Of a DNA stretch of 64,000 bases, positions 1 through 64,000 are shown piece by piece. This DNA comes from Deltaproteobacteria bacterium (GTDB taxonomy: Bacteria; Desulfobacterota; Binatia; UTPRO1), in contig JAJCZP010000237.1 of the NCBI GenBank assembly GCA_029262315.1, forward strand, positions 1-64,000, given 5' to 3'. Both the position numbers and the translations under genes were made by a program. How positions within the stretch are numbered: position 1 is the first letter of the stretch; each line of letters begins with the position of its first letter. The notes beneath the pieces were generated by a model. That model was not told where the DNA came from. It searched no databases and saw only the letters and a list, made by a program, of their open reading frames with translations.

Positions 1-585
1 CAGCGGCGAGAGCAGCATCGCGAGCCACCCGTCCGCGATCTCCGCGGTCTGCTCGATGTTCTTCGGCCCCTCGGCGCCGACCACGATCGGGATGTCGGGG
101 CGGCCGTGGAGAATGCTCTTCAGCGGCTTCCCGAGGCCGACGGAGCCCTCGCCCTTGAAGGGGATCTGGTAGTGCTGACCATCGTGCGACACGGGAGCCT
201 CACGCGCGAAGATGTCGCGCATGATGCCGATGTACTCGCGCATGCGGCCGAGTGGACGCTTGTACGGCATGCCGTACCACCCCTCGACGACCTGCGGCCC
301 GGACACACCGAGACCAAGAATCATGCGTCCGCCGCTCAGCTGGTCCAGTGTGATCGCCGCCATCGCGGTCGCCGCAGGCGCACGCGCGGAGAGCTGCATG
401 ATGCCGGTAGCCAGCTTCATCGTACGCGTGTGCGCGCCGATCCAGGCCAGCGGTGTCAGCGCATCGGAGCCGTACGCTTCGGCCGTCCACACCGAATCAC
501 ACCCCATCGCTTCCGCTTCTTTGATTTGCTCCAGCGGCAGCGACATTGAGCGCCCCGAGTACCCAAGATTGATACCGAGCTTCAT
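1..585 (-). CDS. LLM-class F420-dependent oxidoreductase (C-terminus cut by window edge)
   Basis: The reading frame is open from an ATG at 585 to the window edge, giving 195 N-terminal residues of a luciferase-like (TIM-barrel) monooxygenase-family protein. It begins [11 protein letters not shown] and carries the family hallmarks [17 protein letters not shown] and the [17 protein letters not shown] region that lines the cofactor pocket. These features fit the F420-dependent subgroup (Rv3520c-like) rather than FMN-dependent luciferases. Such enzymes transfer hydride between F420H2 and an organic substrate in the cytoplasm; the substrate cannot be read from the sequence. An MBL hydrolase lies upstream on the same strand with a 42-bp gap. 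About 100-150 residues are missing beyond base 1. Confidence 0.88.
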
Positions 586-627
586 GTTACGCGTTCCTTT
601 CGCACGCTGCCCACAGACAGCGGGGGA

Positions 628-1494
628 TCAGCGCAAGAACCAGGCATCGCCGTCACAGCCGGCGATCTCCTCGCGCTCGAGTTTCCTGAGATGGGCAGTC
701 ACCGACATCCCCGCGGCGAAGTGCAGCGCCTCCGGGATGTCGACATAGATGCGAGCGACGATGGCGGGCACGTCGGCAACAGCCTCGCGAAGGCACGCGA
801 GGATCTGCTGCTCGCGAAGTTCGCGGTGTGCAATGTACTCCTCGATCTTCCGTTTGGGATCGCGGATAGCCGGGCCATGCGCCGGGTAGATCACCTGCGC
901 GTCGAGAGCGAGTAGGCGGCGAAGCGATGCGAGATAATCTGCGAGATCGCCGTCATCGGGGATGACGGTCGTCCCCGCACCCAGCACGACATCGCCGGTA
1001 AACAATGCCCTCTCCTCCTCGAGATAGAAGCACAGGTGGTCGGAGGCATGCCCGGGCGTCCAGATCGCACGGAGCGTTGCCCCGTCGGTCTCGACGACAT
1101 CACCATCCACGAGCACACCGGTGGCGCGCGGATCGTCAGGACGCCGGGGATGGGTCATCTTCAACACCGGCTGCGTACCGAGCAGGGACTGAATCTGCTC
1201 GACACCTCCGATGTGATCAGGATGATCGTGCGTCATCACGATCGCCTGCAACCCCTCGGTCGGCCGTGTATCGCGAACCGCGGCCGCGAACACCGGCGCG
1301 TAGGCGTCAACGCCCTGCCCCGTGTCGAGCATCAGCGGCCGCGAACCGGTACCGACGATGTACGTGTTCGTCCCCGGCCCCGTGAACATGCCCGGGTTCT
1401 GGCCGAGCACGACGGTGACCCGCTCGCTCTGGACCAGCGCGTCGGGAAGCGAGAGCCCGAGCATGGAATCGGTCACTACCCGGGTCCTACTCAT
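628..1494 (-). CDS. MBL-fold metallo-hydrolase (LACTB2-like)
   Basis: This 288-residue metallo-beta-lactamase-fold hydrolase has the complete metal motif THDHPDHIGG at residues 88-97. Later ligands appear in the GHASDH and FTGDVV segments and the YPAHGP histidine. The C-terminus is a small winged-helix-like segment ending in a Lys/Arg/Glu-rich helix, which is the architecture of LACTB2-like proteins (hydrolases or endoribonucleases) rather than glyoxalase II. The likely role is hydrolysis of a thioester, ester or phosphodiester in the cytoplasm; the substrate is unknown. It sits between an F420 oxidoreductase and an acyl-CoA dehydrogenase on the same strand, so a role in acyl-CoA metabolism is possible but inferred only from position. 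Confidence 0.85.
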   Translation of the reverse strand: MSRTRVVTDSMLGLSLPDALVQSERVTVVLGQNPGMFTGPGTNTYIVGTGSRPLMLDTGQGVDAYAPVFAAAVRDTRPTEGLQAIVMTHDHPDHIGGVEQIQSLLGTQPVLKMTHPRRPDDPRATGVLVDGDVVETDGATLRAIWTPGHASDHLCFYLEEERALFTGDVVLGAGTTVIPDDGDLADYLASLRRLLALDAQVIYPAHGPAIRDPKRKIEEYIAHRELREQQILACLREAVADVPAIVARIYVDIPEALHFAAGMSVTAHLRKLEREEIAGCDGDAWFLR

Positions 1495-1587
1495 AGCGAG
1501 GCTCGCACCCGCAGACGCCCGGGGAATCGTCGCATGCGCTCGCGCCGCCCGACCGTGCTCTTCGTGTGCACCATCCTCTCGCGCTGC

Positions 1588-2814
1588 CTAGTGCGCCAGC
1601 AGGCTCCGCGCGATTTGCGAGATCTGGATCTCGTCGGTACCGGCGTATATCTGCAACACCTTGGCATCGCGGCACAGCTGCTCGACCTGAAACTCGGCCA
1701 TGTACCCGTTGCCACCAAAGAGCTGCACCGCCTCGAGCGCGACCTCCATCGCCGCCTGCGCCGCGTAGAGCTTGCAGGCCGAGGCTTCCGCCAGATCCAA
1801 GGACTTGCCGGACGCGATGATCTCGATCTGTCGAAAGATGATGTTCTGGAGGTTCATGCGCGCAACCTCCATCTTGGCGAGCTTGAGCTGAATGAGCTGA
1901 AACTCACCGATGGGCTTCCCGAACGCGACCCGGGTACGCGCGTAGTCAACGCTAAGCTCGCGGCACTGCTCGACGATGCCGAGCGCCATCGCCGCGACAC
2001 CGGCACGCTCCATCGAAAAGCTCGCCTTCGTGCCGGCGCGCGCCGGAGAGTCTTCGGTCTCGCCGAGGAGGCGTTCTTTCTCGACCTGCACATCGTCGAG
2101 AAAGAGTTCGCCGGTCGGCGATGAGTGCAGGCCCATCTTCCGCATCGGCGCCGACTGGTTCAGACCGGCCATGCCACGATCGAGCACGAACGTGAGCATC
2201 TTCCGGTCTTTGGCCTCGCTCCCGTCGTCGAGCTTGCAGATGAACACGATCGTGTCGGCGTACGGACCGTTGGTGATGAACGTCTTGTTGCCGTTCAAGA
2301 CATAGCCGTCGCCATTCCGACGCGCGGTGGACTTCATGCCTCCGAACGCATCCGAGCCGGAACCGGGCTCGGTAATCGCCCAAGCGCCGATTTTCTCGAA
2401 CGTGAGCAACGGGAGCGCCCAGCGCTCCTTCTGACGGATCGTCCCCTTCGACATGATCGCCGAGGCCGTCAACCCCATGCTGACGCCCATGGCGGTTACG
2501 ATCCCTGGGCAGTAGCGGCAGAGTTCGATGATCGGGATGAGCTGCATCCCAGCCGTGTCGATGTCGCCCTCACGACGCTTGCCGTTCTCGGCCACGCCGC
2601 CGTTCTTCTCGGCCGCGCGCTCTCTCGCGATACGCTTCTCGAACGTGGCGCGAGCAGCCTCGTCCATACCGAAGCTGGTGAACATCTTGCGAATGACATC
2701 GTACGGTGGACTATCACCGTGCTCGAGCTCTTCGAGATTCGGTTTAATTTCCGTCTCCACGAACTTGCGCATGGCGTCGCGGATCATCACATGCTGCTCG
2801 GTCCATTCGATCAT
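1588..2814 (-). CDS. Acyl-CoA dehydrogenase (IVD/LCAD-type active site)
   Basis: A 408-residue FAD-dependent acyl-CoA dehydrogenase. The substrate and flavin motif AITEPGSGSDA spans about 147-157, and the C-terminal FAD contacts are in FGGNGYMAEF and YAGTDEIQ. The position that holds the catalytic glutamate in medium-chain enzymes is alanine (A391, in IYAGTDEI). Glu269 in the SMERAG helix matches the alternative base used by isovaleryl- and long-chain enzymes, so the protein should be active. Residues about 50-90 form a charged insertion (ARATFEKRIARERAAEKNGG) not usual in the family. A good ribosome site (AAGGAG) precedes the ATG at 2814, and the upstream histone-fold gene ends 9 bp away, suggesting co-transcription. 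Confidence 0.93.
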   Translation of the reverse strand: MIEWTEQHVMIRDAMRKFVETEIKPNLEELEHGDSPPYDVIRKMFTSFGMDEAARATFEKRIARERAAEKNGGVAENGKRREGDIDTAGMQLIPIIELCRYCPGIVTAMGVSMGLTASAIMSKGTIRQKERWALPLLTFEKIGAWAITEPGSGSDAFGGMKSTARRNGDGYVLNGNKTFITNGPYADTIVFICKLDDGSEAKDRKMLTFVLDRGMAGLNQSAPMRKMGLHSSPTGELFLDDVQVEKERLLGETEDSPARAGTKASFSMERAGVAAMALGIVEQCRELSVDYARTRVAFGKPIGEFQLIQLKLAKMEVARMNLQNIIFRQIEIIASGKSLDLAEASACKLYAAQAAMEVALEAVQLFGGNGYMAEFQVEQLCRDAKVLQIYAGTDEIQISQIARSLLAH

Positions 2815-2823
2815 CGGAACTCC

Positions 2824-3336
2824 TTAGAAATCGCGAGCCATCACGGTCTTGCGCTCGGCTTCACGGGCGCGAACGATCGCATCGTCGCAGAGCACACGCA
2901 ATCGATCCGACAGGGCGGCGATGACATCCTCCGACGTATTCATGCCGGACGTATGCTTGATGTACGCTTTGAGTTTGGAGACGACCACGAGCACGTCACG
3001 GGGTGCCGGCTCGGATGATCCCGTCGGGGGAACGTATTCGGATTCCATCGGACGACCTCCGGTGCGGGGCGCTGCGCGCATACGCGGCGCGGACGGTGAA
3101 GAAGCCTCTTGCGCTCGACGCCAGGCCTCGGCGGTCGGCGCGGTCTCTTCCTCGGCCCAGGCTTCGCGATGACGCACGACCGGGAGATGGGCGTCCCAGC
3201 ATTCGACCGAACAGAACACGAACGGTGACGTGCCTCGGTTGCAGGTCGAGACGCTGCACGCGTAGTACGCACACGTAAAGGCGAGTGGCGTCTTGCAGGT
3301 GCTGCAGCGACGCCAGGTCTGCTCCTCGGACGACAC
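2824..3336 (-). CDS. Zinc-finger plus histone-fold protein
   Basis: A 170-residue two-domain protein starting at GTG. Residues 11-56 hold seven cysteines (11, 14, 22, 27, 32, 42, 46) and histidines 50 and 56, in the spacing of a treble-clef or MYND/ZZ-like zinc finger ending FCSVECWDAHLP. Residues about 62-112 are a Pro/Arg/Ala linker. Residues 114-170 (VLVVVSKLKAYIKHTSGMNT onward, ending RKTVMARDF) closely match the single histone fold of small bacterial histones such as Bdellovibrio Bd0055: a helix, a GMNTS loop, a long helix, then the RKTVxxRD motif. Predicted role: a zinc-stabilised DNA-binding or chromatin protein. It lies between a Zn-ADH gene (62-bp gap) and an acyl-CoA dehydrogenase gene (9-bp gap). 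The fold assignment comes from motif reading, not a search. Confidence 0.8.
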   Translation of the reverse strand: MSSEEQTWRRCSTCKTPLAFTCAYYACSVSTCNRGTSPFVFCSVECWDAHLPVVRHREAWAEEETAPTAEAWRRAQEASSPSAPRMRAAPRTGGRPMESEYVPPTGSSEPAPRDVLVVVSKLKAYIKHTSGMNTSEDVIAALSDRLRVLCDDAIVRAREAERKTVMARDF

Positions 3337-3398
3337 GGGGGGTTACCCGTGCGCCCAAGGAGGCGATCTACGTTGAGAGAATCCCAAGAGCGAACGAC

Positions 3399-4493
3399 TC
3401 AGTCGAAGACGATGACGCTGCGCGCGACCTCGCCCTTTTCCATGGCCTCGAACGCCTCGTTCACATCCTCGAGCTTAATGCGACGCGACACGAGCTCGTC
3501 GATCTTGAGCCGCTTCTGCATGTACAGATCCACGAGGCCCGGCATGTCGCGCCGGATGTTCGCGGAACCGTACAGCGAGCCGATCAACGACTTCTCTTCG
3601 AGCGCGAGCGAAAAGCCCTGCACGGAGACCTCGGTTCCCATGCCAACGACCCCGACGACCACCGCTTTGCCGCCGCGCTTCACGGAGAGGAAACACTGAT
3701 TGATGACGGCCGGCGACCCGATGACCTCGAACGCGTAGTCGACGCCGAGACCGCCAGTCAGGGCGCGAATCGCCTCGGGCACGTCGCCCGCATCAGCGGC
3801 ATTGATGATGTCGGTGGCACCGAAGGTTTTGGCAAGTTCGAGCTTCTGCGGCGAGAGATCCACCGCGATGACACGCGAGGCGCCGCAGAGGATCGCGCCC
3901 TGCACGACGTTCAGGCCGACACCGCCGCAACCAAAGACGGCAACCGTCTCGCCCGGCCGGACTTTGGCGGTGTTCATGACTGCACCAACCCCTGTGGTCA
4001 CACCGCACCCCACGAGACAGGCGCGATCGAGCGGAACATCGTCGGGAATCTTGATGGCGGAGGTCGCACGCACGACGGTCCGCTCCGCGAACGAGGCCAC
4101 ACCGGCCATACGCATGATGTCCGTGCCGTTCTTCTTGAAGGTGAACTCTTCGCCGGTCATGGCAGCCTGCATACCGACGTCGCAGAGGTGCGTCGTACCC
4201 GCGTTGCAGTAGGCACAGTTGCCGCAGTTCGCGACCCACGCAAGAATGACGTGGTCGCCGGGCTTGAGATCGTCGACGCCCTTCCCAACCTCTTCCACAA
4301 CACCGGCGCCCTCGTGCCCGAGAACCACCGGGGGCGGAAACGGCAGCTTCGCCTGCATCACCGACAGGTCGGAATGGCACACGCCGCTCGCCGCGACCTT
4401 GACGAGAATCTCGCCCTCGCGTGGAGGGTTTACGTCAACGTCCTCGATCTTGAGCGGCTGATTGAAGTCGTACAGTACGGCGGCTTTGGCCAT
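3399..4493 (-). CDS. Zn-dependent alcohol dehydrogenase (class III/NDMA-like MDR family)
   Basis: A 364-residue medium-chain dehydrogenase/reductase. Visible features are the catalytic zinc Cys in SGVCHSDL, His-Glu in LGHEGAGVV, the four structural-zinc cysteines in NCGNCAYCN and HLCD, and the Rossmann motif FGCGGVGLNVV. Length and motif order match class III-type and mycobacterial-type Zn-alcohol dehydrogenases acting on primary alcohols or hydroxymethyl adducts with NAD. It is cytoplasmic and is the most upstream gene of the likely run ADH, histone-fold protein, acyl-CoA dehydrogenase, MBL hydrolase. An AAGGAG site lies just upstream of the ATG at 4493. The specific alcohol is not determinable. 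Confidence 0.93.
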   Translation of the reverse strand: MAKAAVLYDFNQPLKIEDVDVNPPREGEILVKVAASGVCHSDLSVMQAKLPFPPPVVLGHEGAGVVEEVGKGVDDLKPGDHVILAWVANCGNCAYCNAGTTHLCDVGMQAAMTGEEFTFKKNGTDIMRMAGVASFAERTVVRATSAIKIPDDVPLDRACLVGCGVTTGVGAVMNTAKVRPGETVAVFGCGGVGLNVVQGAILCGASRVIAVDLSPQKLELAKTFGATDIINAADAGDVPEAIRALTGGLGVDYAFEVIGSPAVINQCFLSVKRGGKAVVVGVVGMGTEVSVQGFSLALEEKSLIGSLYGSANIRRDMPGLVDLYMQKRLKIDELVSRRIKLEDVNEAFEAMEKGEVARSVIVFD

Positions 4494-4589
4494 GATGTGT
4501 CTCCTTAGATTTCGCGGGGGTGTAGTGGGCGTTTCATAACATGGGCCCCCCGCCTATGACGAACAGTCGAGTCGGACCGTGTGGACCTG

Positions 4590-5471
4590 TCACGACAGCA
4601 GCGCTGCCAGCTCCCGCCACTCGGTCCGCGGCAGCTTCTGCGGGTCGGCGGTCAACGCCTGCAGGCAGACGTGATCCGCCCCCGCATCGTGATGGGCGCG
4701 CACCCGCGCCGCGATTGCGGCCAGATCGCCCCAGACGACGATGGCATCGACGAGCCGATCGCTCCCACCATCGGCGACGTCGGCCTCGGCGAAGCCGAGT
4801 GTCAGCAGATTCCGAACGTAGTTTGGTAGCGTCAGGTACATGGCCATGTTCTCGCGCGCGATGGCGCGGGCCTTGTCCGGATCGGTTTCGAGCACGACCA
4901 TTTGCTCCGGTGCCAGCAACTTACCGGGGCCAAGCGCCTGGCGCGCTCGCTCCGTATGCTCGGGTGTCACGAAGTAGGGATGGGATCCGTGAGAGCGCTC
5001 GGCGGCGAGCGCCAGCATCTTCGGATGTAGCGCCGCCAGCACGCGCACCGTTTCGGTCGTTGGGGCGGGTGCGACGTAGGCAGCCGCGTCCATCGCGTCG
5101 AGATACTTCCGCATATAGGTGAGCGGACGCTTGTAGTCGTGACCGCGCACCGCCTCGACCATCGGTGCGTGACTGACACCGAGACCGAGCACGAAACGAT
5201 CGGGAAAAGCCTCGGTCAGCGTACGTTGCGCGTTGGCCATGGTCATGGCGTCCCGCGCCCACACATTCGCGATGCCGGTGGCGACGATGAGGCGCTCGCT
5301 CGCTCCGAGCAGGAGCGCCGAGTGCGTGAAGGCCTCGCGACCGAGCGCCTCTGGAATCCAGAGCGTGGGAAAGCCGAGCGCCTCGATCTCTCCGGCCGCG
5401 TCTCGCATCTCGGCCGCCGACACAGTCTCGAAAAAACTCCAGAGGCCGATCTTACCCAGATCCATCGTCAT
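4590..5471 (-). CDS. LLM-class F420-dependent oxidoreductase (TIGR03620-like)
   Basis: A 293-residue TIM-barrel luciferase-like oxidoreductase. The N-terminus (LGKIGLWSFFE) and the segments FPTLWIPEALGREAF, RFVLGLGVSHAPMVE and AALHPKMLALAAERSHGSHP are typical of the TIGR03620 group of probable F420-dependent enzymes. The short, late C-terminal barrel region argues against an FMN monooxygenase. Its ATG at 5471 overlaps the stop of the upstream SDR (ATGA), so the two are translationally coupled and may act on the same substrate, one using NAD(P) and one F420. The substrate is unknown. Confidence 0.9.
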   Translation of the reverse strand: MTMDLGKIGLWSFFETVSAAEMRDAAGEIEALGFPTLWIPEALGREAFTHSALLLGASERLIVATGIANVWARDAMTMANAQRTLTEAFPDRFVLGLGVSHAPMVEAVRGHDYKRPLTYMRKYLDAMDAAAYVAPAPTTETVRVLAALHPKMLALAAERSHGSHPYFVTPEHTERARQALGPGKLLAPEQMVVLETDPDKARAIARENMAMYLTLPNYVRNLLTLGFAEADVADGGSDRLVDAIVVWGDLAAIAARVRAHHDAGADHVCLQALTADPQKLPRTEWRELAALLS

Positions 5472-6244
5472 CCCATCGTCGGATCGCTAAGAAGCATGCC
5501 GCCGTCGATCGTCACGATTTGCCCCGTCACCAGATCAGGTCCAGCGATGAGCGCCAGCACCGCCTCCGCCACGTCTTCGGGATCGCACACCCTCTTGAGC
5601 GGCGCCCGTGTCTCAAGATGCGTCTTCACCATGTCGTAAGCGTCCCCGAGGCCACCCTTCAACCACCGCCCAGTGATGAAGCCGGGCGCGATCGCGTTCA
5701 CACGGATCTTCGGGGCAAGCGCACGTGCCAACGTCAGCGTCAGGTTGTTGAGCGCGGCCTTGGACGCACAGTACGGAATCGAGCTCCCGATGCCGACGAT
5801 GCCGGCGATACTCGACACGCTGACGATCTCTCCTTCGCCCGCGGCGTCCATCGCTGGCTGAGCGGCCCGCGCACACTGGAATGGGCCCTTCAAATTGACC
5901 GCCAGAATCTGATCCCAGGCGTCGTCGTCGACACCTTCGAGATCTCGGTGGCCGATGAATCGTGTGACGCCGGCACTGTTGACGAGCACCTGCAGGCCGC
6001 CGAGTTCGCGCACCGCCGTTGTCATGAGCGAGCGACATGCGCTGTCGTCGGCAACGTCCGCCTGGACCGCGAGCCCACGAACCCCGAGCTTCGACACGGC
6101 CGCTGCCGTTTCCTCGGCGCCGTCCTTCGATCGGCTGTAGTTGACGACGACCGAGCAGCCGCGCCGCGCGAGCGCGATCGCCGTCGCGCGACCAACCCCG
6201 GTACCACCGCCGGTAACAACCGCGGCCTTGCCTGCAAGCTCCAT
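5468..6244 (-). CDS. SDR-family oxidoreductase
   Basis: A 258-residue classical short-chain dehydrogenase. It has the cofactor motif TGGGTGVGRA near residues 11-20, the catalytic serine in SVSSIAG, YCASKAAL as the YxxxK pair, and NAIAPGF after it, ending with the usual IDGGM segment. The ATG at 6244 is preferred over longer upstream starts because it places the Rossmann motif at residue 11 and has a G-rich ribosome site. It is coupled to the downstream F420 oxidoreductase by a 4-bp overlap. Function is NAD(P)-dependent oxidoreduction of an alcohol or ketone, possibly a 3-oxoacyl-type substrate; the specificity cannot be read. Confidence 0.9.
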   Translation of the reverse strand: MELAGKAAVVTGGGTGVGRATAIALARRGCSVVVNYSRSKDGAEETAAAVSKLGVRGLAVQADVADDSACRSLMTTAVRELGGLQVLVNSAGVTRFIGHRDLEGVDDDAWDQILAVNLKGPFQCARAAQPAMDAAGEGEIVSVSSIAGIVGIGSSIPYCASKAALNNLTLTLARALAPKIRVNAIAPGFITGRWLKGGLGDAYDMVKTHLETRAPLKRVCDPEDVAEAVLALIAGPDLVTGQIVTIDGGMLLSDPTMG

Positions 6245-6321
6245 GGCTCCCCCTGGCCCCTCCCCGGGGCCGGAGCACCTTAGCGGCGGGCCGACCGCGA
6301 ATCCAGGAGCCTCCGTGGAGC

Positions 6322-6765
6322 CTAGAAGCTCTCCTTCCAGGCCACCATGTTGGTCTTGCCGTTCACCCGCTGGAGGAGCGCCTCGATCACCCGGCGAGCG
6401 TTGGCGGGCCCGTTGGCGGTCGAGACGACGCGCAACGTAGGCGGACTGCTGCCGACCAACGCACTCGCCGCCACCGCATACGTCCCGCTCCCGAAAGCCA
6501 CCGGCGCGACCAACTCGCTGTCGCCCTCGGCGAAAGCGGATGCGAAGGCGGCGCCGTCGTCGCACAAGCTCCAGGCGTGATCGATGCCGGCCTCGGCGAT
6601 GTACAAGGTCTGCGTCCCGGTCACGAAGTTTCCGGTGATCTGGAGATCGGTACGGCTAAGCATCAGGCCGCTGCTTCCCAACGCGACCAGGAGAGTCGCC
6701 CCCATCAGCACGGTCACGAGGACGAAGCCACGCTCGGCGCTTCGAGCATCAGGGTTACCCCTCAC
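6322..6765 (-). CDS. Type IV minor pilin, PilX-like
   Basis: This 147-residue protein starts at GTG 6765, just after the PilW-like gene and preceded by AAGGGG. Residues about 12-35 are a pilin-type hydrophobic helix (ERGFVLVTVLMGATLLVAL), with a prepilin-peptidase-like site before the Phe. It is followed by the typical PilX segment GNFVTGTQTLYIAEAGIDHA. The rest is a small globular domain. Minor pilins of this type help initiate or tune type IV pilus assembly. It is last in a four-gene operon; no pilY1 or major pilin follows. Confidence 0.82.
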   Translation of the reverse strand: MRGNPDARSAERGFVLVTVLMGATLLVALGSSGLMLSRTDLQITGNFVTGTQTLYIAEAGIDHAWSLCDDGAAFASAFAEGDSELVAPVAFGSGTYAVAASALVGSSPPTLRVVSTANGPANARRVIEALLQRVNGKTNMVAWKESF

Positions 6766-6767
6766 GG

Positions 6768-7619
6768 CTACCCCTTGCCGCTCTTGCTCGAGCCCGACCC
6801 GCTACTGCCCGAATCGCTCTTGCCCGAGCCCGACCCACTACTACCAGAATCGCTCTTGCCCGAGCTCGACCCGCTACCGCTCTTGCCCGACCCGGAGCCG
6901 GACCCACTGCTGCTCGAACCGCCCGAACTGCCGCTGTCGTCGTCTTCCTCTTCGCATTCGAACCCGGAGTTCCGGACCAGCGCTTCAGCCTCCAGCCCCG
7001 ACACGATATCGGCCGCCCCATCGGGCCGAGGGTTCGCCTGAACTACCCGCACGTCGACAGCAACCGAGCGGATATCCGCGAGCGTCCCCGTCTCCGCCCC
7101 GTTTCCATCGAGATACCGGAAGATGTTGGACGACGAAACGTGTGCCATGACCGGCACCGCCGAATCGCCGGCCTCGCCGACAACCGTTCGTCGAATCTCC
7201 TGCGAGCCTCCGTCGTACGCGTACGTGATGTCCTCTCCCGCGCCGATCGCGCCGTCCTCGTCCCAATCGATCTGTATCCGGATGCGATCGGTCTGCGCCG
7301 CGATGACCGGCGCGATCTCGTTCGGACACGGCCCGCTATAGCCCGCCATGCGAATCTCGCGCAGCATCACGTCGAGGGTCGCCCGCGTCGCCGATTGCGC
7401 CTCGACGCGGGCTTCCTGCTCCCGCATCGCGAACATCTGCGTGCGCTGAAAACCACTCAGGGCCATCAAGATCAGCATCGCCAATCCCGCCACGACCAGA
7501 AACTCCATCAGTGTGAACCCACGCTGGCCGATCCTACCTCGGCATCGACGACGCGCGTTCGATGGCCGCCACGAGAGCCGCGCACGCGCGCGCGAAGGGC
7601 CCAAGGATCGTGCGCTCAC
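6768..7619 (-). CDS. PilW-like minor pilin with Ser/Gly/Lys repeat tail
   Basis: A 283-residue protein. The start is placed at GTG 7619, which overlaps the stop of the PilV-like gene (GTGA) and has a strong GGGAGGAG site a few bases upstream. A prepilin motif (QRGFTLMEFLVVAGLAMLIL) lies near residues 31-50, followed by the PilW region (TLDVMLREIRMAGYSG). The globular part ends near an FECEEEDDD segment. After that comes an unusual tail of about 50 residues made almost only of Ser, Gly and Lys, with a 12-residue unit (KSDSGSSGSGSG) repeated. The body predicts a minor pilin. The tail is not part of any family I know and may be a surface-exposed, charged, flexible extension. Confidence 0.85.
   Translation of the reverse strand: MSARSLGPSRARARLSWRPSNARRRCRGRIGQRGFTLMEFLVVAGLAMLILMALSGFQRTQMFAMREQEARVEAQSATRATLDVMLREIRMAGYSGPCPNEIAPVIAAQTDRIRIQIDWDEDGAIGAGEDITYAYDGGSQEIRRTVVGEAGDSAVPVMAHVSSSNIFRYLDGNGAETGTLADIRSVAVDVRVVQANPRPDGAADIVSGLEAEALVRNSGFECEEEDDDSGSSGGSSSSGSGSGSGKSGSGSSSGKSDSGSSGSGSGKSDSGSSGSGSSKSGKG
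6771..6935 (-). repeat. Low-complexity Ser/Gly/Lys coding repeat
   Basis: This segment encodes the C-terminal tail of the PilW-like pilin. Two near-identical 36-bp units encode KSDSGSSGSGS(G/S), flanked by degenerate copies. Such repeats can expand or contract by slippage, so tail length could vary between strains. The boundaries are approximate. Confidence 0.7.
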
Positions 7620-8014
7620 ACCGGCTCCTCCCGCACGAGAGTGCTCATCGCCACCTGCCGCCCCTGGTAGTCCGACCACGTAACGACAACTTGAACACGG
7701 CGCGTACCGACGGGGACGTTGCCGTCATCGTCGTTCGTCGCGACGGTCCATGTGCGTGTGAACTGCCAGCTCGGATGCTCGGGCATCGAGATGGTATCGA
7801 TGCCACCGGCCAGCGTCGCTGGATCCAGCGCGCGCAACTCCTCGATCTTGTCAGCGGCGACCGTAGCTCCAATGGTCGTGTTGTGGCTCATCTTGTTCGC
7901 CCGCTGAATCCCAACCGTCGAGTGGCCGATACCGAGCGCTGCGATCGCCAGCAAGCCCACAGCCATGGCCGTCTCCATCAGGGTGGCGCCACGCTGATTC
8001 AACAGGGCGCTCAC
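7616..8014 (-). CDS. Type IV minor pilin, PilV-like
   Basis: A 132-residue minor pilin. NQRGATLMETAMAVGLLAIA at about 6-25 is a class III signal peptide with the Glu at the expected +5 position, followed by the PilV-like stretch ATVAADKIEELRALDPA. The start is GTG 8014, overlapping the stop of the upstream FimT-like gene (GTGA). Its own stop overlaps the GTG of the PilW-like gene, so translation of the four genes is coupled. Predicted role: a component of the pilus tip or initiation complex in the inner membrane and fibre. Confidence 0.85.
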   Translation of the reverse strand: MSALLNQRGATLMETAMAVGLLAIAALGIGHSTVGIQRANKMSHNTTIGATVAADKIEELRALDPATLAGGIDTISMPEHPSWQFTRTWTVATNDDDGNVPVGTRRVQVVVTWSDYQGRQVAMSTLVREEPV

Positions 8015-8490
8015 TCGGCGACATCCCCCACACTCACTTGACCACCGAACGTCACGGTCACCGCCTTCGTGCTACCGTAGCCGTTCGCCACGATGATACT
8101 GACGAGCGCATCTGTATCGACCCATCCGCTGGGTCGAAAAGTCACGTCGGGATCCGGATCGATGGAAAGGCTCACTCCGCTGGGCAAGAGACCGGGGGCA
8201 CCCTGCGCTTCGTACGTGCCATCCACGTCCTTCTCGAGTTGGTACTGCGCCCCCGAATACGCGATGCGGTAGCGTCGGTTCTCCGCAACCGCCCGCATGC
8301 GCGCGCGACTCAGATCGGCCGCGACCTGGCGAGCCGCACCGTGCAGCTCGAACACCGCGAGCTGCTCACGCATGACAGGTACCGCGATCGACGCGAGCGT
8401 CAACATCCCCGCAACGGTCACGATCATCTCCACAGCGCTAAAGCCGCCACGATCGGTGGCGCACCTCCGCATTCCCCTCTCGCCCCTCAT
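8011..8490 (-). CDS. FimT/GspH-like minor pseudopilin
   Basis: A 159-residue protein, first gene of the minor-pilin operon. The ATG at 8490 follows GGAAGGGA, which supports it over longer upstream starts. DRGGFSAVEMIVTVAGMLTL is the pilin-type N-terminal helix with Glu5. AARQVAADLSRARMRAVAENR is the GspH/FimT signature, and the C-terminal part is a beta-rich domain ending in VTVTFGGQVSV. FimT proteins are minor pilins of type IV pili and can bind DNA in some naturally competent bacteria; that specific role is not shown here. Confidence 0.83.
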   Translation of the reverse strand: MRGERGMRRCATDRGGFSAVEMIVTVAGMLTLASIAVPVMREQLAVFELHGAARQVAADLSRARMRAVAENRRYRIAYSGAQYQLEKDVDGTYEAQGAPGLLPSGVSLSIDPDPDVTFRPSGWVDTDALVSIIVANGYGSTKAVTVTFGGQVSVGDVAE

Positions 8491-8622
8491 CACAGTCCCT
8501 TCCGACCATGATCCGGGAAGCGCGTGCTCTTGAGAAGCTGCGAAGGCACACGGACGCACATCTCGCATGACATCGCGCATGAGCCTCGAGGCGTCGCGAC
8601 GCCGCGCGTGACGGCCGCGCGT

Positions 8623-9960
8623 CTACACGACGCTCGCGACAAAGATCGCGGCGATCGCCATTGGTGCGACGAGCCGGACGAGCCAGAGCCAGACGCGGTA
8701 GGTCGGACCGTCCACGAGGCCGAGCTCCTCGGCCGTGGCGTAGCGCGACACCCGCCATCCGGCGAACAACGCGATCAGCATCCCCCCGAGCGTTACGAGC
8801 ACGTTGGTCGTCGCGAAGTCGATGAGACCGAAGATCGTCACCCCGAACGGACGCACCTCCGACCAGACGTTGAAGGAGAACACCGTCGCGAGACCGATCA
8901 CCCACGCGACGATGCCGCCCGCAATCGCCGCCGGAACCCGACGCACCCCATGTTGCTCCTCGGCCCACACGACGGCGCCCTCGAACAAAGCAATGGACGA
9001 GGTCAATGCCGCGCAGACGAGCAGCACGAAGAAGATCGTGCCGAATACAGCCCCGGCGGGCATGGCGCCGAACGCCAGGGGCAGGGTCACGAACAACAGA
9101 CCAGGCCCCTCGGCCGGATCGAGACCATGCGCGAACACGATCGGAAAGATCGCGCAGCCCGCGAGGAGCGATACCAGCGTGTCCGCCCCAGCGACCAAGA
9201 ACGCGACGCGTGGAATGCTAGTATCACGCGGCAGGTAGGCGCCGTAGGTCATCATGATGGCCATGGCGACGCCGATCGAGAAGAACGCCTGCCCGATCGC
9301 GAGCAAAACGACACCGCCGTCGAGGCGCGAGAAATCCGGACGCAACAGGAACTGGAGGCCGGCGACGAGCGAGCCCTCGACGGCCGCATACCCAACGAGC
9401 AGGAGGAGCATCACGAACAGCGCCGGCATGAGCACGATCACGGCACGCTCGATCCCGGCGCGGACACCACGCGCCACGATCCAGACGGTGAGCACCATGA
9501 AAACCGCGTGCCAGGCTGCCAAACGCACCGGATCGGCGAGCAGATCATCAAAGGCGGCCTGAAGCTCGGGAGCGGTCGCCCCGGCAAAGGCCCCTGCCAG
9601 CGCGCGCGGCACGTAGGCCATCGCCCATCCCGCGATCACGCTGTAGTAGGTGAGAATCAGGTATCCTGCCGCGACACCCATCCCGCCGACGACGGCCCAA
9701 CGCGGGCCCGCGCCCTCAGCGATCGCAAGCGTCCGCATCGTGGCCACCGGATTCCGGCCGGCCCGCCGTCCGAGCAGAAGCTCGGCGGTCAGAATCGGCA
9801 CCGCAACGACGACGACACACACGAGGTAGACGAGCACAAAAGCGCCCCCCCCGTTCATGCCGGCCATGTACGGGAACTTCCAGATGTTCCCCAGACCGAC
9901 CGCCGCGCCGACCGCGGCCATGATGAAGGTCCACTGTGAAGACCACGTCTCGTGCCGCAT
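8623..9960 (-). CDS. Sodium-dependent transporter, NSS/SNF family
   Basis: A 445-residue integral membrane protein of the neurotransmitter:sodium symporter family. The N-terminus carries the family signature: AAVGAAVGLGNIWKFPY in helix 1, GGGAFVLVYL, then about ten further hydrophobic helices. IGQAFFSIGVAMAIMMTYG corresponds to the helix 6-7 region. NSS proteins co-transport amino acids or related amines with sodium. The length fits the 11-helix bacterial type such as Tyt1. The start is ATG 9960, with a GTG one codon earlier as an alternative. It lies 15 bp downstream of a Gfo/Idh/MocA gene on the same strand, so the two may be co-transcribed. Confidence 0.93.
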   Translation of the reverse strand: MRHETWSSQWTFIMAAVGAAVGLGNIWKFPYMAGMNGGGAFVLVYLVCVVVVAVPILTAELLLGRRAGRNPVATMRTLAIAEGAGPRWAVVGGMGVAAGYLILTYYSVIAGWAMAYVPRALAGAFAGATAPELQAAFDDLLADPVRLAAWHAVFMVLTVWIVARGVRAGIERAVIVLMPALFVMLLLLVGYAAVEGSLVAGLQFLLRPDFSRLDGGVVLLAIGQAFFSIGVAMAIMMTYGAYLPRDTSIPRVAFLVAGADTLVSLLAGCAIFPIVFAHGLDPAEGPGLLFVTLPLAFGAMPAGAVFGTIFFVLLVCAALTSSIALFEGAVVWAEEQHGVRRVPAAIAGGIVAWVIGLATVFSFNVWSEVRPFGVTIFGLIDFATTNVLVTLGGMLIALFAGWRVSRYATAEELGLVDGPTYRVWLWLVRLVAPMAIAAIFVASVV

Positions 9961-9975
9961 CACGGCCTGCCCAGA

Positions 9976-10956
9976 TCAGCCGCGGGGTCGCATGCCCGCA
10001 CTGCGGTACACGGCATCGATCACCCGCATGTTCGCCACCGAGTCACTCGGCGGCGTCAACGTCGGCGTACCGCGCAACACGGCCGCGGCGAACGCGCGCA
10101 GCTGAAACAGATACGTGGGATCACGGGTCACGCGCTCGACGGTCTTCCCGCGCTCGGTGCGCAACGTCAGGCGATGATAGAACTGAGGTGCGACCGGATT
10201 GAACACCCGCAGTTCACCACGCTCACCCCTGACGTGCGCAGCCATCTTCAGCAACGTCGACGACAACAACGAACACGTCGTTCGCCCCGTGTGCCCCGAC
10301 GGAAACCGGAACTCCGCCTGCGTCCACCGGTCGACCTCGGGCGACGACAAACGCGCCACGGCCCGCGTCACCTCGGGCTCCTCTCGTCCGAACGTCCGCA
10401 GCATGTGCGTCGTGTACGAGCCGACGTCCATCATGGCGCCGCCGGCGAGCTCCAGACGATAGCGAATGTCCCCGGGCAGAATCAGCGGAACGCACATCCA
10501 CGTCTCGACATGCTCGATCCGTCCCAGCTCACCACCGTCGATGATCTCGATCATTCGATGCGCCAACGGATGGTACCGATAGTGGAACGCCTCCATGACC
10601 ACCTTGCCCGAGCTTCCGGCCGCGTCGGCCACCTGCTCAGCCTCCGCCGCGTTGCTCGTGAACGGTTTCTCGCACAGTACGTGCTTCCCCGCCTCGAGTG
10701 CCCGCAGGGTCCAGTGACAGTGGAGGCTGTTCGGGAGCGGGTTGTAGATCGCATCGATCTCCGGGTCGGCGAGCATCGCGTCGTAGCTCACATGCGTCTT
10801 CGGAATGCCGTGCTTGGCCGCGAAGGCTCTCGCGCGCTCGGGATCACGGGCCGCCACCGCCTGCACGATGACCTCGGGCACTTGCTTGGCGGGCGTCATC
10901 ATCGCCATCGGCGCGATGCGCGCCGCTCCGAGCACTCCGATCCGCACTTGCTCCAT
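9976..10956 (-). CDS. Gfo/Idh/MocA-family oxidoreductase
   Basis: A 326-residue NAD(P)-dependent oxidoreductase. The N-terminal Rossmann fold starts VRIGVLGAARIAP. The family motif CEKPFTSNAAEAE follows, and EAFHYRYHPL leads into the C-terminal alpha/beta domain (GGAMMDVGSYTTHMLRTF). Members oxidise or reduce sugars, inositols or trans-dihydrodiols. Here the catalytic lysine of EKP is present. The start is ATG 10956, preceded by a G-rich site; a GTG two codons upstream is possible. The gene is divergent from an SDR gene at 11116 across a 159-bp promoter region. The substrate is unknown. Confidence 0.9.
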   Translation of the reverse strand: MEQVRIGVLGAARIAPMAMMTPAKQVPEVIVQAVAARDPERARAFAAKHGIPKTHVSYDAMLADPEIDAIYNPLPNSLHCHWTLRALEAGKHVLCEKPFTSNAAEAEQVADAAGSSGKVVMEAFHYRYHPLAHRMIEIIDGGELGRIEHVETWMCVPLILPGDIRYRLELAGGAMMDVGSYTTHMLRTFGREEPEVTRAVARLSSPEVDRWTQAEFRFPSGHTGRTTCSLLSSTLLKMAAHVRGERGELRVFNPVAPQFYHRLTLRTERGKTVERVTRDPTYLFQLRAFAAAVLRGTPTLTPPSDSVANMRVIDAVYRSAGMRPRG

Positions 10957-11115
10957 CTGCACCCCCCTCGACGTGGTGAGACGTCTTGTACTGCGAGCCC
11001 ACGATGCAGCTCAACCTCGACGCGCGCCCCTGGCCACGTCCGCCGTGCTGCGATAGGTCCAGGCCCACGGCGCGCACGGCGCCGAACACCACGAGGGATT
11101 CACGGGAGGGATTCG

Positions 11116-11895
11116 ATGGGACGACGTTTGCAGGACAAAGTGGCCCTCGTCACCGCCGCAGGGCAAGGCATCGGACGGGCCTGCGCGCTCCGCTTCGCCG
11201 AGGAGGGCGCACAGGTCATCGTCAACGACATTCGCGGCGACGCCGCGGCCTCGGTGGCGGCCGAGATCACCGCCGCCGGGGGACGGGCAACCTCCGTCAC
11301 CGCCGACGCGGCCAATGCCGATCAGGTCAACACCATGATCAACGAGGCCGCCACGACGTTCGGCGGCTTGCACGTCCTCATGAACAACGCCGCCGCACCG
11401 CTCATCGCCACCATCGAGACCGTCACCGACGAAATGTGGCGTACAGTCTTCGCCGCGACGCTCGACTCGGCGCTGTTCAGCATGCGCGCCGCGATCCCCA
11501 TCATGGTGAAGCAGGGAGGCGGCTCCATCATCAATACCGCGTCGGCGGCGGGCTTCGGTGGCGTCCCCGTCCTCGGAGCCTATGGCGCCGCAAAGGCGGC
11601 CCTGATCAATCTCACCAAAACGGTTGCCGTCGAGAATGCCGGGCAGGGCATTCGTGCCAACGCCATCTGCCCCGGCTCGATCGGAACGCCCCCGTTCATG
11701 GAATTCGTCAAGATGGTCCCCGGCGGCATAAAGTTCTTCGAGCGCCAAATTCCGATGCGGCGTATCGGCCAGCCCGAAGAGATCGCCCAGGTCGCTCTCT
11801 TCCTGGCATCGGACGAGTCGTCGTACGTGACCGCCTCGGTCATCGCTGCCGACGGCGGCGTCCTCGGCTCACTCGGCCCGCCGCCGCAGGATTAG
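11116..11895 (+). CDS. SDR-family oxidoreductase
   Basis: A 259-residue classical SDR. TAAGQGIGRA is the cofactor loop, NNAAAPL is the NAG-like motif, NTASAAGF contains the catalytic Ser, and YGAAKAAL is the YxxxK pair. NAICPGS, the MRRIGQPEEIAQVALFLASD segment and AADGGV complete the fold. The ATG at 11116 follows GGGAGGGATTC and places the Rossmann motif near residue 14. The long open frame upstream of this ATG is antisense to the neighbouring gene and is not coding. It is the first plus-strand gene after the divergent Gfo/Idh/MocA gene. Specificity unknown. Confidence 0.92.
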   Translation: MGRRLQDKVALVTAAGQGIGRACALRFAEEGAQVIVNDIRGDAAASVAAEITAAGGRATSVTADAANADQVNTMINEAATTFGGLHVLMNNAAAPLIATIETVTDEMWRTVFAATLDSALFSMRAAIPIMVKQGGGSIINTASAAGFGGVPVLGAYGAAKAALINLTKTVAVENAGQGIRANAICPGSIGTPPFMEFVKMVPGGIKFFERQIPMRRIGQPEEIAQVALFLASDESSYVTASVIAADGGVLGSLGPPPQD

Positions 11896-11923
11896 CCCAC
11901 CGGTCGAACGGCGCGAGTCTCTG

Positions 11924-12457
11924 ATGAACGGAATCGGCACCTTCGACACGCTCGCGGAGATCGCCATCGCCATCACCGGCTTCTCCGGAGTCGTGGCAGT
12001 CCTCGGGCGGCGCGGCGCCCCGTGGTCGCCCGGCGACCTGCTCAACCTCAAGGCTCTCATCTTCTGGAGTCTTGGTGTGGTCTTCCTTGCACTCGTGCCT
12101 GGCTTCTTCGCCCTGGTCGACTACCAGGGCGCGCACCAGTGGAGGATCTCACACGCGATCTTGGCGCTGTTTCATATCACCCACTTCGTCTGGTTCACGC
12201 GAAACGTCCGCGCGCTTCCGACAGAGGAACGGCATGCCGTTCCTCTGTTCTCCAACCGCGGGATCGGAGGAGTGGCGCTGCTGATTTGCCTGTCCGAGCT
12301 GGCCGTCGTCGCTGGTTTTCTCGGTGGCATCGCCCCAGCGCTCTACCTCGTGGCACTGAGCTGGTTCCTGTTCATCGCGCTCCTCTGTTTTGTGGCACTG
12401 TTCCTTCCACAGCCAGAAATCCACCGGGGCGATGCCTCAGACGAAGCGGGACGGTAG
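11924..12457 (+). CDS. Small integral membrane protein of unknown function
   Basis: A 177-residue protein with four or five hydrophobic segments: near residues 8-27 (LAEIAIAITGFSGVVAVLG), 43-65, 75-92, about 113-135 and 138-160. Its N-terminus resembles small conserved membrane proteins found singly in proteobacteria, but I do not recognise a named family or any catalytic motif. It follows the SDR with a 28-bp gap. The coding sequence contains a 28-bp perfect palindrome at 12221-12248, translated as TEERHAVPLF. A function cannot be given. Confidence 0.75.
   Translation: MNGIGTFDTLAEIAIAITGFSGVVAVLGRRGAPWSPGDLLNLKALIFWSLGVVFLALVPGFFALVDYQGAHQWRISHAILALFHITHFVWFTRNVRALPTEERHAVPLFSNRGIGGVALLICLSELAVVAGFLGGIAPALYLVALSWFLFIALLCFVALFLPQPEIHRGDASDEAGR
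12221..12248. repeat. 28-bp perfect palindrome inside a coding region
   Basis: The 14-bp half ACAGAGGAACGGCA is followed immediately by its exact reverse complement, with no spacer. In single-stranded DNA or mRNA it could form a very stable stem, but with almost no loop. It codes for part of the membrane protein at 11924. Chance occurrence of 14 paired bases is low, so a protein-DNA site, a recombination remnant or an mRNA structure are the options. Confidence 0.95.
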
Positions 12458-12652
12458 GCGGTTACGGCGAGGTGACGAGCGCCCCGCGGCAGTCGGCGCC
12501 GACCGATCGGCCGGAGGACTGGACCCTCGCAGTCCATGAACGCCCCGAACGGCGGTGCGCGCGCCGAATCGCGACTTGAAGGGACGCCAACGTTCGGATA
12601 CCGATAGAGGTTCCACAATTTCCACCTCACGAGTACTCGCAAGGAGCCCCCC

Positions 12653-13537
12653 ATGCCGGAGAAGGACGACAAAGACGCCAAGAATTTCCACCTCGATGTC
12701 CCGACACCGAACGAGCCCTTCTTTCTGCGCGGTTCCAACTCTCTCGACTGGGGTCTGAAGAACCGACTGGCCAAGATCTTCAATCCGGAGTCCGGCCGCA
12801 CGGTGATGCTGGCCATCGACCACGGCTACTTTCAGGGACCGACCACCGGGCTCGAGCGCGTCGACGTGAACATCGTTCCGCTCCTACCCTACTCCGACAC
12901 CTTGATGTGCACGCGCGGCATCCTGCGTTCGACGATTCCCCCGAGTTACGGCAAGGGCGTCGTCCTGCGCATGAGTGGCGGTCCGAGCATCCTCAAGGAG
13001 CTGTCGAACGAGCGACTCGCGGTCGACATCGAAGACGCGGTCCGGTTGAACGTTGCGGCGATGGCGGTACAGGTCTTCGTCGGTGGCGAGTACGAAACGC
13101 AATCGGTTCACAACATGACCCGCCTCGTCGACGCCGGCCTAAAGCACGGCATCGCGACGCTTGCCGTCACCGCGGTCGGGCGTGACATGGTGCGCGATGC
13201 CAAGTACATGCGACTCGCCTGCCGGATGTGTGCCGAACTCGGCGCGACGTACGTGAAAACCTATTACTGCGACGATTTCGACACCGTGGCGGCATCGTGT
13301 CCGGTGCCCATCGTCATCGCCGGCGGCAAGAAGCTCGAGGAGCGCGAAGCACTGACCATGGCACACAACGCGATCCAGTCAGGCGCGCTCGGTGTCGACA
13401 TGGGCCGTAATATCTTCCAGTCGGAGAACCCGCAGGCGATGATCCAGGCCGTGCGCAAGGTCGTCCACGAGGGTGAGCAGCCCGATCGCGCGTACGACTA
13501 CTTTCTGACGCTCAAGAACGAGAAGAAGTCCGCCTAA
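12653..13537 (+). CDS. LsrF/DeoC-FbaB-family class I aldolase
   Basis: A 294-residue class I (Schiff-base) TIM-barrel aldolase. The substrate-binding DHG motif is at 56-58 (AIDHGYFQG). The Schiff-base lysine is predicted at K202 ([10 protein letters not shown]), nearly the same position as in E. coli LsrF, and the C-terminal phosphate-binding segment is [10 protein letters not shown]. LsrF acts as a thiolase on the phospho-AI-2 product; relatives are transaldolase- or aldolase-like enzymes. No lsrABCD or lsrK is nearby, so AI-2 catabolism is unlikely and another phospho-sugar is the better guess. AAGGAG precedes the ATG. An epimerase and an aldolase/SDR fusion follow at once, so the three likely form one pathway. 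Confidence 0.85.
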
Positions 13538-13556
13538 CCCGGCGACGAGCCCCCTC

Positions 13557-14282
13557 ATGGCATCGTTCCCTGCCCTCCAGATGTTGCGGCAGGCCGCCCC
13601 GACGATCAGCGTCGGCATGCTGACGGCCGACCTGGCACACCTCGGCGACGAGCTTGCGCTGCTTGAGCGCACGGGGGTGCAACTCGTGCACTACGACGTG
13701 ATGGACGGCCGCTTCTGCCCGATGCTCACGGTCGGCGCGCCAATCGTGGCCGCGGTCAATACTCCGCTCTTGAAAGACGTGCACCTCATGATCGAGGAGC
13801 CACTCGACCGCCTGCCCGAATTTGTCAAAGCCGGTGCGGACATCATCACGATCCACGCAGAATCGACCCGCCATCCGCACCGGGCGCTGCAAGCGCTCGC
13901 CACGATGAGCAACGCCAATGATCCGGATCGAGGCCTGGTCCGGGGCGTGGCGCTGAATCCCGGAACGCCGATCGACGCCCTGGATCCGCTTCTAGCAGAC
14001 TGCGAGCTGGTGCTGCTGTTGGCGGTCAATCCTGGCTGGGGCGGACAGTCCTTCATCGAACACACCGCTGCGCGACTCGCGCAGGTGCGGGAGCGCATCA
14101 CGCACACCGGCCGTGACATCATCCTCGGCGTCGATGGCGGCGTGAAGCGGGACAACCTGGCGCGCATCGCGGCCATGGGCCCCGACGTCATCGTCACGGG
14201 TAGTGCCGTTTTCGACGGCAAACAGCCCGAGGCCAACGCCCACGCAATGCTAGACACGCTCCGTGGACCCACGACGCCATGA
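13557..14282 (+). CDS. Ribulose-phosphate 3-epimerase family protein
   Basis: A 241-residue TIM-barrel epimerase. The metal and catalytic residues of Rpe are present: H45 and D47 in VHYDVMDG, H76 in DVHLMI, D193 in GVDGGV, plus the phosphate loop NPGWGGQ. The start of the barrel is altered (ISVGMLTADLAHLG instead of the usual serine-rich ISPSILSAD), and FCPMLTVG replaces FVPN. This suggests a paralogue acting on a related ketose phosphate (as AlsE does) rather than the housekeeping pentose-phosphate enzyme. It overlaps the next gene by ATGA and follows the LsrF-type aldolase by 19 bp. Confidence 0.85.
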   Translation: MASFPALQMLRQAAPTISVGMLTADLAHLGDELALLERTGVQLVHYDVMDGRFCPMLTVGAPIVAAVNTPLLKDVHLMIEEPLDRLPEFVKAGADIITIHAESTRHPHRALQALATMSNANDPDRGLVRGVALNPGTPIDALDPLLADCELVLLLAVNPGWGGQSFIEHTAARLAQVRERITHTGRDIILGVDGGVKRDNLARIAAMGPDVIVTGSAVFDGKQPEANAHAMLDTLRGPTTP

Positions 14283-16381
14283 AAAGCTCTTGGTCAGATG
14301 AGGACGCCGCCGCGTGCGCGCGGCTGTACGCGCCCACCTGGGGCGATGATCTGGCGGTTCGGGTCTACAGCAGCCGACTGCTCGGACGCGAGCCGACATT
14401 GGTCCTGCACGGGGGGGGCAACGCGTCGGTCAAGTGCACGCACACGACGGTACTTGGCCAAACGGTACCGGCGCTCCGCGTGAAGGCGTCGGGACATGAT
14501 CTCGGCTCCATCGAACCGAACGGCCTCCCGAGTCTCGAACTCGCGCACCTGCTCCCACTGCGGGCGCTCGATCGCCTGTCGGAAGCGGCGATGCTGAACG
14601 AGTTCCGCCGGGGACTCTTCGAACACGACGCGCCCACACCCTCGATCGAAACCTTGATGCATGCGTTCATCGCGCGTCGCTACCTCGATCATACCCATGC
14701 CGACGCGATCCTCGCCCTCACGAATCAGCCCGACGGCACGGCACAGGTGCGGGACGCCCTCGGTGACGATGTCATCGTGCTCGACTACGTCATGGCGGGA
14801 TTCGATCTCGCCAAGGCTGCCGCCGACGCATACGACGCCAATCCGAACGCACGTGCGATGGTCCTCGCACGCCATGGCGTGCTCACCTGGGGCGATACCG
14901 CACGCGAATCGTATGAGGCTATGATCACCGCGGTCACCCGCGCGGAAGAGTACCTCGCGCGACGTGCGCGCCCCGCGCCAACACCGAGCTCACCGGCAAT
15001 AGCGATCGCTCAAGAACGACTTGCGCGTACTGCTCCGATCGTCCGGGGTCTCCTCGCCGAGCGCATCGACCACGGCGACCGCCCGTACCGCCGCATGGTC
15101 GTCCGCGCACTAGTCGATGAGCCGACGCTCGCGTTCCTGGCACGCCCCGACGCCAAAGCACTGGCCCTGACCCCACCCTTGACGGCCGATCATCTCATCC
15201 GGACCAAGCAGCTCCCGCTCTGGCTCGACGCGCCCCCCTACGACGATGCCGACGCGCTGCGTGCTGCGCTGACCGCAGCCGTCGACGCCTATGTCGCGCA
15301 GTATCGCGCCTACGTCGACCGGCACGTCACCGAGACCAGCCCGCCGGCACTCGACCCGCTGCCGCGCATCGTGTTGCTGCCGGGCCTCGGCGCGCTCTGC
15401 GCTGGCGAAACGGCGGCCGCCGCCGATGTCGCGCGCGACATCACGGCACATGCACTCTCGGTGAAGGCGCTGATCGCCTCTACGAACGCGTCCTACGAAG
15501 GGCTCGGCGAGGACGAGATCTTCGAGATGGAGTACTACTCGATGCAGCACGCGAAGCTTGCGGGCGAGGTCGATGCACCGCTTGCGCGCACCATCGCCAT
15601 GGTCACCGGAGCGGCGGGAGCCATCGGCTCGGGGATCGTGCGTGAGCTTCTGAACGCGGGATGCCACGTGGCCGCCACCGATCTCCCGGGCGAACGCTTG
15701 GACAAGCTCGTGGCCGAGCTACAGTGCACCTTCGGTCCACGGATCATCGCGGTCCCGCTCGACGTATGCGATCCCACGTCAGTCGCCGCCGGTTTCGATG
15801 CCATCGCCCAGGCGTGGGGTGGCATTGATCTCGCCGTCGTGAACGCAGGCGCGGCACACGTCTCGACGCTGGCGACGATGGACCTCGAAGCGTTCCAGAA
15901 GCTCGAGCGCGTGAACGTCGAGGGAACGCTGCTCATTCTCCGCGAGGCCGCCCGCCGCTTCGCGCTTCAGGGAACTGGCGGCGACATTGTCATGATCTCG
16001 ACCAAAAACGTGTTCGCGCCCGGTGCACAATTCGGGGCCTATAGCGCGACCAAAGCGGCCGCGCACCAGCTCGCGCGCATCGCGAGCCTGGAGCTCGCCG
16101 GCGCCGATGTGCGCGTCAACATGGTTGCGCCCGACGCAGTGTTTTCCTCTGGCGAGCGCAAGTCGGGACTCTGGCAGGAAGTCGGCCCTGATCGCATGCG
16201 CGCACGCGGCCTCGACGAACAGGGTCTCGAGGATTACTACCGCGACCGCAATCTGCTGAAGACTCGGATCACCGCCGAACACGTTGCCCGTGCGGTCATC
16301 TTCCTCGCCACGCGCCAGACGCCCACCACGGGTGCGACGATTCCTGTGGATGGGGGCCTCCCCGACGCAACGCCCCGTTGA
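14279..16381 (+). CDS. Bifunctional class II aldolase / short-chain dehydrogenase (RhaD-type fusion)
   Basis: A 700-residue fusion. Residues about 1-430 are a class II (zinc) aldolase of the RhaD/AraD type, recognised by VKASGHDLGSI, LDHTHADAILALTN (metal histidines) and VLARHGVLTWG. Residues about 440-700 are an SDR with MVTGAAGAIGSG at 441-452, YSATKAAAHQL as the YxxxK region and PVDGGLPD at the end. Homologues are annotated as rhamnulose-1-phosphate aldolase/lactaldehyde dehydrogenase: they split a 1-phospho-ketose to DHAP and an aldehyde, then oxidise or reduce the aldehyde. The start overlaps the epimerase stop, so it is coupled with it. Exact sugar unknown. Confidence 0.9.
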   Translation: MKSSWSDEDAAACARLYAPTWGDDLAVRVYSSRLLGREPTLVLHGGGNASVKCTHTTVLGQTVPALRVKASGHDLGSIEPNGLPSLELAHLLPLRALDRLSEAAMLNEFRRGLFEHDAPTPSIETLMHAFIARRYLDHTHADAILALTNQPDGTAQVRDALGDDVIVLDYVMAGFDLAKAAADAYDANPNARAMVLARHGVLTWGDTARESYEAMITAVTRAEEYLARRARPAPTPSSPAIAIAQERLARTAPIVRGLLAERIDHGDRPYRRMVVRALVDEPTLAFLARPDAKALALTPPLTADHLIRTKQLPLWLDAPPYDDADALRAALTAAVDAYVAQYRAYVDRHVTETSPPALDPLPRIVLLPGLGALCAGETAAAADVARDITAHALSVKALIASTNASYEGLGEDEIFEMEYYSMQHAKLAGEVDAPLARTIAMVTGAAGAIGSGIVRELLNAGCHVAATDLPGERLDKLVAELQCTFGPRIIAVPLDVCDPTSVAAGFDAIAQAWGGIDLAVVNAGAAHVSTLATMDLEAFQKLERVNVEGTLLILREAARRFALQGTGGDIVMISTKNVFAPGAQFGAYSATKAAAHQLARIASLELAGADVRVNMVAPDAVFSSGERKSGLWQEVGPDRMRARGLDEQGLEDYYRDRNLLKTRITAEHVARAVIFLATRQTPTTGATIPVDGGLPDATPR

Positions 16382-16403
16382 TCCAATCGCCGCCCCCGGC
16401 CCG

Positions 16404-18146
16404 CTAGGGACGCGCGAGTAGATAAAGCCGCGCTTCCCCATACGGCCACAACGTCCGGTACGGGTAGGAACGTACGACCTGCCGGTCCCCCAGTCGAGGT
16501 GTCAGCAGCAACTCGCGATCCGGCCCCGAGACACGCGCCATACCGGCGTCGAACTCGATCGACGGGGTGAGCGACACGACATAGTCGGCGTCCAACGTCC
16601 GTATCAGGCGGCGTACCCACCAGGGATCTTCGGGCGTTGCCCGCCCAGCGCCCTCCCGTTGCCCCTCGAACACGTACCAGCCATCGAACGCGTACCCGGC
16701 GTCGACTTTCCGTGGGCTGACGCCCGATCCGACTACCTCCTCGCCGACCCGGAACGCGGTGCGAGCGATTGCGTGAATGTCGTGCGTACCCGCCACGGAG
16801 GCGAACGCCAGCGGCGCCAGCAGCACACCGAAAATCGACACCCGTACAACCGCAACGTCGCGCACCAACACGCAGTACAAGAGGATCGCCGACGGGACGA
16901 GCATGAGAAGGTGGCGGTCGAAAATGATCGGCCAGGTCACGACGCCGTACGCTATTTGCCCGACAACGAACGTCAGGAGGAGCCATCGCCCACGCCGCCC
17001 GGGCTCCCGCAACACGTTCGGCAACTGCAACGCGCTCGCTGCAAGAGCAAGCGCCGATAGCAGCCCCAGGCCGCCGAGTACCGATGCGGTACCCAGCGGC
17101 CACAACACCGGACGATTCCCGAGAATGAACTCGTTTGGACGCATGTAGCCGAACGGCGTCACTTTGTTGCGGAGGTACGGGAACACTTCGCCCGCGTACA
17201 GACCAAGCACCAAGAGCGCCACGCCGCCAAGGACACCGAGGACCAGGAGCAGCGCACGCTGTCGTCTCCCCAGGGAGGTCGCTGTCGGCAACACGCCGAG
17301 GGTCAGCGGCAACGCGAACAGGCCAACATAGATGGGGATCACGAAGAGAGCGCGCGCGACCTCGGACGCGACCGGGTGCGTCACCCACGTCCACACCGCG
17401 GACTGCAGGTCGATATACGCCCGGGTGGGGCCATGCACCGTGTGATACCACCAGGTGAAGATCGCGATCGTCACGGCAACCGGGCCGAACGCTGCCAGCA
17501 AGAATCGTGGACTCGCAAGTCGCCGACGATCGGACACGAGCAGCGAAGCGACGACCGCGAGGGCAACCATCGCGCCACTCTGCCGCACCAGGAAAGCCAG
17601 CCCTGCGCACGTGGAGGCGAGCAGCAAGGTGCCGGTGGTCGATCGAGACGTCCCGTCGAGCGCACGCGCGTACAACCACAGCGCGAGCAGAGCCCACATG
17701 ATCGCCGGAACGTCCGTCGTGAACTGAAAAGCATGAAAGAAATGCAGGGGATCGAACACGAGCGCCGCCATCGCCAAACCTGCGAGGCGCGCCGGGACCG
17801 CGAAGTGGCGGAGAAGCGCAAGGAACACCCCACACTCGATCACGAAGGCCGCAACGACCGACAGCTTCGTTACCGTGAACGAAAACCCGAAGACGCTCGT
17901 AAACAACCACCCCCATGCCAGGTGGCCAACCAAGGACATCGGATTCCTCTGGAGACTCTCGAGGCGCCCTTCATACTGGAGAGGCTCGCGCGCGCGCACG
18001 TAGGCCCAATCATCGTCGATCGCATACTCGCCAAGCGGAAACACCACGGCGAAGCTCGCGGCGATGACGAGCAGGGTCACGACGGCGACGACGCCGTATC
18101 CACGCGTATCGGTCGTCAATGACGCCCGTGTCCCATCATCGGTCAC
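16404..18146 (-). CDS. GT39/ArnT-like membrane glycosyltransferase
   Basis: A 580-residue membrane protein starting at GTG 18146, which overlaps the stop of the EamA gene (GTGA). About 11-12 hydrophobic helices span residues 15-440, followed by a soluble C-terminal domain of about 130 residues. The first periplasmic loop contains AIDDDWAYVRA, which resembles the acidic DE/DD motif of lipid-phosphosugar-dependent GT-C enzymes. FDRHLLMLVPSAILLY near the end of the membrane part is also GT39-like. Predicted role: transfer of a sugar from a polyprenyl-phosphate donor on the periplasmic side; acceptor unknown. It converges with the aldolase/SDR gene across a 22-bp gap. Confidence 0.78.
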   Translation of the reverse strand: MTDDGTRASLTTDTRGYGVVAVVTLLVIAASFAVVFPLGEYAIDDDWAYVRAREPLQYEGRLESLQRNPMSLVGHLAWGWLFTSVFGFSFTVTKLSVVAAFVIECGVFLALLRHFAVPARLAGLAMAALVFDPLHFFHAFQFTTDVPAIMWALLALWLYARALDGTSRSTTGTLLLASTCAGLAFLVRQSGAMVALAVVASLLVSDRRRLASPRFLLAAFGPVAVTIAIFTWWYHTVHGPTRAYIDLQSAVWTWVTHPVASEVARALFVIPIYVGLFALPLTLGVLPTATSLGRRQRALLLVLGVLGGVALLVLGLYAGEVFPYLRNKVTPFGYMRPNEFILGNRPVLWPLGTASVLGGLGLLSALALAASALQLPNVLREPGRRGRWLLLTFVVGQIAYGVVTWPIIFDRHLLMLVPSAILLYCVLVRDVAVVRVSIFGVLLAPLAFASVAGTHDIHAIARTAFRVGEEVVGSGVSPRKVDAGYAFDGWYVFEGQREGAGRATPEDPWWVRRLIRTLDADYVVSLTPSIEFDAGMARVSGPDRELLLTPRLGDRQVVRSYPYRTLWPYGEARLYLLARP

Positions 18147-18985
18147 TCGGAAACTTCCCCCCACGCCTTCCACGCCGTCGCTGTCAAAATGATCGCGCCG
18201 CCCATCAGCGCCAACCGTCCGGGCGCCTCGGCGTGAATCCCCCACGCCCAGACCGCGTTCAGGACTGGCTCAACGAGCAACAAAAGCGACGCATCGAGCG
18301 CGCGCACCCCGGCGACACCACGACTCAGGAAAAGATACGCCAATCCGATCTGGCAGGTGCCGAGATACACGACGAGCATCCAGTCGCTCGGGGCCGCCGT
18401 GCCCACCGGCAGCGCCCCGGGCAAGCAGACGACGCACGCCAGAAGGTTGCCGATCAGCAACGCCGCGCCCTGACCTCCTGCGCCCGGACCGGCCGCGAGC
18501 CAGCGTAGCCCGAGAATCGTCAGCGCCCACGTCAGCCCACTGCACGCCGCCAGCACATCGCCTCGCAAGGGATCGGGAGCGGTCGGCACGCCCGAAGACG
18601 TCTCCAAGAAGAACAGCGTCATACCGATGGCGAGCAGGAGCATGAATCCCAGGTCACGCGGGCGGAAGCGTTCGGCGACGAGCCACGGCGCCAGGAACAT
18701 GATGTACAACGGCGCGCTCGACTGCAGGAATATGGTGTTCGCGGCCGTGGTGAGCTTGTTGGCGAACACGTACAACACCATGGTCGCGGCATACGCCCCG
18801 CCGACGGCAATGGCCCGCCGGTCCCACCCCCGACGCGCCCCGGGAAGCAACAGCGCCAGCGTCACGGCGGCGATCCCAGACCGAAAGCTGGCCACCTGCA
18901 AGCTCGACAGACCGCACGCCTTGATCGCAGCGCCCCCTGTGGAGAACAGCACGGCGGCAAGCAGAACCTCGAAGCGAGCCGACAA
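18143..18985 (-). CDS. EamA-family (DMT) transporter
   Basis: A 280-residue protein of ten predicted helices made of two EamA repeats, for example VLLAAVLFSTGGAAIKA and SSAPLYIMFLAPWLVAERF in the first half, and YLGTCQIGLAYLFLSRGV and LLLLVEPVLNAVWAWGIHAE in the second. DMT transporters export small metabolites such as amino acids or nucleosides. The stop overlaps the start of the GT39-like gene. It has no recognisable substrate-specific partner in the neighbourhood. Confidence 0.9.
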   Translation of the reverse strand: MSARFEVLLAAVLFSTGGAAIKACGLSSLQVASFRSGIAAVTLALLLPGARRGWDRRAIAVGGAYAATMVLYVFANKLTTAANTIFLQSSAPLYIMFLAPWLVAERFRPRDLGFMLLLAIGMTLFFLETSSGVPTAPDPLRGDVLAACSGLTWALTILGLRWLAAGPGAGGQGAALLIGNLLACVVCLPGALPVGTAAPSDWMLVVYLGTCQIGLAYLFLSRGVAGVRALDASLLLLVEPVLNAVWAWGIHAEAPGRLALMGGAIILTATAWKAWGEVSE

Positions 18986-19136
18986 CTAGATTCTGCCCCT
19001 GTGCATGCAGCGCGACGCGCCGCCTGCGCGCGAGGGGTGCCACCGCACGTCGGACCATGACGCGCGTGCGGCGGCGTGCGGCCGACAGGCGGCAACCGTC
19101 GATCCACATCGCCCCTCGAGACGAAGGTGCGGGTGC

Positions 19137-20198
19137 CTAGCTAGTCGCGACGGCGTCGGCGACGAGATCTCCCACTTGCGACGTCGTGTATCCCATCTTC
19201 CCCGCTTGCATCGACGCGAGCTTGGAGGACAAGACGTACTCAATCGCGGTGTCGAGCCGAGCCGCGGCATCAGCTTCTCCGAGATGCACCAGCATCATCT
19301 GGCAAGCGGCAATCGCCGCCATCGGATTGATGACACCCTGGCCGGTGTACTTCGGCGCCGAGCCTCCGATCGGTTCGAACATCGAGACCGTTTCGGGATT
19401 GATGTTACCGCCAGCCGCGATCCCCATACCGCCCTGAATCATCGCACCGAGATCCGTGATGATGTCCCCGAACATGTTGTCGGTTACGATCACGTCGAAC
19501 CACTCAGGATTCTTCACCATCCACATGCAGGTCGCGTCGACGTGCGCGTAGTCGCGCTTGATGTCGCTGTAGTCGGCGGCGCCGATCTCGTGGAAGGCGC
19601 GCTCCCAGAGATCGAAGGCATAGGTCAAGACGTTCGTCTTGCCACACAGAGTGAGCGTCTTCTCGCGATCGCGCTTGCGCGTATAGTCGAATGCGTAGCG
19701 GAGGCAACGCTCGACGCCCTTCCGCGTATTGATCGACTCCTGGACGGCGACCTCATCCGGAGTCCCGTACTTCAGCGAACCGCCGGCGCCCGCGTACAGG
19801 CCCTCGGTGTTCTCGCGCACCACCACAAAGTCGATGTGCTCGGGGCCCTTGTCCCGCAGGGGCGTCTCGACTCCAGGATAGAGTTTAACCGGACGCAAGT
19901 TGATGTAGAGATCGAGTTCGAAGCGCGTCCGAAGCAGGATCCCCTTCTCGAGAATCCCCGGCTTCACGTCGGGATGACCGATGGCGCCGAGCAGAATGGC
20001 GTCGAACTGCCGCAACTCCTCGACCGCAGTGTCGGGAAGCACCTCGCCGGTCTTCAGGTAGCGATCGCCACCGAAGTCGAAGGGCGTCGTCTCGTAGGTG
20101 AACCCGTAGCGCTTCGCCGCCGCGTCCAAGACCTTGACCGCCTCCTGCACTACTTCCGGACCGGTCCCGTCGCCCCCAATGACTGCAATTTTGTGCAA
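19137..20198 (-). CDS. leuB: 3-isopropylmalate dehydrogenase
   Basis: A 353-residue beta-decarboxylating dehydrogenase. It starts [15 protein letters not shown], has [20 protein letters not shown] (malate and substrate arginines), the [12 protein letters not shown] segment, a metal-binding [15 protein letters not shown], and the NAD loop [12 protein letters not shown]. Length and motifs match actinobacterial-type LeuB closely; tartrate dehydrogenase is a less likely alternative. It oxidises 3-isopropylmalate to 2-oxoisocaproate in leucine synthesis. leuA, leuC and leuD are not in the window, so it is an isolated member of the pathway. A good ribosome site (GGGGAGGC) precedes the ATG. Confidence 0.92.
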
Positions 20199-20276
20199 GA
20201 AAGCCTCCCCTGGTGAGATGCGCGGATCTTAGCGAATCGTGGCAACGGAACAACCGTCGCCCACCAGCGGGGCCAA

Positions 20277-20606
20277 TCAGCCCGGCGCGGGCGCGAGGAT
20301 CGCCAGGACGAGCAACCGATCCGCGCCGGTATTACGAATGCCGTGCGGGACGCCGGCCGGGGCGATCAACATCATGCCCGCCTCCATGACATGCGTTTCC
20401 TGCTCGAGGAGAAACGTTCCGCGACCACTCAGCACGTGGTAGACTTTGTCCATATCCGCGTGTGCGTGGAGGGCGTGCTCTTGTCCGGACTCGAAGGCGT
20501 TCAGCCCGACCAGCACGCGATCGGATTGAAACAGCGTCGCCTTCCCCATCTTCTCCGCGGCGTACACCGCATGCTCTTCGGGGCGAATCGGCGTCGGGTG
20601 ATCCAT
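20277..20606 (-). CDS. Small cupin-domain protein
   Basis: A 109-residue single cupin. The first cupin motif is HALHAHADMDKVYHVLSGRG and the second ends APAGVPHGIRNTG, so a full set of histidine and glutamine-type metal ligands appears present. It could be an isomerase, a dioxygenase-like enzyme or a metal-sensing protein; family members are too diverse to say. The start is taken at ATG 20606, though neither this nor an upstream GTG at 20630 has a clear ribosome site. It lies 78 bp upstream of leuB on the same strand and is divergent from the FAD oxidase gene. Confidence 0.82.
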   Translation of the reverse strand: MDHPTPIRPEEHAVYAAEKMGKATLFQSDRVLVGLNAFESGQEHALHAHADMDKVYHVLSGRGTFLLEQETHVMEAGMMLIAPAGVPHGIRNTGADRLLVLAILAPAPG

Positions 20607-20656
20607 ATCCGCGAGTATAGCCGGAACCACGCTCTGTGATAGGAGCGAGGACGCGC

Positions 20657-22288
20657 ATGGCAGGCGATGATCACTCCGTCATTCGCGCGCGTCCGCCTCG
20701 CGGCTCGACCGACCACACCGCCCGACGCGACGATCCGGACGTCCGCGACGCACACCGACGAGACGCGGCACATTACCCCGGCGGCCACACGCCGGGCGTC
20801 TGCTTCCCGGAAACGGAGGCGGACGTCGCGGCCATCGTCCGCACCGCGGAGCGCCTATTGCCCATCGGTGCGCAGTCTTCTCTGACTGGCGGCGCAACAC
20901 CCTTCGGTGACACCGTCCTCTCCACCGCGCGAATGGATCGAGTGCTCGAATGGACCACGACCGGGGTCCGCGTGGAACCCGGGCTCGTACTGGCTCGGCT
21001 CGACTCCACGCTCGCGGAACGCGGCCGATACTATCCCCCGATCCCGACCTACGATGGCGCAACCGTTGGCGGCACGGTCGCCACCAACGCCGCCGGAGCC
21101 GCCACCTTCAAGTACGGCACGACCCGCGCCTGGGTGGAAGCGGCCACCATCGTCCTGGCCGACGGTGACGTCATCGACCTGCGCCGCGGCACCAATCGCG
21201 CGACCGCGGATGGCTCCTTCGCGATCGTCGGTACGAACGGCATCGCGCGCACGATCCACCTCCCGAAATATCAAACGCCCGACCTCGCTAAGATCTCAGC
21301 CGGCTATTTCGTCCGTCCCGACATGGATCCGCTCGATCTATTCATCGGCTCGGAGGGAACACTCGGGATCGTCACGGCGGTCGAGCTACGCGTGCTCGCC
21401 GTCCGGCCCGCATGGCTGGTTGGCCTCGTACCCGTCCCCGACGAGGATCAGGCGCTCACGCTCGTGTCCGCACTTCGCGACGCGGCCCGGCGCACATGGC
21501 ACAGCGGCGACGAGGCCGGGGTCGATGTCGCCGCCGTGGAGTATCTCGATCGCCGCTGCCTCGAGTTACTTCGCGAGGACGCCACGCCGCAGCGACTCGG
21601 CGTGCAACTTCCGCGGAGTGCACAGGCTGCACTCCTGTTCCAAACCGAACTCCCTCCCGAAACGAGCAGCGAGGCAGCGGCGCACGCCCTCGGCTCTTTT
21701 GCCGATCCCGACCAGCAATCCCGTGTCGCGCGTCTGGCGAGGCTCCTCGACGTCCAGGGCGCACTCGCCGCGACCATCCCTGCCCTCCCCGGCGACGACG
21801 GGCGCAGACGCGCGCTCTTTGCCCTCCGTGAAGCCGTGCCGGAAGCGGTCAATCGGCGCCTCGGCGAGCGGCAGCGCACCGTGGACGCGTCGATCTCGAA
21901 ATGCGCGAGTGACGTCATCGTCCCGTTCGAGCACCTTCGGGAGGCCCTGGTCACCTACCGAGAGATCTTCGACCGCCACGGACTCGACTACGCCGTCTGG
22001 GGACATGCCTCGGACGGCAATCTCCACCCCAACGCCCTCCCACGCTCTCGGCGCGACATGGACGAGGCACGGGAGGCGCAGCTCGAGATCGGCGAGGCCA
22101 CGATCGCGCTCGGCGGGTGTCCGATGGCCGAGCACGGAACGGGCCGAAACACCGTCAAGAAAGCCCTACTGGAACGCTTCTACGGCCGCGCTGCCGTCGC
22201 CGCGATGCGGCGGGTGAAACATCTGCTCGATCCGACCGGAAAACTCGCGCCGGGCGTGTTGTTCGATGTCGATGCCACCCAGACCTAG
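20657..22288 (+). CDS. FAD-binding oxidase (D-lactate/glycolate dehydrogenase-like)
   Basis: A 543-residue flavoprotein of the vanillyl-alcohol/D-lactate dehydrogenase superfamily. The PCMH FAD domain shows IGAQSSLTGGATPFGD, ATVGGTVATNAAGAATFKYG and FIGSEGTLGIVTAVELRV. The C-terminal cap and catalytic part contain YAVWGHASDGNLHPN, with the metal or substrate histidines, and CPMAEHGTGRNTVK. These match D-2-hydroxyacid dehydrogenases such as GlcD/Dld. It likely oxidises a 2-hydroxyacid and passes electrons to quinone or cytochrome. The start is taken at ATG 20657 after AGGAGCGAGG; an in-frame GTG lies at 20636. It is convergent with the next gene. Confidence 0.92.
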   Translation: MAGDDHSVIRARPPRGSTDHTARRDDPDVRDAHRRDAAHYPGGHTPGVCFPETEADVAAIVRTAERLLPIGAQSSLTGGATPFGDTVLSTARMDRVLEWTTTGVRVEPGLVLARLDSTLAERGRYYPPIPTYDGATVGGTVATNAAGAATFKYGTTRAWVEAATIVLADGDVIDLRRGTNRATADGSFAIVGTNGIARTIHLPKYQTPDLAKISAGYFVRPDMDPLDLFIGSEGTLGIVTAVELRVLAVRPAWLVGLVPVPDEDQALTLVSALRDAARRTWHSGDEAGVDVAAVEYLDRRCLELLREDATPQRLGVQLPRSAQAALLFQTELPPETSSEAAAHALGSFADPDQQSRVARLARLLDVQGALAATIPALPGDDGRRRALFALREAVPEAVNRRLGERQRTVDASISKCASDVIVPFEHLREALVTYREIFDRHGLDYAVWGHASDGNLHPNALPRSRRDMDEAREAQLEIGEATIALGGCPMAEHGTGRNTVKKALLERFYGRAAVAAMRRVKHLLDPTGKLAPGVLFDVDATQT

Positions 22289-22312
22289 GCGCCGTTCGAT
22301 TCATCGTCCGAC

Positions 22313-23752
22313 TCAGTCCCGAGGGTCGTCGCTCGCAGCCAGCGCCTCCATCTCCAGCTCATGCTTCACGCTCTCGTTCAACGCCTGATCCCCTTGAAAT
22401 CCGCGCCGCGGCTGGTGCCCAATGACCCACGACGGCACGGCGTCGCGAAAGCCCAGACGCACCGCCTCGTCCGCGTCCGCAATGACGGCTACCGCCGTCG
22501 TCGGGTCTTGCATGCATGTTCCGAAAGCAACCGGATCGAGATCGAGCGCGTGCACCGGCGATACCTCGATCGCGGGCACCCTGGTACGCCATGCGATGTA
22601 CTCCCATAGACGCCCCGCCCACGCGCTACAGTGCGCTTCGAGGGCGACCCTGAAGGCTGGCCAGGCGGTCGTCGGGAAATGGTGTCGAACGTCGACGTAT
22701 ATCCGGTCGCCCCAGGCGCCGCGGAGGCGCTCGGCCGCCGGCCAGCCCTCCGCGCAATCCCGGCACTGGAACCCCCCGAAGTAGGCAACACGCACGCGTC
22801 CTCCGGGCGCGCCACCCGGACCGCTCCCGCGCGCGGTCACCATCGGGGCGGGAGGTAGCTCGAGCGCACAGTCTCCAACCGTCTCCGCCTGAATCTCTTC
22901 GAGCAACGCCATCCGCGCCTGAACCTTCAGCTCGGCGGTCAGCGCGAAACGGGCGCGGGCAAGAGCCGCCGCGTCGATCTCGCCGTAGCGAACGCGGGCA
23001 GCCTCTTCGACCGCGGAGTCGGACACGCGCGGCGCACTATCCTCGACCTCGCGCATGAGCGCCTCGACCGTCAGGCCACGGGCTCCTGCCATACGGTGCA
23101 ACACGAGCGGATTGGAATAGTCGATATCGAACTGACGACAGATCGACCTGATCGTATCGGCCCGCTGCCGATAGAGACGGAAGGCTGCGAACGCGTAGGT
23201 CTCGTGCCCGGTCACGATATGCCCAAGACACTGCGCCACGACTGACGGTAGCGCAGGCTCCTGCTCAAAGCGTACGGGACGTGCCGGCAACGCAAGCGTG
23301 TAGTCTCCATCGAGCAGGCGATCGGTCGCCGCCGCCACGGCGCGACGGTACGCGCGTACGTGGAGAAGGTGGGACACCTCCTGACGTCCAAGCCGGGGCG
23401 CCCCGGAACGCGGGGCATGCGCCCGCGAGTACGTTCGCACCGCCGCCGCGTTGGGGCGAGCTTCGGCCCATTTCGCAGCGCGCCAGGCGGCGATGTCGAG
23501 CCCGGCCTCGGCGGCCACCCTCACCGTCGCGTAGTCCGTGCAGACCGCGCGCGCCGCCTCGCGCATGATGGCATCCGCCCGCACCCAGGCCGCCTGAACG
23601 GCCCCATCGAGCGCGACATCGACCTCGCCAAGCGTGACCGGTTCACCGTTCAGCGTCCCGGCCACGTCCCGTACACCGTAGGCGAAGGTCGACGGCGGCT
23701 CCGTGGCCATCAGCGCAAGCACCACGGCGGCACCGATCATCCGCGAACTCAT
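22313..23752 (-). CDS. Exported protein with DsbA-like thioredoxin domain
   Basis: A 479-residue exported protein. Residues 1-25 form a signal peptide (IGAAVVLALM then EPPSTFAYG); the ATG at 23752 has a G-rich site before it. The N-terminal half begins GTLNGEPVTLGEVDVAL, which recalls the start of SurA/PpiC-type chaperones, and contains a long helical region. Residues about 320-470 are a thioredoxin-like fold of the DsbA/DsbG group: VRVAYFGGFQCRDCAEGW (CxxC active site), then CMQDPTTA and AVPSWVIGH with the cis-Pro-like segment. The likely role is periplasmic thiol oxidation or disulfide handling coupled to chaperone activity. The split into two domains is inferred. Confidence 0.72.
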   Translation of the reverse strand: MSSRMIGAAVVLALMATEPPSTFAYGVRDVAGTLNGEPVTLGEVDVALDGAVQAAWVRADAIMREAARAVCTDYATVRVAAEAGLDIAAWRAAKWAEARPNAAAVRTYSRAHAPRSGAPRLGRQEVSHLLHVRAYRRAVAAATDRLLDGDYTLALPARPVRFEQEPALPSVVAQCLGHIVTGHETYAFAAFRLYRQRADTIRSICRQFDIDYSNPLVLHRMAGARGLTVEALMREVEDSAPRVSDSAVEEAARVRYGEIDAAALARARFALTAELKVQARMALLEEIQAETVGDCALELPPAPMVTARGSGPGGAPGGRVRVAYFGGFQCRDCAEGWPAAERLRGAWGDRIYVDVRHHFPTTAWPAFRVALEAHCSAWAGRLWEYIAWRTRVPAIEVSPVHALDLDPVAFGTCMQDPTTAVAVIADADEAVRLGFRDAVPSWVIGHQPRRGFQGDQALNESVKHELEMEALAASDDPRD

Positions 23753-23830
23753 CGCCACCTGCCCCCGCTCTCGTCCATCCACCGTCGTCGACCCATGCGG
23801 CTCCTACCCAATGCGACGTCGCCCGGTCAA

Positions 23831-23869
23831 CCGCGGTCGCCGCTCGCCAACCCCGCGGTCGCCGCTTGC
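23831..23869. promoter_or_regulatory. Two direct repeats upstream of the SufS gene
   Basis: CCGCGGTCGCCGCT(C/T)GC occurs at 23831-23847 and again at 23853-23869, with one mismatch in 17 bases and a centre spacing of 22 bp, two helical turns. It lies in the 182-bp divergent region between the DsbA-like gene and sufS. Spacing and position fit a tandem regulator-binding site, but no matching known motif is recognised. Confidence 0.5.
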
Positions 23870-23934
23870 GACACCCCCGAGACGTCCACTAAAGGAGACC
23901 GGGTACCACCCGCGACACGCTCCCACCGGAGGTA

Positions 23935-25203
23935 GTGACGACCCCGCACGACACCGCGTTCCCCGGACCCGTGAAGCCAGAGCACCGCCTGGACATCCGA
24001 GCCGTGCGCCGGCAGTTCCCGGCGCTCCGGCAGCTCGTCCATGGGCACCCGCTCGCGTACCTCGACAACGCCGCGACGACGCACAAGCCGATGCCCGTGC
24101 TGGACACGCTGGTACGCCACTACGAGCGGGACAACGCCAACGTACATCGGGGCCTCCATACACTCGGGGTGCGCGCCACCGAAGCGTACGAGCATGCCCG
24201 CACCCGCGTGGCACAGTTTCTCGGTGCGCGTGACGCGGGCGAGATCATCTTCACCCGCGGCACCACCGAAGCCATCAATCTCGTCGCTCAGAGCTACGGC
24301 AGGACGCATCTGCAACCTGGCGACGAGATAATCGTAACGGCGATGGAACACCACGCCAACCTGTTGCCCTGGCGGCGTCTCTGCACGGAGGTCGGCGCCA
24401 CTCTGCGGGTCGTCCCGATCGACGACGACGGCGGGCTCCGGGTCGACGAGTACGCGCGTTTTCTCGGCGGTACGCCACGCCTGGTCGCGATCGCGCATGC
24501 GGCCAACGCCCTGGGCACGGTGAACCCGGTCGCCAAAATGACGCGCCTGGCGCACGCGGTCGGGGCGGTCGTCCTGGTCGACGGTGCGCTCGCGGCGGCC
24601 CACACTCCAGTCGATGTCGCGGCCCTCGACTGTGATTTCTACACCTGCTCCGCACACAAGCTCTACGGTCCGACCGGCATCGGCGCGCTCTACGGGAAGG
24701 CCGCGCTTCTCGCCGCCATGCCCCCGTGGCAAATGGGCGGTGATATGGTGCTGTCGGTCGACGATACCGCCGTCCGCTACGCTGAGCCGCCGCAACGGTT
24801 CGAAGCGGGCACGCCGCCAATCGCCGACGCGATCGCGTTCGCGAGCGCCTTGGATTGGCTCGCGGACCTCGGGCACGACCGGATCGTCGCCCACGAGCGC
24901 GCCCTCCTCGCGCACGCGACGGAGGCACTCGGCGCGGTCGAAGGCGTCCGCCTCGTCGGAACGACTCGAGAAAAGGTCGCGGTCGTCTCCTTCAACGTCG
25001 AGGGACTCCACGCGCACGACGTCGCAACCGTACTCGACGATGCGGGCGTTGCCGTCCGCGGCGGGGATCAGTGCGCACAACCATTGATGCACGCCCTCGG
25101 CCTCCCGGGTACCGTCCGCGCCTCCTTCGCCGCGTACAACACCGTGGACGAGATCGATCGTCTCGTCGATGCCGTGCGGCATGCGCGCACGCTTCTCGGC
25201 TGA
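23935..25203 (+). CDS. sufS: SufS-family cysteine desulfurase
   Basis: A 422-residue PLP enzyme of the SufS/CsdA group. YLDNAATTHKP is the N-terminal signature, MEHHANLLPWR contains the stacking histidine, K242 in SAHKLYGPTGIG binds PLP, and C380 in GGDQCAQPLM is the persulfide cysteine. Two positions differ from E. coli SufS: the PLP-pocket Gln of DGAQ is Leu here (DGAL, L219, after D216), and the residues before the active cysteine are GGDQ rather than TGHH. The enzyme should release sulfur from cysteine for Fe-S clusters. It starts at GTG 23935 after GGAGGT. The next gene, sufU, overlaps by TGATG, but sufBCD are absent here. Confidence 0.9.
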   Translation: MTTPHDTAFPGPVKPEHRLDIRAVRRQFPALRQLVHGHPLAYLDNAATTHKPMPVLDTLVRHYERDNANVHRGLHTLGVRATEAYEHARTRVAQFLGARDAGEIIFTRGTTEAINLVAQSYGRTHLQPGDEIIVTAMEHHANLLPWRRLCTEVGATLRVVPIDDDGGLRVDEYARFLGGTPRLVAIAHAANALGTVNPVAKMTRLAHAVGAVVLVDGALAAAHTPVDVAALDCDFYTCSAHKLYGPTGIGALYGKAALLAAMPPWQMGGDMVLSVDDTAVRYAEPPQRFEAGTPPIADAIAFASALDWLADLGHDRIVAHERALLAHATEALGAVEGVRLVGTTREKVAVVSFNVEGLHAHDVATVLDDAGVAVRGGDQCAQPLMHALGLPGTVRASFAAYNTVDEIDRLVDAVRHARTLLG

Positions 25204-25634
25204 TGGCAGATTCGCGCACACTCTACCGCGAGATCCTCCTCGACCACGGCAAAGCACCGCGGAACCACGCACCACTCCCAGAGGTGACGCATGCCGCCAC
25301 CGCGGACAACCCTGTCTGCGGTGATCGAATACTGGTCGAACTCACGGTCGAGAACGAACACGTGCGCGAGGCACGATTCACCATCAAAGGCTGCCTGATT
25401 GCTACCGCCTCCGCCTCATTGATGACGGAAGCCGTCAGCGGCCATCCTGTCGCACACGTCGAGCGACTGTGCGGCGAGGTCGAAGCGAGTTGTGATGGGA
25501 CCTCCGCGCCCGATCTCGCGGCTCTCGGCGCCCTCAGCGCTCTCGCCGCGGTCCGCGATTACCCCGCCAGGCGCCGCTGCGCGACGCTGCCCTGGGCCGC
25601 CCTCCGGGAGGCACTGGGCCAGGAACAGGTTTGA
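25203..25634 (+). CDS. sufU: SufU-like Fe-S assembly / sulfur-transfer protein
   Basis: A 143-residue IscU/SufU-fold protein. The three cysteines and the acidic ligand of SufU are present: C39 and D41 in NPVCGDRI, C64 in IKGCLIATASASLMTE, and C126 in RRRCATLPW. The GCxI(S/T)xASAS and RCATLxW motifs identify the SufU subgroup, which takes persulfide from SufS with a bound zinc. The coding region overlaps the SufS stop codon, so the pair is co-translated and should act together. Confidence 0.9.
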   Translation: MADSRTLYREILLDHGKAPRNHAPLPEVTHAATADNPVCGDRILVELTVENEHVREARFTIKGCLIATASASLMTEAVSGHPVAHVERLCGEVEASCDGTSAPDLAALGALSALAAVRDYPARRRCATLPWAALREALGQEQV

Positions 25635-25666
25635 AACCCCGATGGCTCCAAGGTAGGTAGGCCAGC

Positions 25667-25978
25667 ATGGCTCAACTCAAGGCGGGAACACGACTGCGCA
25701 GTGCCGTCTGCGCCACCGAGGTCATCGTGACGGCCGCACCGGCCGACGACCTCGACGTGCGTTGCGGTGGTGCCCCGATGATCGGCGCCAAGGACACGCC
25801 TCCGGAGGGCGCTGCTCTCGACGAGCAGAGTTCCGGGGGCACGGCGCTCGGCAAGCGATACGTGAACGAGGCGGGAACCCTCGAGGTGCTCTGCACGAAG
25901 CCTGGCAAGGGATCACTTGCCGTCGGGACGACGGCGCTCGCCTTGAAGGAGGCGAAACCGCTCCCGTCTTCCGACTGA
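25667..25978 (+). CDS. Conserved hypothetical protein (103 aa)
   Basis: A soluble 103-residue protein with no signal peptide. It is Gly/Ala/Pro-rich and has two Cys-containing patches, RSAVCATEVIV and LDVRCGGAPM, and a later LEVLCTKPGKGSLAVG. Similar small proteins with the ending KEAKPLPSSD occur beside acyl-CoA ligase genes in actinobacteria, from memory. The three Cys positions (about 15, 33, 76) could bind a metal, but this is inference. It lies 17 bp before the acyl-CoA synthetase gene and probably belongs to its operon. No function is known to me. Confidence 0.75.
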   Translation: MAQLKAGTRLRSAVCATEVIVTAAPADDLDVRCGGAPMIGAKDTPPEGAALDEQSSGGTALGKRYVNEAGTLEVLCTKPGKGSLAVGTTALALKEAKPLPSSD

Positions 25979-25994
25979 TCGCGGAATCCTCCAC

Positions 25995-27512
25995 ATGAAC
26001 CTGATGATGCTCCTCGAGATGGCCACCTCCGGTTTCGGAGACCGGGTGGCTGTCCAGAACGGCACCAGCACCCTCACCTACAGCGAACTCTTCGCTGCGG
26101 CCGGGCGCCATGCCGCCACGCTCGCCGGATCGAGTTCGGAACGCCTCGCTGTGCTCGACGTCAACAGCCTGGCGATTCCCGTCGCGCTGTTCGCGAGTGC
26201 CTGGGCGGGCGTGCCCTTCGTGCCACTGAACTATCGCCTCACGGGCGGCGAACTCGACGCGCTCCTCGAACGCATCACCCCGACGCATCTCGTGACCGAC
26301 GCCGAGCGCGCCCGGACACTGGCCGACCGCGATCAGGTGACGGTTATCGAACGCGATGCCTTCCTCGGGGCGCGCGGCGAGCCACACGCCGACGAATGGT
26401 CGATGGAAGCGGACGACATTGCGATCCTCCTCTTCACGAGCGGCACCACCGGCGCACCGAAGGCCGCGGTCCTCCGACACAAGCATCTCGTGTCGTACAT
26501 CCTCGGATCGGTGGAGTTCGGTGCCGCCGACGAGAACGACGCCGCGTTGGTCTGCGTGCCGCCGTACCACATCGCGGGAATGGCCGCGATTCTGAGTTCC
26601 GTCTACGCGGGTCGACGCATCGTACAACTCACGAGTTTCACGGCGGAAAACTGGATCGAAACCGCGCGCCGCGAACGTATCACCAACGCCTTCGTCGTTC
26701 CGACGATGTTGGCACGCATCGTCGACGTGCTCGACCGCGACGGGACGGGTCCGCCGGAAGACAACGGCGGGTTCCCCCATCTGCGCGCGCTCGCCTACGG
26801 TGGCGGTAAAATGCCACAGGCCGTGATCGAGCGCGCCATGCGCCTGTTTCCGACCACCGACTTCACCAATGCCTACGGGCTCACCGAAACCAGCTCGACG
26901 ATCGCCGTCCTCGGCCCCGACGATCATCGCGCCGCGGCGGCCAGCGACGATCCACCACTGCGCCGGCGCCTGGTCTCGGTTGGACGACCGCTACCGAGCG
27001 TGGAGGTCGAGATCCGCGACGAGGAAGGACGAGCCGTCCCGCCCGGCACCTCTGGCGAGATTTGCGTGCGCGGCGAGCAGGTGGCTGGCGAGTACCTCGG
27101 ACGGGGCAGCCTCCTCGGCACTGACGGATGGTTCCCCACCCGCGACGGCGGCTCCATGGACAGCGAGGGCTACCTCTTTGTCGAGGGCCGCGTCGACGAC
27201 GTCATCGTCCGCGGCGGTGAGAACCTGTCGCCGGGCGAGATCGAGGACACCCTCCTCGAACACCAGGCTGTGGCTGATTGCGCAGTCGTCGGGGTCCCCG
27301 ACGAGCAATGGGGCGAGGCCGTAGCCGCGGTCGTGGTCCTCCACGAAGGGAGAACGGTCGATGCCGACGAATTACGCGCGTGGGTCAAGGACCGCTTGCG
27401 ATCCTCGCGCGCGCCGCAGCACGTCGAGTTTCGCGCCGAGCTCCCCTACAACGAGACGGGCAAGCTGCTACGACGGAAGGTAAAGGAAGACCTGACGAGT
27501 CGCGGCGCGTAG
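25995..27512 (+). CDS. AMP-binding acyl-CoA synthetase
   Basis: A 505-residue member of the ANL superfamily. The P-loop LLFTSGTTGAPKAAVL is at about 146-161, NAYGLTETSS binds the acyl-adenylate, DGWFPTRDGG holds the Asp of the A7 motif, VEGRVDDVIVRGGENLSPGEIE is the hinge and A8, and NETGKLLRRKVK includes the catalytic lysine. It activates a carboxylic acid with ATP to acyl-AMP and transfers it to CoA. The N-terminal MLLEMATSGFGDRVAVQNG suggests an aliphatic or cyclic acid rather than acetate. It is followed by a crotonase family gene whose start is unclear. Confidence 0.93.
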   Translation: MNLMMLLEMATSGFGDRVAVQNGTSTLTYSELFAAAGRHAATLAGSSSERLAVLDVNSLAIPVALFASAWAGVPFVPLNYRLTGGELDALLERITPTHLVTDAERARTLADRDQVTVIERDAFLGARGEPHADEWSMEADDIAILLFTSGTTGAPKAAVLRHKHLVSYILGSVEFGAADENDAALVCVPPYHIAGMAAILSSVYAGRRIVQLTSFTAENWIETARRERITNAFVVPTMLARIVDVLDRDGTGPPEDNGGFPHLRALAYGGGKMPQAVIERAMRLFPTTDFTNAYGLTETSSTIAVLGPDDHRAAAASDDPPLRRRLVSVGRPLPSVEVEIRDEEGRAVPPGTSGEICVRGEQVAGEYLGRGSLLGTDGWFPTRDGGSMDSEGYLFVEGRVDDVIVRGGENLSPGEIEDTLLEHQAVADCAVVGVPDEQWGEAVAAVVVLHEGRTVDADELRAWVKDRLRSSRAPQHVEFRAELPYNETGKLLRRKVKEDLTSRGA

Positions 27513-28540
27513 ACGTCGACCGACTCTCCCTTGGAGCAGCGCTCGAGCGCCTCACGACGAGTGACGCGTTCGAGCGCTGCTCCGCGCTCACCGGCGCCGC
27601 CGGACTCGTCATCGATCTGGACGCCCGGGATACTGGAGTCGCGGCGCCCGCCGTCGCGGCCGCATGCACGCGCATGAGCCAGTTGCCGTGCCCGACCGTT
27701 GCGCTGATCGAGCGCGGGGGCCGGGACCAACTCTCAGCCGTGGCGCGAACGATTGCCGCACGCGCCGACGTGGTCGTCGAGTCTCACGACGATCTGGCAG
27801 CCATCCTCGCGACCATCACGCGTGCGCCACTCGCCGCCATGATGCTGGTCCAACTGCTGCGGACGGCGCTGGACGTCGACATCCCCACCGGCCTCATCCA
27901 CGAATCACTCGCCTACAGCACCCTCCAGAGCGGGCCCGAGTTCTCCCGCTGGCTCGCCGACCAACCCGCGCGAGCGGCACCCGCCCATGACACCACCTCG
28001 CCCGTCGATGTGAACCGCATCGGCACGCGCCTCGATATCGTGCTCGACCGCCCCGCCACCCACAATGCGTTCTCCGCGCGCATGCGAGACGGGCTTACCG
28101 AAGCGCTGGCCATGGTGGCCGCAGATACCACGATTGCCGAGGTCGTCTTGCGCGGCCGCGGTCCGTCATTTTGTAGCGGCGGCGATCTTCGCGAGTTCGG
28201 AACGACACCGGATCCAGCCACTGCCCATGCTGTCCGATCGACACGCAGCATCGGCCGATCGCTGGCAGAACACGCCGCGCGCATTCGTGCCGAGGTCCAT
28301 GGCGGGTGTGTCGGCGCGGGCGTCGAACTCGCGGCGTTCGCCGGCACGGTCACCGCCCGAAGCGACGCCTTCTTCCAACTCCCGGAAGTCGGCATGGGAC
28401 TGGTGCCCGGCGCGGGTGGTACCGTCAGCCTCCCGCGCCGGATCGGGCGACAACGCACCGCCTGGCTCGGACTGACCTGCGCCCGCCTCGACGCGACGAC
28501 GGCTCACGCCTGGGGGCTCGTCGACGTCCTCACCCCGTAG
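27380..28540 (+). CDS. Enoyl-CoA hydratase/isomerase family protein with N-terminal extension (start uncertain)
   Basis: The crotonase fold lies in the last about 180 residues: LDRPATHNAFSARMRDGL, the oxyanion loop FCSGGDLREFG, GAGVELAAFAG and LPEVGMGLVPGAGGTVSLPRR. About 150 residues precede it, with similarity to the N-terminal part of mycobacterial crotonase-like proteins (VDRLSLGAALERLTTSDAFE, HESLAYSTLQSGPEF). That homologous region begins near 27515, but no ATG, GTG or TTG in frame lies between 27512 and 27674. The given start, GTG 27380, would overlap the acyl-CoA synthetase by about 130 bp; ATG 27674 would lose much of the extension. It likely acts on the product of the upstream ligase. 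Confidence 0.78.
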   Translation: MGQGPLAILARAAARRVSRRAPLQRDGQAATTEGKGRPDESRRVDVDRLSLGAALERLTTSDAFERCSALTGAAGLVIDLDARDTGVAAPAVAAACTRMSQLPCPTVALIERGGRDQLSAVARTIAARADVVVESHDDLAAILATITRAPLAAMMLVQLLRTALDVDIPTGLIHESLAYSTLQSGPEFSRWLADQPARAAPAHDTTSPVDVNRIGTRLDIVLDRPATHNAFSARMRDGLTEALAMVAADTTIAEVVLRGRGPSFCSGGDLREFGTTPDPATAHAVRSTRSIGRSLAEHAARIRAEVHGGCVGAGVELAAFAGTVTARSDAFFQLPEVGMGLVPGAGGTVSLPRRIGRQRTAWLGLTCARLDATTAHAWGLVDVLTP

Positions 28541-28567
28541 CCGCTGACATCGCGCGCGCACCCCGGG

Positions 28568-28596
28568 GTGGGGCGAAGCGTTTCGCTCCGCCCCAC
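28568..28596. terminator. Hairpin between convergent genes
   Basis: GTGGGGCGAAGCG (28568-28580), TTT loop, then CGCTCCGCCCCAC (28584-28596) form a 13-bp stem with one mismatch. It lies in the 74-bp gap between the converging crotonase and acidic-repeat genes, so it can serve both directions. There is no T-run on either side, so it is a terminator candidate rather than a canonical intrinsic terminator. Confidence 0.6.
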
Positions 28597-28614
28597 AGAC
28601 GTGGACCTCGCGGG

Positions 28615-29553
28615 CTACGCCGGTCCAGATCCCGAGACCTCGGCGTCACTCTCCGAGTCCCCGTCGTCGTCGCTACCCTCCTCCGACGCTTCGTCACCGC
28701 TCTCCGAGTCCTCGTCGTCGTTGCCGCTCTCCGTATCCTCCCCGTCGTCGCTACCCACGTCCGACTCGTCGTCCCCGCCCTCGCCGTCGCCACTATCGTC
28801 GCTCGCGCTGTCGTCGCTTTCGGGATCCCCGCTCTCGCCGTCCTCGCTCTCCCCGTCTTCGCTGTCACCATCCTCGGAACTCTCGTCGTCGGGACTCCCA
28901 TCGTCATCCTCGTCGTCGACCTCGACCTCCCGAGCAAGCAAACCGCCGACCGCGTCCCCGTCGACCCGTACCTCTGCGTGGACACTTCCGTTGAGCTCCA
29001 TCAGAGCTGCGAGATCCGCACACGAGCCGACGCCCTCGTACTCCGTTTCGGGCGTCAGAACGACGGGAAGCGCCAGGATGGTCAGCTCGCCATCCACGCC
29101 TCCCTCAGGACAGACGAGTGCCGTGATTCGGCTCTCGATCTGATCGTCGAGATCGCCGGCGGGATCGCGATCGTCGCCGTCCATATCTCCGTCCGCGTCG
29201 GTGTCCATCTCGAGCGGATTGGTGCCGGCACGAGCCTCCGCACCGTCATCGAGACCATCGCTATCGGTATCCGCGAGGAGGGGATCCGTGCCCTCCGCCA
29301 GCTCGCGACCGTCGGCAATGCCGTCGTCGTCCGTATCCCAATCCTTGTGGTCGGTCCCGTAGGTACGCCGCTCCCGACAATCGCTGATGCCGTCATGGTC
29401 ACGGTCCCCTCGCCCCGTCTCGGCCAGCCGCGCGTCCGCGCGTTCGCATCGATCTTTCTGAACGCGCGCGTCAACGTCCCCTGCCCACCAGCCGGCGATC
29501 AAGACCAGCGCCGCCAGGCTCACGAAGCCCGCTCCGTAGATATAGCGTCTCAT
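28615..29553 (-). CDS. Exported protein with thrombospondin type 3-like calcium repeats and acidic tail
   Basis: This 312-residue protein has an N-terminal signal or anchor (FVSLAALVLIAGWWAG). Residues about 48-130 contain several DxDxDG repeats (RDHDGISDCRERRTYGTD, TDDDGIADGRELAEGTDP, TDSDGLDDGAEARAGTNP), as in thrombospondin type 3 and OmpA-type calcium-binding regions. A small domain follows, with CADLAALMELNGSVHAEVRV and ending LLAREVEV. The last about 100 residues are nearly all Asp, Glu, Ser and Gly (DDESSEDGDSEDGESEDGES). It is probably periplasmic or cell-surface and binds calcium. It is divergent from the DUF6502/DUF5666 genes, whose second product has a similar tail. Confidence 0.82.
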   Translation of the reverse strand: MRRYIYGAGFVSLAALVLIAGWWAGDVDARVQKDRCERADARLAETGRGDRDHDGISDCRERRTYGTDHKDWDTDDDGIADGRELAEGTDPLLADTDSDGLDDGAEARAGTNPLEMDTDADGDMDGDDRDPAGDLDDQIESRITALVCPEGGVDGELTILALPVVLTPETEYEGVGSCADLAALMELNGSVHAEVRVDGDAVGGLLAREVEVDDEDDDGSPDDESSEDGDSEDGESEDGESGDPESDDSASDDSGDGEGGDDESDVGSDDGEDTESGNDDEDSESGDEASEEGSDDDGDSESDAEVSGSGPA

Positions 29554-29572
29554 GACTGTCCCCCTTCAGAGT

Positions 29573-29643
29573 GTGTGATATTTTCCCACATATCAAAGTC
29601 CCGACGGGCGGGGCAAGCCTAGAAGTGTGATTTTCTCACACAC
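29573..29643. promoter_or_regulatory. Pair of GTGTGA repeats in a divergent promoter
   Basis: Two related sites flank the intergenic centre: GTGTGATATTTTCCCACATA at 29573-29592 and GTGTGATTTTCTCACAC at 29625-29641, the second with 6-bp arms GTGTGA/TCACAC around TTTTC. They lie between the acidic-repeat gene (minus) and the DUF6502 gene (plus), in an AT-rich patch of an otherwise GC-rich region. Likely a bidirectional operator. Arm spacing of 5 and 7 bases does not match the 6-base CRP spacing. Confidence 0.55.
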
Positions 29644-29682
29644 TTTCTTCTCACTCGCCACGAGACCTGTTAAGCTGAATGC

Positions 29683-30552
29683 GTGACGCGGGAAGCGATG
29701 GCCGAGGGACTACTCCGAGCCGCCATGGCGATGCTGCGCCCCGTCGTTCGCCATCTGCTCGGCGCCCGGGTGCCGTTTGGCCGCTTCGAGAAGCGCGCGC
29801 GTGAGTTGTTCGTCCGGGTTGCCGAAGAGGAGTTCCCGCTCCCCGAGCGCCCGCAGACAGACAGTCGAATCTCCTCGCTCACCGGAATCAATAGGAAGGA
29901 AATCCACCGGATTCGCACCGGAGATGGCGACGAGTCCGCGCCACGCTCCTTCAGCCGCGATCTTGCGTCGAACCTGGTGAGCGTGTGGATGCAGGATCCG
30001 GCGGCCACCGATCGAAGCGGCCGCCCACTGCCGATCCCCTATCGGGGGATGCGCGGGCCGAGCTTCGTCAAGCTCGCGCGCAAGACGACGCTCGATCTCC
30101 GCCCGCGCGCGATCCTCGACTCACTCATCGGAAGCGGCGCCGCCGAGGTGGGAGAGGATGGCCTCATCGCACTCCGTACCGATTCCTACGTCCCCAAGCG
30201 GGGCCAAGCGGAGAAGCTCGGCATGCTGGCGGAGGATCCCACCGATCTCGTTCAGACGATGCTCCACAACATCCTGTGCGACGAAATCGAGCCGCGCTTC
30301 CAGCGGAAGGTCGCCTACGACAACCTCGGTGCCGATGGCATGGAGCGACTGCGTGTCGCGCTGCGCCGCGAAGGTGAACGATTCGCGCGGCGGGTGAACA
30401 CACTGCTGGCCCGCAACGATCGAGATCGCAACGCGAAAGCTCCCGGCGGAGCACGGACGTACGCCGGCATCGGCGTCTACTACTTCGAATCCCCCCACCC
30501 CGCCGACCCAAAGCGTAAGACGCCGACGAAACGTAAGAGGAGAACCTCATGA
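29683..30552 (+). CDS. DUF6502 family protein
   Basis: A 289-residue soluble protein starting at GTG. The N-terminus (LRPVVRHLLGARVPFGRFEKRARELFVRVAEEEF) and the winged-helix-like SRISSLTGINRKEIHRIRTG at about 66-85 match the DUF6502 family. The latter segment looks like a DNA-binding helix pair, so a regulator role is plausible. The C-terminus is basic (KRKTPTKRKRRTS). It overlaps the next gene by 4 bases (ATGA); DUF6502 genes are often found before DUF5666 lipoprotein genes, as here. It is downstream of the paired GTGTGA repeats and may control the flanking genes. This is inference. Confidence 0.82.
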   Translation: MTREAMAEGLLRAAMAMLRPVVRHLLGARVPFGRFEKRARELFVRVAEEEFPLPERPQTDSRISSLTGINRKEIHRIRTGDGDESAPRSFSRDLASNLVSVWMQDPAATDRSGRPLPIPYRGMRGPSFVKLARKTTLDLRPRAILDSLIGSGAAEVGEDGLIALRTDSYVPKRGQAEKLGMLAEDPTDLVQTMLHNILCDEIEPRFQRKVAYDNLGADGMERLRVALRREGERFARRVNTLLARNDRDRNAKAPGGARTYAGIGVYYFESPHPADPKRKTPTKRKRRTS

Positions 30553-31547
30553 ACATTCGACGACTGGGATGGGCAATCTGGACCCTGACGTTCGCGCTCA
30601 CGAGCTGCGGCGGGGGCGGCGGGGGCGGATTCAATGCCGGGGGCGGGAGTAGCGGCACCGGACTCTCGTTCGTGACAGGCAACGTCGCCGAAGTCACCGT
30701 GGCGCAAGCCACCGTCGACAGTATCGTCGTCGTCGTCGTCGATACGAACGTTTCCACGACGACCGACGCGACAGGCGCCTTCGAACTCAGCGGCGAGTTC
30801 GGCGGCGATCTCGTCCTGAACTTCAGCCGCGCCGTCGACGGACTCAACGCCGATCTCCCAATTCAGGTCCCGACGGGCGGTCGCCTCGATCTGACGAACG
30901 TCGCCCTAGATGCGACCGCGGGCTCGGCGACTCCGGCGCGACAGACGGTCGACTTCGACGGTGTCCTGGTCGCGACTGATTGTCCGGGCAACACCGTCCG
31001 TGTGACCAGTAGCTTCGATTCGACGACCGAGTTCCTCGTACGCCTCGACAATACCTTCGTGCACGACGAGGCGGGGAATCCAATCGCGTGCGCCGATCTC
31101 GTCGTAGGCGTTGAGATCGACATCGAGGGAACGATCGCATCCGACGGCAGCATCGTCGACGGAGATCTCGAGATCGAGTTTGCGGATGACGAGGCCAGTG
31201 GCGACGAGGGGGACGATGACCCCAGCGGCGACGGCGACGACGACGGCGATGACCCCAGCGGCGACGGCGACGACGACGGCGACGACCCCAGCGGCGAGGG
31301 CGACGACGACGGCGATGCCCCCAGTGGCGAGGGCGGCGACGACGGCGACGACCCCAGTGGCGAGGGCGACGACGACGGCGATGCCCCCAGTGGCGAGGGC
31401 GGCGACGACGGCGACGACCCAAGCGAGGACGAACTGGACATGCCAAACACCGACGACGACCTGAGTGAGGACGACACGAGCGCGGCGAACGACGACGCGA
31501 GCCAGGACGACACGAGCGCCGACGACGACACGAGCGCTACGAACTGA
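30549..31547 (+). CDS. DUF5666-type lipoprotein with acidic tandem repeats
   Basis: A 332-residue lipoprotein. The lipobox is LTSC, followed by a run of Gly. Residues about 30-110 form a carboxypeptidase-regulatory-like beta domain. Residues about 138-215 resemble DUF5666 (VDFDGVLVATD, DLVVGVEIDIEGT and DGSIVDGDLEIEF). The tail from about 218 is acidic, with six 11-residue repeats (DPSGDGDDDGD and variants). The DNA encoding it is a 33-bp tandem repeat. It is predicted outer-membrane anchored and surface or periplasmic, possibly calcium-binding. Coupled to the DUF6502 gene. Confidence 0.8.
   Translation: MNIRRLGWAIWTLTFALTSCGGGGGGGFNAGGGSSGTGLSFVTGNVAEVTVAQATVDSIVVVVVDTNVSTTTDATGAFELSGEFGGDLVLNFSRAVDGLNADLPIQVPTGGRLDLTNVALDATAGSATPARQTVDFDGVLVATDCPGNTVRVTSSFDSTTEFLVRLDNTFVHDEAGNPIACADLVVGVEIDIEGTIASDGSIVDGDLEIEFADDEASGDEGDDDPSGDGDDDGDDPSGDGDDDGDDPSGEGDDDGDAPSGEGGDDGDDPSGEGDDDGDAPSGEGGDDGDDPSEDELDMPNTDDDLSEDDTSAANDDASQDDTSADDDTSATN
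31218..31415 (+). repeat. Six 33-bp coding tandem repeats
   Basis: Six consecutive units of 33 bp, each encoding DPSGxGxDDGD or APSGEGGDDGD, at 31218, 31251, 31284, 31317, 31350 and 31383. A truncated seventh copy begins at 31416. Units alternate between two variants in the second half, which suggests a 66-bp duplication. Copy number is likely to vary by slippage. Confidence 0.93.
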
Positions 31548-31927
31548 GACCACGACCGCGGCTCGCGATCACGCCCGACGGCCTGGCGGAAAGCAGGACC
31601 GCGCCGAGCCGCCACAGTTTGGAGTTCGTGGCTGACGCAGCCGCGAGAACCGCAACAACGCCGAGACGGCGTCGGCTGGGAGGTGTCACAATCGCGTCGA
31701 TAGGGCGCGTTCTCGGCGCCCTATCGGTCAGCGCCGGCTCGGAGCAGATGCCCTGTCCCGACAGAGCGCGTTGCCTCCGGGCGCCCCCCATCGCCCAACT
31801 ACTTAGAACTGTTACGCTTTCATCTCTCCCCTGCCCCTGCCTCACGATCCCATCGGCTTCCCACGCCGCCGCCCCCGCGCGTCCGCCTTGGCATCAGGGT
31901 TGCTGTGTCTCACGTGTGCCTACTCTC
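31548..31927. other. 380-bp intergenic region
   Basis: No gene is recognised on either strand. It contains a strong hairpin at 31698-31726, listed separately, and an AT-richer patch near 31795-31825 that could hold the promoter of the HDOD gene. No clear -35/-10 pair is visible. Confidence 0.6.
31698..31726. promoter_or_regulatory. Strong hairpin in the intergenic region before the HDOD gene
   Basis: An 11-bp perfect stem, CGATAGGGCGC / GCGCCCTATCG, with the 7-base loop GTTCTCG. It lies 150 bp after the DUF5666 gene and 200 bp before the HDOD gene. There is no U-tract after it, so it may be a structural element, an operator or a factor-dependent terminator. Confidence 0.55.
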
Positions 31928-32794
31928 ATGGAGTCCGTAGCCGAACCATCTCTGGCGCCCGTCCCTGCCGGGCCCATCCCCGCGGGCCTTCGGGATGCGC
32001 TCGAACGCCGCATCGGCGCGGGCAATCTGGAGCTGCCGATGCTCCCGAACGTGGCCACCCAACTGCTGGACGGCAAAGTCGCCGAGCGCGCGGATCTCGC
32101 CGAGATCTCGGAGCTGCTCCACACCGATCAGGCGATCACGGGACACGTCCTCAGGATTGCCAACTCGGCGGCCTACGGTGGAAGCGGCCGGATTCAGTCG
32201 ATTCAGCAGGCGCTCCTTCGCATCGGATTGACGCAGCTCCGCGAGATCGTGCTCGCGGTCGCCGTGCAGAACGGCGTGTTCCGCGTCCAAGGGCATGAAA
32301 CCCTCGTCAGCCAGCTCTGGAAGCACTCGGCCGTCGCTGGCGCGTACGCACGCGAGATTGCACGGAGCCTTCGAACGAACGCGGAAAGCTCGTTCTTGTG
32401 TGGACTGTTGCACGACGTCGGCAAGCCCGTCGTGCTCGGGCTCGCCCTCGGAATCGACGCAGACCTCTCCGACGAGATGTGCACCGCCGTCCTCGACCCC
32501 TATCACGCGCCTGTGGGACGAGTGCTGGCCGAAACCTGGTCGCTCCCCGGAGCGATCGTCGAGTCGATCACGCACCACCACGAACCCACCGCCGCGGCCA
32601 CGCACGGGCCGAGCGTGAACATCGCGTGCCTCGCTAATCTCTTTGCCCACCTGGTGCTCGATCGCCCCGACGACGAAGACGCCCTGCGCGCGCATCCGGC
32701 ATGTGTCGCACTCAATCTGTATCCAGAGGATCTCGACGCACTCATCGCCAAGCGCGACGACATGCTCGCGGTCGCTGACGGATTGACGGTATGA
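31928..32794 (+). CDS. HDOD-domain signalling protein
   Basis: A 288-residue protein consisting almost only of an HDOD domain. Visible parts are LPMLPNVATQLLDG, LLHTDQAITGHVLRIANSA, SIQQALLRIGLTQLREIVLA, and CGLLHDVGKPVVLG, which keeps an HD pair. A later HHHEP segment is also present. HDOD proteins are regulatory and usually lack phosphodiesterase activity; they act in stress, motility and c-di-GMP-linked control. ATG 31928 gives the full domain but has no clear ribosome site. It overlaps the transhydrogenase gene by ATGA. Confidence 0.9.
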   Translation: MESVAEPSLAPVPAGPIPAGLRDALERRIGAGNLELPMLPNVATQLLDGKVAERADLAEISELLHTDQAITGHVLRIANSAAYGGSGRIQSIQQALLRIGLTQLREIVLAVAVQNGVFRVQGHETLVSQLWKHSAVAGAYAREIARSLRTNAESSFLCGLLHDVGKPVVLGLALGIDADLSDEMCTAVLDPYHAPVGRVLAETWSLPGAIVESITHHHEPTAAATHGPSVNIACLANLFAHLVLDRPDDEDALRAHPACVALNLYPEDLDALIAKRDDMLAVADGLTV

Positions 32795-34233
32795 GCGACA
32801 CGCCCACCTACGATCTGATCGTCATCGGCAGCGGCCCCGCTGGTCAGAAGGCCGCCGTGCAGGGCGCGAAGTGCGGTCAACGCGTCGCCGTCATCGAGCA
32901 GAGCGCGAGCGTCGGCGGCGCCTGCGTGCATCACGGAACGATTCCGAGCAAGACCCTCCGAGAAACAGCGGCGGCGCTGTCCTCGTTCCGGCAGCGCACC
33001 GGCAACCAGCTCAGTTTCGAGATCCCGGCCAACGTCAAGGTCGCGAGTTTGATGGCTCGGCTCGGGCAGGTCGTGCAAGCGCACGAGGGATATATCGGCG
33101 CCCAGCTCTCACGAAACGGTATCGAGAAGATTCACGGGCGCGCACGCTTCGTCTCCCCGCATGAGATCGAGGTTGCGACGGTCACCGGCACACGGGAACG
33201 GGTACGGGGCGCGCACATCGTCGTCGCTGTTGGCTCGCAGCCGCGCACCCCTCCGAACGTGCCGGTCGATCACGAGAACATTCTCGACAGCGACTCGATC
33301 CTCTCGCTCATCTATTTGCCACGCTCGCTCACGGTGCTCGGAGCCGGGGTCATCGCCAGCGAATACGCAAGCATTTTCGCGGCGCTCGGGGTCGCGGTAA
33401 CGATGATCGACAAGAGCCCCGTGCCCCTCGGCTTTCTCGACTCCGAACTGACGCGGCGCTTCCAGCAGCAGTTCGAGGCCATGGGAGGCCGCTTCGTGGG
33501 CAACGCGTCGGTGAAGACCGTCGCGACCGACGGCATCGTCGTCCACACCGAACTCGAAGATGGCACCGTCGTCACCTCTGACAAGGCGCTGTGCGCACTG
33601 GGTCGCGTCGCGATGCTGGATCGGTTGAACATCGCCGCCGCGGGACTTAGCCCGAACTCGCGCGGCCTCCTCCAAGTCGACGAGCACTGCCGCACCGACG
33701 TGCCCCATATCTACGCGGTCGGAGACGTCGTTGGGCCACCGGCCCTCGCGGCCAGTGCCATGGAGCAGGGTAGGCGCGCGGTCTGCCATGCCCTGCAGCT
33801 CGCCCCCGGGGCACCCGCCGAGATGATCCCCATGGGAATCTACACGATTCCCGAAATGTCGAGTGTAGGTCTCAGCGAAGCGCAGGCCATCGAACGCCAC
33901 GGCGGCGCCTGGGTCGGACGTGCGAGCTTCGCGGAGATCGCCCGCGGCCACATCATGAACAACCCGGAGGGCTTCCTGAAGATGGTCGCCCACCCCGATG
34001 GTGAAACGCTCCTCGGGATCCAAATCATCGGGGAAGGTGCCACCGAAATGATTCACCTCGGCCAGATGGCGCTCCTCGCTGGCTGCGCGGTGGAAACATT
34101 CGTCGAGAACATCTTCAACTTCCCGACGCTTGCCGAAGCCTACCGCGTCGCGGCACTCGACATTGCCGGGCAACTGGCGCAACGCGCACGCGCGGCGCCG
34201 GCCGTCTCCGACGCGGCACCCGTCCCGGCCTAG
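32791..34233 (+). CDS. sthA: Soluble pyridine nucleotide transhydrogenase
   Basis: A 480-residue flavoprotein disulfide reductase-family protein. It has the FAD motif VIGSGPAGQKAAVQGAKCG. The usual redox-disulfide is replaced by HHGTIPSKTLRE, the mark of SthA. A NAD(P) Rossmann motif (VLGAGVIASEYASIFAALG) and the C-terminal dimerisation domain (YTIPEMSSVGLSE, FNFPTLAEAYRVAALD) are present. SthA transfers hydride between NADPH and NAD. It is coupled by overlap to the HDOD gene, an unusual pairing. Confidence 0.93.
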   Translation: MSDTPTYDLIVIGSGPAGQKAAVQGAKCGQRVAVIEQSASVGGACVHHGTIPSKTLRETAAALSSFRQRTGNQLSFEIPANVKVASLMARLGQVVQAHEGYIGAQLSRNGIEKIHGRARFVSPHEIEVATVTGTRERVRGAHIVVAVGSQPRTPPNVPVDHENILDSDSILSLIYLPRSLTVLGAGVIASEYASIFAALGVAVTMIDKSPVPLGFLDSELTRRFQQQFEAMGGRFVGNASVKTVATDGIVVHTELEDGTVVTSDKALCALGRVAMLDRLNIAAAGLSPNSRGLLQVDEHCRTDVPHIYAVGDVVGPPALAASAMEQGRRAVCHALQLAPGAPAEMIPMGIYTIPEMSSVGLSEAQAIERHGGAWVGRASFAEIARGHIMNNPEGFLKMVAHPDGETLLGIQIIGEGATEMIHLGQMALLAGCAVETFVENIFNFPTLAEAYRVAALDIAGQLAQRARAAPAVSDAAPVPA

Positions 34234-34356
34234 CCAACGCACGGTAGAGCAGGGACGCGTGACCGCCCGCGCGTTGACCACCCGCCTGCGCCACGGCTAC
34301 ACTCCGCCTCCCCGGCTCGTCGACGGAGCCACTCCACCGAAAGGGTACGCAAACCC

Positions 34357-35892
34357 ATGGCTATCGTAACGCCCGTAGAACCGGTCGCCGGTGCGCGCCG
34401 GCGGCTGAAGCTGAGTAGCCCCGCAACCCTCGAACCCATCGGCGAGATCGAAGTCGCGACCGCCGACGACGTGCGGGCGGCACTCGCGGCCGCACGTGCC
34501 GCGCAACCGGCGTGGGCGGCGCTCAGCATCGAGGATCGCGCACAGTACATGTGGCGCGCGCTCGAGATCCTGCTCGAGCGCCAGGACGAATTCGTCGAGG
34601 TCTTTCGCCGCGAGTCGGGCAAGCCGCGGACGGATGCGCTGATGATCGAGATCTTCGCGGCCTGCGACGCGCTCGCGTACTACGCAAAACGCGCCACGCG
34701 TATCCTGAAGCCGCAGCGCCAACGCCTGCATGGCGTGCTCGCGTTCATGAAACGGTTCGAGCTGGTGTACCGCCCGCTTGGGGTAGTCGGCATCATCAGC
34801 CCGTGGAACGGCCCGTTCATCCTGTCGATAAACCCGACCGTCCAGGCCCTCATGTCGGGTAACGCAGTCCTGCTGAAGCCCTCGGAAGTCACCCCGTATT
34901 CCGGCAAGCTCGTCGGCGATTTGTTTCAGGAGGCCGGACTCCCCCAGGGGGTGCTGACGGTGTTGCTCGGCGACGGCGAGACGGGAGCCGCGCTGGTCGA
35001 TTGTGGTGTCGACAAGGTCGCCTTCACGGGAAGTGTCGACACGGGTCGTCGCGTCGCCGAGTCGTGCGCGCGCCAGCTCCTCCCCTGCAGTCTCGAACTC
35101 GGCGGCAAAGACCCGATGATCGTCTGTGCCGACGCCAACATCGAGCGTGCTTCCGGAGGTGCCGTCGCCGGCGGGTTTCTCAATTCCGGCCAGGTCTGTT
35201 TCAGTACCGAGCGGGTCTACGTGATCGACAGCGTCGCCGACGAGTTCATCCGGCGGGTCGTCGAACGCACGCAGGCCCTCCGCCAGGGCGGTGAGGAATA
35301 CGAGGTCGGACCGATCTTCTGGCCGAAGCAGCTCGAGATCATCGAAGCCCACGTCGCCGACGCAATCGCCAAAGGCGCGCAGGTCCTGACGGGCGGGCGC
35401 CGGAATCCCAACCTGAAGGGGCTGTACTATGAGCCCACCGTGCTCGTGAACGTCACGCACGATATGTTGATCATGCGCGAGGAAACGTTTGGGCCGACCC
35501 TGCCCATCATGCGCGTCCGCGACGAGGCCGAGGCCGTGCGGCTCGCCAACGATACGGCCTACGGCCTCGGCGCAACGGTGTGGACGACCGACAACCAGCG
35601 CGCCATCCGTCTCGGCACCCAGATCAATTCTGGAAGCGTGTGCGTCAACGACATGACCATGACCTACGGCGCGCTCGAGGCACCGTTCGGTGGCCGGAAG
35701 GCGAGCGGGATTGGACATGTGAACGGCGATGCGGGGCTCCGTGGCTACTGCTACCAGCAGGCGATCCTGGTCGACCGGCTTCGCGGCAAACAGACGGAGA
35801 ACCATTTCCCTTACAGTGCGGAGAAGGACGCCGGCATGCAGAAGTTCATGCGCTTCCTCTGGGGCACGCGACTCGGGCGGCGCCTCGCGTGA
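34357..35892 (+). CDS. NAD(P)-dependent aldehyde dehydrogenase
   Basis: A 511-residue ALDH-superfamily enzyme. Catalytic Cys281 is in SGQVCFSTERVYV and the general base Glu247 in LELGGKDP. NAD-binding ISPWNGPF and FTGSVDTGRRVAE are also seen. Length and the C-terminal extension (QTENHFPYSAEKDAGMQKFM) match long-chain or cyclic aldehyde dehydrogenases of the ALDH3-like or succinate-semialdehyde group. It oxidises an aldehyde to the acid in the cytoplasm. Its stop is overlapped by the GTG of a lipoprotein gene. Confidence 0.93.
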   Translation: MAIVTPVEPVAGARRRLKLSSPATLEPIGEIEVATADDVRAALAAARAAQPAWAALSIEDRAQYMWRALEILLERQDEFVEVFRRESGKPRTDALMIEIFAACDALAYYAKRATRILKPQRQRLHGVLAFMKRFELVYRPLGVVGIISPWNGPFILSINPTVQALMSGNAVLLKPSEVTPYSGKLVGDLFQEAGLPQGVLTVLLGDGETGAALVDCGVDKVAFTGSVDTGRRVAESCARQLLPCSLELGGKDPMIVCADANIERASGGAVAGGFLNSGQVCFSTERVYVIDSVADEFIRRVVERTQALRQGGEEYEVGPIFWPKQLEIIEAHVADAIAKGAQVLTGGRRNPNLKGLYYEPTVLVNVTHDMLIMREETFGPTLPIMRVRDEAEAVRLANDTAYGLGATVWTTDNQRAIRLGTQINSGSVCVNDMTMTYGALEAPFGGRKASGIGHVNGDAGLRGYCYQQAILVDRLRGKQTENHFPYSAEKDAGMQKFMRFLWGTRLGRRLA

Positions 35893-36461
35893 CACGTTCC
35901 CAACACAGAGCGCCGCGGCTTCTGGCGGGTGTCATCGCCGCCCTCCTTGTCGGATGCAGCGCGCAGACGACGGTCGATATTCACACCGATCACGACCCCA
36001 CCGCGGAGTTCGCGGGCTTTCGCACCTACGGATGGGTCCCAGGTCGCCCCGCAGCCCCGGCGGTCAATCGAGGCAACGACCCCTTTCTCGAATCACGACT
36101 GCGCGCGATCCCGCAGGTAATCGAGCAGGCACTCGTCGAGAAGGGCTTCCGGAAAGATCCGAACGGACGACCCGATTTTCGCGTCGCCTACCGGGTGGCA
36201 ACGGAGAAGGCACGCATCGACTCGTTTCAAGATTACGGGTGGTACAAGCGAGCCGGAGGTTCGAAAGATCTGGGCACCGCCTACGTCACGGGCTACGAGG
36301 AAGGCTCCCTGACGATCGACATCGTCAGCGCCAGCGGCGAACGACTACTCTGGCGCGGCACAGCACGCGCCGTGGTCGATGACAGCATTCCAACTACAGA
36401 ACGCCAGGCCCGTCTCGAGCGAGCCGTAAGGCAGCTGCTACACGCGTTCCCGCCGCGTTGA
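35889..36461 (+). CDS. DUF4136 lipoprotein
   Basis: A 190-residue lipoprotein starting at GTG 35889, overlapping the ALDH stop (GTGA). LLAGVIAALLVGCSAQT holds the lipobox (LVGC). The mature part matches DUF4136: TAEFAGFRTYGWV, IPQVIEQALVEKGFRKD, DFRVAYRVATEK, and an ending ERLLWRGTARA. Family members are envelope lipoproteins of unknown function. It overlaps the converging amidohydrolase gene by 24 bp at its 3' end. Confidence 0.88.
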   Translation: MTRSQHRAPRLLAGVIAALLVGCSAQTTVDIHTDHDPTAEFAGFRTYGWVPGRPAAPAVNRGNDPFLESRLRAIPQVIEQALVEKGFRKDPNGRPDFRVAYRVATEKARIDSFQDYGWYKRAGGSKDLGTAYVTGYEEGSLTIDIVSASGERLLWRGTARAVVDDSIPTTERQARLERAVRQLLHAFPPR

Positions 36462-37868
36462 ACGCGTCTCGTTCTCGACGACCCGCCCGGCGCATATCGT
36501 GGAGTGCACGGCCACGTCGGCCAACGCGCGTCGTGCCTCGGACCACGACCGATCGAGGACGATCAGATCGGCGGGCGCGTCGACGACGATGGCACGCGGG
36601 GCTCCTCCCGGGGCGCCGAGTGGGGTCGAGAAAAGGGCCAGCGCTTCCTCGGGAGTGAGCTGCTCGTCGGGCGCCAGCACCGCACCGTTTCGCGTCCGAC
36701 GATCGACAGCCGCTTGCATCGCAATCCACGGGTTGAGGTCACCGAACGGCGCGTCGCTGCCCGCGGCGAGCGCGACACCCGCATCCAGAAATCCGCGACC
36801 TCGATACAGCCAGGGCTGCTCGTCCGCGGGAACCTCGCGCAGGTAGGCATCGCCGCGCGCAACGACGAACGTAGGCTGGGTGACGACCGTGAGCGGCAGG
36901 TCCGCCAGAAGCTCCAGCACCGGGGGCGGTGCCACCGACGCGTGCTCGATGCGATCGCCACCGACCGCGCCCGCTTCAGCGACCGCGGTCGCGGCAAGCA
37001 CCAATGTCGCCCGCGTCACGCAGTGGACAGCGACCGCGCGCTGGGCACCGTGCGCCGCGGCGATCAGATCACGCAACTCCTCCAACGCCGGTAGTGCGTG
37101 CTCGTCGAGGAGCACTTTCACTGCACCACGCCGTACCCGTCCGTGCTGCGACTCCGGCAACGTCTCGCTCCCCATCACCAGTAGCCGTTGGGGAAGGTCG
37201 CCGGCGTCGAGCGCGGCCTCGAAGACGCGCAACTCGCTCGGTCCGTTCCCGGGTGTCGCGTCGGTCACACCTGTGATCCCGACGCCGGCCAGCCGTCGAC
37301 CTACCGTATCAAGGCGTGGAGTCGATCCATCGCCGAGCCGCGTTCGGATCCACCCATCGAGCCGAAAGAGACGACCAGTCGGACGACCGTGCTCGTCGCG
37401 CTCGACGCCCGGAACCTCGACGCCATCAAGCCCGAGGCGCGCCGCCGCCGCCGAGTTGACGATCCAGAGCATGCCACTCCGATGCTGCACCCGCACCGGA
37501 CGATCCTCCACAAGCGCGTCGAGGGCCCATCGATCGAGCTCACCCGCGACGGAGGCGTGATAGCCGATCCCCCGCACCCACTCTCCCGGCGCTCCGCGCG
37601 TCAGCGCCTCACGGAGCGCCTCCGGGCTCGCAACATCCGGCGGTCCGCACCGTGCGGACGCGTCCGCCGCGGCGAGCGCGAACAGATGAAGATGGTGGTC
37701 GTGCAGTCCGGGAAGGACCACGGCGCCCGCGGCATCGATAACTGAATCGCCGCTACCCCGGGCAAGCCCTGGACCGAACGCGCGCACGCGTCCATCCACG
37801 ATCTCGATATCGAGGGGTCCGCGCCCAGCGATCTCAGCGTTCACGATCGTGAGGTCAGGCGCACGCAT
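36438..37868 (-). CDS. Amidohydrolase-family protein
   Basis: A 476-residue protein of the urease/YtcJ amidohydrolase superfamily. The metal motif LPGLHDHHLHLF is at about 54-65, followed by RVQHRSGMLWIVNS, the lysine or metal region VKVLLDEHALPALEELR, AVHCVTRATL, GDRIEHASVAPP and AGSDAPFGDLNPW. This resembles the YtcJ-type enzymes that hydrolyse C-N bonds in cyclic or N-acyl compounds. The start is ATG 37868, sharing one base with the stop of the CoA transferase gene (TGATG). The substrate is unknown. Confidence 0.87.
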   Translation of the reverse strand: MRAPDLTIVNAEIAGRGPLDIEIVDGRVRAFGPGLARGSGDSVIDAAGAVVLPGLHDHHLHLFALAAADASARCGPPDVASPEALREALTRGAPGEWVRGIGYHASVAGELDRWALDALVEDRPVRVQHRSGMLWIVNSAAAARLGLDGVEVPGVERDEHGRPTGRLFRLDGWIRTRLGDGSTPRLDTVGRRLAGVGITGVTDATPGNGPSELRVFEAALDAGDLPQRLLVMGSETLPESQHGRVRRGAVKVLLDEHALPALEELRDLIAAAHGAQRAVAVHCVTRATLVLAATAVAEAGAVGGDRIEHASVAPPPVLELLADLPLTVVTQPTFVVARGDAYLREVPADEQPWLYRGRGFLDAGVALAAGSDAPFGDLNPWIAMQAAVDRRTRNGAVLAPDEQLTPEEALALFSTPLGAPGGAPRAIVVDAPADLIVLDRSWSEARRALADVAVHSTICAGRVVENETRSTRRERV

Positions 37869-39442
37869 CACCGGGCGGATACACCGAGGTCGGCGCACAC
37901 GCTCGCCGTGTCGGCGCCGAGCGTCCGTGCCGTCGGGCCAGAGCGCACTGATGGTGCACACACGGCCTGGCACTCGTCGCCGGCCACGACTTCCCACCCG
38001 TCGCTGCCGCCCGAGCGTCGCACCGCGGTGATTCCGCAGGCGCCCTCGGTCTTGAGCAGGTGGGCTGTCACGTCGCGGAGCGCGATGTCGAGGAGGCACC
38101 CTCGTCCGCTCCTCCATGCCCCCAACGCCGCGACCGCCGCGTGCGCGCCGGTCAGTGGATCAGCAATCGCATCCCCACAGAAAAGGGGCTCGTCATCCCG
38201 CGCGAGCCTACTCGTCGCGACGGGCAGGCCAGCGGCCGCGGAGGCATCATCGCCGAAGGCGACCCAACCCGCTTCGGGCTCGCCGCGGCCGTAACCAGTA
38301 ATCCCCACCCACACGAGCCCCGGCACCGATCGCACCAGCTCGGCCGCATCGATGCCCATCTGCTGAAGCGCGCGCGGCCGCGCGCTCTCGACGACGATGT
38401 CCGCACGCATGATGAGGGCGCGCAGCGCCGTCCACCCCTCCGACGACGCCAGGTCGAGCGCCACGCTCTCTTTGCCAGCGTTCATGCGATCGTAGAAGGT
38501 CGCGGCGCCGCCCCGCGCTCCGTCAGGACGACCCGTACTCTCGACCTTGATGACGCGGGCTCCCGCCAAGCCGAGAAGACTGGCGGCAAGCGGTCCCGCC
38601 CAGAGCGTCGAAAGGTCGACGACCAGCGGCGAGGCGTCCGCCGGACGCTGCCTGACGGTCCCGTCCACGCTCCGACGAAACCACGGCGGGCGCGTCACCG
38701 AGCTCGCGGCCGGCGCCACGGGCATTCCCAGCAGTCGGGCGCGGGCCACCACCTCGGCACCGTCCCGAGCCGCGATGCCCTGACCGACGGCCGCCCACAC
38801 CTCGGCACTGGCGGGAGCCACGAGAGAGGCGTGGGCGCGTGCGGGCGCGGGGATGCTCACGCCCTCCTCATCGGCACCCGAGCACTCACCCCGCCGGTGC
38901 CCGACGCGAGAGATCGCTGACGGATCGAGACCGAGCCACGCTGGAACCAATTCGACGTCGCTTCCACGAGCCAGGTTCACTGCCACCCACCCGTCGTGGA
39001 CGCGGATCAGGCGACAGGTTCCGCCAGGCGCGATCGTTCCGTTCCGGCGCGCGGCGGAACACGCCGCCCGCTCACCGAGAAGCCGCGCGCCGTCGATCGC
39101 GTCGAGCCCCGTTGCCGCACCAGCCAGGAGACGCAGCGCCTGCACCGCTCCCCGCGCACAACTCGCCAAGGGTGCGGGCGCCAGCAGCGGCGGCCCCGCG
39201 ACCCGTCCCGTGAGCGCCATCGCACCCGACGCCGCCCACACGAAATCGGGCTGCGGCTCGCGCGCCCCCGAGGTCCGCTCGACGGGCCATCCCAGCGCCT
39301 CGAGCATGGCCGCGCAATGATCGCCCGCGACCCCGCCGTCCGGCACGTTGATGATCCGGGGCGCCACCACGGCCCAGCTCGCCTCGCGCCCGGATTGAGA
39401 CCGCGAGTTCCCTGCTCTAATCGTTGCGGACCTAGCGGCCAT
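37868..39442 (-). CDS. CaiB/BaiF-family CoA transferase with rearranged domain order
   Basis: A 524-residue class III CoA-transferase family protein. The usual N-terminal motif (VVDLSTLWAGPLAASLLGLA) appears only at about residue 270. It is followed by the small-domain segment DGARGGAATFYDRMNAGKES and the catalytic-loop-like CGDAIADPLTGAHAAVAALGA with an Asp in place. The first 250 residues carry segments normally found in the C-terminal part (CRLIRVHDGWVAVNL, DVELVPAWLG). This suggests a circularly permuted or duplicated arrangement. It would transfer CoA between acyl groups. It is followed in the same operon by the amidohydrolase. Confidence 0.83.
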   Translation of the reverse strand: MAARSATIRAGNSRSQSGREASWAVVAPRIINVPDGGVAGDHCAAMLEALGWPVERTSGAREPQPDFVWAASGAMALTGRVAGPPLLAPAPLASCARGAVQALRLLAGAATGLDAIDGARLLGERAACSAARRNGTIAPGGTCRLIRVHDGWVAVNLARGSDVELVPAWLGLDPSAISRVGHRRGECSGADEEGVSIPAPARAHASLVAPASAEVWAAVGQGIAARDGAEVVARARLLGMPVAPAASSVTRPPWFRRSVDGTVRQRPADASPLVVDLSTLWAGPLAASLLGLAGARVIKVESTGRPDGARGGAATFYDRMNAGKESVALDLASSEGWTALRALIMRADIVVESARPRALQQMGIDAAELVRSVPGLVWVGITGYGRGEPEAGWVAFGDDASAAAGLPVATSRLARDDEPLFCGDAIADPLTGAHAAVAALGAWRSGRGCLLDIALRDVTAHLLKTEGACGITAVRRSGGSDGWEVVAGDECQAVCAPSVRSGPTARTLGADTASVCADLGVSAR

Positions 39443-39455
39443 CGACTAACTCGCG

Positions 39456-40283
39456 CTACGGAGAATACGGCGCGGCGCCGTCGAGCGTGCGGACGGGCCG
39501 CCCGAGCTCTTCGAGAAGCGGCAAGCTGTAGGCGACGCGACCGGTCAGGTCGGGATCGGTCGACACACACAGGGCCAATGCCGCCTCGACCATCGCTTCG
39601 ACCGGCTCGGCACTCGCCCGATACTCCTCCGGAATGACGTCATGCGCGTCCGCCCCCGGCGTCAGCACGGCCGCGACCGGGGACAACGCGTTCACGAGAA
39701 CTCCGCGGCCATGCGTCTCCGCACCGAGGCCGGCGCTGAAACGATCGAGCGCCGCCTTCGTTGCGGCGTACAGAATCGCGCCGCCCGTCCGCACGAACTC
39801 GTCGAACGGCGGCCCGGTCGGAACGATCGCCGTCGACGACGAAATGTTCAGAATCCAACCACGCCGACGGGCGAGCATGCCGGGGAGCACCCGCTGCGCC
39901 ATACTGAAGGGCGCGTGAAAATTCACTTCGAACGCAACATGGCTCCGCTTCTCTGTGTACTGCTCGAATGGATTGTAGACGGCCATCGCCGCATTGCTGA
40001 CGAGGATGTCGATCGGGCCGAGCGTCGACTCCGCTTCCGCGATCGCGTGCGCCCGGTCGGCCGCGTCGGTAAGGTTCCCCTTGATCGCGATCGCCCGCCC
40101 ACCCGCGGCCTCGATGACCGCGAGCGTTTCGCGAAGCGTCCCGGGAATGCGGGGGTCGGGGTCGAGGGTTCTGGCCATCAGTGCGACCGCCGCACCCTCC
40201 GCCGCCAGTCGCTGCGCGATCGCCGCGCCGATACCGCGACTCGCGCCGGTCACCAGCGCGACCCGTCCCTGCGCCTCGTTCAT
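39456..40283 (-). CDS. SDR-family oxidoreductase
   Basis: A 275-residue SDR. TGASRGIGAAIAQRL is the cofactor loop, SNAAMAVYN follows, NISSSTAI has the Ser, and YAATKAALDRF the YxxxK pair. The region SLPLLEELGRPVRTLDG at the end replaces the usual DGG. The start is ATG 40283, with no Shine-Dalgarno sequence but a 19-bp inverted repeat directly upstream. It is 13 bp from the CoA transferase gene and probably in the same operon. Substrate unknown. Confidence 0.9.
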   Translation of the reverse strand: MNEAQGRVALVTGASRGIGAAIAQRLAAEGAAVALMARTLDPDPRIPGTLRETLAVIEAAGGRAIAIKGNLTDAADRAHAIAEAESTLGPIDILVSNAAMAVYNPFEQYTEKRSHVAFEVNFHAPFSMAQRVLPGMLARRRGWILNISSSTAIVPTGPPFDEFVRTGGAILYAATKAALDRFSAGLGAETHGRGVLVNALSPVAAVLTPGADAHDVIPEEYRASAEPVEAMVEAALALCVSTDPDLTGRVAYSLPLLEELGRPVRTLDGAAPYSP

Positions 40284-40302
40284 GACTGCTCGCCGAGCAG
40301 TC
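40284..40302. promoter_or_regulatory. Inverted repeat abutting an SDR start codon
   Basis: GACTGCTCG C CGAGCAGTC, 9-bp perfect arms with a 1-bp centre, directly next to the ATG of the minus-strand SDR. It occupies the space where a ribosome site would be. It could be an operator for a repressor or an mRNA hairpin that restrains translation. Confidence 0.6.
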
Positions 40303-40444
40303 GGACCGACTCTGCGACACGGGCGCGACCGCATCCGGTCGACGGTCGGTCGCGGAACGCCATCCGGAAGAGCTGCAGATACATTGGAGAGTCGAACGGC
40401 ACTGTCGGAGCGTTCAAGCAGAAACGAACCGTCCTGGCTATAGC

Positions 40445-40483
40445 GAGGCGAGCCGACCCCCTGGCCCGCGACCGGCTCGCCTC
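40445..40483. promoter_or_regulatory. Hairpin in the divergent SDR-SDR region
   Basis: An 11-bp perfect stem (GAGGCGAGCCG and its complement) with a 17-base loop, about 60 bp upstream of the plus-strand SDR at 40546. Together with the inverted repeat at 40284 it makes this 262-bp divergent region rich in structure; no gene lies within it. Confidence 0.5.
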
Positions 40484-40545
40484 CGGGCCTCTTGGGCTCA
40501 CCCCGGCTTGCGCGACCGGTCCCGACGGCGGTAGCGTCCGCCGCC

Positions 40546-41325
40546 ATGGACCTGCAAGACAAGGTGAGCATCATCACCGGCGGCGCCAGCGGTATCGGTG
40601 CGGCGTCGGCACGCCTGTTCGCCCGCCAGGGCGCCAAGGTGGTCGTCGCTGACCGAAACGCCGGGGGTGCCCAGGCGGTCGCCACCGAGATTGGTGGCGT
40701 GGCATTCGGCTGCGATGTCGCCAAGGAAGACGACATCCAGCGTCTCGTCAGCGAGGCCGAACGCGCCTACGGACCGATCGACCTCTTCTTCAGCAACGCT
40801 GGGATCGCCACCGGCACCGACCCACTCGAGACGCCCATCGCGCTCTGGCAGGAGCAGTGGGAGATCAACGTCATGGCGCACGTCTACGCGGTCCGCGCCG
40901 TGCTCCCGGGCATGCTGGACCGCGGCGCCGGGTACTTGATCCATACCGCATCGATGGCCGGTATTCTCACTACGCACGGGAACGCAGTCTACGCCACGAC
41001 CAAGCATGCCGTCGTCGGACTCGCCGAGTGGCTCTCGATCACCTACCACGATCGAGGAATTCGCACGTCGCTCCTCGCGCCACTCGGGGTCAAAACACCG
41101 ATGCTCGACGAAGATTCAGCCTGGGCGAAGCATGCCGCGGGGCCGCTCACGACTCCGGAGCAGGTCGCGGAAATGGTCACTGACGCCGTCGCGGCCGAGC
41201 GTTTCCTGATTCTCACCGACCCGATCGCGCAGAAGTGGATGGACCACAAAGCGGGCGATCTGGAGCGCTGGCTCGGTGGGATGCGCCGGCTGCAACTCGC
41301 CATCGACCGCGACAGCCACGATTGA
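40546..41325 (+). CDS. SDR-family oxidoreductase
   Basis: A 259-residue SDR with ITGGASGIGAA, FFSNAGIA, HTASMAGIL and YATTKHAVVGLAEWL (YxxxK). The ATG at 40546 puts the Rossmann motif at the usual place. The C-terminal region (FLILTDPIAQKWMDHKAGDLERWL) differs from most SDRs by lacking the IDGG end, as in sterol- or retinol-type and CoxB-like relatives. It is a single plus-strand gene converging with an aldehyde dehydrogenase gene. Substrate unknown. Confidence 0.9.
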   Translation: MDLQDKVSIITGGASGIGAASARLFARQGAKVVVADRNAGGAQAVATEIGGVAFGCDVAKEDDIQRLVSEAERAYGPIDLFFSNAGIATGTDPLETPIALWQEQWEINVMAHVYAVRAVLPGMLDRGAGYLIHTASMAGILTTHGNAVYATTKHAVVGLAEWLSITYHDRGIRTSLLAPLGVKTPMLDEDSAWAKHAAGPLTTPEQVAEMVTDAVAAERFLILTDPIAQKWMDHKAGDLERWLGGMRRLQLAIDRDSHD

Positions 41326-41380
41326 GCTAGATCACAGGACGAGCGCGAGTTTGACCTCGCCAGCACGCCGCGGCGTCGCT

Positions 41381-42844
41381 TCAGCCTCGATACGGCAGGC
41401 CGATGACCTTCGTCTCCAGGTATTCCTCGAGGCCAGCGATCCCGTTCTCACGACCGATCCCGCTCTGACCGTAGCCACCGAAGGGAGTATCCACCGCGTA
41501 CCAATGCGCGCCGTTCACCCCGAGCGTACCGGTACGGATGCGACGCGCGACGGCCAATGCGCGCTCGTCGCTGGCACTCGCGACCGTCCCCGAGAGGCCG
41601 TAGATCGAGTCGTTGGCGATGCGGACTGCGTCATCGTCGTCATCGAAAGGAATGATCGCGAGCACGGGGCCGAACACCTCCTCTTGCGCGAGCGCCGAAC
41701 TTGGATCGACATCGGCAAAGATCGTCGGCTCGACGTAGAAGCCCTTGGGCAGATGCGCGGGCACACCGCCGCCCGTGACGAGCCGCGCCCCGCCTGCCTT
41801 CGCCTTCGCGATATGCCCGAGGACGCGCTCGCGCTGCCGCTGGCTCGCGACAGGGCCCATGAGGTGCTTGGTATCGGTCGGGTCGCCATACGCGAGCCCC
41901 TCGAACGCCCGCTTGGCCAGCGCCACACCCTCTTCATAGCGCGCGCGCGGCAACAGCAGACGGGAGGTCAGCACGCACCCCTGCCCTGCGTGAGAACACA
42001 TGACGCCGATGCCAGGAACGACCTTCTCGAAGGGAGCATCGTCGAGGACGATCGCCGCCGACTTGCCACCGAGCTCGAGAAACGTGCGCTTCACGGTCGC
42101 TGCAGCCGCGGCCATGACCTTGCGCCCGACCTCGGTCGAGCCGGTAAACGTGACGAGGTCGACGCGAGGGTCCGTCGTCAACATCTCGCCGAGCGCGGAC
42201 GAAGTTCCGGTCACGACGTTGACGACGCCCGCAGGGATATCGGTCTGCTCCGCGATGATGCGCCCAAGAATGGTGGCACTCCACGGGGTATCCGGCGCCG
42301 GCTTCAACACGACCGTACAGCCAGCGGCAAGCGCCGGACCGAGCTTGGTGAGATTCAGCGAGAACGGGAAGTTGAAGGGCGTAATCGCACCGACGACACC
42401 CGCTGGCTCACGCCGCACCAGCCGCCGTGTCCGTTTGCCCATGAAATCCATGTCCGGCATCGACGTCTCGAACGGGTAGCTCTCGGCCAGCCCGATCCAG
42501 TAGTCCATCCACTCGATCGCGGCATCGCACAGCGCCGCGTACGCGAGCAGCACGGGCGCACCGGCCTCAGCGACGATTAGCTCGCGGAGATCGTCCTTCG
42601 CCGCATCCATCGCCTCTGTGAGCTGACGCAGACAACGCGCCCGGAGGGCGTTGTCGGTGGCCCATCCAGTCTCGTCGAACGCGCGCCGCGCCGCGCCGAT
42701 CGCGCGTGCCATGTCTTCCGGCGACGAGTCGGCGGTGACACCGAGAACCTCCTCGGTGGCTGGATTGATGTTGGGATACGTCGCACCGTTCGCGGCCTCG
42801 ACGAGACGACCATCGATCAGGTTCCTGGACTCGGGGCTGATCAC
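41381..42844 (-). CDS. NAD(P)-dependent aldehyde dehydrogenase
   Basis: A 487-residue ALDH. Catalytic Cys lies in HAGQGCVLTSRLLLP, the Glu in LELGGKSA, and ITPFNFPF and FTGSTEVGRKVM bind NAD. HWYAVDTPFGGYGQSGIGREN is the conserved C-terminal segment. It follows an SDR gene by 4 bp on the same strand, so the pair can oxidise an alcohol to an acid in two steps. Relatives accept benzaldehyde- or terpene-type aldehydes, but this is only inference. Confidence 0.94.
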   Translation of the reverse strand: MISPESRNLIDGRLVEAANGATYPNINPATEEVLGVTADSSPEDMARAIGAARRAFDETGWATDNALRARCLRQLTEAMDAAKDDLRELIVAEAGAPVLLAYAALCDAAIEWMDYWIGLAESYPFETSMPDMDFMGKRTRRLVRREPAGVVGAITPFNFPFSLNLTKLGPALAAGCTVVLKPAPDTPWSATILGRIIAEQTDIPAGVVNVVTGTSSALGEMLTTDPRVDLVTFTGSTEVGRKVMAAAAATVKRTFLELGGKSAAIVLDDAPFEKVVPGIGVMCSHAGQGCVLTSRLLLPRARYEEGVALAKRAFEGLAYGDPTDTKHLMGPVASQRQRERVLGHIAKAKAGGARLVTGGGVPAHLPKGFYVEPTIFADVDPSSALAQEEVFGPVLAIIPFDDDDDAVRIANDSIYGLSGTVASASDERALAVARRIRTGTLGVNGAHWYAVDTPFGGYGQSGIGRENGIAGLEEYLETKVIGLPYRG

Positions 42845-42848
42845 GACG

Positions 42849-43598
42849 TCAGGGCCGCATGATCTGGCCGCCGTCGACGTTGACGATCTGACCGGTCACC
42901 CACGCCGAAGCGTCGGAGAGGAGAAACACACATGTCCCGACGAGATCCTCGGGTTGGCCCTGTCGGCTGAGTGGCATCTGCGAGAGAATCTCTTTCATGT
43001 ACACCTCAGGCACGATACTGCGCGAGGCTTCCGTGTCGGTTGGCCCGGGCGCGATGGCGTTGACGCGAATGTTCATCGGGCCGAGTTCGCGGGCAAGCGA
43101 CTGCGTGAGGCCGTTCACGGCGAGCTTGGCCAGTCCGTAGTAACCGACCGCCATCCACGCCGCCGTCGATGACTGATTGACGATCGCCCCGCCGCCACGT
43201 TTCTTCATCGATCGGAAGCATGCCCGTACGCACAGCAGCGCACCGTGCATATTCACGTCCATGAACTTCTTGTAGTACTCCCAATCGACGGAGATGAGCG
43301 CGTCGAGTTTCATCCCATGAAAGATCGCAGCATTGTTGACGAGAAAGTCGATGCCGCCGTAAGCATCGATCGTGGCTTGCGCCATGGCTTGCGTCGATTC
43401 TGGCGATCCGACGTCGACGTGCACGAACGTCGCGATGCCACCGGCGCCGACGATCTCGTCAGCCACCCGCCTGCCCTGCGCCTCGTTCAACTCGGCCACC
43501 ACGACGCTTGCGCCCTCGGCCGCGAGCCCCTTCGCGTAGGCCTCGCCGATGCCCTGCCCCGCACCGGTCACGATCGCTACCTTGCCCTTGAACTGCAT
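42849..43598 (-). CDS. SDR-family oxidoreductase
   Basis: A 249-residue SDR with TGAGQGIGEAYAKGL, NNAAIFHG, NQSSTAAW and YGLAKLAVNGL (YxxxK), and a NVDGGQIM end. ATG 43598 is preceded by GAGGAGAGGCGA, a strong ribosome site. It lies 4 bp upstream of the ALDH gene on the same strand, so they are probably co-translated. It probably oxidises a secondary or cyclic alcohol. Confidence 0.93.
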   Translation of the reverse strand: MQFKGKVAIVTGAGQGIGEAYAKGLAAEGASVVVAELNEAQGRRVADEIVGAGGIATFVHVDVGSPESTQAMAQATIDAYGGIDFLVNNAAIFHGMKLDALISVDWEYYKKFMDVNMHGALLCVRACFRSMKKRGGGAIVNQSSTAAWMAVGYYGLAKLAVNGLTQSLARELGPMNIRVNAIAPGPTDTEASRSIVPEVYMKEILSQMPLSRQGQPEDLVGTCVFLLSDASAWVTGQIVNVDGGQIMRP

Positions 43599-43657
43599 TC
43601 GCCTCTCCTCGTTGAAAGTCGCGCCAGCGACATGCCGGCAGATCGCGATACCCCGTG

Positions 43658-44413
43658 CTACTTGTCCGGTTTCGGCTCCGCGGGTGTCACTTGCACGATG
43701 TCGACGATCGCCTCGGCAGGCATATCGACGGCCCCCACCACCGCGGCGGCGACGGCATCGCTCTCGAGAATGTTCCAGTGGCGCAGGAATCCCCATCGCT
43801 GCCAAGATGCGATCAGACGCTCGAGCGCCTGCGGCTCCCACCCAACTCCGAACTCGCTCTTGGTCGGTCCGGGGCGGACGATGATCGAGCGCACACCCGT
43901 GCCTTCGAGATCCATCCGGAGCGTTTGCGCGACGCCCTCGACGCCTGCCTTCGAGGCCGTGTAACCGAGTTGCATCGGACGCGGCGCGATCACGTTCATC
44001 GAGCTGATGAACACGAGGTCGCCCTGGCCGCGCTCGATCATCGCGGGAATCGCACGCCGTGCGATCAGGATCGGCCCGAGCAGGTTGGTGTCGAGCTCCA
44101 GGCGAATCTCGTCGATAGCAATCTCGTGCAGCAGCCCCGGCCGCCCAAGCCCCGCGTTGCTGACGACGAGATCGACCGGGCCGAACCCGCGCTCGGTGGC
44201 CGTGAAGAAAGCGTCGACCGACGCCGGCTCGCGCACGTCGAGTGGGTGCGCCAGGGCCCGCCCCCCCGCCGATTCAACCTCCGCTGCGACCGCCTCGAGA
44301 CGATCCGCCCGCCGCGCCCCAAGCCCGACCGACCATCCCCGAGCTCCGAAGGCGCGTGCGATACCGGCGCCGATGCCCGACGAGGCACCGGTCACGATCG
44401 CGGTGCGCGTCAT
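43658..44413 (-). CDS. SDR-family oxidoreductase
   Basis: A 251-residue SDR. The cofactor loop is TGASSGIGAGIA, followed by SNAGLGRP, FISSMNVI and YTASKAGVEG. The C-terminus from about residue 205 is atypical, with FLRHWNILESDAVAAAVVGA and an end PAEPKPDK. Its start overlaps the stop of the P450 gene (ATGA), so it is made with it. A P450 hydroxylates and the SDR may oxidise the alcohol made. Confidence 0.92.
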   Translation of the reverse strand: MTRTAIVTGASSGIGAGIARAFGARGWSVGLGARRADRLEAVAAEVESAGGRALAHPLDVREPASVDAFFTATERGFGPVDLVVSNAGLGRPGLLHEIAIDEIRLELDTNLLGPILIARRAIPAMIERGQGDLVFISSMNVIAPRPMQLGYTASKAGVEGVAQTLRMDLEGTGVRSIIVRPGPTKSEFGVGWEPQALERLIASWQRWGFLRHWNILESDAVAAAVVGAVDMPAEAIVDIVQVTPAEPKPDK

Positions 44414-45597
44414 GGGCGGGGAAACTCGATCGGCATGGACGCGTAGCCTCGCACGTTCACGGAATGCACACGGACGAGCTGTGCGAAATCGATCTCGTAG
44501 TCGGGCACACGCGCGTGAATCTCTTCGAGCGCGACGCGTGCCTCCAGCCGCGCGAGCGACGCCCCCAGGCAGAAATGGGTCCCGTGCCCGAAGGACAGCA
44601 TCGCGGTGGTATCGCGGGTGATGTCGTAGCGATCGCCGTCGACGAACACCCGATCGTCGCGATTGCCGGAGCCGACCAGTAGCACGACCCGATCACCGCC
44701 GCGCATCGTCTGCCCATGCAACTCCACGTCCTCGGTGAGCGTCCGTGCCAACGCCTGCGTGGAGTTGTCGTAGCGCAGCGTCTCCTCCACCCAGCGCGGA
44801 ATCAACGCGGGATCCGCCCGCACGCGCTGGCGTTCGCCATCGTTCTTCGCCAACCAGTACAGCGCGTTCCCGAGCAGCTTCGTCGTCGTCTCGTTCCCGG
44901 CGATGATCATCAAAAAGAGAAAGGCCACGACGTCGTCGGTCGTCAGTCGATCGTCGTTGATCTCGGCGGCAAGTAGGGCGCCGGTGAGATCGTCATGAGG
45001 CTGACGGGCGCGGTCGGCCACCATTTTGGAGAAATAGCCGAAGATGTTTGCGGCGGCCTCCATCCCAGCGGGCGGCACGTCCATCATGCCGTCTTCCCTA
45101 TGGACGACGAGATCGGCCCAGGTCCGCAGCATGTCGCGGTCGGCCTCGGGCACTCCCAGCATCTCGCTGATCACGTCCATCGGCAGCTTGCCGGCGAAGT
45201 CCCGAATGAAATCGCACCGACCGTCGGCAACAAAGCGCTCGATATGACTGATCGAGATCTCCCGAACACGGGCCTCGAGCTGCGCGACCCGGCGCGGCGT
45301 GAAGCCGCGCGACACCAACGCGCGCATACGCGTGTGTTGCGGCGGATCCATCGCAAGAAACGACATCGTGGCGCGCGCCCCCGGGTGCGAAGAGGTCGGA
45401 TCCAGCGACACGCCGTTCATGTTCGAGAATCGCGCTGGATCGCGAAATCCTGCCAACACATCCGCATGGCGGGACAAGGCCCAGAAGCCGATCTCCTCGT
45501 TCCGATAGACCGGAGCCTCATCACGCAGGGCACGATAGATCGGATACGGATCTTCGTGGCTCTCATACGCGTAGGGATTGTACTCGATCGTCGCCAT
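44410..45597 (-). CDS. Cytochrome P450
   Basis: A 395-residue class I-type soluble P450. The heme-binding Cys343 is in FGHGTHFCLGASLAR. The I-helix oxygen-activation motif is AGNETTT, the K-helix ExxR is in EETLR, and MDPPQHTRMRALV is the C-helix. Such P450s hydroxylate lipids, terpenes or steroids using ferredoxin; no ferredoxin gene is next to it. ATG 45597 is chosen, though an in-frame ATG at 45618 exists. It is divergent from a dehydrogenase-TetR operon, with a palindrome between them. Confidence 0.95.
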   Translation of the reverse strand: MATIEYNPYAYESHEDPYPIYRALRDEAPVYRNEEIGFWALSRHADVLAGFRDPARFSNMNGVSLDPTSSHPGARATMSFLAMDPPQHTRMRALVSRGFTPRRVAQLEARVREISISHIERFVADGRCDFIRDFAGKLPMDVISEMLGVPEADRDMLRTWADLVVHREDGMMDVPPAGMEAAANIFGYFSKMVADRARQPHDDLTGALLAAEINDDRLTTDDVVAFLFLMIIAGNETTTKLLGNALYWLAKNDGERQRVRADPALIPRWVEETLRYDNSTQALARTLTEDVELHGQTMRGGDRVVLLVGSGNRDDRVFVDGDRYDITRDTTAMLSFGHGTHFCLGASLARLEARVALEEIHARVPDYEIDFAQLVRVHSVNVRGYASMPIEFPRP

Positions 45598-45625
45598 GCG
45601 CCTGCGGGCATACCCCATTTACATA

Positions 45626-45640
45626 TTGCCTACAAGGCAA
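45626..45640. promoter_or_regulatory. TTGCCT-N3-AGGCAA operator-like palindrome
   Basis: Perfect 6-bp arms with a 3-bp spacer, in the 65-bp divergent region between the P450 and the 3-hydroxyacid dehydrogenase-type genes. A TetR-family gene is the second gene of the plus-strand unit. The size and symmetry fit a TetR operator that could control both directions. Confidence 0.6.
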
Positions 45641-45662
45641 ATTGTGAGTATCGTCCCCCGCC

Positions 45663-46526
45663 ATGACGATCCGGGCAGGCTTCGTAGGACTGGGACACAT
45701 CGGACAGCCAATGGCACGCCGCCTCGTCGAGGGCGGCCTCGCGACGCGGGTGTTCGATGTCGTCGAGACCGCCGTCGCCCCACTCGTGACCGCAGGCGCC
45801 ACCCCCGCCGCATCCGCACGTGAAGTCGCCGCCGAAGCGGATGTGATCGGCGTCTGCGTCCGCGACGATGCCGAAGTGTGGGCCGCCGTCCTCGGCGAGA
45901 CCGGCATCCTCGCCGGTGCGCAGCGCGGCAGTGTGATCGCGATCCACAGCACGATTCTTCCGCGGACCGTCCGCGAACTCGGTGCCGCGGCTGCGGCGCG
46001 GGGCGTGGGGGTCGTCGATGCCTGCATCACTGGGGGCCCCACGGGGGCGACCAACGGAACGCTCACCTACATGGTCGGGGGAGACGCCGCCCACGTCGAA
46101 CACTGTCGACCGGCGTTCGAGACATCGGCCGCAAAGATCGTCCACACGGGAGAACTCGGCACCGGCGCTGCGACCAAGCTCTGCAACAACCTGATGACCT
46201 ACCTTGGCTTCCTGTCCGCTTTCGAAGCGACATTGCTGGCCCGCCGTTCGGGCCTGTCCGAGGACAAGCTCGAAGAGGTCACCCGATCGAACGGCAACAT
46301 GAACGATCAGATGGGGATGTTCCTGTCCCTGCATCGGCTACCAGCAGCACAACGGGCTGACGCTGGACTTCAGGAACTGCTCCGCGGGTACACCCTGCTC
46401 GCCGAGAAGGACCTGGCAGTGACCCTCGCCTTCGCACGCGAGCATGGCGTCGCACTACCCGGCACCGCCCTCTGCCAGCAACTGATGGCACGCGTTTACG
46501 GTCTCGACGACGAGAACCGCAGATGA
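45663..46526 (+). CDS. NAD(P)-dependent beta-hydroxyacid dehydrogenase family protein
   Basis: A 287-residue member of the 3-hydroxyisobutyrate dehydrogenase/6-phosphogluconate dehydrogenase family. It starts VGLGHIGQPMA, has the substrate loop DACITGGPTGATNGTLTYMV, and the catalytic lysine in GAATKLCNNLMTYLG. It would oxidise a beta-hydroxyacid in the cytoplasm. Its ATG overlaps the downstream TetR gene at the end (ATGA), and the upstream palindrome at 45626 lies 23 bp from its start. Confidence 0.9.
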   Translation: MTIRAGFVGLGHIGQPMARRLVEGGLATRVFDVVETAVAPLVTAGATPAASAREVAAEADVIGVCVRDDAEVWAAVLGETGILAGAQRGSVIAIHSTILPRTVRELGAAAAARGVGVVDACITGGPTGATNGTLTYMVGGDAAHVEHCRPAFETSAAKIVHTGELGTGAATKLCNNLMTYLGFLSAFEATLLARRSGLSEDKLEEVTRSNGNMNDQMGMFLSLHRLPAAQRADAGLQELLRGYTLLAEKDLAVTLAFAREHGVALPGTALCQQLMARVYGLDDENRR

Positions 46527-47167
46527 CCAAGGCCGCGGCCAGGCTCGAGCTGCCGGTCCCACCACGCGCGCGGCGTTCGCACGCGGAGCGCACGACCGAA
46601 ACCCGTGCCAAGATCATTGCGGCTGTCGTCGACAGCATCGCAGCCATCGGCTTCCAACGCACGACCGCCCAGGAGATCGCGCGCCGGGCCGGCGTCACGT
46701 GGGGCGCAGTCCAACACCACTTTGGGGGCAAGGACGAGCTCCTCATCGCGGTGCTCGAAGAGTCGTTCAATCGCTTCGCGGAGCGCCTCGACGATGTGTC
46801 TCTCGAGGGAAGCGATCTGGCGACCCGCGCCGCGCTCTTCGTCGACCGTGCATGGGCGCACTTTCGCAGTCACCACTACCGTTCGTCCTTCGAAATCCTG
46901 CTCAATCACCTCGGACGCGCGGCGGAACCCGCCGACGCCGACTGGCGTACACGCATGGCCCGAGCCTGGGACCGTGTTTGGACCCGTATCTTCGCCGACT
47001 CGCCGCTCCCCAGGCAACAGAGCCTGGCCCTGCAGCATTTCACGATCTCGGCGCTCTCCGGGCTCGCCTCGACCTCGATGCTTGGGGGTACGCGCGCCGC
47101 GACGCCAAAGCGTCAACTCGAACTTTTGAAACGTACGCTCGCCCGAGAGCTCCGTACGGCGCGATAG
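46523..47167 (+). CDS. TetR-family transcriptional regulator
   Basis: A 214-residue repressor-type protein. The helix-turn-helix lies at about residues 28-74 (KIIAAVVDSIAAIGFQRTTA, then IARRAGVTWGAVQHHFGGKD). The C-terminal ligand domain is TetR-like but not assignable to a specific ligand class. The first 25 residues are a basic, Arg-rich extension. It overlaps the upstream dehydrogenase gene by ATGA, and probably acts on the palindrome at 45626. Confidence 0.93.
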   Translation: MTKAAARLELPVPPRARRSHAERTTETRAKIIAAVVDSIAAIGFQRTTAQEIARRAGVTWGAVQHHFGGKDELLIAVLEESFNRFAERLDDVSLEGSDLATRAALFVDRAWAHFRSHHYRSSFEILLNHLGRAAEPADADWRTRMARAWDRVWTRIFADSPLPRQQSLALQHFTISALSGLASTSMLGGTRAATPKRQLELLKRTLARELRTAR

Positions 47168-47253
47168 CGCGTCCACCATTCCACCGGATCGCACCTCGGG
47201 CGCGGCGACGAGGCGGATTGACGGGCGGACAGCGCTTCGACTACCGAGTCGCC

Positions 47254-48537
47254 ATGCGCACCGCACCGCTCTACCGCTCTCGTCCCGGGGGCTTTCAGAT
47301 CCAAGCCGCGTCCATGCCCGCCGCCCGTGAGATCCGCGACGGCATCTTCGTCTCGGAGGGACTCTCGAATACCTTTCTCGTCACGACCCCGGAGGGGCGG
47401 GTCGTCATCAACACCGGCATGGGCTTCGAGGCGCCGATCCACAAACGCAACTACGACGCGGTGGACACGAGTGCCCTTCGGTACATCCTGTTGACCCAGG
47501 GCCATGTCGATCATGTTGGCGGCGTCGATCTATTTCGCGAGCCGGGGACCGAGGTCGTCGCACAGGCTGGCAACAGGGCGCATCAGGCCGACGACGCGCG
47601 CATCGCGTCCTTCAGGGCGGCACGAAGCTGGTTCGCGTTCGCCGGAGTCATCGCGAAGGCACTCGATCAGGCGAAAGCTCTCGGCGGCCCAACGACCCAA
47701 GCGAAACCCGAGCCCACGATCACCTTCGAAGACCGCCATGAGTTCGTGCTCGGCGGACAGCGCTTCGAACTGATCGCGACGCCAGGCGGCGAGACCCTCG
47801 ACTCGATGGTGATCTGGCTCCCGGATCGCAGGATCTGCTTTGCGGGCAATCTGTTCAGTGCGCTCTTCGGCCACATCCCCAACTTGGTGACGATTCGGGG
47901 CGACCGGTACCGCGATGCCCTGCGGTTCGTCGACTCGCTGGACACCGTGATGGCGCTCGAGCCCGAGCTTCTCCTCGTTGGCCACCACGGTCCGGTGGAG
48001 GGCGCGGCTCTTATCCACGCCGAACTGACACGCCTCCGGGCCGCCACCCTCTACGTCCACGACCGAACCGTGGAGGGGATGAACGCGCACACGGACCTCT
48101 ACACGTTGATGCAGGACATCAGGCTCCCGCCCGAGCTCGAAGTCGGCGAAGGGTACGGCAAGGTATCGTGGGACGTGCGTGCGATCTGGGAGACCTACGC
48201 CGGCTGGTTCCATCACCTGTCGACAACCGAGCTGTACCCGGACTCTCCGACCGACATTCACGGTGATCTCGTCGAGCTTGCGGGCGGCGTCGACGCGATC
48301 GCCGCCCGCGCCCGCCAGCGCCTGACCGCGGGGCATGCCGTCCAGGCCATCCGGCTCACCGAGATCGCGCGGTCCGCCGACCCCACGCACCACGAGGCAC
48401 TCACGGTCAGCCTTGCCGCTCACGAGCAACTGGACCGAGAGAGCGAGAACTTCTGGCTCTCGTCCTGGCTCTGCCACCAAGCCGCGGAGCTGAGAAAACT
48501 GCTTGGTCAGGAACCACCGCCCACGGGGAAAGCGTGA
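47254..48537 (+). CDS. MBL-fold hydrolase, alkyl sulfatase-like, with altered metal motif
   Basis: A 427-residue protein of the metallo-beta-lactamase superfamily. The core motif reads LTQGHVDHVGG (Q82, H84, D86, H87), so the first His of the HxHxDH motif is Gln. GHHGPVEG provides a later His. The C-terminal part (DSPTDIHGDLVELAGGVDAI and AIRLTEIARSADPTHHEAL) resembles the dimerisation domain of SDS-type alkyl sulfatases. Either it hydrolyses a sulfate or ester with a modified metal site, or it has lost one metal. A GTGA overlap couples it to the following sulfotransferase gene. Confidence 0.82.
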   Translation: MRTAPLYRSRPGGFQIQAASMPAAREIRDGIFVSEGLSNTFLVTTPEGRVVINTGMGFEAPIHKRNYDAVDTSALRYILLTQGHVDHVGGVDLFREPGTEVVAQAGNRAHQADDARIASFRAARSWFAFAGVIAKALDQAKALGGPTTQAKPEPTITFEDRHEFVLGGQRFELIATPGGETLDSMVIWLPDRRICFAGNLFSALFGHIPNLVTIRGDRYRDALRFVDSLDTVMALEPELLLVGHHGPVEGAALIHAELTRLRAATLYVHDRTVEGMNAHTDLYTLMQDIRLPPELEVGEGYGKVSWDVRAIWETYAGWFHHLSTTELYPDSPTDIHGDLVELAGGVDAIAARARQRLTAGHAVQAIRLTEIARSADPTHHEALTVSLAAHEQLDRESENFWLSSWLCHQAAELRKLLGQEPPPTGKA

Positions 48538-49802
48538 CCGCCAAACAATCGGCGCCAGACATCCGGATCGACGATCTCGCACGCCCGGTACTCTCCTCGA
48601 TCCAAGCGCTGGCAACGGCGGGCGCGGCGAAGATCCCCGTCGACTTCGACATGGAGGCGATCCTCGAGCAGGCACGACGTGAGACCGGCCTGACCGATTT
48701 CGGCAGCAACGACTTCGAGGAGCGACTGAAGGTCTGGCTCCTGGCCGTCGACGACGACACCGAGCTCGGCGCGGTGGGTCGGGTAGGCGCCCACCGGAAC
48801 ATCGTCCGCTACGCGAAAAACCGACTCCGCTTCGAGGATCTGCTCGCGCGCCATCCCGAGATCCTCGACGAAACAATCACGCACCCCATCATCATCGCCG
48901 GCCTACCCCGCTCGGGCACGACGCATCTGCTGAACCTGATCGCGGCCGACACCCGTCTGCGCTCGCTACCGTATTGGGAAAGCCTCGAGCCCTTCCCAAT
49001 CCCCGGTGAGTCGGCAGGGGACGACGGCGTCGACCCGCGGCTCGCACGCTGCCGCGAACACTACGCGCAACAAGATCTCATCATGCCGCTGCTCAAGAAC
49101 ATGCACGACATGGCGCCAGAACATGTCCACGAGGAGATCGAGCTCCAGTGCCTCGATTTCTCCTCGTACGAACTCGAGTGGACGGCGACGGTCCCGCGCT
49201 GGCGCGACTACTACCTCACCCACGATCAACGCCCATCGTACGCGTACATGAAGAACGTCTTGAAAGCCCTGCAGTGGCTCCGTGGACCACGACGCTGGGT
49301 GCTGAAGTCACCGCAGCATATGGAGCAGCTCGGGCCGCTCATCGACACCTTTCCCGACGCGACCGTGGCCATCACGCACCGCGACCCCGTCTCGGTCATC
49401 GCCTCCGCGGTGACAATGTTGTGCTACGGCGATCGCGTCCGGCGCACACGCGTCGATCCGCCTGCGGTCGCCGCATACTGGATCGATCGGGTCGAAGCGC
49501 TGCTGCGTGCGTGCGTGCGTGATCGAGACCAGATTGCACCCGGCCAAAGCATCGATGTCCGCTTCCACGAGTTCATGGCCGACGACATCGCCACGGTGGA
49601 GCGCATCTACATGCTCGCCGGGCTCGCAATGACGACGCACGCTCGCGCCGAACTCGAAACGCACATGGCCGCCAACCCACGCGGCAAGCATGGGCGCATC
49701 GTCTATGACCTGGAGGCCGATTTCGGCGTCGAGCGTGACGCGCTCCGTGAGCGCTTCCGATTCTACTTCGATCGCTTCGGGATACGGGTCGAGGGTCGAT
49801 AG
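48534..49802 (+). CDS. PAPS-type sulfotransferase family protein
   Basis: A 422-residue sulfotransferase. The 5'-phosphosulfate-binding loop GLPRSGTTHLLN is at 123-134, and a 3'-phosphate-binding-type segment is in ITHRDPVSVIASAVTM. The C-terminal half contains YDLEADFGVERDALRERF. Relatives in actinobacteria transfer sulfate from PAPS to lipids, glycolipids or other acceptors. It is coupled to the MBL gene by a GTGA overlap, so acceptor or sulfate-ester turnover may be shared. The acceptor is unknown. Confidence 0.9.
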   Translation: MTAKQSAPDIRIDDLARPVLSSIQALATAGAAKIPVDFDMEAILEQARRETGLTDFGSNDFEERLKVWLLAVDDDTELGAVGRVGAHRNIVRYAKNRLRFEDLLARHPEILDETITHPIIIAGLPRSGTTHLLNLIAADTRLRSLPYWESLEPFPIPGESAGDDGVDPRLARCREHYAQQDLIMPLLKNMHDMAPEHVHEEIELQCLDFSSYELEWTATVPRWRDYYLTHDQRPSYAYMKNVLKALQWLRGPRRWVLKSPQHMEQLGPLIDTFPDATVAITHRDPVSVIASAVTMLCYGDRVRRTRVDPPAVAAYWIDRVEALLRACVRDRDQIAPGQSIDVRFHEFMADDIATVERIYMLAGLAMTTHARAELETHMAANPRGKHGRIVYDLEADFGVERDALRERFRFYFDRFGIRVEGR

Positions 49803-49854
49803 CGAGACCGGAGTCCGTTGGACATCGCGGGATTGATGATCGAGAACATGCCCC

Positions 49855-50877
49855 ATGAGCCGTGACCTGAAACTCGCCTTCGTCGGCTGCGGCGCCATCG
49901 CCGAGATGCACCTGATGGGCATCAAGGAGGCCGCGCCCGACATCCGTATCACCGCGGCGATCGACCCGGTCGCCGCGCGCGCCGAGGCCATGGCGAAGCG
50001 CACCGGGGCGACACCGTACACCTCGCTCGCCGACGGCCTCGCCCAGGGCGATTTCGACGCCGTTGATCTCATGCTCCCCCATCACCTCCACGAGGACGTC
50101 GCGCTGGAATCGTTCGCAGCGGGCAAACACGTGCTGTTGGAGAAGCCGATGGCGCTCACGCCGGAGAGCTGCGACCGCATCCTCGCGAGCGCCCGTGCGG
50201 CAGGTACGGTCTTCATGGTCGCCGAGAATGCGCAGTACTGGCCCGAGGTCGTACGCGCGAAGGAGTTGCTCGACGCCGGCGCCATCGGCGAGGTAGTCAC
50301 AGCGCGCGCGACGGTCAACGCGCCCCTCGATCGCACGAGCCCATTCTATGCCGGCGCCCGTCCGTGGCGATTCGACAAACGCTCGACGGGTGGCGGCATC
50401 AGCCTCGACGTCGGGTCACACTGGATTCGACCCCTCCGGATGTGGCTCGGCGAGATCGACGAAGCGATTGCCGCGCTCGACTACCCGGCCAAAGAAATGG
50501 AAGGCGAATCGCTGGTGCGAGCACTCTTTCGCTTCCGCTCGGGGACCATTGCGACGTTCGACGCCGGCATGCTTCCCGGCACCGTGTTCGGCCCGGAAGT
50601 CTTGTTCCGTATCACCGGCACGGGAGGCGAGATCGTGATCGAGAGTCACGCGGGCGGGCGGCTGGCCCTGTACGACAGCGAGCACCCCAAGGGGCTAAAG
50701 GAGGAGGCCCGCGGGTACCTCCACTCGTACGGCCCGGAGTTCGCCGACTTCGCAAGCGCGGTGCTCCACGGGACACCGCTCGCGGCGGGCCCGGAGCAGG
50801 CGATCGGTGAGCTCCGGACGGCACTCGCGATGTATCGATCCGCGGACAGCAAGCAATGGGAGAAGGTGTGGGAATGA
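49855..50877 (+). CDS. Gfo/Idh/MocA-family oxidoreductase
   Basis: A 340-residue NAD(P)-dependent oxidoreductase. LAFVGCGAIAEMHLMG is the Rossmann motif, EKPMALTPESCDRI holds the catalytic lysine of EKP, and GGGISLDVGSHWIRPLRMWLG is the C-terminal domain. The ATG at 49855 follows an AACATGCCCC region without a strong ribosome site. It is coupled to the SDR gene by an ATGA overlap. It may oxidise a sugar-like or cyclic polyol; the exact substrate is unknown. Confidence 0.93.
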   Translation: MSRDLKLAFVGCGAIAEMHLMGIKEAAPDIRITAAIDPVAARAEAMAKRTGATPYTSLADGLAQGDFDAVDLMLPHHLHEDVALESFAAGKHVLLEKPMALTPESCDRILASARAAGTVFMVAENAQYWPEVVRAKELLDAGAIGEVVTARATVNAPLDRTSPFYAGARPWRFDKRSTGGGISLDVGSHWIRPLRMWLGEIDEAIAALDYPAKEMEGESLVRALFRFRSGTIATFDAGMLPGTVFGPEVLFRITGTGGEIVIESHAGGRLALYDSEHPKGLKEEARGYLHSYGPEFADFASAVLHGTPLAAGPEQAIGELRTALAMYRSADSKQWEKVWE

Positions 50878-51623
50878 GCGCCCGGGTCCGCTTCGACTTC
50901 GGAGAATGCACGGTCCTGGTCACCGGCGGCTCGAACGGGATTGGGCTCGCGATCGCCACGGCATTCGCAGACGCGGGAGCGGCCGTCACGATCACGGGCA
51001 CCAAAGGACAGGCGGCGGACTACCCGCACGACCTGTCGCGTTTCACCTACCGCACACTCCAGCTCACCGACCCCGCCGCCATCGACACCCTCGCGGCATC
51101 ACTTCCCGCGCTCGACGTCCTCGTCAACAACGCTGGCGCGGCGTTGCCTGGCGGCCGGGACGAGTGGCGTCCGGAGGTCTTCGAGGAGTCACTGCAGATT
51201 AATCTCGTCGGCGCGTTCCGTCTCGCCTCCGCAGTTCGCGATCGGCTCGGCGGCGCCCGGCTCGAGGGTGGCGGGGCGATCGTGAACCTCGCCTCCATGT
51301 CCTCGTACTTCGGCATCGCCATGGTCCCGGGCTACGGCGCCGCCAAGGCCGGGGTCGTGCAAATGACCAAAACGCTGGCGGCCACCTGGGCGACCGACGG
51401 CATTCGTGTCAACGCCGTCGCTCCCGGACACATCTCGACGAACATGACCGCACCGATGGAGTCGATCGAGAGCCTCGTGGCACCGATCATCGCACGGACG
51501 CCCATGCAACGTTGGGGGACCGCCGAAGAAATCTCCGGCGCCGTGTTGTTCCTGGCAAGCCCGGCAGCGGCATTCATCACCGGACAGACGCTCGCAGTCG
51601 ACGGCGGGTATTCGATCGCATGA
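50874..51623 (+). CDS. SDR-family oxidoreductase
   Basis: A 249-residue SDR with VTGGSNGIGLAIA, NNAGAALPG, NLASMSSYF and YGAAKAGVVQM (YxxxK), and the usual AVDGGYSIA end. The start is ATG 50874, overlapping the previous stop (ATGA); its own stop overlaps the next ATG. It belongs to a three-gene translationally coupled set with the Gfo/Idh/MocA oxidoreductase and PhyH dioxygenase. Confidence 0.93.
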   Translation: MSARVRFDFGECTVLVTGGSNGIGLAIATAFADAGAAVTITGTKGQAADYPHDLSRFTYRTLQLTDPAAIDTLAASLPALDVLVNNAGAALPGGRDEWRPEVFEESLQINLVGAFRLASAVRDRLGGARLEGGGAIVNLASMSSYFGIAMVPGYGAAKAGVVQMTKTLAATWATDGIRVNAVAPGHISTNMTAPMESIESLVAPIIARTPMQRWGTAEEISGAVLFLASPAAAFITGQTLAVDGGYSIA

Positions 51624-52465
51624 GTACTCCCGATCCTGGCCAACCACTCCGCCCGGTGACGGACGAGGAGATCGCCACCTTCGAACGCGACGGCGTCGTC
51701 TGTCTCCGACAGATCGTGCCCTCCCCGTGGATGGCGCGCATGGAGCGTGCGGTAGAGGACGCGATTCGCCACCAATCCACGACCGATCTCAGCGACCTCG
51801 CCCGCGGTCTGGGCACACCCGCCAGCGCGCCTGGCCGCTTCGTCGCGGGCATCGACCATTGGACGGCGCTCCCGGAATTCCGTGCCTTCGCGTGCGACTC
51901 ACCGCTGCCGGCGATCGCCGCGGCACTCATGCGCGCCAGCAAGATCAACCTCTACGAGGACAGTTTGCTCGTGAAAGAGCCGGGCACTGTCGAGCCGACC
52001 ATGTTTCACCAGGATCTGGCGTACTTCCACGTCGAAGGTCAGCAGATCTGCACGGCCTGGTGTCCACTCGATCCCGCAACGCGGGCGACCGGCGCCGTCG
52101 GCTACGTGCGTGGCTCCCACCGCTGGAACCGGATGTTCAAACCGAACCTGTTCGTGAGCACCATGGCGATTCCCGATACCGAGGGTGAGGATCTCCCGGA
52201 TGTCACCGCCCCCGGGAGCAACCATGACATCGTCTATTTCGAGCTCGGCCCCGGCGACGTCACCTTCCACGACGCCCGCACGATCCACGGCGCCGACGGC
52301 AACGCCTCGACGGCGACACGCCGCCGCGCGATCTCGGTGCGGTACTGCGGCGACGATGCGCGCTACCACCTCCGCCCGGGCGCGCCACGAAAGCCGCACC
52401 ACGACCGTGTACGAGAAGGCGACATCCTCGACTGTGAGGAATGCCCGGTCGTCTGGCCGCGGTAG
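51620..52465 (+). CDS. Phytanoyl-CoA dioxygenase (PhyH) family protein
   Basis: A 281-residue Fe(II)/2-oxoglutarate dioxygenase. Metal ligands are H130 and D132 in MFHQDLAYFH, and the distal H223 in ARTIHGAD; the 2OG-binding Arg is in RRRAISVRY. It contains AWCPLDPATRATGAVGYVRGSH, typical of PhyH. It would hydroxylate a lipid, acyl-CoA or small polar compound. Coupled by an ATGA overlap to the SDR; this pair could hydroxylate then oxidise a substrate. It converges with a GT39-like gene with an 9-bp gap. Confidence 0.92.
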   Translation: MSTPDPGQPLRPVTDEEIATFERDGVVCLRQIVPSPWMARMERAVEDAIRHQSTTDLSDLARGLGTPASAPGRFVAGIDHWTALPEFRAFACDSPLPAIAAALMRASKINLYEDSLLVKEPGTVEPTMFHQDLAYFHVEGQQICTAWCPLDPATRATGAVGYVRGSHRWNRMFKPNLFVSTMAIPDTEGEDLPDVTAPGSNHDIVYFELGPGDVTFHDARTIHGADGNASTATRRRAISVRYCGDDARYHLRPGAPRKPHHDRVREGDILDCEECPVVWPR

Positions 52466-52474
52466 CGCCGAGCG

Positions 52475-53980
52475 TCAGCCCGTCGGCGTCAGGACGTACA
52501 CCGTCCACTGACCGATTCGTCGCACGTGACCGCCGCGGCTAGTGGTCAACCGCGCCAACCGGGCCCGCCGTGGGGGCGGCATATCGCTTCGCACGACGAG
52601 CATCCCCGGCGCATGTTCGTCCAGGTATGCCGCGAGCTCGCGTGGATCGGCGAGCATGGACGGCGCATGCCGATCACGCTTCGTACCCGGACGATCGAAC
52701 ACGAAGGCGTCAGGGAGCCCCGAAGCCGCCATGACCGCAAGGTACTCCCAATAGTGCCGCTCGAGGAGGATCGGCGCGTGGCCAGCGACCTTGCGAAGGA
52801 ATCGTCCGGTCGCAATCGAGTCCGGGTGGAGCCCCACCTGCGCGCTCCGGATACGGGTCACATGGGTGGCAACCACGCCCAGCAGGATGCCGGCAGCCGC
52901 AACCGCGGCGATCGAGCGTTGCCACCCGGGCCGCGCCACGCCGACGAAACGCCGGAGGCCCATGGCGAAGTAGGGACAGAGAAGGATCAGATACGGGAGG
53001 GCGTAGCGCCCAGGAGCCGCGCTCGGCGGGACGGAGATCACGTTGAACAGGGAGGCCGCAACCAACGCAACGCCAGCAACGCCCGCCGGCAGCATGCGGA
53101 AGCCCGGCGTTCCGCGAAACAGCGAGATGCCCACCATCGGCAGGGCGATCAGCAACAGCAGCCAATCCCTGCGCACGACGAGGGTTGGATAGTAGAGCAG
53201 CTTCTCCACGACGGACACATCGTAGCCGTCGCGAAACCAGCGGGTATATTCCGTGTGCTCGGCAATCCCCGCCCCGACGCTGCCCTCCATGACCCATGTC
53301 GCCGCGAGATAGTACGCAACGAACGTGAAGGAGAGCGCGCCATAGGCGATCAATCGCACGACACGACCGCGATCACCCGCGCGCACCGCCGCGAGGATGA
53401 CCGGGAGTAGACACAACTGAACGCTGGCGATGAAGAGCCAACTGCTGATGTGAAACGCACTGGCACCGAAGAACGCCAGGCCCGCGAGCGCCAGGTCTCG
53501 GTCACGATGCGTCTCGAGCCAGCCACAGAGATAGTAGATGCCCGCGACGAGGAACGTCAGGAAATAGACGTCGAGCATCGGCGTACCGCTCAATGCGACG
53601 TACCAGGGGTGGGACGCGAGGACGATCACCGCGACCAGCGTGACGATCGGGTCGCCCCACAGACGCCGCACGAGCAAGGCGGCGTAGGCCATCAGCACAC
53701 ACGACGACAGAAAGACCGTGGCTCTCGGACCCGCGAGCGGATCGCCGAAGATCCAATGCGAGAAACCGTGCAGGTAGAGTTCCGCTGGCATCCACACGCC
53801 CGACCACCACACGATCTCGGGTGCGGCCGCCCAGCGTTGCGATCGGAGGGAGCGCGAGAACTCGTCGGCGCTCAGACTGACGAATCCGTGCTGTACGAGA
53901 TACGCCAGCAAGACCGCTTGCAGCAGCAAGCCGCACAGTACGGTCAGGACGAACCCTACCGGACGGTCGCCGTATCGCAT
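52475..53980 (-). CDS. GT39/ArnT-like membrane glycosyltransferase
   Basis: A 501-residue multispanning protein with about 11 helices. The first extracytoplasmic loop carries SADEFSRSL, the acidic DE motif typical of polyprenyl-phosphate-sugar glycosyltransferases of the GT-C fold. Later helices and the loop ALSGTPMLDVYF match this family. The C-terminal about 100 residues are soluble (GRFLRKVAGHAPILLERHY). Predicted role: glycosylation on the periplasmic face. It is divergent from the arylsulfotransferase-like gene with an 86-bp gap. Confidence 0.8.
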   Translation of the reverse strand: MRYGDRPVGFVLTVLCGLLLQAVLLAYLVQHGFVSLSADEFSRSLRSQRWAAAPEIVWWSGVWMPAELYLHGFSHWIFGDPLAGPRATVFLSSCVLMAYAALLVRRLWGDPIVTLVAVIVLASHPWYVALSGTPMLDVYFLTFLVAGIYYLCGWLETHRDRDLALAGLAFFGASAFHISSWLFIASVQLCLLPVILAAVRAGDRGRVVRLIAYGALSFTFVAYYLAATWVMEGSVGAGIAEHTEYTRWFRDGYDVSVVEKLLYYPTLVVRRDWLLLLIALPMVGISLFRGTPGFRMLPAGVAGVALVAASLFNVISVPPSAAPGRYALPYLILLCPYFAMGLRRFVGVARPGWQRSIAAVAAAGILLGVVATHVTRIRSAQVGLHPDSIATGRFLRKVAGHAPILLERHYWEYLAVMAASGLPDAFVFDRPGTKRDRHAPSMLADPRELAAYLDEHAPGMLVVRSDMPPPRRARLARLTTSRGGHVRRIGQWTVYVLTPTG

Positions 53981-54066
53981 CCCGGCCCCCTACCGGTCCT
54001 CGATGTCGGGATCAACCACGTCTGGCCAGCTTGACCGCGCCGGAGGTCGATGGAATCCAGTCACAG

Positions 54067-55413
54067 ATGTTCGCACCGCGCATCGCCCGATACGGTCTCG
54101 TTGCCGTGGCCTTGGCTCTGATACTAGGCGGGGCGTATCTCCTCGGCGGCACTCCACGACCGCTCCCGGACGCGCCCGCCAGTGACACATCGGTTGATGC
54201 GGTCCAGCAGGCACGTCTACGCGCGCTCGGCTATCTCGGCTGGCACGAAGAGTCGCCCGCCGCGCTCGCCAAGAGCGGTGTCACCGTCCACCAACACGAC
54301 CGCACGGCCCCAGGACTCAACCTGTACTGCTCGGAGCCGAGCGGCGTCCTGCGCTTCATCGGCATGGACGGCACGGAGGTCCACACGATCGACCTGGGCA
54401 TGGACGAGGACGCCGACCCCGACAACTACTGCAAGGTCGCTACCCCTCACGGCGACGACACCATCGTCGCGGTGCTCGAGAATACCAAGCTCATCAAGTT
54501 CGGTCTCGACGGAAAGCCCCGCTGGGCGCTCGACCGCTCATTCCACCACGACGTCCAGGTCGGCGGCGACGGCCGAATCGTCGCCGTCGTGGGGCGCCAG
54601 ATCGCCTCTGACGACTATTTCACTGAGCACGCGATCACCGACAGCGTGATCGTCATCCTGGACGCCAACGGCAAGTTCCTCCAGACGTTCTCGTTGGCCG
54701 CGCTGGTCGCCCGCGTGCCAGCCCTGCTGGAACGCGCCCACGCGCATCTCGACGATCCGTCGCCGCACTGGAAGGCCGACGAGGCAAACCTCCCGGATGA
54801 GGCCGGGGCCAAAGAACGAGAATGGCGCCGCCACGATGTGTTCCACGTCAATACCGTGGCACTGCTGCCGCGGGCGCTGCCCCTCCCCGACGGGGGCGAG
54901 GCACCCGCGGGCTCAATCCTGTTTTGCGCGCGACACCTGGACAGCATCGGCATCATCGATCCGACCACCGAAAACATCGTCTGGCATTGGGGTATCGGTG
55001 AGCTGCAGTGGCCGCACCATCCGAGCCTGCTCGCGAACGGGCACATCCTGGTGTTCGACAACGGCATCGCGCGCCAGCAATCGCGGTTGCTCGAGCTCGA
55101 TCCGGCGACGAATGCGACCACGTGGCGCTACGAGCCAGGGCCGACGTTCTTCAGTCGCTCGCGCGGCAGTGCCCAGCGACTCCCAGGCGGCCACACCCTC
55201 GTGACCGAGTCGACCCGAGGGCGCGTCTTCGAGATCGACGAGGCCGGGGAGATCGTGTGGGAGTTCCTGAACCCCCACACCGACCCCGCGAGCGGGGCCC
55301 GCGCCACGATCTTCCGCATGACGAGGCTGCCCCCCGAAAGGGTACGCACGATGCACTGGCCCCCCAGCGCCCGTGCCCACCTCACAAAGCTCGGACTGCC
55401 AACCGACCACTGA
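54067..55413 (+). CDS. Arylsulfotransferase-like beta-propeller protein
   Basis: A 448-residue protein with an N-terminal hydrophobic anchor (YGLVAVALALILGGAYLLGG), so it is exported or membrane-bound. After it comes LRALGYLGWHEESPA, a motif also seen at the end of sulfatases. The body is a PQQ- or ASST-like beta-propeller with repeats such as FHHDVQVGGDGRIVAVVG, IVWHWGIGELQWPHHPSLLANGHI, LEL-TTWRYEPGP, LPGGHTLVTES and GEIVWEFLNPHTDP. This matches arylsulfate sulfotransferase family proteins, many without proven activity. ATG 54067 is preferred over TTG 54031. The function is uncertain. Confidence 0.8.
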   Translation: MFAPRIARYGLVAVALALILGGAYLLGGTPRPLPDAPASDTSVDAVQQARLRALGYLGWHEESPAALAKSGVTVHQHDRTAPGLNLYCSEPSGVLRFIGMDGTEVHTIDLGMDEDADPDNYCKVATPHGDDTIVAVLENTKLIKFGLDGKPRWALDRSFHHDVQVGGDGRIVAVVGRQIASDDYFTEHAITDSVIVILDANGKFLQTFSLAALVARVPALLERAHAHLDDPSPHWKADEANLPDEAGAKEREWRRHDVFHVNTVALLPRALPLPDGGEAPAGSILFCARHLDSIGIIDPTTENIVWHWGIGELQWPHHPSLLANGHILVFDNGIARQQSRLLELDPATNATTWRYEPGPTFFSRSRGSAQRLPGGHTLVTESTRGRVFEIDEAGEIVWEFLNPHTDPASGARATIFRMTRLPPERVRTMHWPPSARAHLTKLGLPTDH

Positions 55414-55567
55414 ACCCTGCGACCAGCCCCGACCAATCAGCCCGCAGCGCCGTGCGGCCTCGACGGCCCTCGCGGTCGCGCCACCCGCCCAGCACGGAAG
55501 TTCGACCCGACACAGGGCGGCGCCCTTCTTTCGCCCGCGCGCAGGGGGGCATATTGTAGCGTCCGCC

Positions 55568-56314
55568 ATGCGACGCCTTCTCGTCTGTCAGCACGTCCCC
55601 TATGAGATCCTCGGAACGCTCGACCCGCTCCTGCGGCACGCTGGATTCCGCATCCGCTACGTGAATTTCGGGCGCGACCCCCATGCGCAGCCGACGATTG
55701 ACGGCTACCAGGGCCTGATCGTGCTCGGCGGGCCGATGAACGTCGGCGAGGACGACCGTTATCCGCACCTCCGCACCGAGCAGACTCTCATCCGCAATGC
55801 CATCGAAGAAGGCGTGCCGGTTCTCGGGATCTGTCTCGGGGCGCAGCTCATCGCCGCCACTCTTGGGGCGACCATTCTGCCCGCGGCCGAGACCGAAATC
55901 GGCTGGTACGACGTCTCCCCGACCGAAGCGGCGCTCCAGGACCCGGTGCTCGGGCACCTCGGTGCCACAGAACGCCTGTTCCAGTGGCACGGCGATACGT
56001 TCGAGCTTCCCGATGGCGCGGTACACTTGGCCGCGGGCACCTCGGTTCCCAACCAGGCGTTCCGATGGGGCGACAATGTGTACGGCTTCCAGTTCCATCT
56101 CGAGGTCGACCAACCGATGATCGAGCGCTGGCTGAAGGTGCCGCTCCATCTCGAACAGATCGCAGGCCTCGAAGGCAAGATCGACCCCGCCGAGATTCAG
56201 CGTGCAACCCCGCGGCACATCGATCGCCTGACGCAGCTGAGCGATCGCACGTTTGGCGCCTTCGTGGATCTCCTCGGGCGGCCACGCAAGCACCGCGCCC
56301 TGCCGTCGCGCTAA
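55568..56314 (+). CDS. Class I glutamine amidotransferase (GMP synthase-like)
   Basis: A 248-residue stand-alone GATase1. The catalytic triad is Cys89 in GICLGAQLIA, His177 and Glu179 in FQFHLEVD. The sequence QAFRWGDNVYGFQFH is typical of GuaA-related amidotransferase domains. Stand-alone members hydrolyse glutamine or gamma-glutamyl compounds and hand ammonia to a partner. No synthetase partner lies next to it. ATG 55568 lies near the end of a 154-bp gap after the previous gene. Substrate unknown. Confidence 0.9.
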   Translation: MRRLLVCQHVPYEILGTLDPLLRHAGFRIRYVNFGRDPHAQPTIDGYQGLIVLGGPMNVGEDDRYPHLRTEQTLIRNAIEEGVPVLGICLGAQLIAATLGATILPAAETEIGWYDVSPTEAALQDPVLGHLGATERLFQWHGDTFELPDGAVHLAAGTSVPNQAFRWGDNVYGFQFHLEVDQPMIERWLKVPLHLEQIAGLEGKIDPAEIQRATPRHIDRLTQLSDRTFGAFVDLLGRPRKHRALPSR

Positions 56315-56333
56315 CGCTCCGCGCGCACGAGGA

Positions 56334-57413
56334 CTACGGCTTCACGAGAATCTTGACGTGATGCTCCGGGTTCGCCAGCTCCGCGAACGCACCTGGCACG
56401 CCCGCGAGCCCAATGCGCCCGGTCACGAGTGGCCCGACATCGATACGCCCCTCCGCGAGCGCCCCGAGCGTCTCGGCGTACTCCTCGGCCGTGTAGTAGA
56501 ATGCGAACCGCAGGCTGAGTTCTTTCCCGAGCGCGAAGACCGGACGGAACGCGTCCTGCTCCATGCACACACCGACGACGACGATCCGCGCGTACGAGGG
56601 CGCGCCGCGCACGATCTGGTCGATGACGCCAGGAACCCCCACGCACTCGAAGACCACGGCGGGACGTAGTGGCGTGTCGGTCGGCGTCAGCAGATTCTGC
56701 ACCGCGGCTTCCTCGTCGGAGCCAGCGACCGCGGCTTCAGCCCAACTCGCGTACGGCGACGTCGCCGCGGGGTCGACGACGACGTCCGCGCCTACAGCGG
56801 CGGCCTGCGCACGTCGCACCGCGGAGAAGTCCGCCGCGACGATGGGACTCGCCCCACGTAGCTTCAGGGCGGCGATCACCGCCAGGCCCACCGGGCCGCA
56901 GCCGATCACCAGGGGCACATCGCGCGGCGCGAGATCGCCGAGGCCGACCGCATGCAGACCGACCGCCATCGGCTCGGTCAGCGCCGCGAGTTCGGTCGGG
57001 AAGCCATTCGGGATCGGCAGCAGCAGATCGCTCGCAAGCACCATCAGTTCGCCGTAGCCACCGGGGACCTCGTTCGAGAACCCCACCGAGAGGATGCCCT
57101 GCGACCGGGGCAACAACGGCACCCCGCACACCGGCGTGCCCGCGGCGAGACGACGCTCCGTCCCGGGCCCGTAGTCGACGACCTCGCCCGCGAACTCGTG
57201 TCCCATGACAACGTCACGGGACAGATCCATCACGTTGCGTGCACCCATCTCCTGCATCGACGCGACCAAAGCAGGCCCGTGCTGCGCGGCGTGCAGGTCC
57301 GAGCCGCAGATGCCGCACGCAACTGTTCGGACCAACACCTCCCCGGGTCCGGGCTCCGGATCGGGCAGGGTATCGACGGTCAAACTCGACCCTCGCATTA
57401 CAACTGCGCGCAT
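56334..57413 (-). CDS. Zinc-dependent alcohol dehydrogenase without structural zinc
   Basis: A 359-residue medium-chain dehydrogenase. The catalytic zinc site is seen as CGICGSDLH and GHEFAGEVV, and GCGPVGLAVIAAL is the Rossmann loop. The four-cysteine structural zinc lobe is absent: that region reads PVCGVPLLPRSQGI. It is a threonine-, sorbitol- or crotonyl-type relative with a single zinc. AGGGAGGAACACC precedes the ATG at 57413, a strong ribosome site. It converges with the glutamine amidotransferase gene. Substrate unknown. Confidence 0.9.
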   Translation of the reverse strand: MRAVVMRGSSLTVDTLPDPEPGPGEVLVRTVACGICGSDLHAAQHGPALVASMQEMGARNVMDLSRDVVMGHEFAGEVVDYGPGTERRLAAGTPVCGVPLLPRSQGILSVGFSNEVPGGYGELMVLASDLLLPIPNGFPTELAALTEPMAVGLHAVGLGDLAPRDVPLVIGCGPVGLAVIAALKLRGASPIVAADFSAVRRAQAAAVGADVVVDPAATSPYASWAEAAVAGSDEEAAVQNLLTPTDTPLRPAVVFECVGVPGVIDQIVRGAPSYARIVVVGVCMEQDAFRPVFALGKELSLRFAFYYTAEEYAETLGALAEGRIDVGPLVTGRIGLAGVPGAFAELANPEHHVKILVKP

Positions 57414-57433
57414 GGTGTTCCTCCCTGAGTTCC

Positions 57434-58693
57434 CTAGCCGCCTGTCGGAGATGCGGCAATCAGCCGTGGTATGTAGAACGCGCGTGCCCGCTCTACCGCG
57501 CGCAGCGCATCGTCGAGATCGGCGGAGAGCACGTTGACGTTGTACGAGACGACGTTGGTGCCGGCGCCAACCCACGACGAGTGCGCCTTCGCCGCGTAGG
57601 CGAAGTACGGCACCCCCGCACAGCTCGCGCCCTCGTCCCCGATACGACCGATGCACCCTTCCGGCGGCGGGATCTCGTAGATGGGCCCGCGGGCGGTCCA
57701 CGGACCCATGAGATCCGCGGCGGTGTACAACGCGATCGAGTGACTCATCCATTCGATCCGATACGTCATCCAGCCGAGACGTTCATCGAACGTGATCGTC
57801 GCTTCGGAGGTTCCCGGCAAGCCCGGGATCTCGTGCAACAGGCGCCTGTCGAACGCCGTCGTCCAGATCAGCTCCGCACTCGTCGCTGTCCGACGCTGGA
57901 GATACTCGGGCGCGAGCGCCCAGCTCTCGGCGGCGAGTGCACCCGTAGGGAACCTGGCAACGACCGTACCCATCCCCGTCGCGGAACCGAGGCGCCCAAA
58001 GAGATAAGCCACCCCATCCCTCGGGACGAGCGCGGTCGCCCATGTCAACGCCGCCGTCTCCCCCGGGATGTCCGGCCACGTATTCGGCACCGGCGTTCGG
58101 TCGTACACCCAGTAGCGCGGAAGCGCCTCGGGATTGGTCACGCGAATGAGGACGTCGCCGAGCGACACGAGCCCCGCCTCACGCGTGTGACGGCTCGCGG
58201 CAACGAGCAAGACGCCATCCACGTAGGCCAACGAGAGTGGCCACAAGAACTCGCCGGGCGCTTCGGCCTCGAAAATCGGACGCGGCACGCCGTCGGCCGT
58301 TCGCCAATGGGTTTCGAGCGGAGTGAGCTCGCCATCCGACCGCCGCGTCATGACGCCCACGGTGTTCGCGATCATGCCGTGGGTCAGCCGATCGTCGACA
58401 TCGCGATCGCAGTACGCGACGCCACCGGAACAATCGTCGCGCACCGTCCCCAGCAAAGTGTCTCCGAAGATCCAGAGCCAACGATCGGGTCCGGCCTGGA
58501 CCGACGACGCCACGTCGCCACCGAGCCACGCCAGCGCACCGGGCGCCGCGGGACGTGGATCGATGAGCCGCTGCCACTGCGGCGCCGCCGCGAAGGTGAG
58601 CGGGACATGCCGCGGCGGCTCGAGAATGGGAGTTCGGGCAACACACCCGGCCGCCAGGGCGAGAGACACCAAGATCGCGAGTCGCCGCACCAC
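57434..58693 (-). CDS. Lipoprotein with beta-propeller (DUF4185-like) fold
   Basis: A 419-residue lipoprotein. The N-terminus RRLAILVSLALAAGCVAR has the lipobox. The mature part has features of a five-bladed propeller, GDVASSVQAGPDRWLWIFGDTLLG, FLWPLSLAYVDGVLLVAASRH, RDGVAYLFGRLG and YTAADLMGPWT, similar to DUF4185 proteins. Glycoside hydrolase-like folds of this type bind polysaccharide. The start is taken as one of two GTGs at 58693 and 58690; the frame stays open to 58780. Function unknown. It is the first gene on this minus strand, divergent from the acyl-CoA dehydrogenase unit. Confidence 0.72.
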   Translation of the reverse strand: MVRRLAILVSLALAAGCVARTPILEPPRHVPLTFAAAPQWQRLIDPRPAAPGALAWLGGDVASSVQAGPDRWLWIFGDTLLGTVRDDCSGGVAYCDRDVDDRLTHGMIANTVGVMTRRSDGELTPLETHWRTADGVPRPIFEAEAPGEFLWPLSLAYVDGVLLVAASRHTREAGLVSLGDVLIRVTNPEALPRYWVYDRTPVPNTWPDIPGETAALTWATALVPRDGVAYLFGRLGSATGMGTVVARFPTGALAAESWALAPEYLQRRTATSAELIWTTAFDRRLLHEIPGLPGTSEATITFDERLGWMTYRIEWMSHSIALYTAADLMGPWTARGPIYEIPPPEGCIGRIGDEGASCAGVPYFAYAAKAHSSWVGAGTNVVSYNVNVLSADLDDALRAVERARAFYIPRLIAASPTGG

Positions 58694-58727
58694 CGGGCGG
58701 ATATCAGGACCCCGGCAAGCTCCCCAA

Positions 58728-58743
58728 ACAAACGAGCGTTTGT
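58728..58743. promoter_or_regulatory. ACAAACG-N2-CGTTTGT palindrome
   Basis: Perfect 7-bp arms with a 2-bp centre, upstream of both the lipoprotein gene (minus) and the acyl-CoA dehydrogenase gene at 58957 (plus). The region 58725-58790 is AT-rich for this genome. It has the look of a TetR/FadR-type operator controlling the beta-oxidation unit, but no regulator gene is adjacent. Confidence 0.55.
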
Positions 58744-58956
58744 ATAAATCGTGAGATCGGCTAGAACGATACACGAACACTCACGAAAGATTTCGACTCC
58801 CCATCCGCCCGCCGGGCGCGACCCAGCATATCTACGGCCATCCACAGATATTCAGGGGCTCCCATCCGGTGTGAGGTCGCTTGCGAGGTGAGCACCCTCG
58901 TGTACGACTATCAGACACTGCTCCCCGGACGGGGACCGACCCAGGAGGACGCGCGC

Positions 58957-60138
58957 GTGAATTTCGAGTTCAGCACCGATCAGAAGGCGATGGTCGAAGA
59001 GATCGACCAGTTCATCGAAGAGAACCGTGACATCGAGGTCATGGATGTCGCGCGCGAAAACATGTCGCAGCTCGTCGACACGCCGCCACGACGCAAGTTC
59101 ATGGCCAAGATCGGAGAGCGCGGCTGGCTCGGCATTACCTGGCCGAAGAAGTTTGGAGGCCAGGACGGAGAAGGCGTCTACGAGTACCTGCTAAACGAAC
59201 GCCTCGCACGCGTCGGGGCGCCGCAGATCGGCAAGGGCGTCGGCATCATCGGCAAGACCATCATCCGACACGGCAACGACAAGTTGAAAGAAGAGTTCCT
59301 CCCGAAGATCCTCCGAAACGAGATCGAATTCGCGATCGGCTACAGCGAGCCGCAGGCCGGCTCGGATGCCGCCGCCATGGCGCTCAAGGCCACCCGCGAC
59401 GGCGATGGCTGGCGCCTGAACGGGCAGAAGGTCTTCACGACCTCGGCGCACTTCGCCGACTGGTACTGGATCGGCGCCCGCACCGATCCGGACAAGCCGA
59501 AGCACCACGGGATCAGCGTCTTCCTCGTCCGCATGGACGATCCCGGCCTCACCATCCACCCGATGCCGACCATCGGCGACGAAATCACCAACCAGGTCTT
59601 CTTCGACAACGTCTACGTCGGCAACGACTACCTCGTCGGCGAGATGAACAAGGGATTCCAGTACATCTCGGAGGCTCTCGATCTCGAGCGCTTCACGATG
59701 TTCACGTTTTCTCCGATCGAAGCCCGGGTAGAACTGCTGTGCGAGTACGTGCGCACCGAGACGCGGGACGGCGTCCCCCTCAAAGACGACCCGATCATCC
59801 GCCGGCAGGTTGCCGAGCTCGTCACCGACACCGAAGTGGCACGCGTCCTCGGCTTGCGCTTCGTCGCCGCCTCGATGCGCGGCGGCGCGCCGCCGACGTG
59901 CGAAGCCTCGGCCTACAAACTCTACGCCACCGAACTCTCGCGCCGCATCGCCAACGTCTCGATGGACATCGCGGGACCGGGCTCACAACTGCGCGTCAAG
60001 ACCACGAGCGCCCCGATGGTAGGCCGCGCGGAGTCTACCTACCGCTACACCGTAATCGACACGATCGGCGGCGGCGCCTCGGAGATCCAGAAGAACATCA
60101 TCGCGCGACGAAAGCTCGGCCTGCCGAGGAACTTCTAG
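58957..60138 (+). CDS. Acyl-CoA dehydrogenase (alpha-like subunit of a paired set)
   Basis: A 393-residue acyl-CoA dehydrogenase starting at GTG 58957, which follows GGAGG; a longer frame back to 58888 is less likely. It has GYSEPQAGSDAA for substrate and flavin binding and ends IDTIGGGASEIQKNIIARR. The set matches the FadE subunits of actinobacterial sterol-side-chain degradation, which form alpha2beta2 heterotetramers with a second subunit. The CoA transferase and a second acyl-CoA dehydrogenase follow. It should dehydrogenate a branched or cyclic acyl-CoA. Confidence 0.93.
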   Translation: MNFEFSTDQKAMVEEIDQFIEENRDIEVMDVARENMSQLVDTPPRRKFMAKIGERGWLGITWPKKFGGQDGEGVYEYLLNERLARVGAPQIGKGVGIIGKTIIRHGNDKLKEEFLPKILRNEIEFAIGYSEPQAGSDAAAMALKATRDGDGWRLNGQKVFTTSAHFADWYWIGARTDPDKPKHHGISVFLVRMDDPGLTIHPMPTIGDEITNQVFFDNVYVGNDYLVGEMNKGFQYISEALDLERFTMFTFSPIEARVELLCEYVRTETRDGVPLKDDPIIRRQVAELVTDTEVARVLGLRFVAASMRGGAPPTCEASAYKLYATELSRRIANVSMDIAGPGSQLRVKTTSAPMVGRAESTYRYTVIDTIGGGASEIQKNIIARRKLGLPRNF

Positions 60139-60146
60139 AGCCTCCG

Positions 60147-61316
60147 TTGGCCACCCTACTGCCACTGGACGGCGTGACCGTGCTCGACTTCTCGACGGTC
60201 GGACCAGCTTCACGCTGCTCGCGCATCCTCGGCGACTACGGCGCCACGATCGTGAAGGTCGGCGCGCCCCCACGGAAGGGCGGCGTGCAGATCCAACCGC
60301 CGTTCTTCAGCTACAGCGCGGGACGGGGCACGAAACGCGTGCTCATCGACCTCAAAGCCCCCGAAGGCAAAGCGGCCTTCCTCCGCCTCGCCACCAATGC
60401 CGACGTCATCATCGAGAGCTTTCGCCCGGGCGTCGTCGCCCGACTCGGCATCGGCTACGACGACGTTCGGGCCCTGAATCCTCGCATCATCTACTGCTCG
60501 ACGAGCGGCTACGGGCAAACCGGCCCGTACGCGAAATGGGCGGGCCACGACATCAACTACCTCGGGCTCGGCGGGTACCTCGCCTGCAGCGGACGGCGGG
60601 CGGATGGCGGCCCTCCCCTCCCCGGCGCGACCGTCGCCGACAGCGCCGCGGGCGGCATGCATGCCGCCATGGCGATCCTGGCCGCACTGCACGGTCGCCA
60701 CACGACGGCGGAAGGGACTTACCTCGATGTCGCCGTCGCCGACGGAGTGCTGTCGCTCATGTCGCTACACATCGACGAGCATCTCGCGACCGGTGCCGAA
60801 CCCGGTCCGGGAACGAACATCCTGACCGGTCGCTACGCCTGCTACGACACGTATCAGACTCGCGACGGCAAGTGGCTCGCAGTCGGCGCCATCGAGCCCG
60901 CGTTCTTCGCCAATCTCTGCGCGGCGCTCGGCCTCGACGCGCTCGTACCGCACCAGCTCGACGACGACCGGCAGCAGGAGATCCGCACGGCCTTCCAGCA
61001 GAAGTTTCGAACGCGCGATCGTGAGGAATGGATCGCCGAGCTGGCAGCGCGCGACACCTGCGTGACGCCCGCATACACGGTCTCCGAGCTCGTGGCGGAT
61101 CCCCATTTGGCAGCACGCCACGCCTTCGTCGAGGCCGAGCACCCGCGCGAAGGGACGTTCCGCCAACTCGGCTCGGTGCTTGCCGGTGGCGATCGCGAGC
61201 GCGCGCGCTACGACGTCCCGGATGCCGCCGTGACCGACACGGACAACCTGTTGCGCGCGGCGGGCCTCGCCGACGCGGACATCGAGCACATGCGCGGCCA
61301 AGGCATCGTCGCCTAA
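60147..61316 (+). CDS. CaiB/BaiF-family CoA transferase or racemase
   Basis: A 389-residue class III CoA transferase family protein. It starts LPLDGVTVLDFSTVGPASRC; YYD-like segments, RGTKRVLIDLKAPEGK and IESFRPGVVARLGIGYDD follow. GATVADSAAGGMHAAMAILAAL holds the catalytic Asp. The size and EAEHPREGTFRQLGS ending are close to alpha-methylacyl-CoA racemase. The start is TTG 60147, 8 bp after the previous stop. It lies between two acyl-CoA dehydrogenase subunits, so it probably acts on the same branched acyl-CoA, for example 2-methyl epimerisation. Confidence 0.9.
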   Translation: MATLLPLDGVTVLDFSTVGPASRCSRILGDYGATIVKVGAPPRKGGVQIQPPFFSYSAGRGTKRVLIDLKAPEGKAAFLRLATNADVIIESFRPGVVARLGIGYDDVRALNPRIIYCSTSGYGQTGPYAKWAGHDINYLGLGGYLACSGRRADGGPPLPGATVADSAAGGMHAAMAILAALHGRHTTAEGTYLDVAVADGVLSLMSLHIDEHLATGAEPGPGTNILTGRYACYDTYQTRDGKWLAVGAIEPAFFANLCAALGLDALVPHQLDDDRQQEIRTAFQQKFRTRDREEWIAELAARDTCVTPAYTVSELVADPHLAARHAFVEAEHPREGTFRQLGSVLAGGDRERARYDVPDAAVTDTDNLLRAAGLADADIEHMRGQGIVA

Positions 61317-61362
61317 CGGCAACGAGAGCATCGCAACGGATTTACGGAAAGGACACCCCGCA

Positions 61363-62517
61363 ATGGATCTGGATTTCACCGAAGAACAGAACATGCTCCG
61401 CGACACCGTGCGCGGCCTCTGCGAGCAGTATTGCGATGTCGCCGTCGTCCGGAAGCTTGAGGACGACCCGACCGGCTATCCGCGCGATCTGTGGACGAAG
61501 ATGGGCGAGCTCGGTGTAATCGGCCTGATGCTTCCCGAGGCGCACGGCGGTGGCGCGCAGTCCGCGCTCGAAGGCGCGATCGTCTTCGAAGAGATCGGGC
61601 GCGCCCTCGCGCCGACGCCGCTCTTCGCGAGCGCCATCATGACCGGCGGCGTCCTGGCACGGGCGGGCAGCGGCGAGCAGCAAGCCGCATGGCTCCCGAA
61701 AATCGCGGCGGGAACCGCTATCGGCACACCGGCCTGGCTCGAGCCCAAAGGGGGCTTCGGTCCGCGGGGCGTACAGCTCGTCGCGACACCTGACGGCGAC
61801 TCCGTCCGGCTCACCGGAGAAAAGCGCCACGTGCTCTTCGCGAGTGCCGCAGACCGCCTGCTCGTCCTGGCTCGCACGGGCGCGAACGACACCGACGTGG
61901 ATCTCTTCCTGGTCGACCCGAACGCGCCCGGAGTCACGCTGACGCAGCAGTACTCGATGGCATCCGACACGCAGTACCATGTGGCCTTCAACGACGTACG
62001 CGTCCCGATGAGCGACCGCATCGGCGCAGCGGGCTCGGGTTGGGCGACGTGGGATGCCACGATGCACCAGGGTATCATCATGCTGGCGGCAGAAGCCGCC
62101 GGCGGTGCCGGCCGGGCGCTCGAGATGACCGTCGACTATGCGAAGACGCGCACGCAGTTCGACAAGCCGCTCGGTGCCTTCCAAGCCATCTCTCACTACT
62201 TGGCCGACGGCTCGACCGAAGTCGATGGCGCCCAAACGCTCGTCTCGGAGGCCGCCTGGGCACACGCCGCCGGAAAGTCCGTCGCACGGCTCGCACCCAT
62301 GGCGAAGCTCTTCGCCTGCCGCACCTTCCGGAGCGTCACCGCGATGGCGCAGCAGGTCCACGGCGGGATCGGTTTCACGATCGAGTTCGACATCCAGCTC
62401 TTCTTCCGCCGCGCGAAGCAACAGCAGATCTCCTGGTGGGACACGCGCTATTTGGAGGAACTCGTCGCGGCAGCGGTGCTCGACGGCGACGCACCCATCC
62501 GCCTCTCGGCGTTCTGA
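61363..62517 (+). CDS. Acyl-CoA dehydrogenase (beta-like subunit of a paired set)
   Basis: A 384-residue acyl-CoA dehydrogenase-like protein. The N-terminus (MDLDFTEEQNMLRDTVR) and C-terminus (HGGIGFTIEFDIQLFFRRAK) are intact, but the middle flavin motif is GTPAWLEPKGG rather than the usual EPxAGSD. No residue in the C-terminal loop clearly acts as catalytic Glu. This is the pattern of the less conserved partner of heteromeric FadE pairs. It lies 46 bp after the CoA transferase and 4 bp before the XdhC gene. It probably associates with the 58957 product. Confidence 0.9.
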   Translation: MDLDFTEEQNMLRDTVRGLCEQYCDVAVVRKLEDDPTGYPRDLWTKMGELGVIGLMLPEAHGGGAQSALEGAIVFEEIGRALAPTPLFASAIMTGGVLARAGSGEQQAAWLPKIAAGTAIGTPAWLEPKGGFGPRGVQLVATPDGDSVRLTGEKRHVLFASAADRLLVLARTGANDTDVDLFLVDPNAPGVTLTQQYSMASDTQYHVAFNDVRVPMSDRIGAAGSGWATWDATMHQGIIMLAAEAAGGAGRALEMTVDYAKTRTQFDKPLGAFQAISHYLADGSTEVDGAQTLVSEAAWAHAAGKSVARLAPMAKLFACRTFRSVTAMAQQVHGGIGFTIEFDIQLFFRRAKQQQISWWDTRYLEELVAAAVLDGDAPIRLSAF

Positions 62518-62521
62518 GCAC

Positions 62522-63658
62522 ATGCACGAGGTGCGCGCCGACCTCGACCGCTGGCAGCACGCCGGCGAGTCGATCGCCCTAGCCACGTTGGTCCGCGTCC
62601 GACGCGCGGCACCCCGGAAGCCCGGGGCACGCATGCTCGTCACGGCTAGCGGTAAGATCGCGGGGTCCGTAAGCGGAGGCTGTGTCGAAAGCGACGTCGC
62701 TGCGCATGCCGCCGAGGTGCTGGCCGCGGGTAGCGCCCGCATGGCACACTACGGCATCGCCGACGACGTGGGGCTCGACGTCGGCCTGAGCTGCGGCGGC
62801 TCGATCGACGTCCTGATCGAGCCCTTCGAGACCGATACCTCCTGGGCCGCGCTTGATGAGGCTGTCACCAGCCGTACCCCCGCCGTGCTCTGTATCGCTC
62901 TGGCTCCGCGGGCGCTCCTTGGACGACGCATGACTGTCCACGCCGACGCGGCGGGCGCCACGACGGCCGGAGCGATCCACCCGGCGCTCGACGACGCGAT
63001 CGCCGATACCGCGCGCACACTCCTCGCCACCGGCGGCACGACCGAGATCACCCTGCCACACGACGGCACCGAGGCGACGATCTTTTTCGAAACGTTCGCG
63101 CCCCATGCTCAACTCGTCATCGTCGGCGCGACCGAGGCCGGCATGCATCTCGCGCGGATGGCCACGAGCCTCGGTTTCCGGGTGACGGTGATCGACCCGC
63201 GCGGCGTCTACGCCACCCCCGAACGCTTCCCGGACGCGGCCCTCATCCAGGCATGGCCCGACGAAGCGCTGCGCGCGTTTCCACTCGATCCCTGGTCGTA
63301 CGTCGTCACGCTCACCCACGATGCGAAATTCGACGTTCCAACCCTGGCGCATGCGCTGCGGTCGCCGGCGCGTTACGTCGGCGCCATGGGGAGCCGACGT
63401 ACCCACGATGGCCGGAAGGACGCGCTCCGGGCGGAGGGCTTTACCGACACGGATCTGCGGCGCGTGCATGCACCGATCGGGCTCGCCATCGGGTCGCGTA
63501 CGCCCGCCGAGATCGCCCTTTCGATCCTGGCCGAGATCGTCGCCGTCCGGTCTGGCAAGGACATGCGCCCGAGCGAGCCCGTGACCACGCCAGCCGGGGT
63601 CTCTGCCCAGCCGATCGCAACCGCCAAAACAACCGCGACAACGGGCACGATCGCGTGA
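62522..63658 (+). CDS. XdhC/CoxF-family molybdoenzyme maturation protein
   Basis: A 378-residue protein. GSVSGGCVESDVAAHA and GLSCGGSIDVLIEPF are the XdhC N-terminal motif. A Rossmann-like C-terminal domain follows (LVIVGATEAGMHLARMATSLGF, VTLTHDAKFDVPTLAHAL, and the late GSRTPAEIALSILAEIVAVRSGK). XdhC binds molybdenum cofactor and inserts it, with sulfuration, into xanthine dehydrogenase-type enzymes. It overlaps the next gene by GTGA. No Mo hydroxylase is in the window; one may lie beyond 64000. Confidence 0.93.
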   Translation: MHEVRADLDRWQHAGESIALATLVRVRRAAPRKPGARMLVTASGKIAGSVSGGCVESDVAAHAAEVLAAGSARMAHYGIADDVGLDVGLSCGGSIDVLIEPFETDTSWAALDEAVTSRTPAVLCIALAPRALLGRRMTVHADAAGATTAGAIHPALDDAIADTARTLLATGGTTEITLPHDGTEATIFFETFAPHAQLVIVGATEAGMHLARMATSLGFRVTVIDPRGVYATPERFPDAALIQAWPDEALRAFPLDPWSYVVTLTHDAKFDVPTLAHALRSPARYVGAMGSRRTHDGRKDALRAEGFTDTDLRRVHAPIGLAIGSRTPAEIALSILAEIVAVRSGKDMRPSEPVTTPAGVSAQPIATAKTTATTGTIA

Positions 63659-64000
63659 ACGAGCCCGCGACCTCCATCATGGGACTCGTCCTCGCCGCGG
63701 GATGCTCGGCACGCATGGGTCGGCCAAAGCAGCTCCTTCCACTCAATGGTCGGCCACTGCTTCAACACGTCATCGACGCGGCAATGGCGGCCCAGGAACT
63801 GACCAGCGTCACCGTCGTGCTCGGTCACGCGGCCGATGAAATCCGGGCCGCGCTCGAGCTTTCGTTGCGCGACGTCCACGTGATCGTGAACCCACGATAT
63901 CGGGAAGGACAGAGCACCTCGCTCCGCGCGGGGCTCGCGGCCGCCCCCGCGCGCGTTGCTGCCGCTGCCGTCCTCCTCGGCGATCAGCCGAGTCTCGCAC
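63655..64000 (+). CDS. mocA: MocA-like molybdenum cofactor nucleotidyltransferase (cut by window end)
   Basis: The N-terminal 115 residues of a nucleotidyltransferase. LAAGCSARMGRPKQLLPLNG is the signature of MobA/MocA-type proteins; LLGDQPSL holds the metal-binding Asp. MocA transfers CMP to molybdopterin to make the cytosine dinucleotide used by Mo hydroxylases. It starts at GTG 63655, overlapping the XdhC stop. XdhC and MocA together point to a Mo hydroxylase downstream. About 80 residues are missing past the edge. Confidence 0.88.
   Translation, partial: MNEPATSIMGLVLAAGCSARMGRPKQLLPLNGRPLLQHVIDAAMAAQELTSVTVVLGHAADEIRAALELSLRDVHVIVNPRYREGQSTSLRAGLAAAPARVAAAAVLLGDQPSLA

What the first reader, a model, noticed from the sequence alone, without database searches (positions are those of the whole stretch)
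2824..3336. Zinc finger fused to a bacterial histone fold, inside a catabolic operon
Cys/His positions 11-56 build a zinc finger. Residues 114-170 carry the single histone-fold pattern (SKLKAYIK, GMNTS, RKTVMARD) known from small bacterial histones. A linked zinc-finger/histone protein fits the class that recent surveys of prokaryotic histones call ZZ histones, as far as I recall, and is experimentally nearly unexplored. Its position between an alcohol dehydrogenase and an acyl-CoA dehydrogenase gene, with a 9-bp gap to the latter, is unexpected for a nucleoid protein. It could be a local regulator rather than bulk chromatin.
Basis: partly seen in the sequence, partly recalled or inferred. Interest (0 to 1): 0.82.

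Follow-up and report, generated by a model that had tools for sequence, protein, structure and literature searches.

The report
ZZ zinc-finger histone, known family
This gene encodes a small bacterial histone joined to a zinc-binding domain, a member of the already described but experimentally untested "ZZ histone" family; its place among fat- and alcohol-metabolism genes is peculiar to this one genome and probably has no special meaning.

Summary
The gene lies on the MINUS strand (2824-3336, GTG start, 170 aa). Eight zinc ligands (C11, C14, C27, C32, C42, C46, H50, H56) are invariant in 39 homologues. Residues 114-170 match the solved bacterial histones HBb and HLp by sequence and by predicted fold. 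The zinc-finger model's best PDB matches, individually weak, are ZZ domains.

The operon argument fails. The gene sits 9 bp before an acyl-CoA dehydrogenase gene and downstream of an alcohol dehydrogenase gene on the same strand, but none of about 45 related loci shares this neighbourhood. In relatives the orthologous dehydrogenases lie on other contigs.

Beyond the survey text I read: (i) it is the only detectable histone in a near-complete genome with four HU/IHF-type proteins; (ii) the zinc finger also exists alone, including in genomes without any detectable histone, so it has a role of its own; (iii) an internal ATG with a strong Shine-Dalgarno precedes the histone domain here and in some distant relatives, not in close ones (suggestive only).

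Most likely function: a low-abundance DNA-binding histone dimer carrying a zinc-dependent protein-binding arm. New member of a known kind.

The parts
2824..3336 (-). ZZ histone gene, 170 aa, GTG start at 3336, TAA stop
3169..3306 (-). zinc finger, residues 11-56, eight ligands C11 C14 C27 C32 C42 C46 H50 H56
   Evidence: invariant in 39/39 homologues; model pLDDT about 90; best PDB fold matches are ZZ domains
2998..3135 (-). variable linker, residues 68-113 (about 16% mean identity; low model confidence in residues 81-120)
2827..2997 (-). alpha3-type histone fold, residues 114-170 (helices 119-130, 137-159, 167-169; R162-K-T...D169 motif)
3046..3062 (-). possible internal start: GGAGGT, 6-nt spacer, ATG (codon M97); would give a 74-aa histone-only product
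   Evidence: sequence; SD energy -10.7 kcal/mol, synonymous-recoding p=0.037; not conserved in close relatives
1588..2814 (-). acyl-CoA dehydrogenase gene, 9 bp downstream of the histone gene
3399..4493 (-). zinc-binding alcohol dehydrogenase gene, 62 bp upstream of the histone gene
628..1494 (-). metallo-beta-lactamase-fold hydrolase gene, next downstream on the same strand

Best explanation
It is a ZZ histone. The C-terminal alpha3-type histone fold most likely forms a homodimer that binds and bends DNA as HBb does (by homology: HBb binds DNA as a dimer without sequence specificity). The N-terminal ZZ-type zinc finger, on a flexible linker, most likely binds a peptide or protein partner and brings it to DNA, or tethers the histone to a partner complex. 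Because the genome also has four HU/IHF-type proteins and the one published ZZ histone with expression data is weakly expressed, it is more likely an accessory or regulatory chromatin protein than the bulk nucleoid organiser. Shown here: domain architecture, invariant zinc ligands, histone and ZZ-like predicted folds, sole detectable histone, lack of conserved neighbourhood. Inferred: zinc binding, dimerisation, DNA binding and bending, partner binding.
For: Histone similarity by sequence and fold (HBb 9ezz target TM-score 0.83, rmsd 1.1 A; HLp 9qt0 0.93, 1.0 A). RD-clamp R162/D169 and T164 invariant; alpha1 positions 121 and 123 are always K/R. Helix 3 is only about 3 residues, as defined for alpha3 histones. 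FtF tetramer residues are not conserved, matching the bacterial-dimer-like class. Zinc ligands invariant; ZZ domains of p62 and BIG are among the top PDB fold matches of the finger model. The finger is as conserved as the histone (61% and 62% mean identity to the window) and the linker is not (16%), and the finger persists without a histone, so it has its own selected function. Only histone found in its genome; four HU/IHF-family matches. [quoted passage not shown] bacteriovorus (PMC11390915).
Against: No direct test of DNA or zinc binding exists here. The ZZ fold matches are weak (E=0.05, query TM-score about 0.4), Pfam gives no ZZ hit but weak zf-FLZ/FCS/HIT hits, and MYND domains appear next in the fold list. 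Schwab et al. [quoted passage not shown] Expression in this organism is unknown.
Confidence: 0.72

Rival explanations
1. It is a dedicated local regulator of the alcohol/acyl-CoA dehydrogenase operon in which it lies.
For: Same strand, 62-bp and 9-bp gaps, likely co-transcription and translational coupling with the acyl-CoA dehydrogenase gene; no promoter-like site found on that strand (a weak test for a GC-rich genome).
Against: No related locus shares these neighbours. Orthologous ADH (71-74%) and ACAD (76-81%) genes in relatives lie on contigs other than the ZZ histone's. The survey says alpha3 histones are usually single-gene operons.
Confidence: 0.07
2. It is a bulk nucleoid histone of this lineage, as HBb is in Bdellovibrio.
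For: It is the only HBb-like histone detectable in the genome, and the DNA-contact and RKT motifs are kept.
Against: Four HU/IHF-type proteins are present; most genomes of the class lack any copy (34/148 have the zinc finger, 30 with histone), and at least three near-complete relatives keep the finger but no histone; ZZ histone expression is low in B. bacteriovorus.
Confidence: 0.15
3. Two-product gene: besides the full protein, an internal ATG (M97) yields a 74-aa histone-only protein, so that the cell has ZZ-histone and bare-histone subunits that can mix in dimers.
For: GGAGGT 6 nt before ATG97, -10.7 kcal/mol, stronger than the SD of the main GTG start (-3.9). Only 1% of 400 internal ATGs in the window reach that energy; synonymous-recoding p=0.037. 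Met codons 3-10 codons before the histone, with SD-like upstream sequence, also occur in the L002/L003/L044 group (p=0.024, 0.76, 0.0005), in Bdellovibrionales-type L013-L019, and in L007 and L009. In the genomes of L013-L015 and L017-L019 the ZZ histone is the only HBb-like histone.
Against: Absent in the closest relatives (L031-L036) and in most of the 45 genes. In the Bdellovibrionales group, L007 and L009 the SD is mostly no stronger than synonymous recoding predicts. Several sites were examined, so the window p-value is not strong. A relic of the fused histone's former start is an alternative.
Confidence: 0.12

Closest known systems
ZZ histones (alpha3 histone family; Schwab et al. 2024, PMC11390915; example D0LYE7 of Haliangium ochraceum). 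Bd3044 of B. bacteriovorus is probably the ZZ histone of that strain (my inference)
   Same: N-terminal finger with C4 and C2H2 ligand sets, C-terminal alpha3 histone fold, HBb-like sequence, no FtF tetramer residues.
   Different: Found inside a tight same-strand gene cluster instead of a single-gene operon; probably from Binatia (uncultured). In this family the fourth Cys is the one corresponding to D0LYE7 residue 55 by spacing, while the paper prints C53 (possible misprint, not verified).
HBb / Bd0055, bacterial dimer histone (PDB 8cmp, 8fvx, 9ezz, 9f0e)
   Same: 48% identity over the 56-residue histone fold, rmsd 1.1 A, RKTVMARD motif.
   Different: HBb has no zinc finger, is highly expressed and probably essential.
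HLp, FtF histone of Leptospira perolatii (PDB 9qt0)
   Same: Closest solved histone by single-sequence search; same fold.
   Different: Tetramer residue N53 is never N in this family and R49 is not conserved.
Eukaryotic ZZ domains (p62/SQSTM1, BIG, p300)
   Same: Best fold matches of the finger model; two-zinc architecture per the survey.
   Different: No detectable Pfam ZZ similarity; pocket residues reported not conserved.

Membership tests
ZZ histone | N-terminal zinc finger with C4 and C2H2 ligand sets | tested here: met
   Eight ligands present and invariant in 39/39; spacing agrees with the published D0LYE7 ligands except one Cys position. Metal binding itself not tested.
ZZ histone | finger has ZZ-type fold | tested here: inconclusive
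   Top PDB matches are p62 and, lower, BIG ZZ domains but E=0.05-0.8; Pfam gives no ZZ hit.
ZZ histone | C-terminal bacterial-dimer-like histone fold | tested here: met
alpha3 histone | alpha3 helix truncated to 3-4 residues | tested here: met
   helix 167-169 in the model
alpha3 histone | RKTxxxxD-type motif | tested here: met
   R162, T164, D169 in 39/39
FtF histone | conserved R and N forming the dimer-dimer interface | tested here: not met
   N equivalent is A160 here and never N in 39; R equivalent variable; the residue mapping was made by hand from the alignment
histone (functional) | dimerisation and DNA binding | not testable with these tools
   no multimer prediction with DNA and no bench data

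The most novel reading that the evidence does not exclude
The gene makes two proteins, a ZZ histone and a histone-only subunit from the internal start at M97, so that one gene supplies both a bare DNA-binding histone and a zinc-finger-tagged version that can heterodimerise. This would be a bacterial counterpart of histone variants.
Probability: 0.12. Interest if true: 0.65.

Novelty: new member of a known kind. Interest (0 to 1): 0.4.

Why it matters
ZZ histones are a predicted family for which I found no published biochemistry in the library searched. The comparison gives two testable leads: the ZZ finger is kept without any detectable histone in some near-complete genomes, and some distant relatives have separate finger and histone genes where others have the fusion. 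These suggest that finger and histone can work together but that the finger has its own target. The single-copy situation in this genome means a deletion would not be masked by another detectable histone.

Tried and rejected
Operon-specific regulator: rejected as a leading explanation because the neighbourhood is not conserved. Mobile element or phage origin: no match in the phage or plasmid collections; viral contigs gave only a phage-type single histone (L084) and a distant finger (L085). A second histone in the genome: none with PF00808, NF043032 or HBb; the first two models miss the ZZ histone itself, so only the HBb search is informative. Decayed histone downstream of stand-alone fingers: none found. 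MYND/HIT/FLZ identity of the finger: weak Pfam hits only; the fold search favours ZZ. Internal start as a family-wide feature: not supported.

Full report
Observation. The ORF at 2824-3336 is real and lies on the minus strand: 170 aa, GTG start at 3336. Single-sequence phmmer against the PDB gives the Leptospira histone HLp (9qt0, E=8.7e-9) and the Bdellovibrio histone HBb (8cmp, E=1.7e-7) over residues 108-170. A profile of 39 homologues gives HBb at E=2.8e-18 and reaches archaeal histones, HmvA clearly (E=7e-4) and HMf/HPhA only marginally (E=0.1-0.5). Pfam and NCBIfam single-sequence scans do not annotate the window protein.

Family. A scan of one genome per species found 28 related loci, mostly in MAGs labelled Deltaproteobacteria, Myxococcales/Polyangiaceae, Bdellovibrionales, Oligoflexia and Binatia. 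Searches of the window's own taxonomic class found the zinc finger in 34 of 148 genomes, 30 of them with the histone. The window genome probably belongs to Binatia: genome G049, told to be of the same class, carries the contig (13,476 bp, same gene) that the public record L008 titles Candidatus Binatia. Other titles in the set are clearly mislabelled (Klebsiella, Alphaproteobacteria), so this assignment is moderate.

Anatomy. In 39 full-length proteins the eight ligands C11, C14, C27, C32, C42, C46, H50, H56 are invariant, as are R162, T164 and D169 of the histone motif. Finger and histone are equally conserved (61% and 62% mean identity to the window) and the linker is not (16%). AlphaFold2 gives mean pLDDT 84, with the finger and its extension (residues about 10-80) and the histone confidently modelled and the linker not. 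Foldseek places the histone on HBb (rmsd 1.1 A, target TM-score 0.83) and HLp (1.0 A, 0.93). A separate model of the finger (pLDDT 85) matches ZZ domains of p62 first (E=0.05, prob 0.97) and then, much more weakly, BIG ZZ and MYND domains. The ZZ label is therefore the best fold assignment but a weak one by itself.

Comparison with the literature. Schwab et al. 2024 (PMC11390915) define ZZ histones by exactly this architecture, describe C4 and C2H2 sites, place them next to bacterial dimers and report low expression in B. bacteriovorus. They also state that alpha3 histones are usually single-gene operons. Hocher et al. 2023 (PMC10627809) report that B. bacteriovorus encodes Bd3044 as a second, longer and less abundant histone-fold protein; equating it with the ZZ histone is my inference. 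The window protein meets the sequence-level criteria I could test and fails the FtF tetramer criterion, as expected for this class.

Neighbourhood. In the window the order on the minus strand is alcohol dehydrogenase, 62 bp, ZZ histone, 9 bp, acyl-CoA dehydrogenase, 93 bp, metallo-beta-lactamase-fold gene. None of the roughly 45 related loci shows the ADH or ACAD orthologue next to the ZZ histone. In five genomes of the same taxonomic family the neighbours differ between genera, for example a glyoxalase-like gene and a hydrolase, an MFS transporter, or a SecA-type gene and an amidase-like gene, named by eye from the translations. ADH and ACAD orthologues of those genomes lie on contigs other than the ZZ gene's. 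Co-transcription in the window is plausible, but it carries no family-level signal of function.

Genome context. HBb as query finds only this gene in the 99.96% complete genome, which also has four HU/IHF-family matches. PF00808 and NF043032 searches do not recover the ZZ histone and so cannot exclude other divergent histones.

Zinc finger without histone. Stand-alone fingers of 71-111 aa occur in several loci. In one family of the class (f8), genomes G012, G017, G037 and G044 have a finger followed by a basic tail and no histone match anywhere. G024, of the same genus as G017 and G044, has the fusion, and its finger is 80-84% identical to the stand-alone ones but about 60% identical to another fused member of the family. 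This suggests loss (or gain) of the histone within the family while the finger was kept; no tree was built. In MAGs holding L023, L027 and L028 a separate small histone gene exists beside the stand-alone finger. I did not find stand-alone fingers mentioned in the passages of the survey that I read.

Possible internal start. Codon 97 is ATG preceded by GGAGGT with a 6-nt spacer. Its computed anti-SD energy, -10.7 kcal/mol, is stronger than that of the main start (-3.9) and is reached by 1% of 400 internal ATGs of the window. Met codons just before the histone with SD-like sequence also occur in L002/L003/L044, L007, L009 and the Bdellovibrionales group. Against synonymous recoding the signal is clear only for L044 (p=0.0005; listed there as L072, the same gene), marginal for L002 (0.024) and the window (0.037), and absent for most others; p-values are not corrected for the number of sites looked at. 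Close relatives L031-L036 lack it. I treat it as a lead only.

Verdict. A confirmed ZZ histone, a new member of a known and experimentally unexplored kind. The catabolic-operon angle does not survive gene-order comparison. The more useful leads are the histone-free fingers, the separate finger and histone genes in some relatives, and the possible second start.

Noticed in passing
L051, L053, L054, L055 (genomes G017, G012, G037, G044); L024, L026, L027, L028, L023: Stand-alone ZZ-type fingers without a histone; in the first four the histone is replaced by a short basic Arg-rich tail, and no HBb-like histone is detectable in those genomes.
   Followed up: partly
L013-L015, L017-L019 (Bdellovibrionales/Oligoflexia MAGs): Their ZZ histone has the most HBb-like histone domain (59-63% identity) and is the only HBb-like histone found in each genome; an ATG with SD-like sequence lies 7-8 codons before the histone domain.
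   Followed up: partly
L085:4914-5414: A viral contig encodes a protein with a related finger-like motif (CVACK...CCSGIDCG...FCSVECWENYEP) next to a ThyX-like gene; the two His ligands seem absent.
   Followed up: no
L084:4983-5276: A viral contig encodes a small single histone (phage-histone type, 49% to the window histone domain) beside genes that look like queuosine-type biosynthesis.
   Followed up: no
window 6322-8580, minus strand: Cluster of type IV pilin-like minor proteins, one with a long low-complexity Gly/Ser/Lys/Asp tail (6768-7679).
   Followed up: no
PMC11390915, Fig. 4 legend (compare window 3196-3213): Published fourth Cys of the C4 site of D0LYE7 is C53; by spacing the invariant Cys of this family would be residue 55, possibly a misprint.
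   Followed up: no
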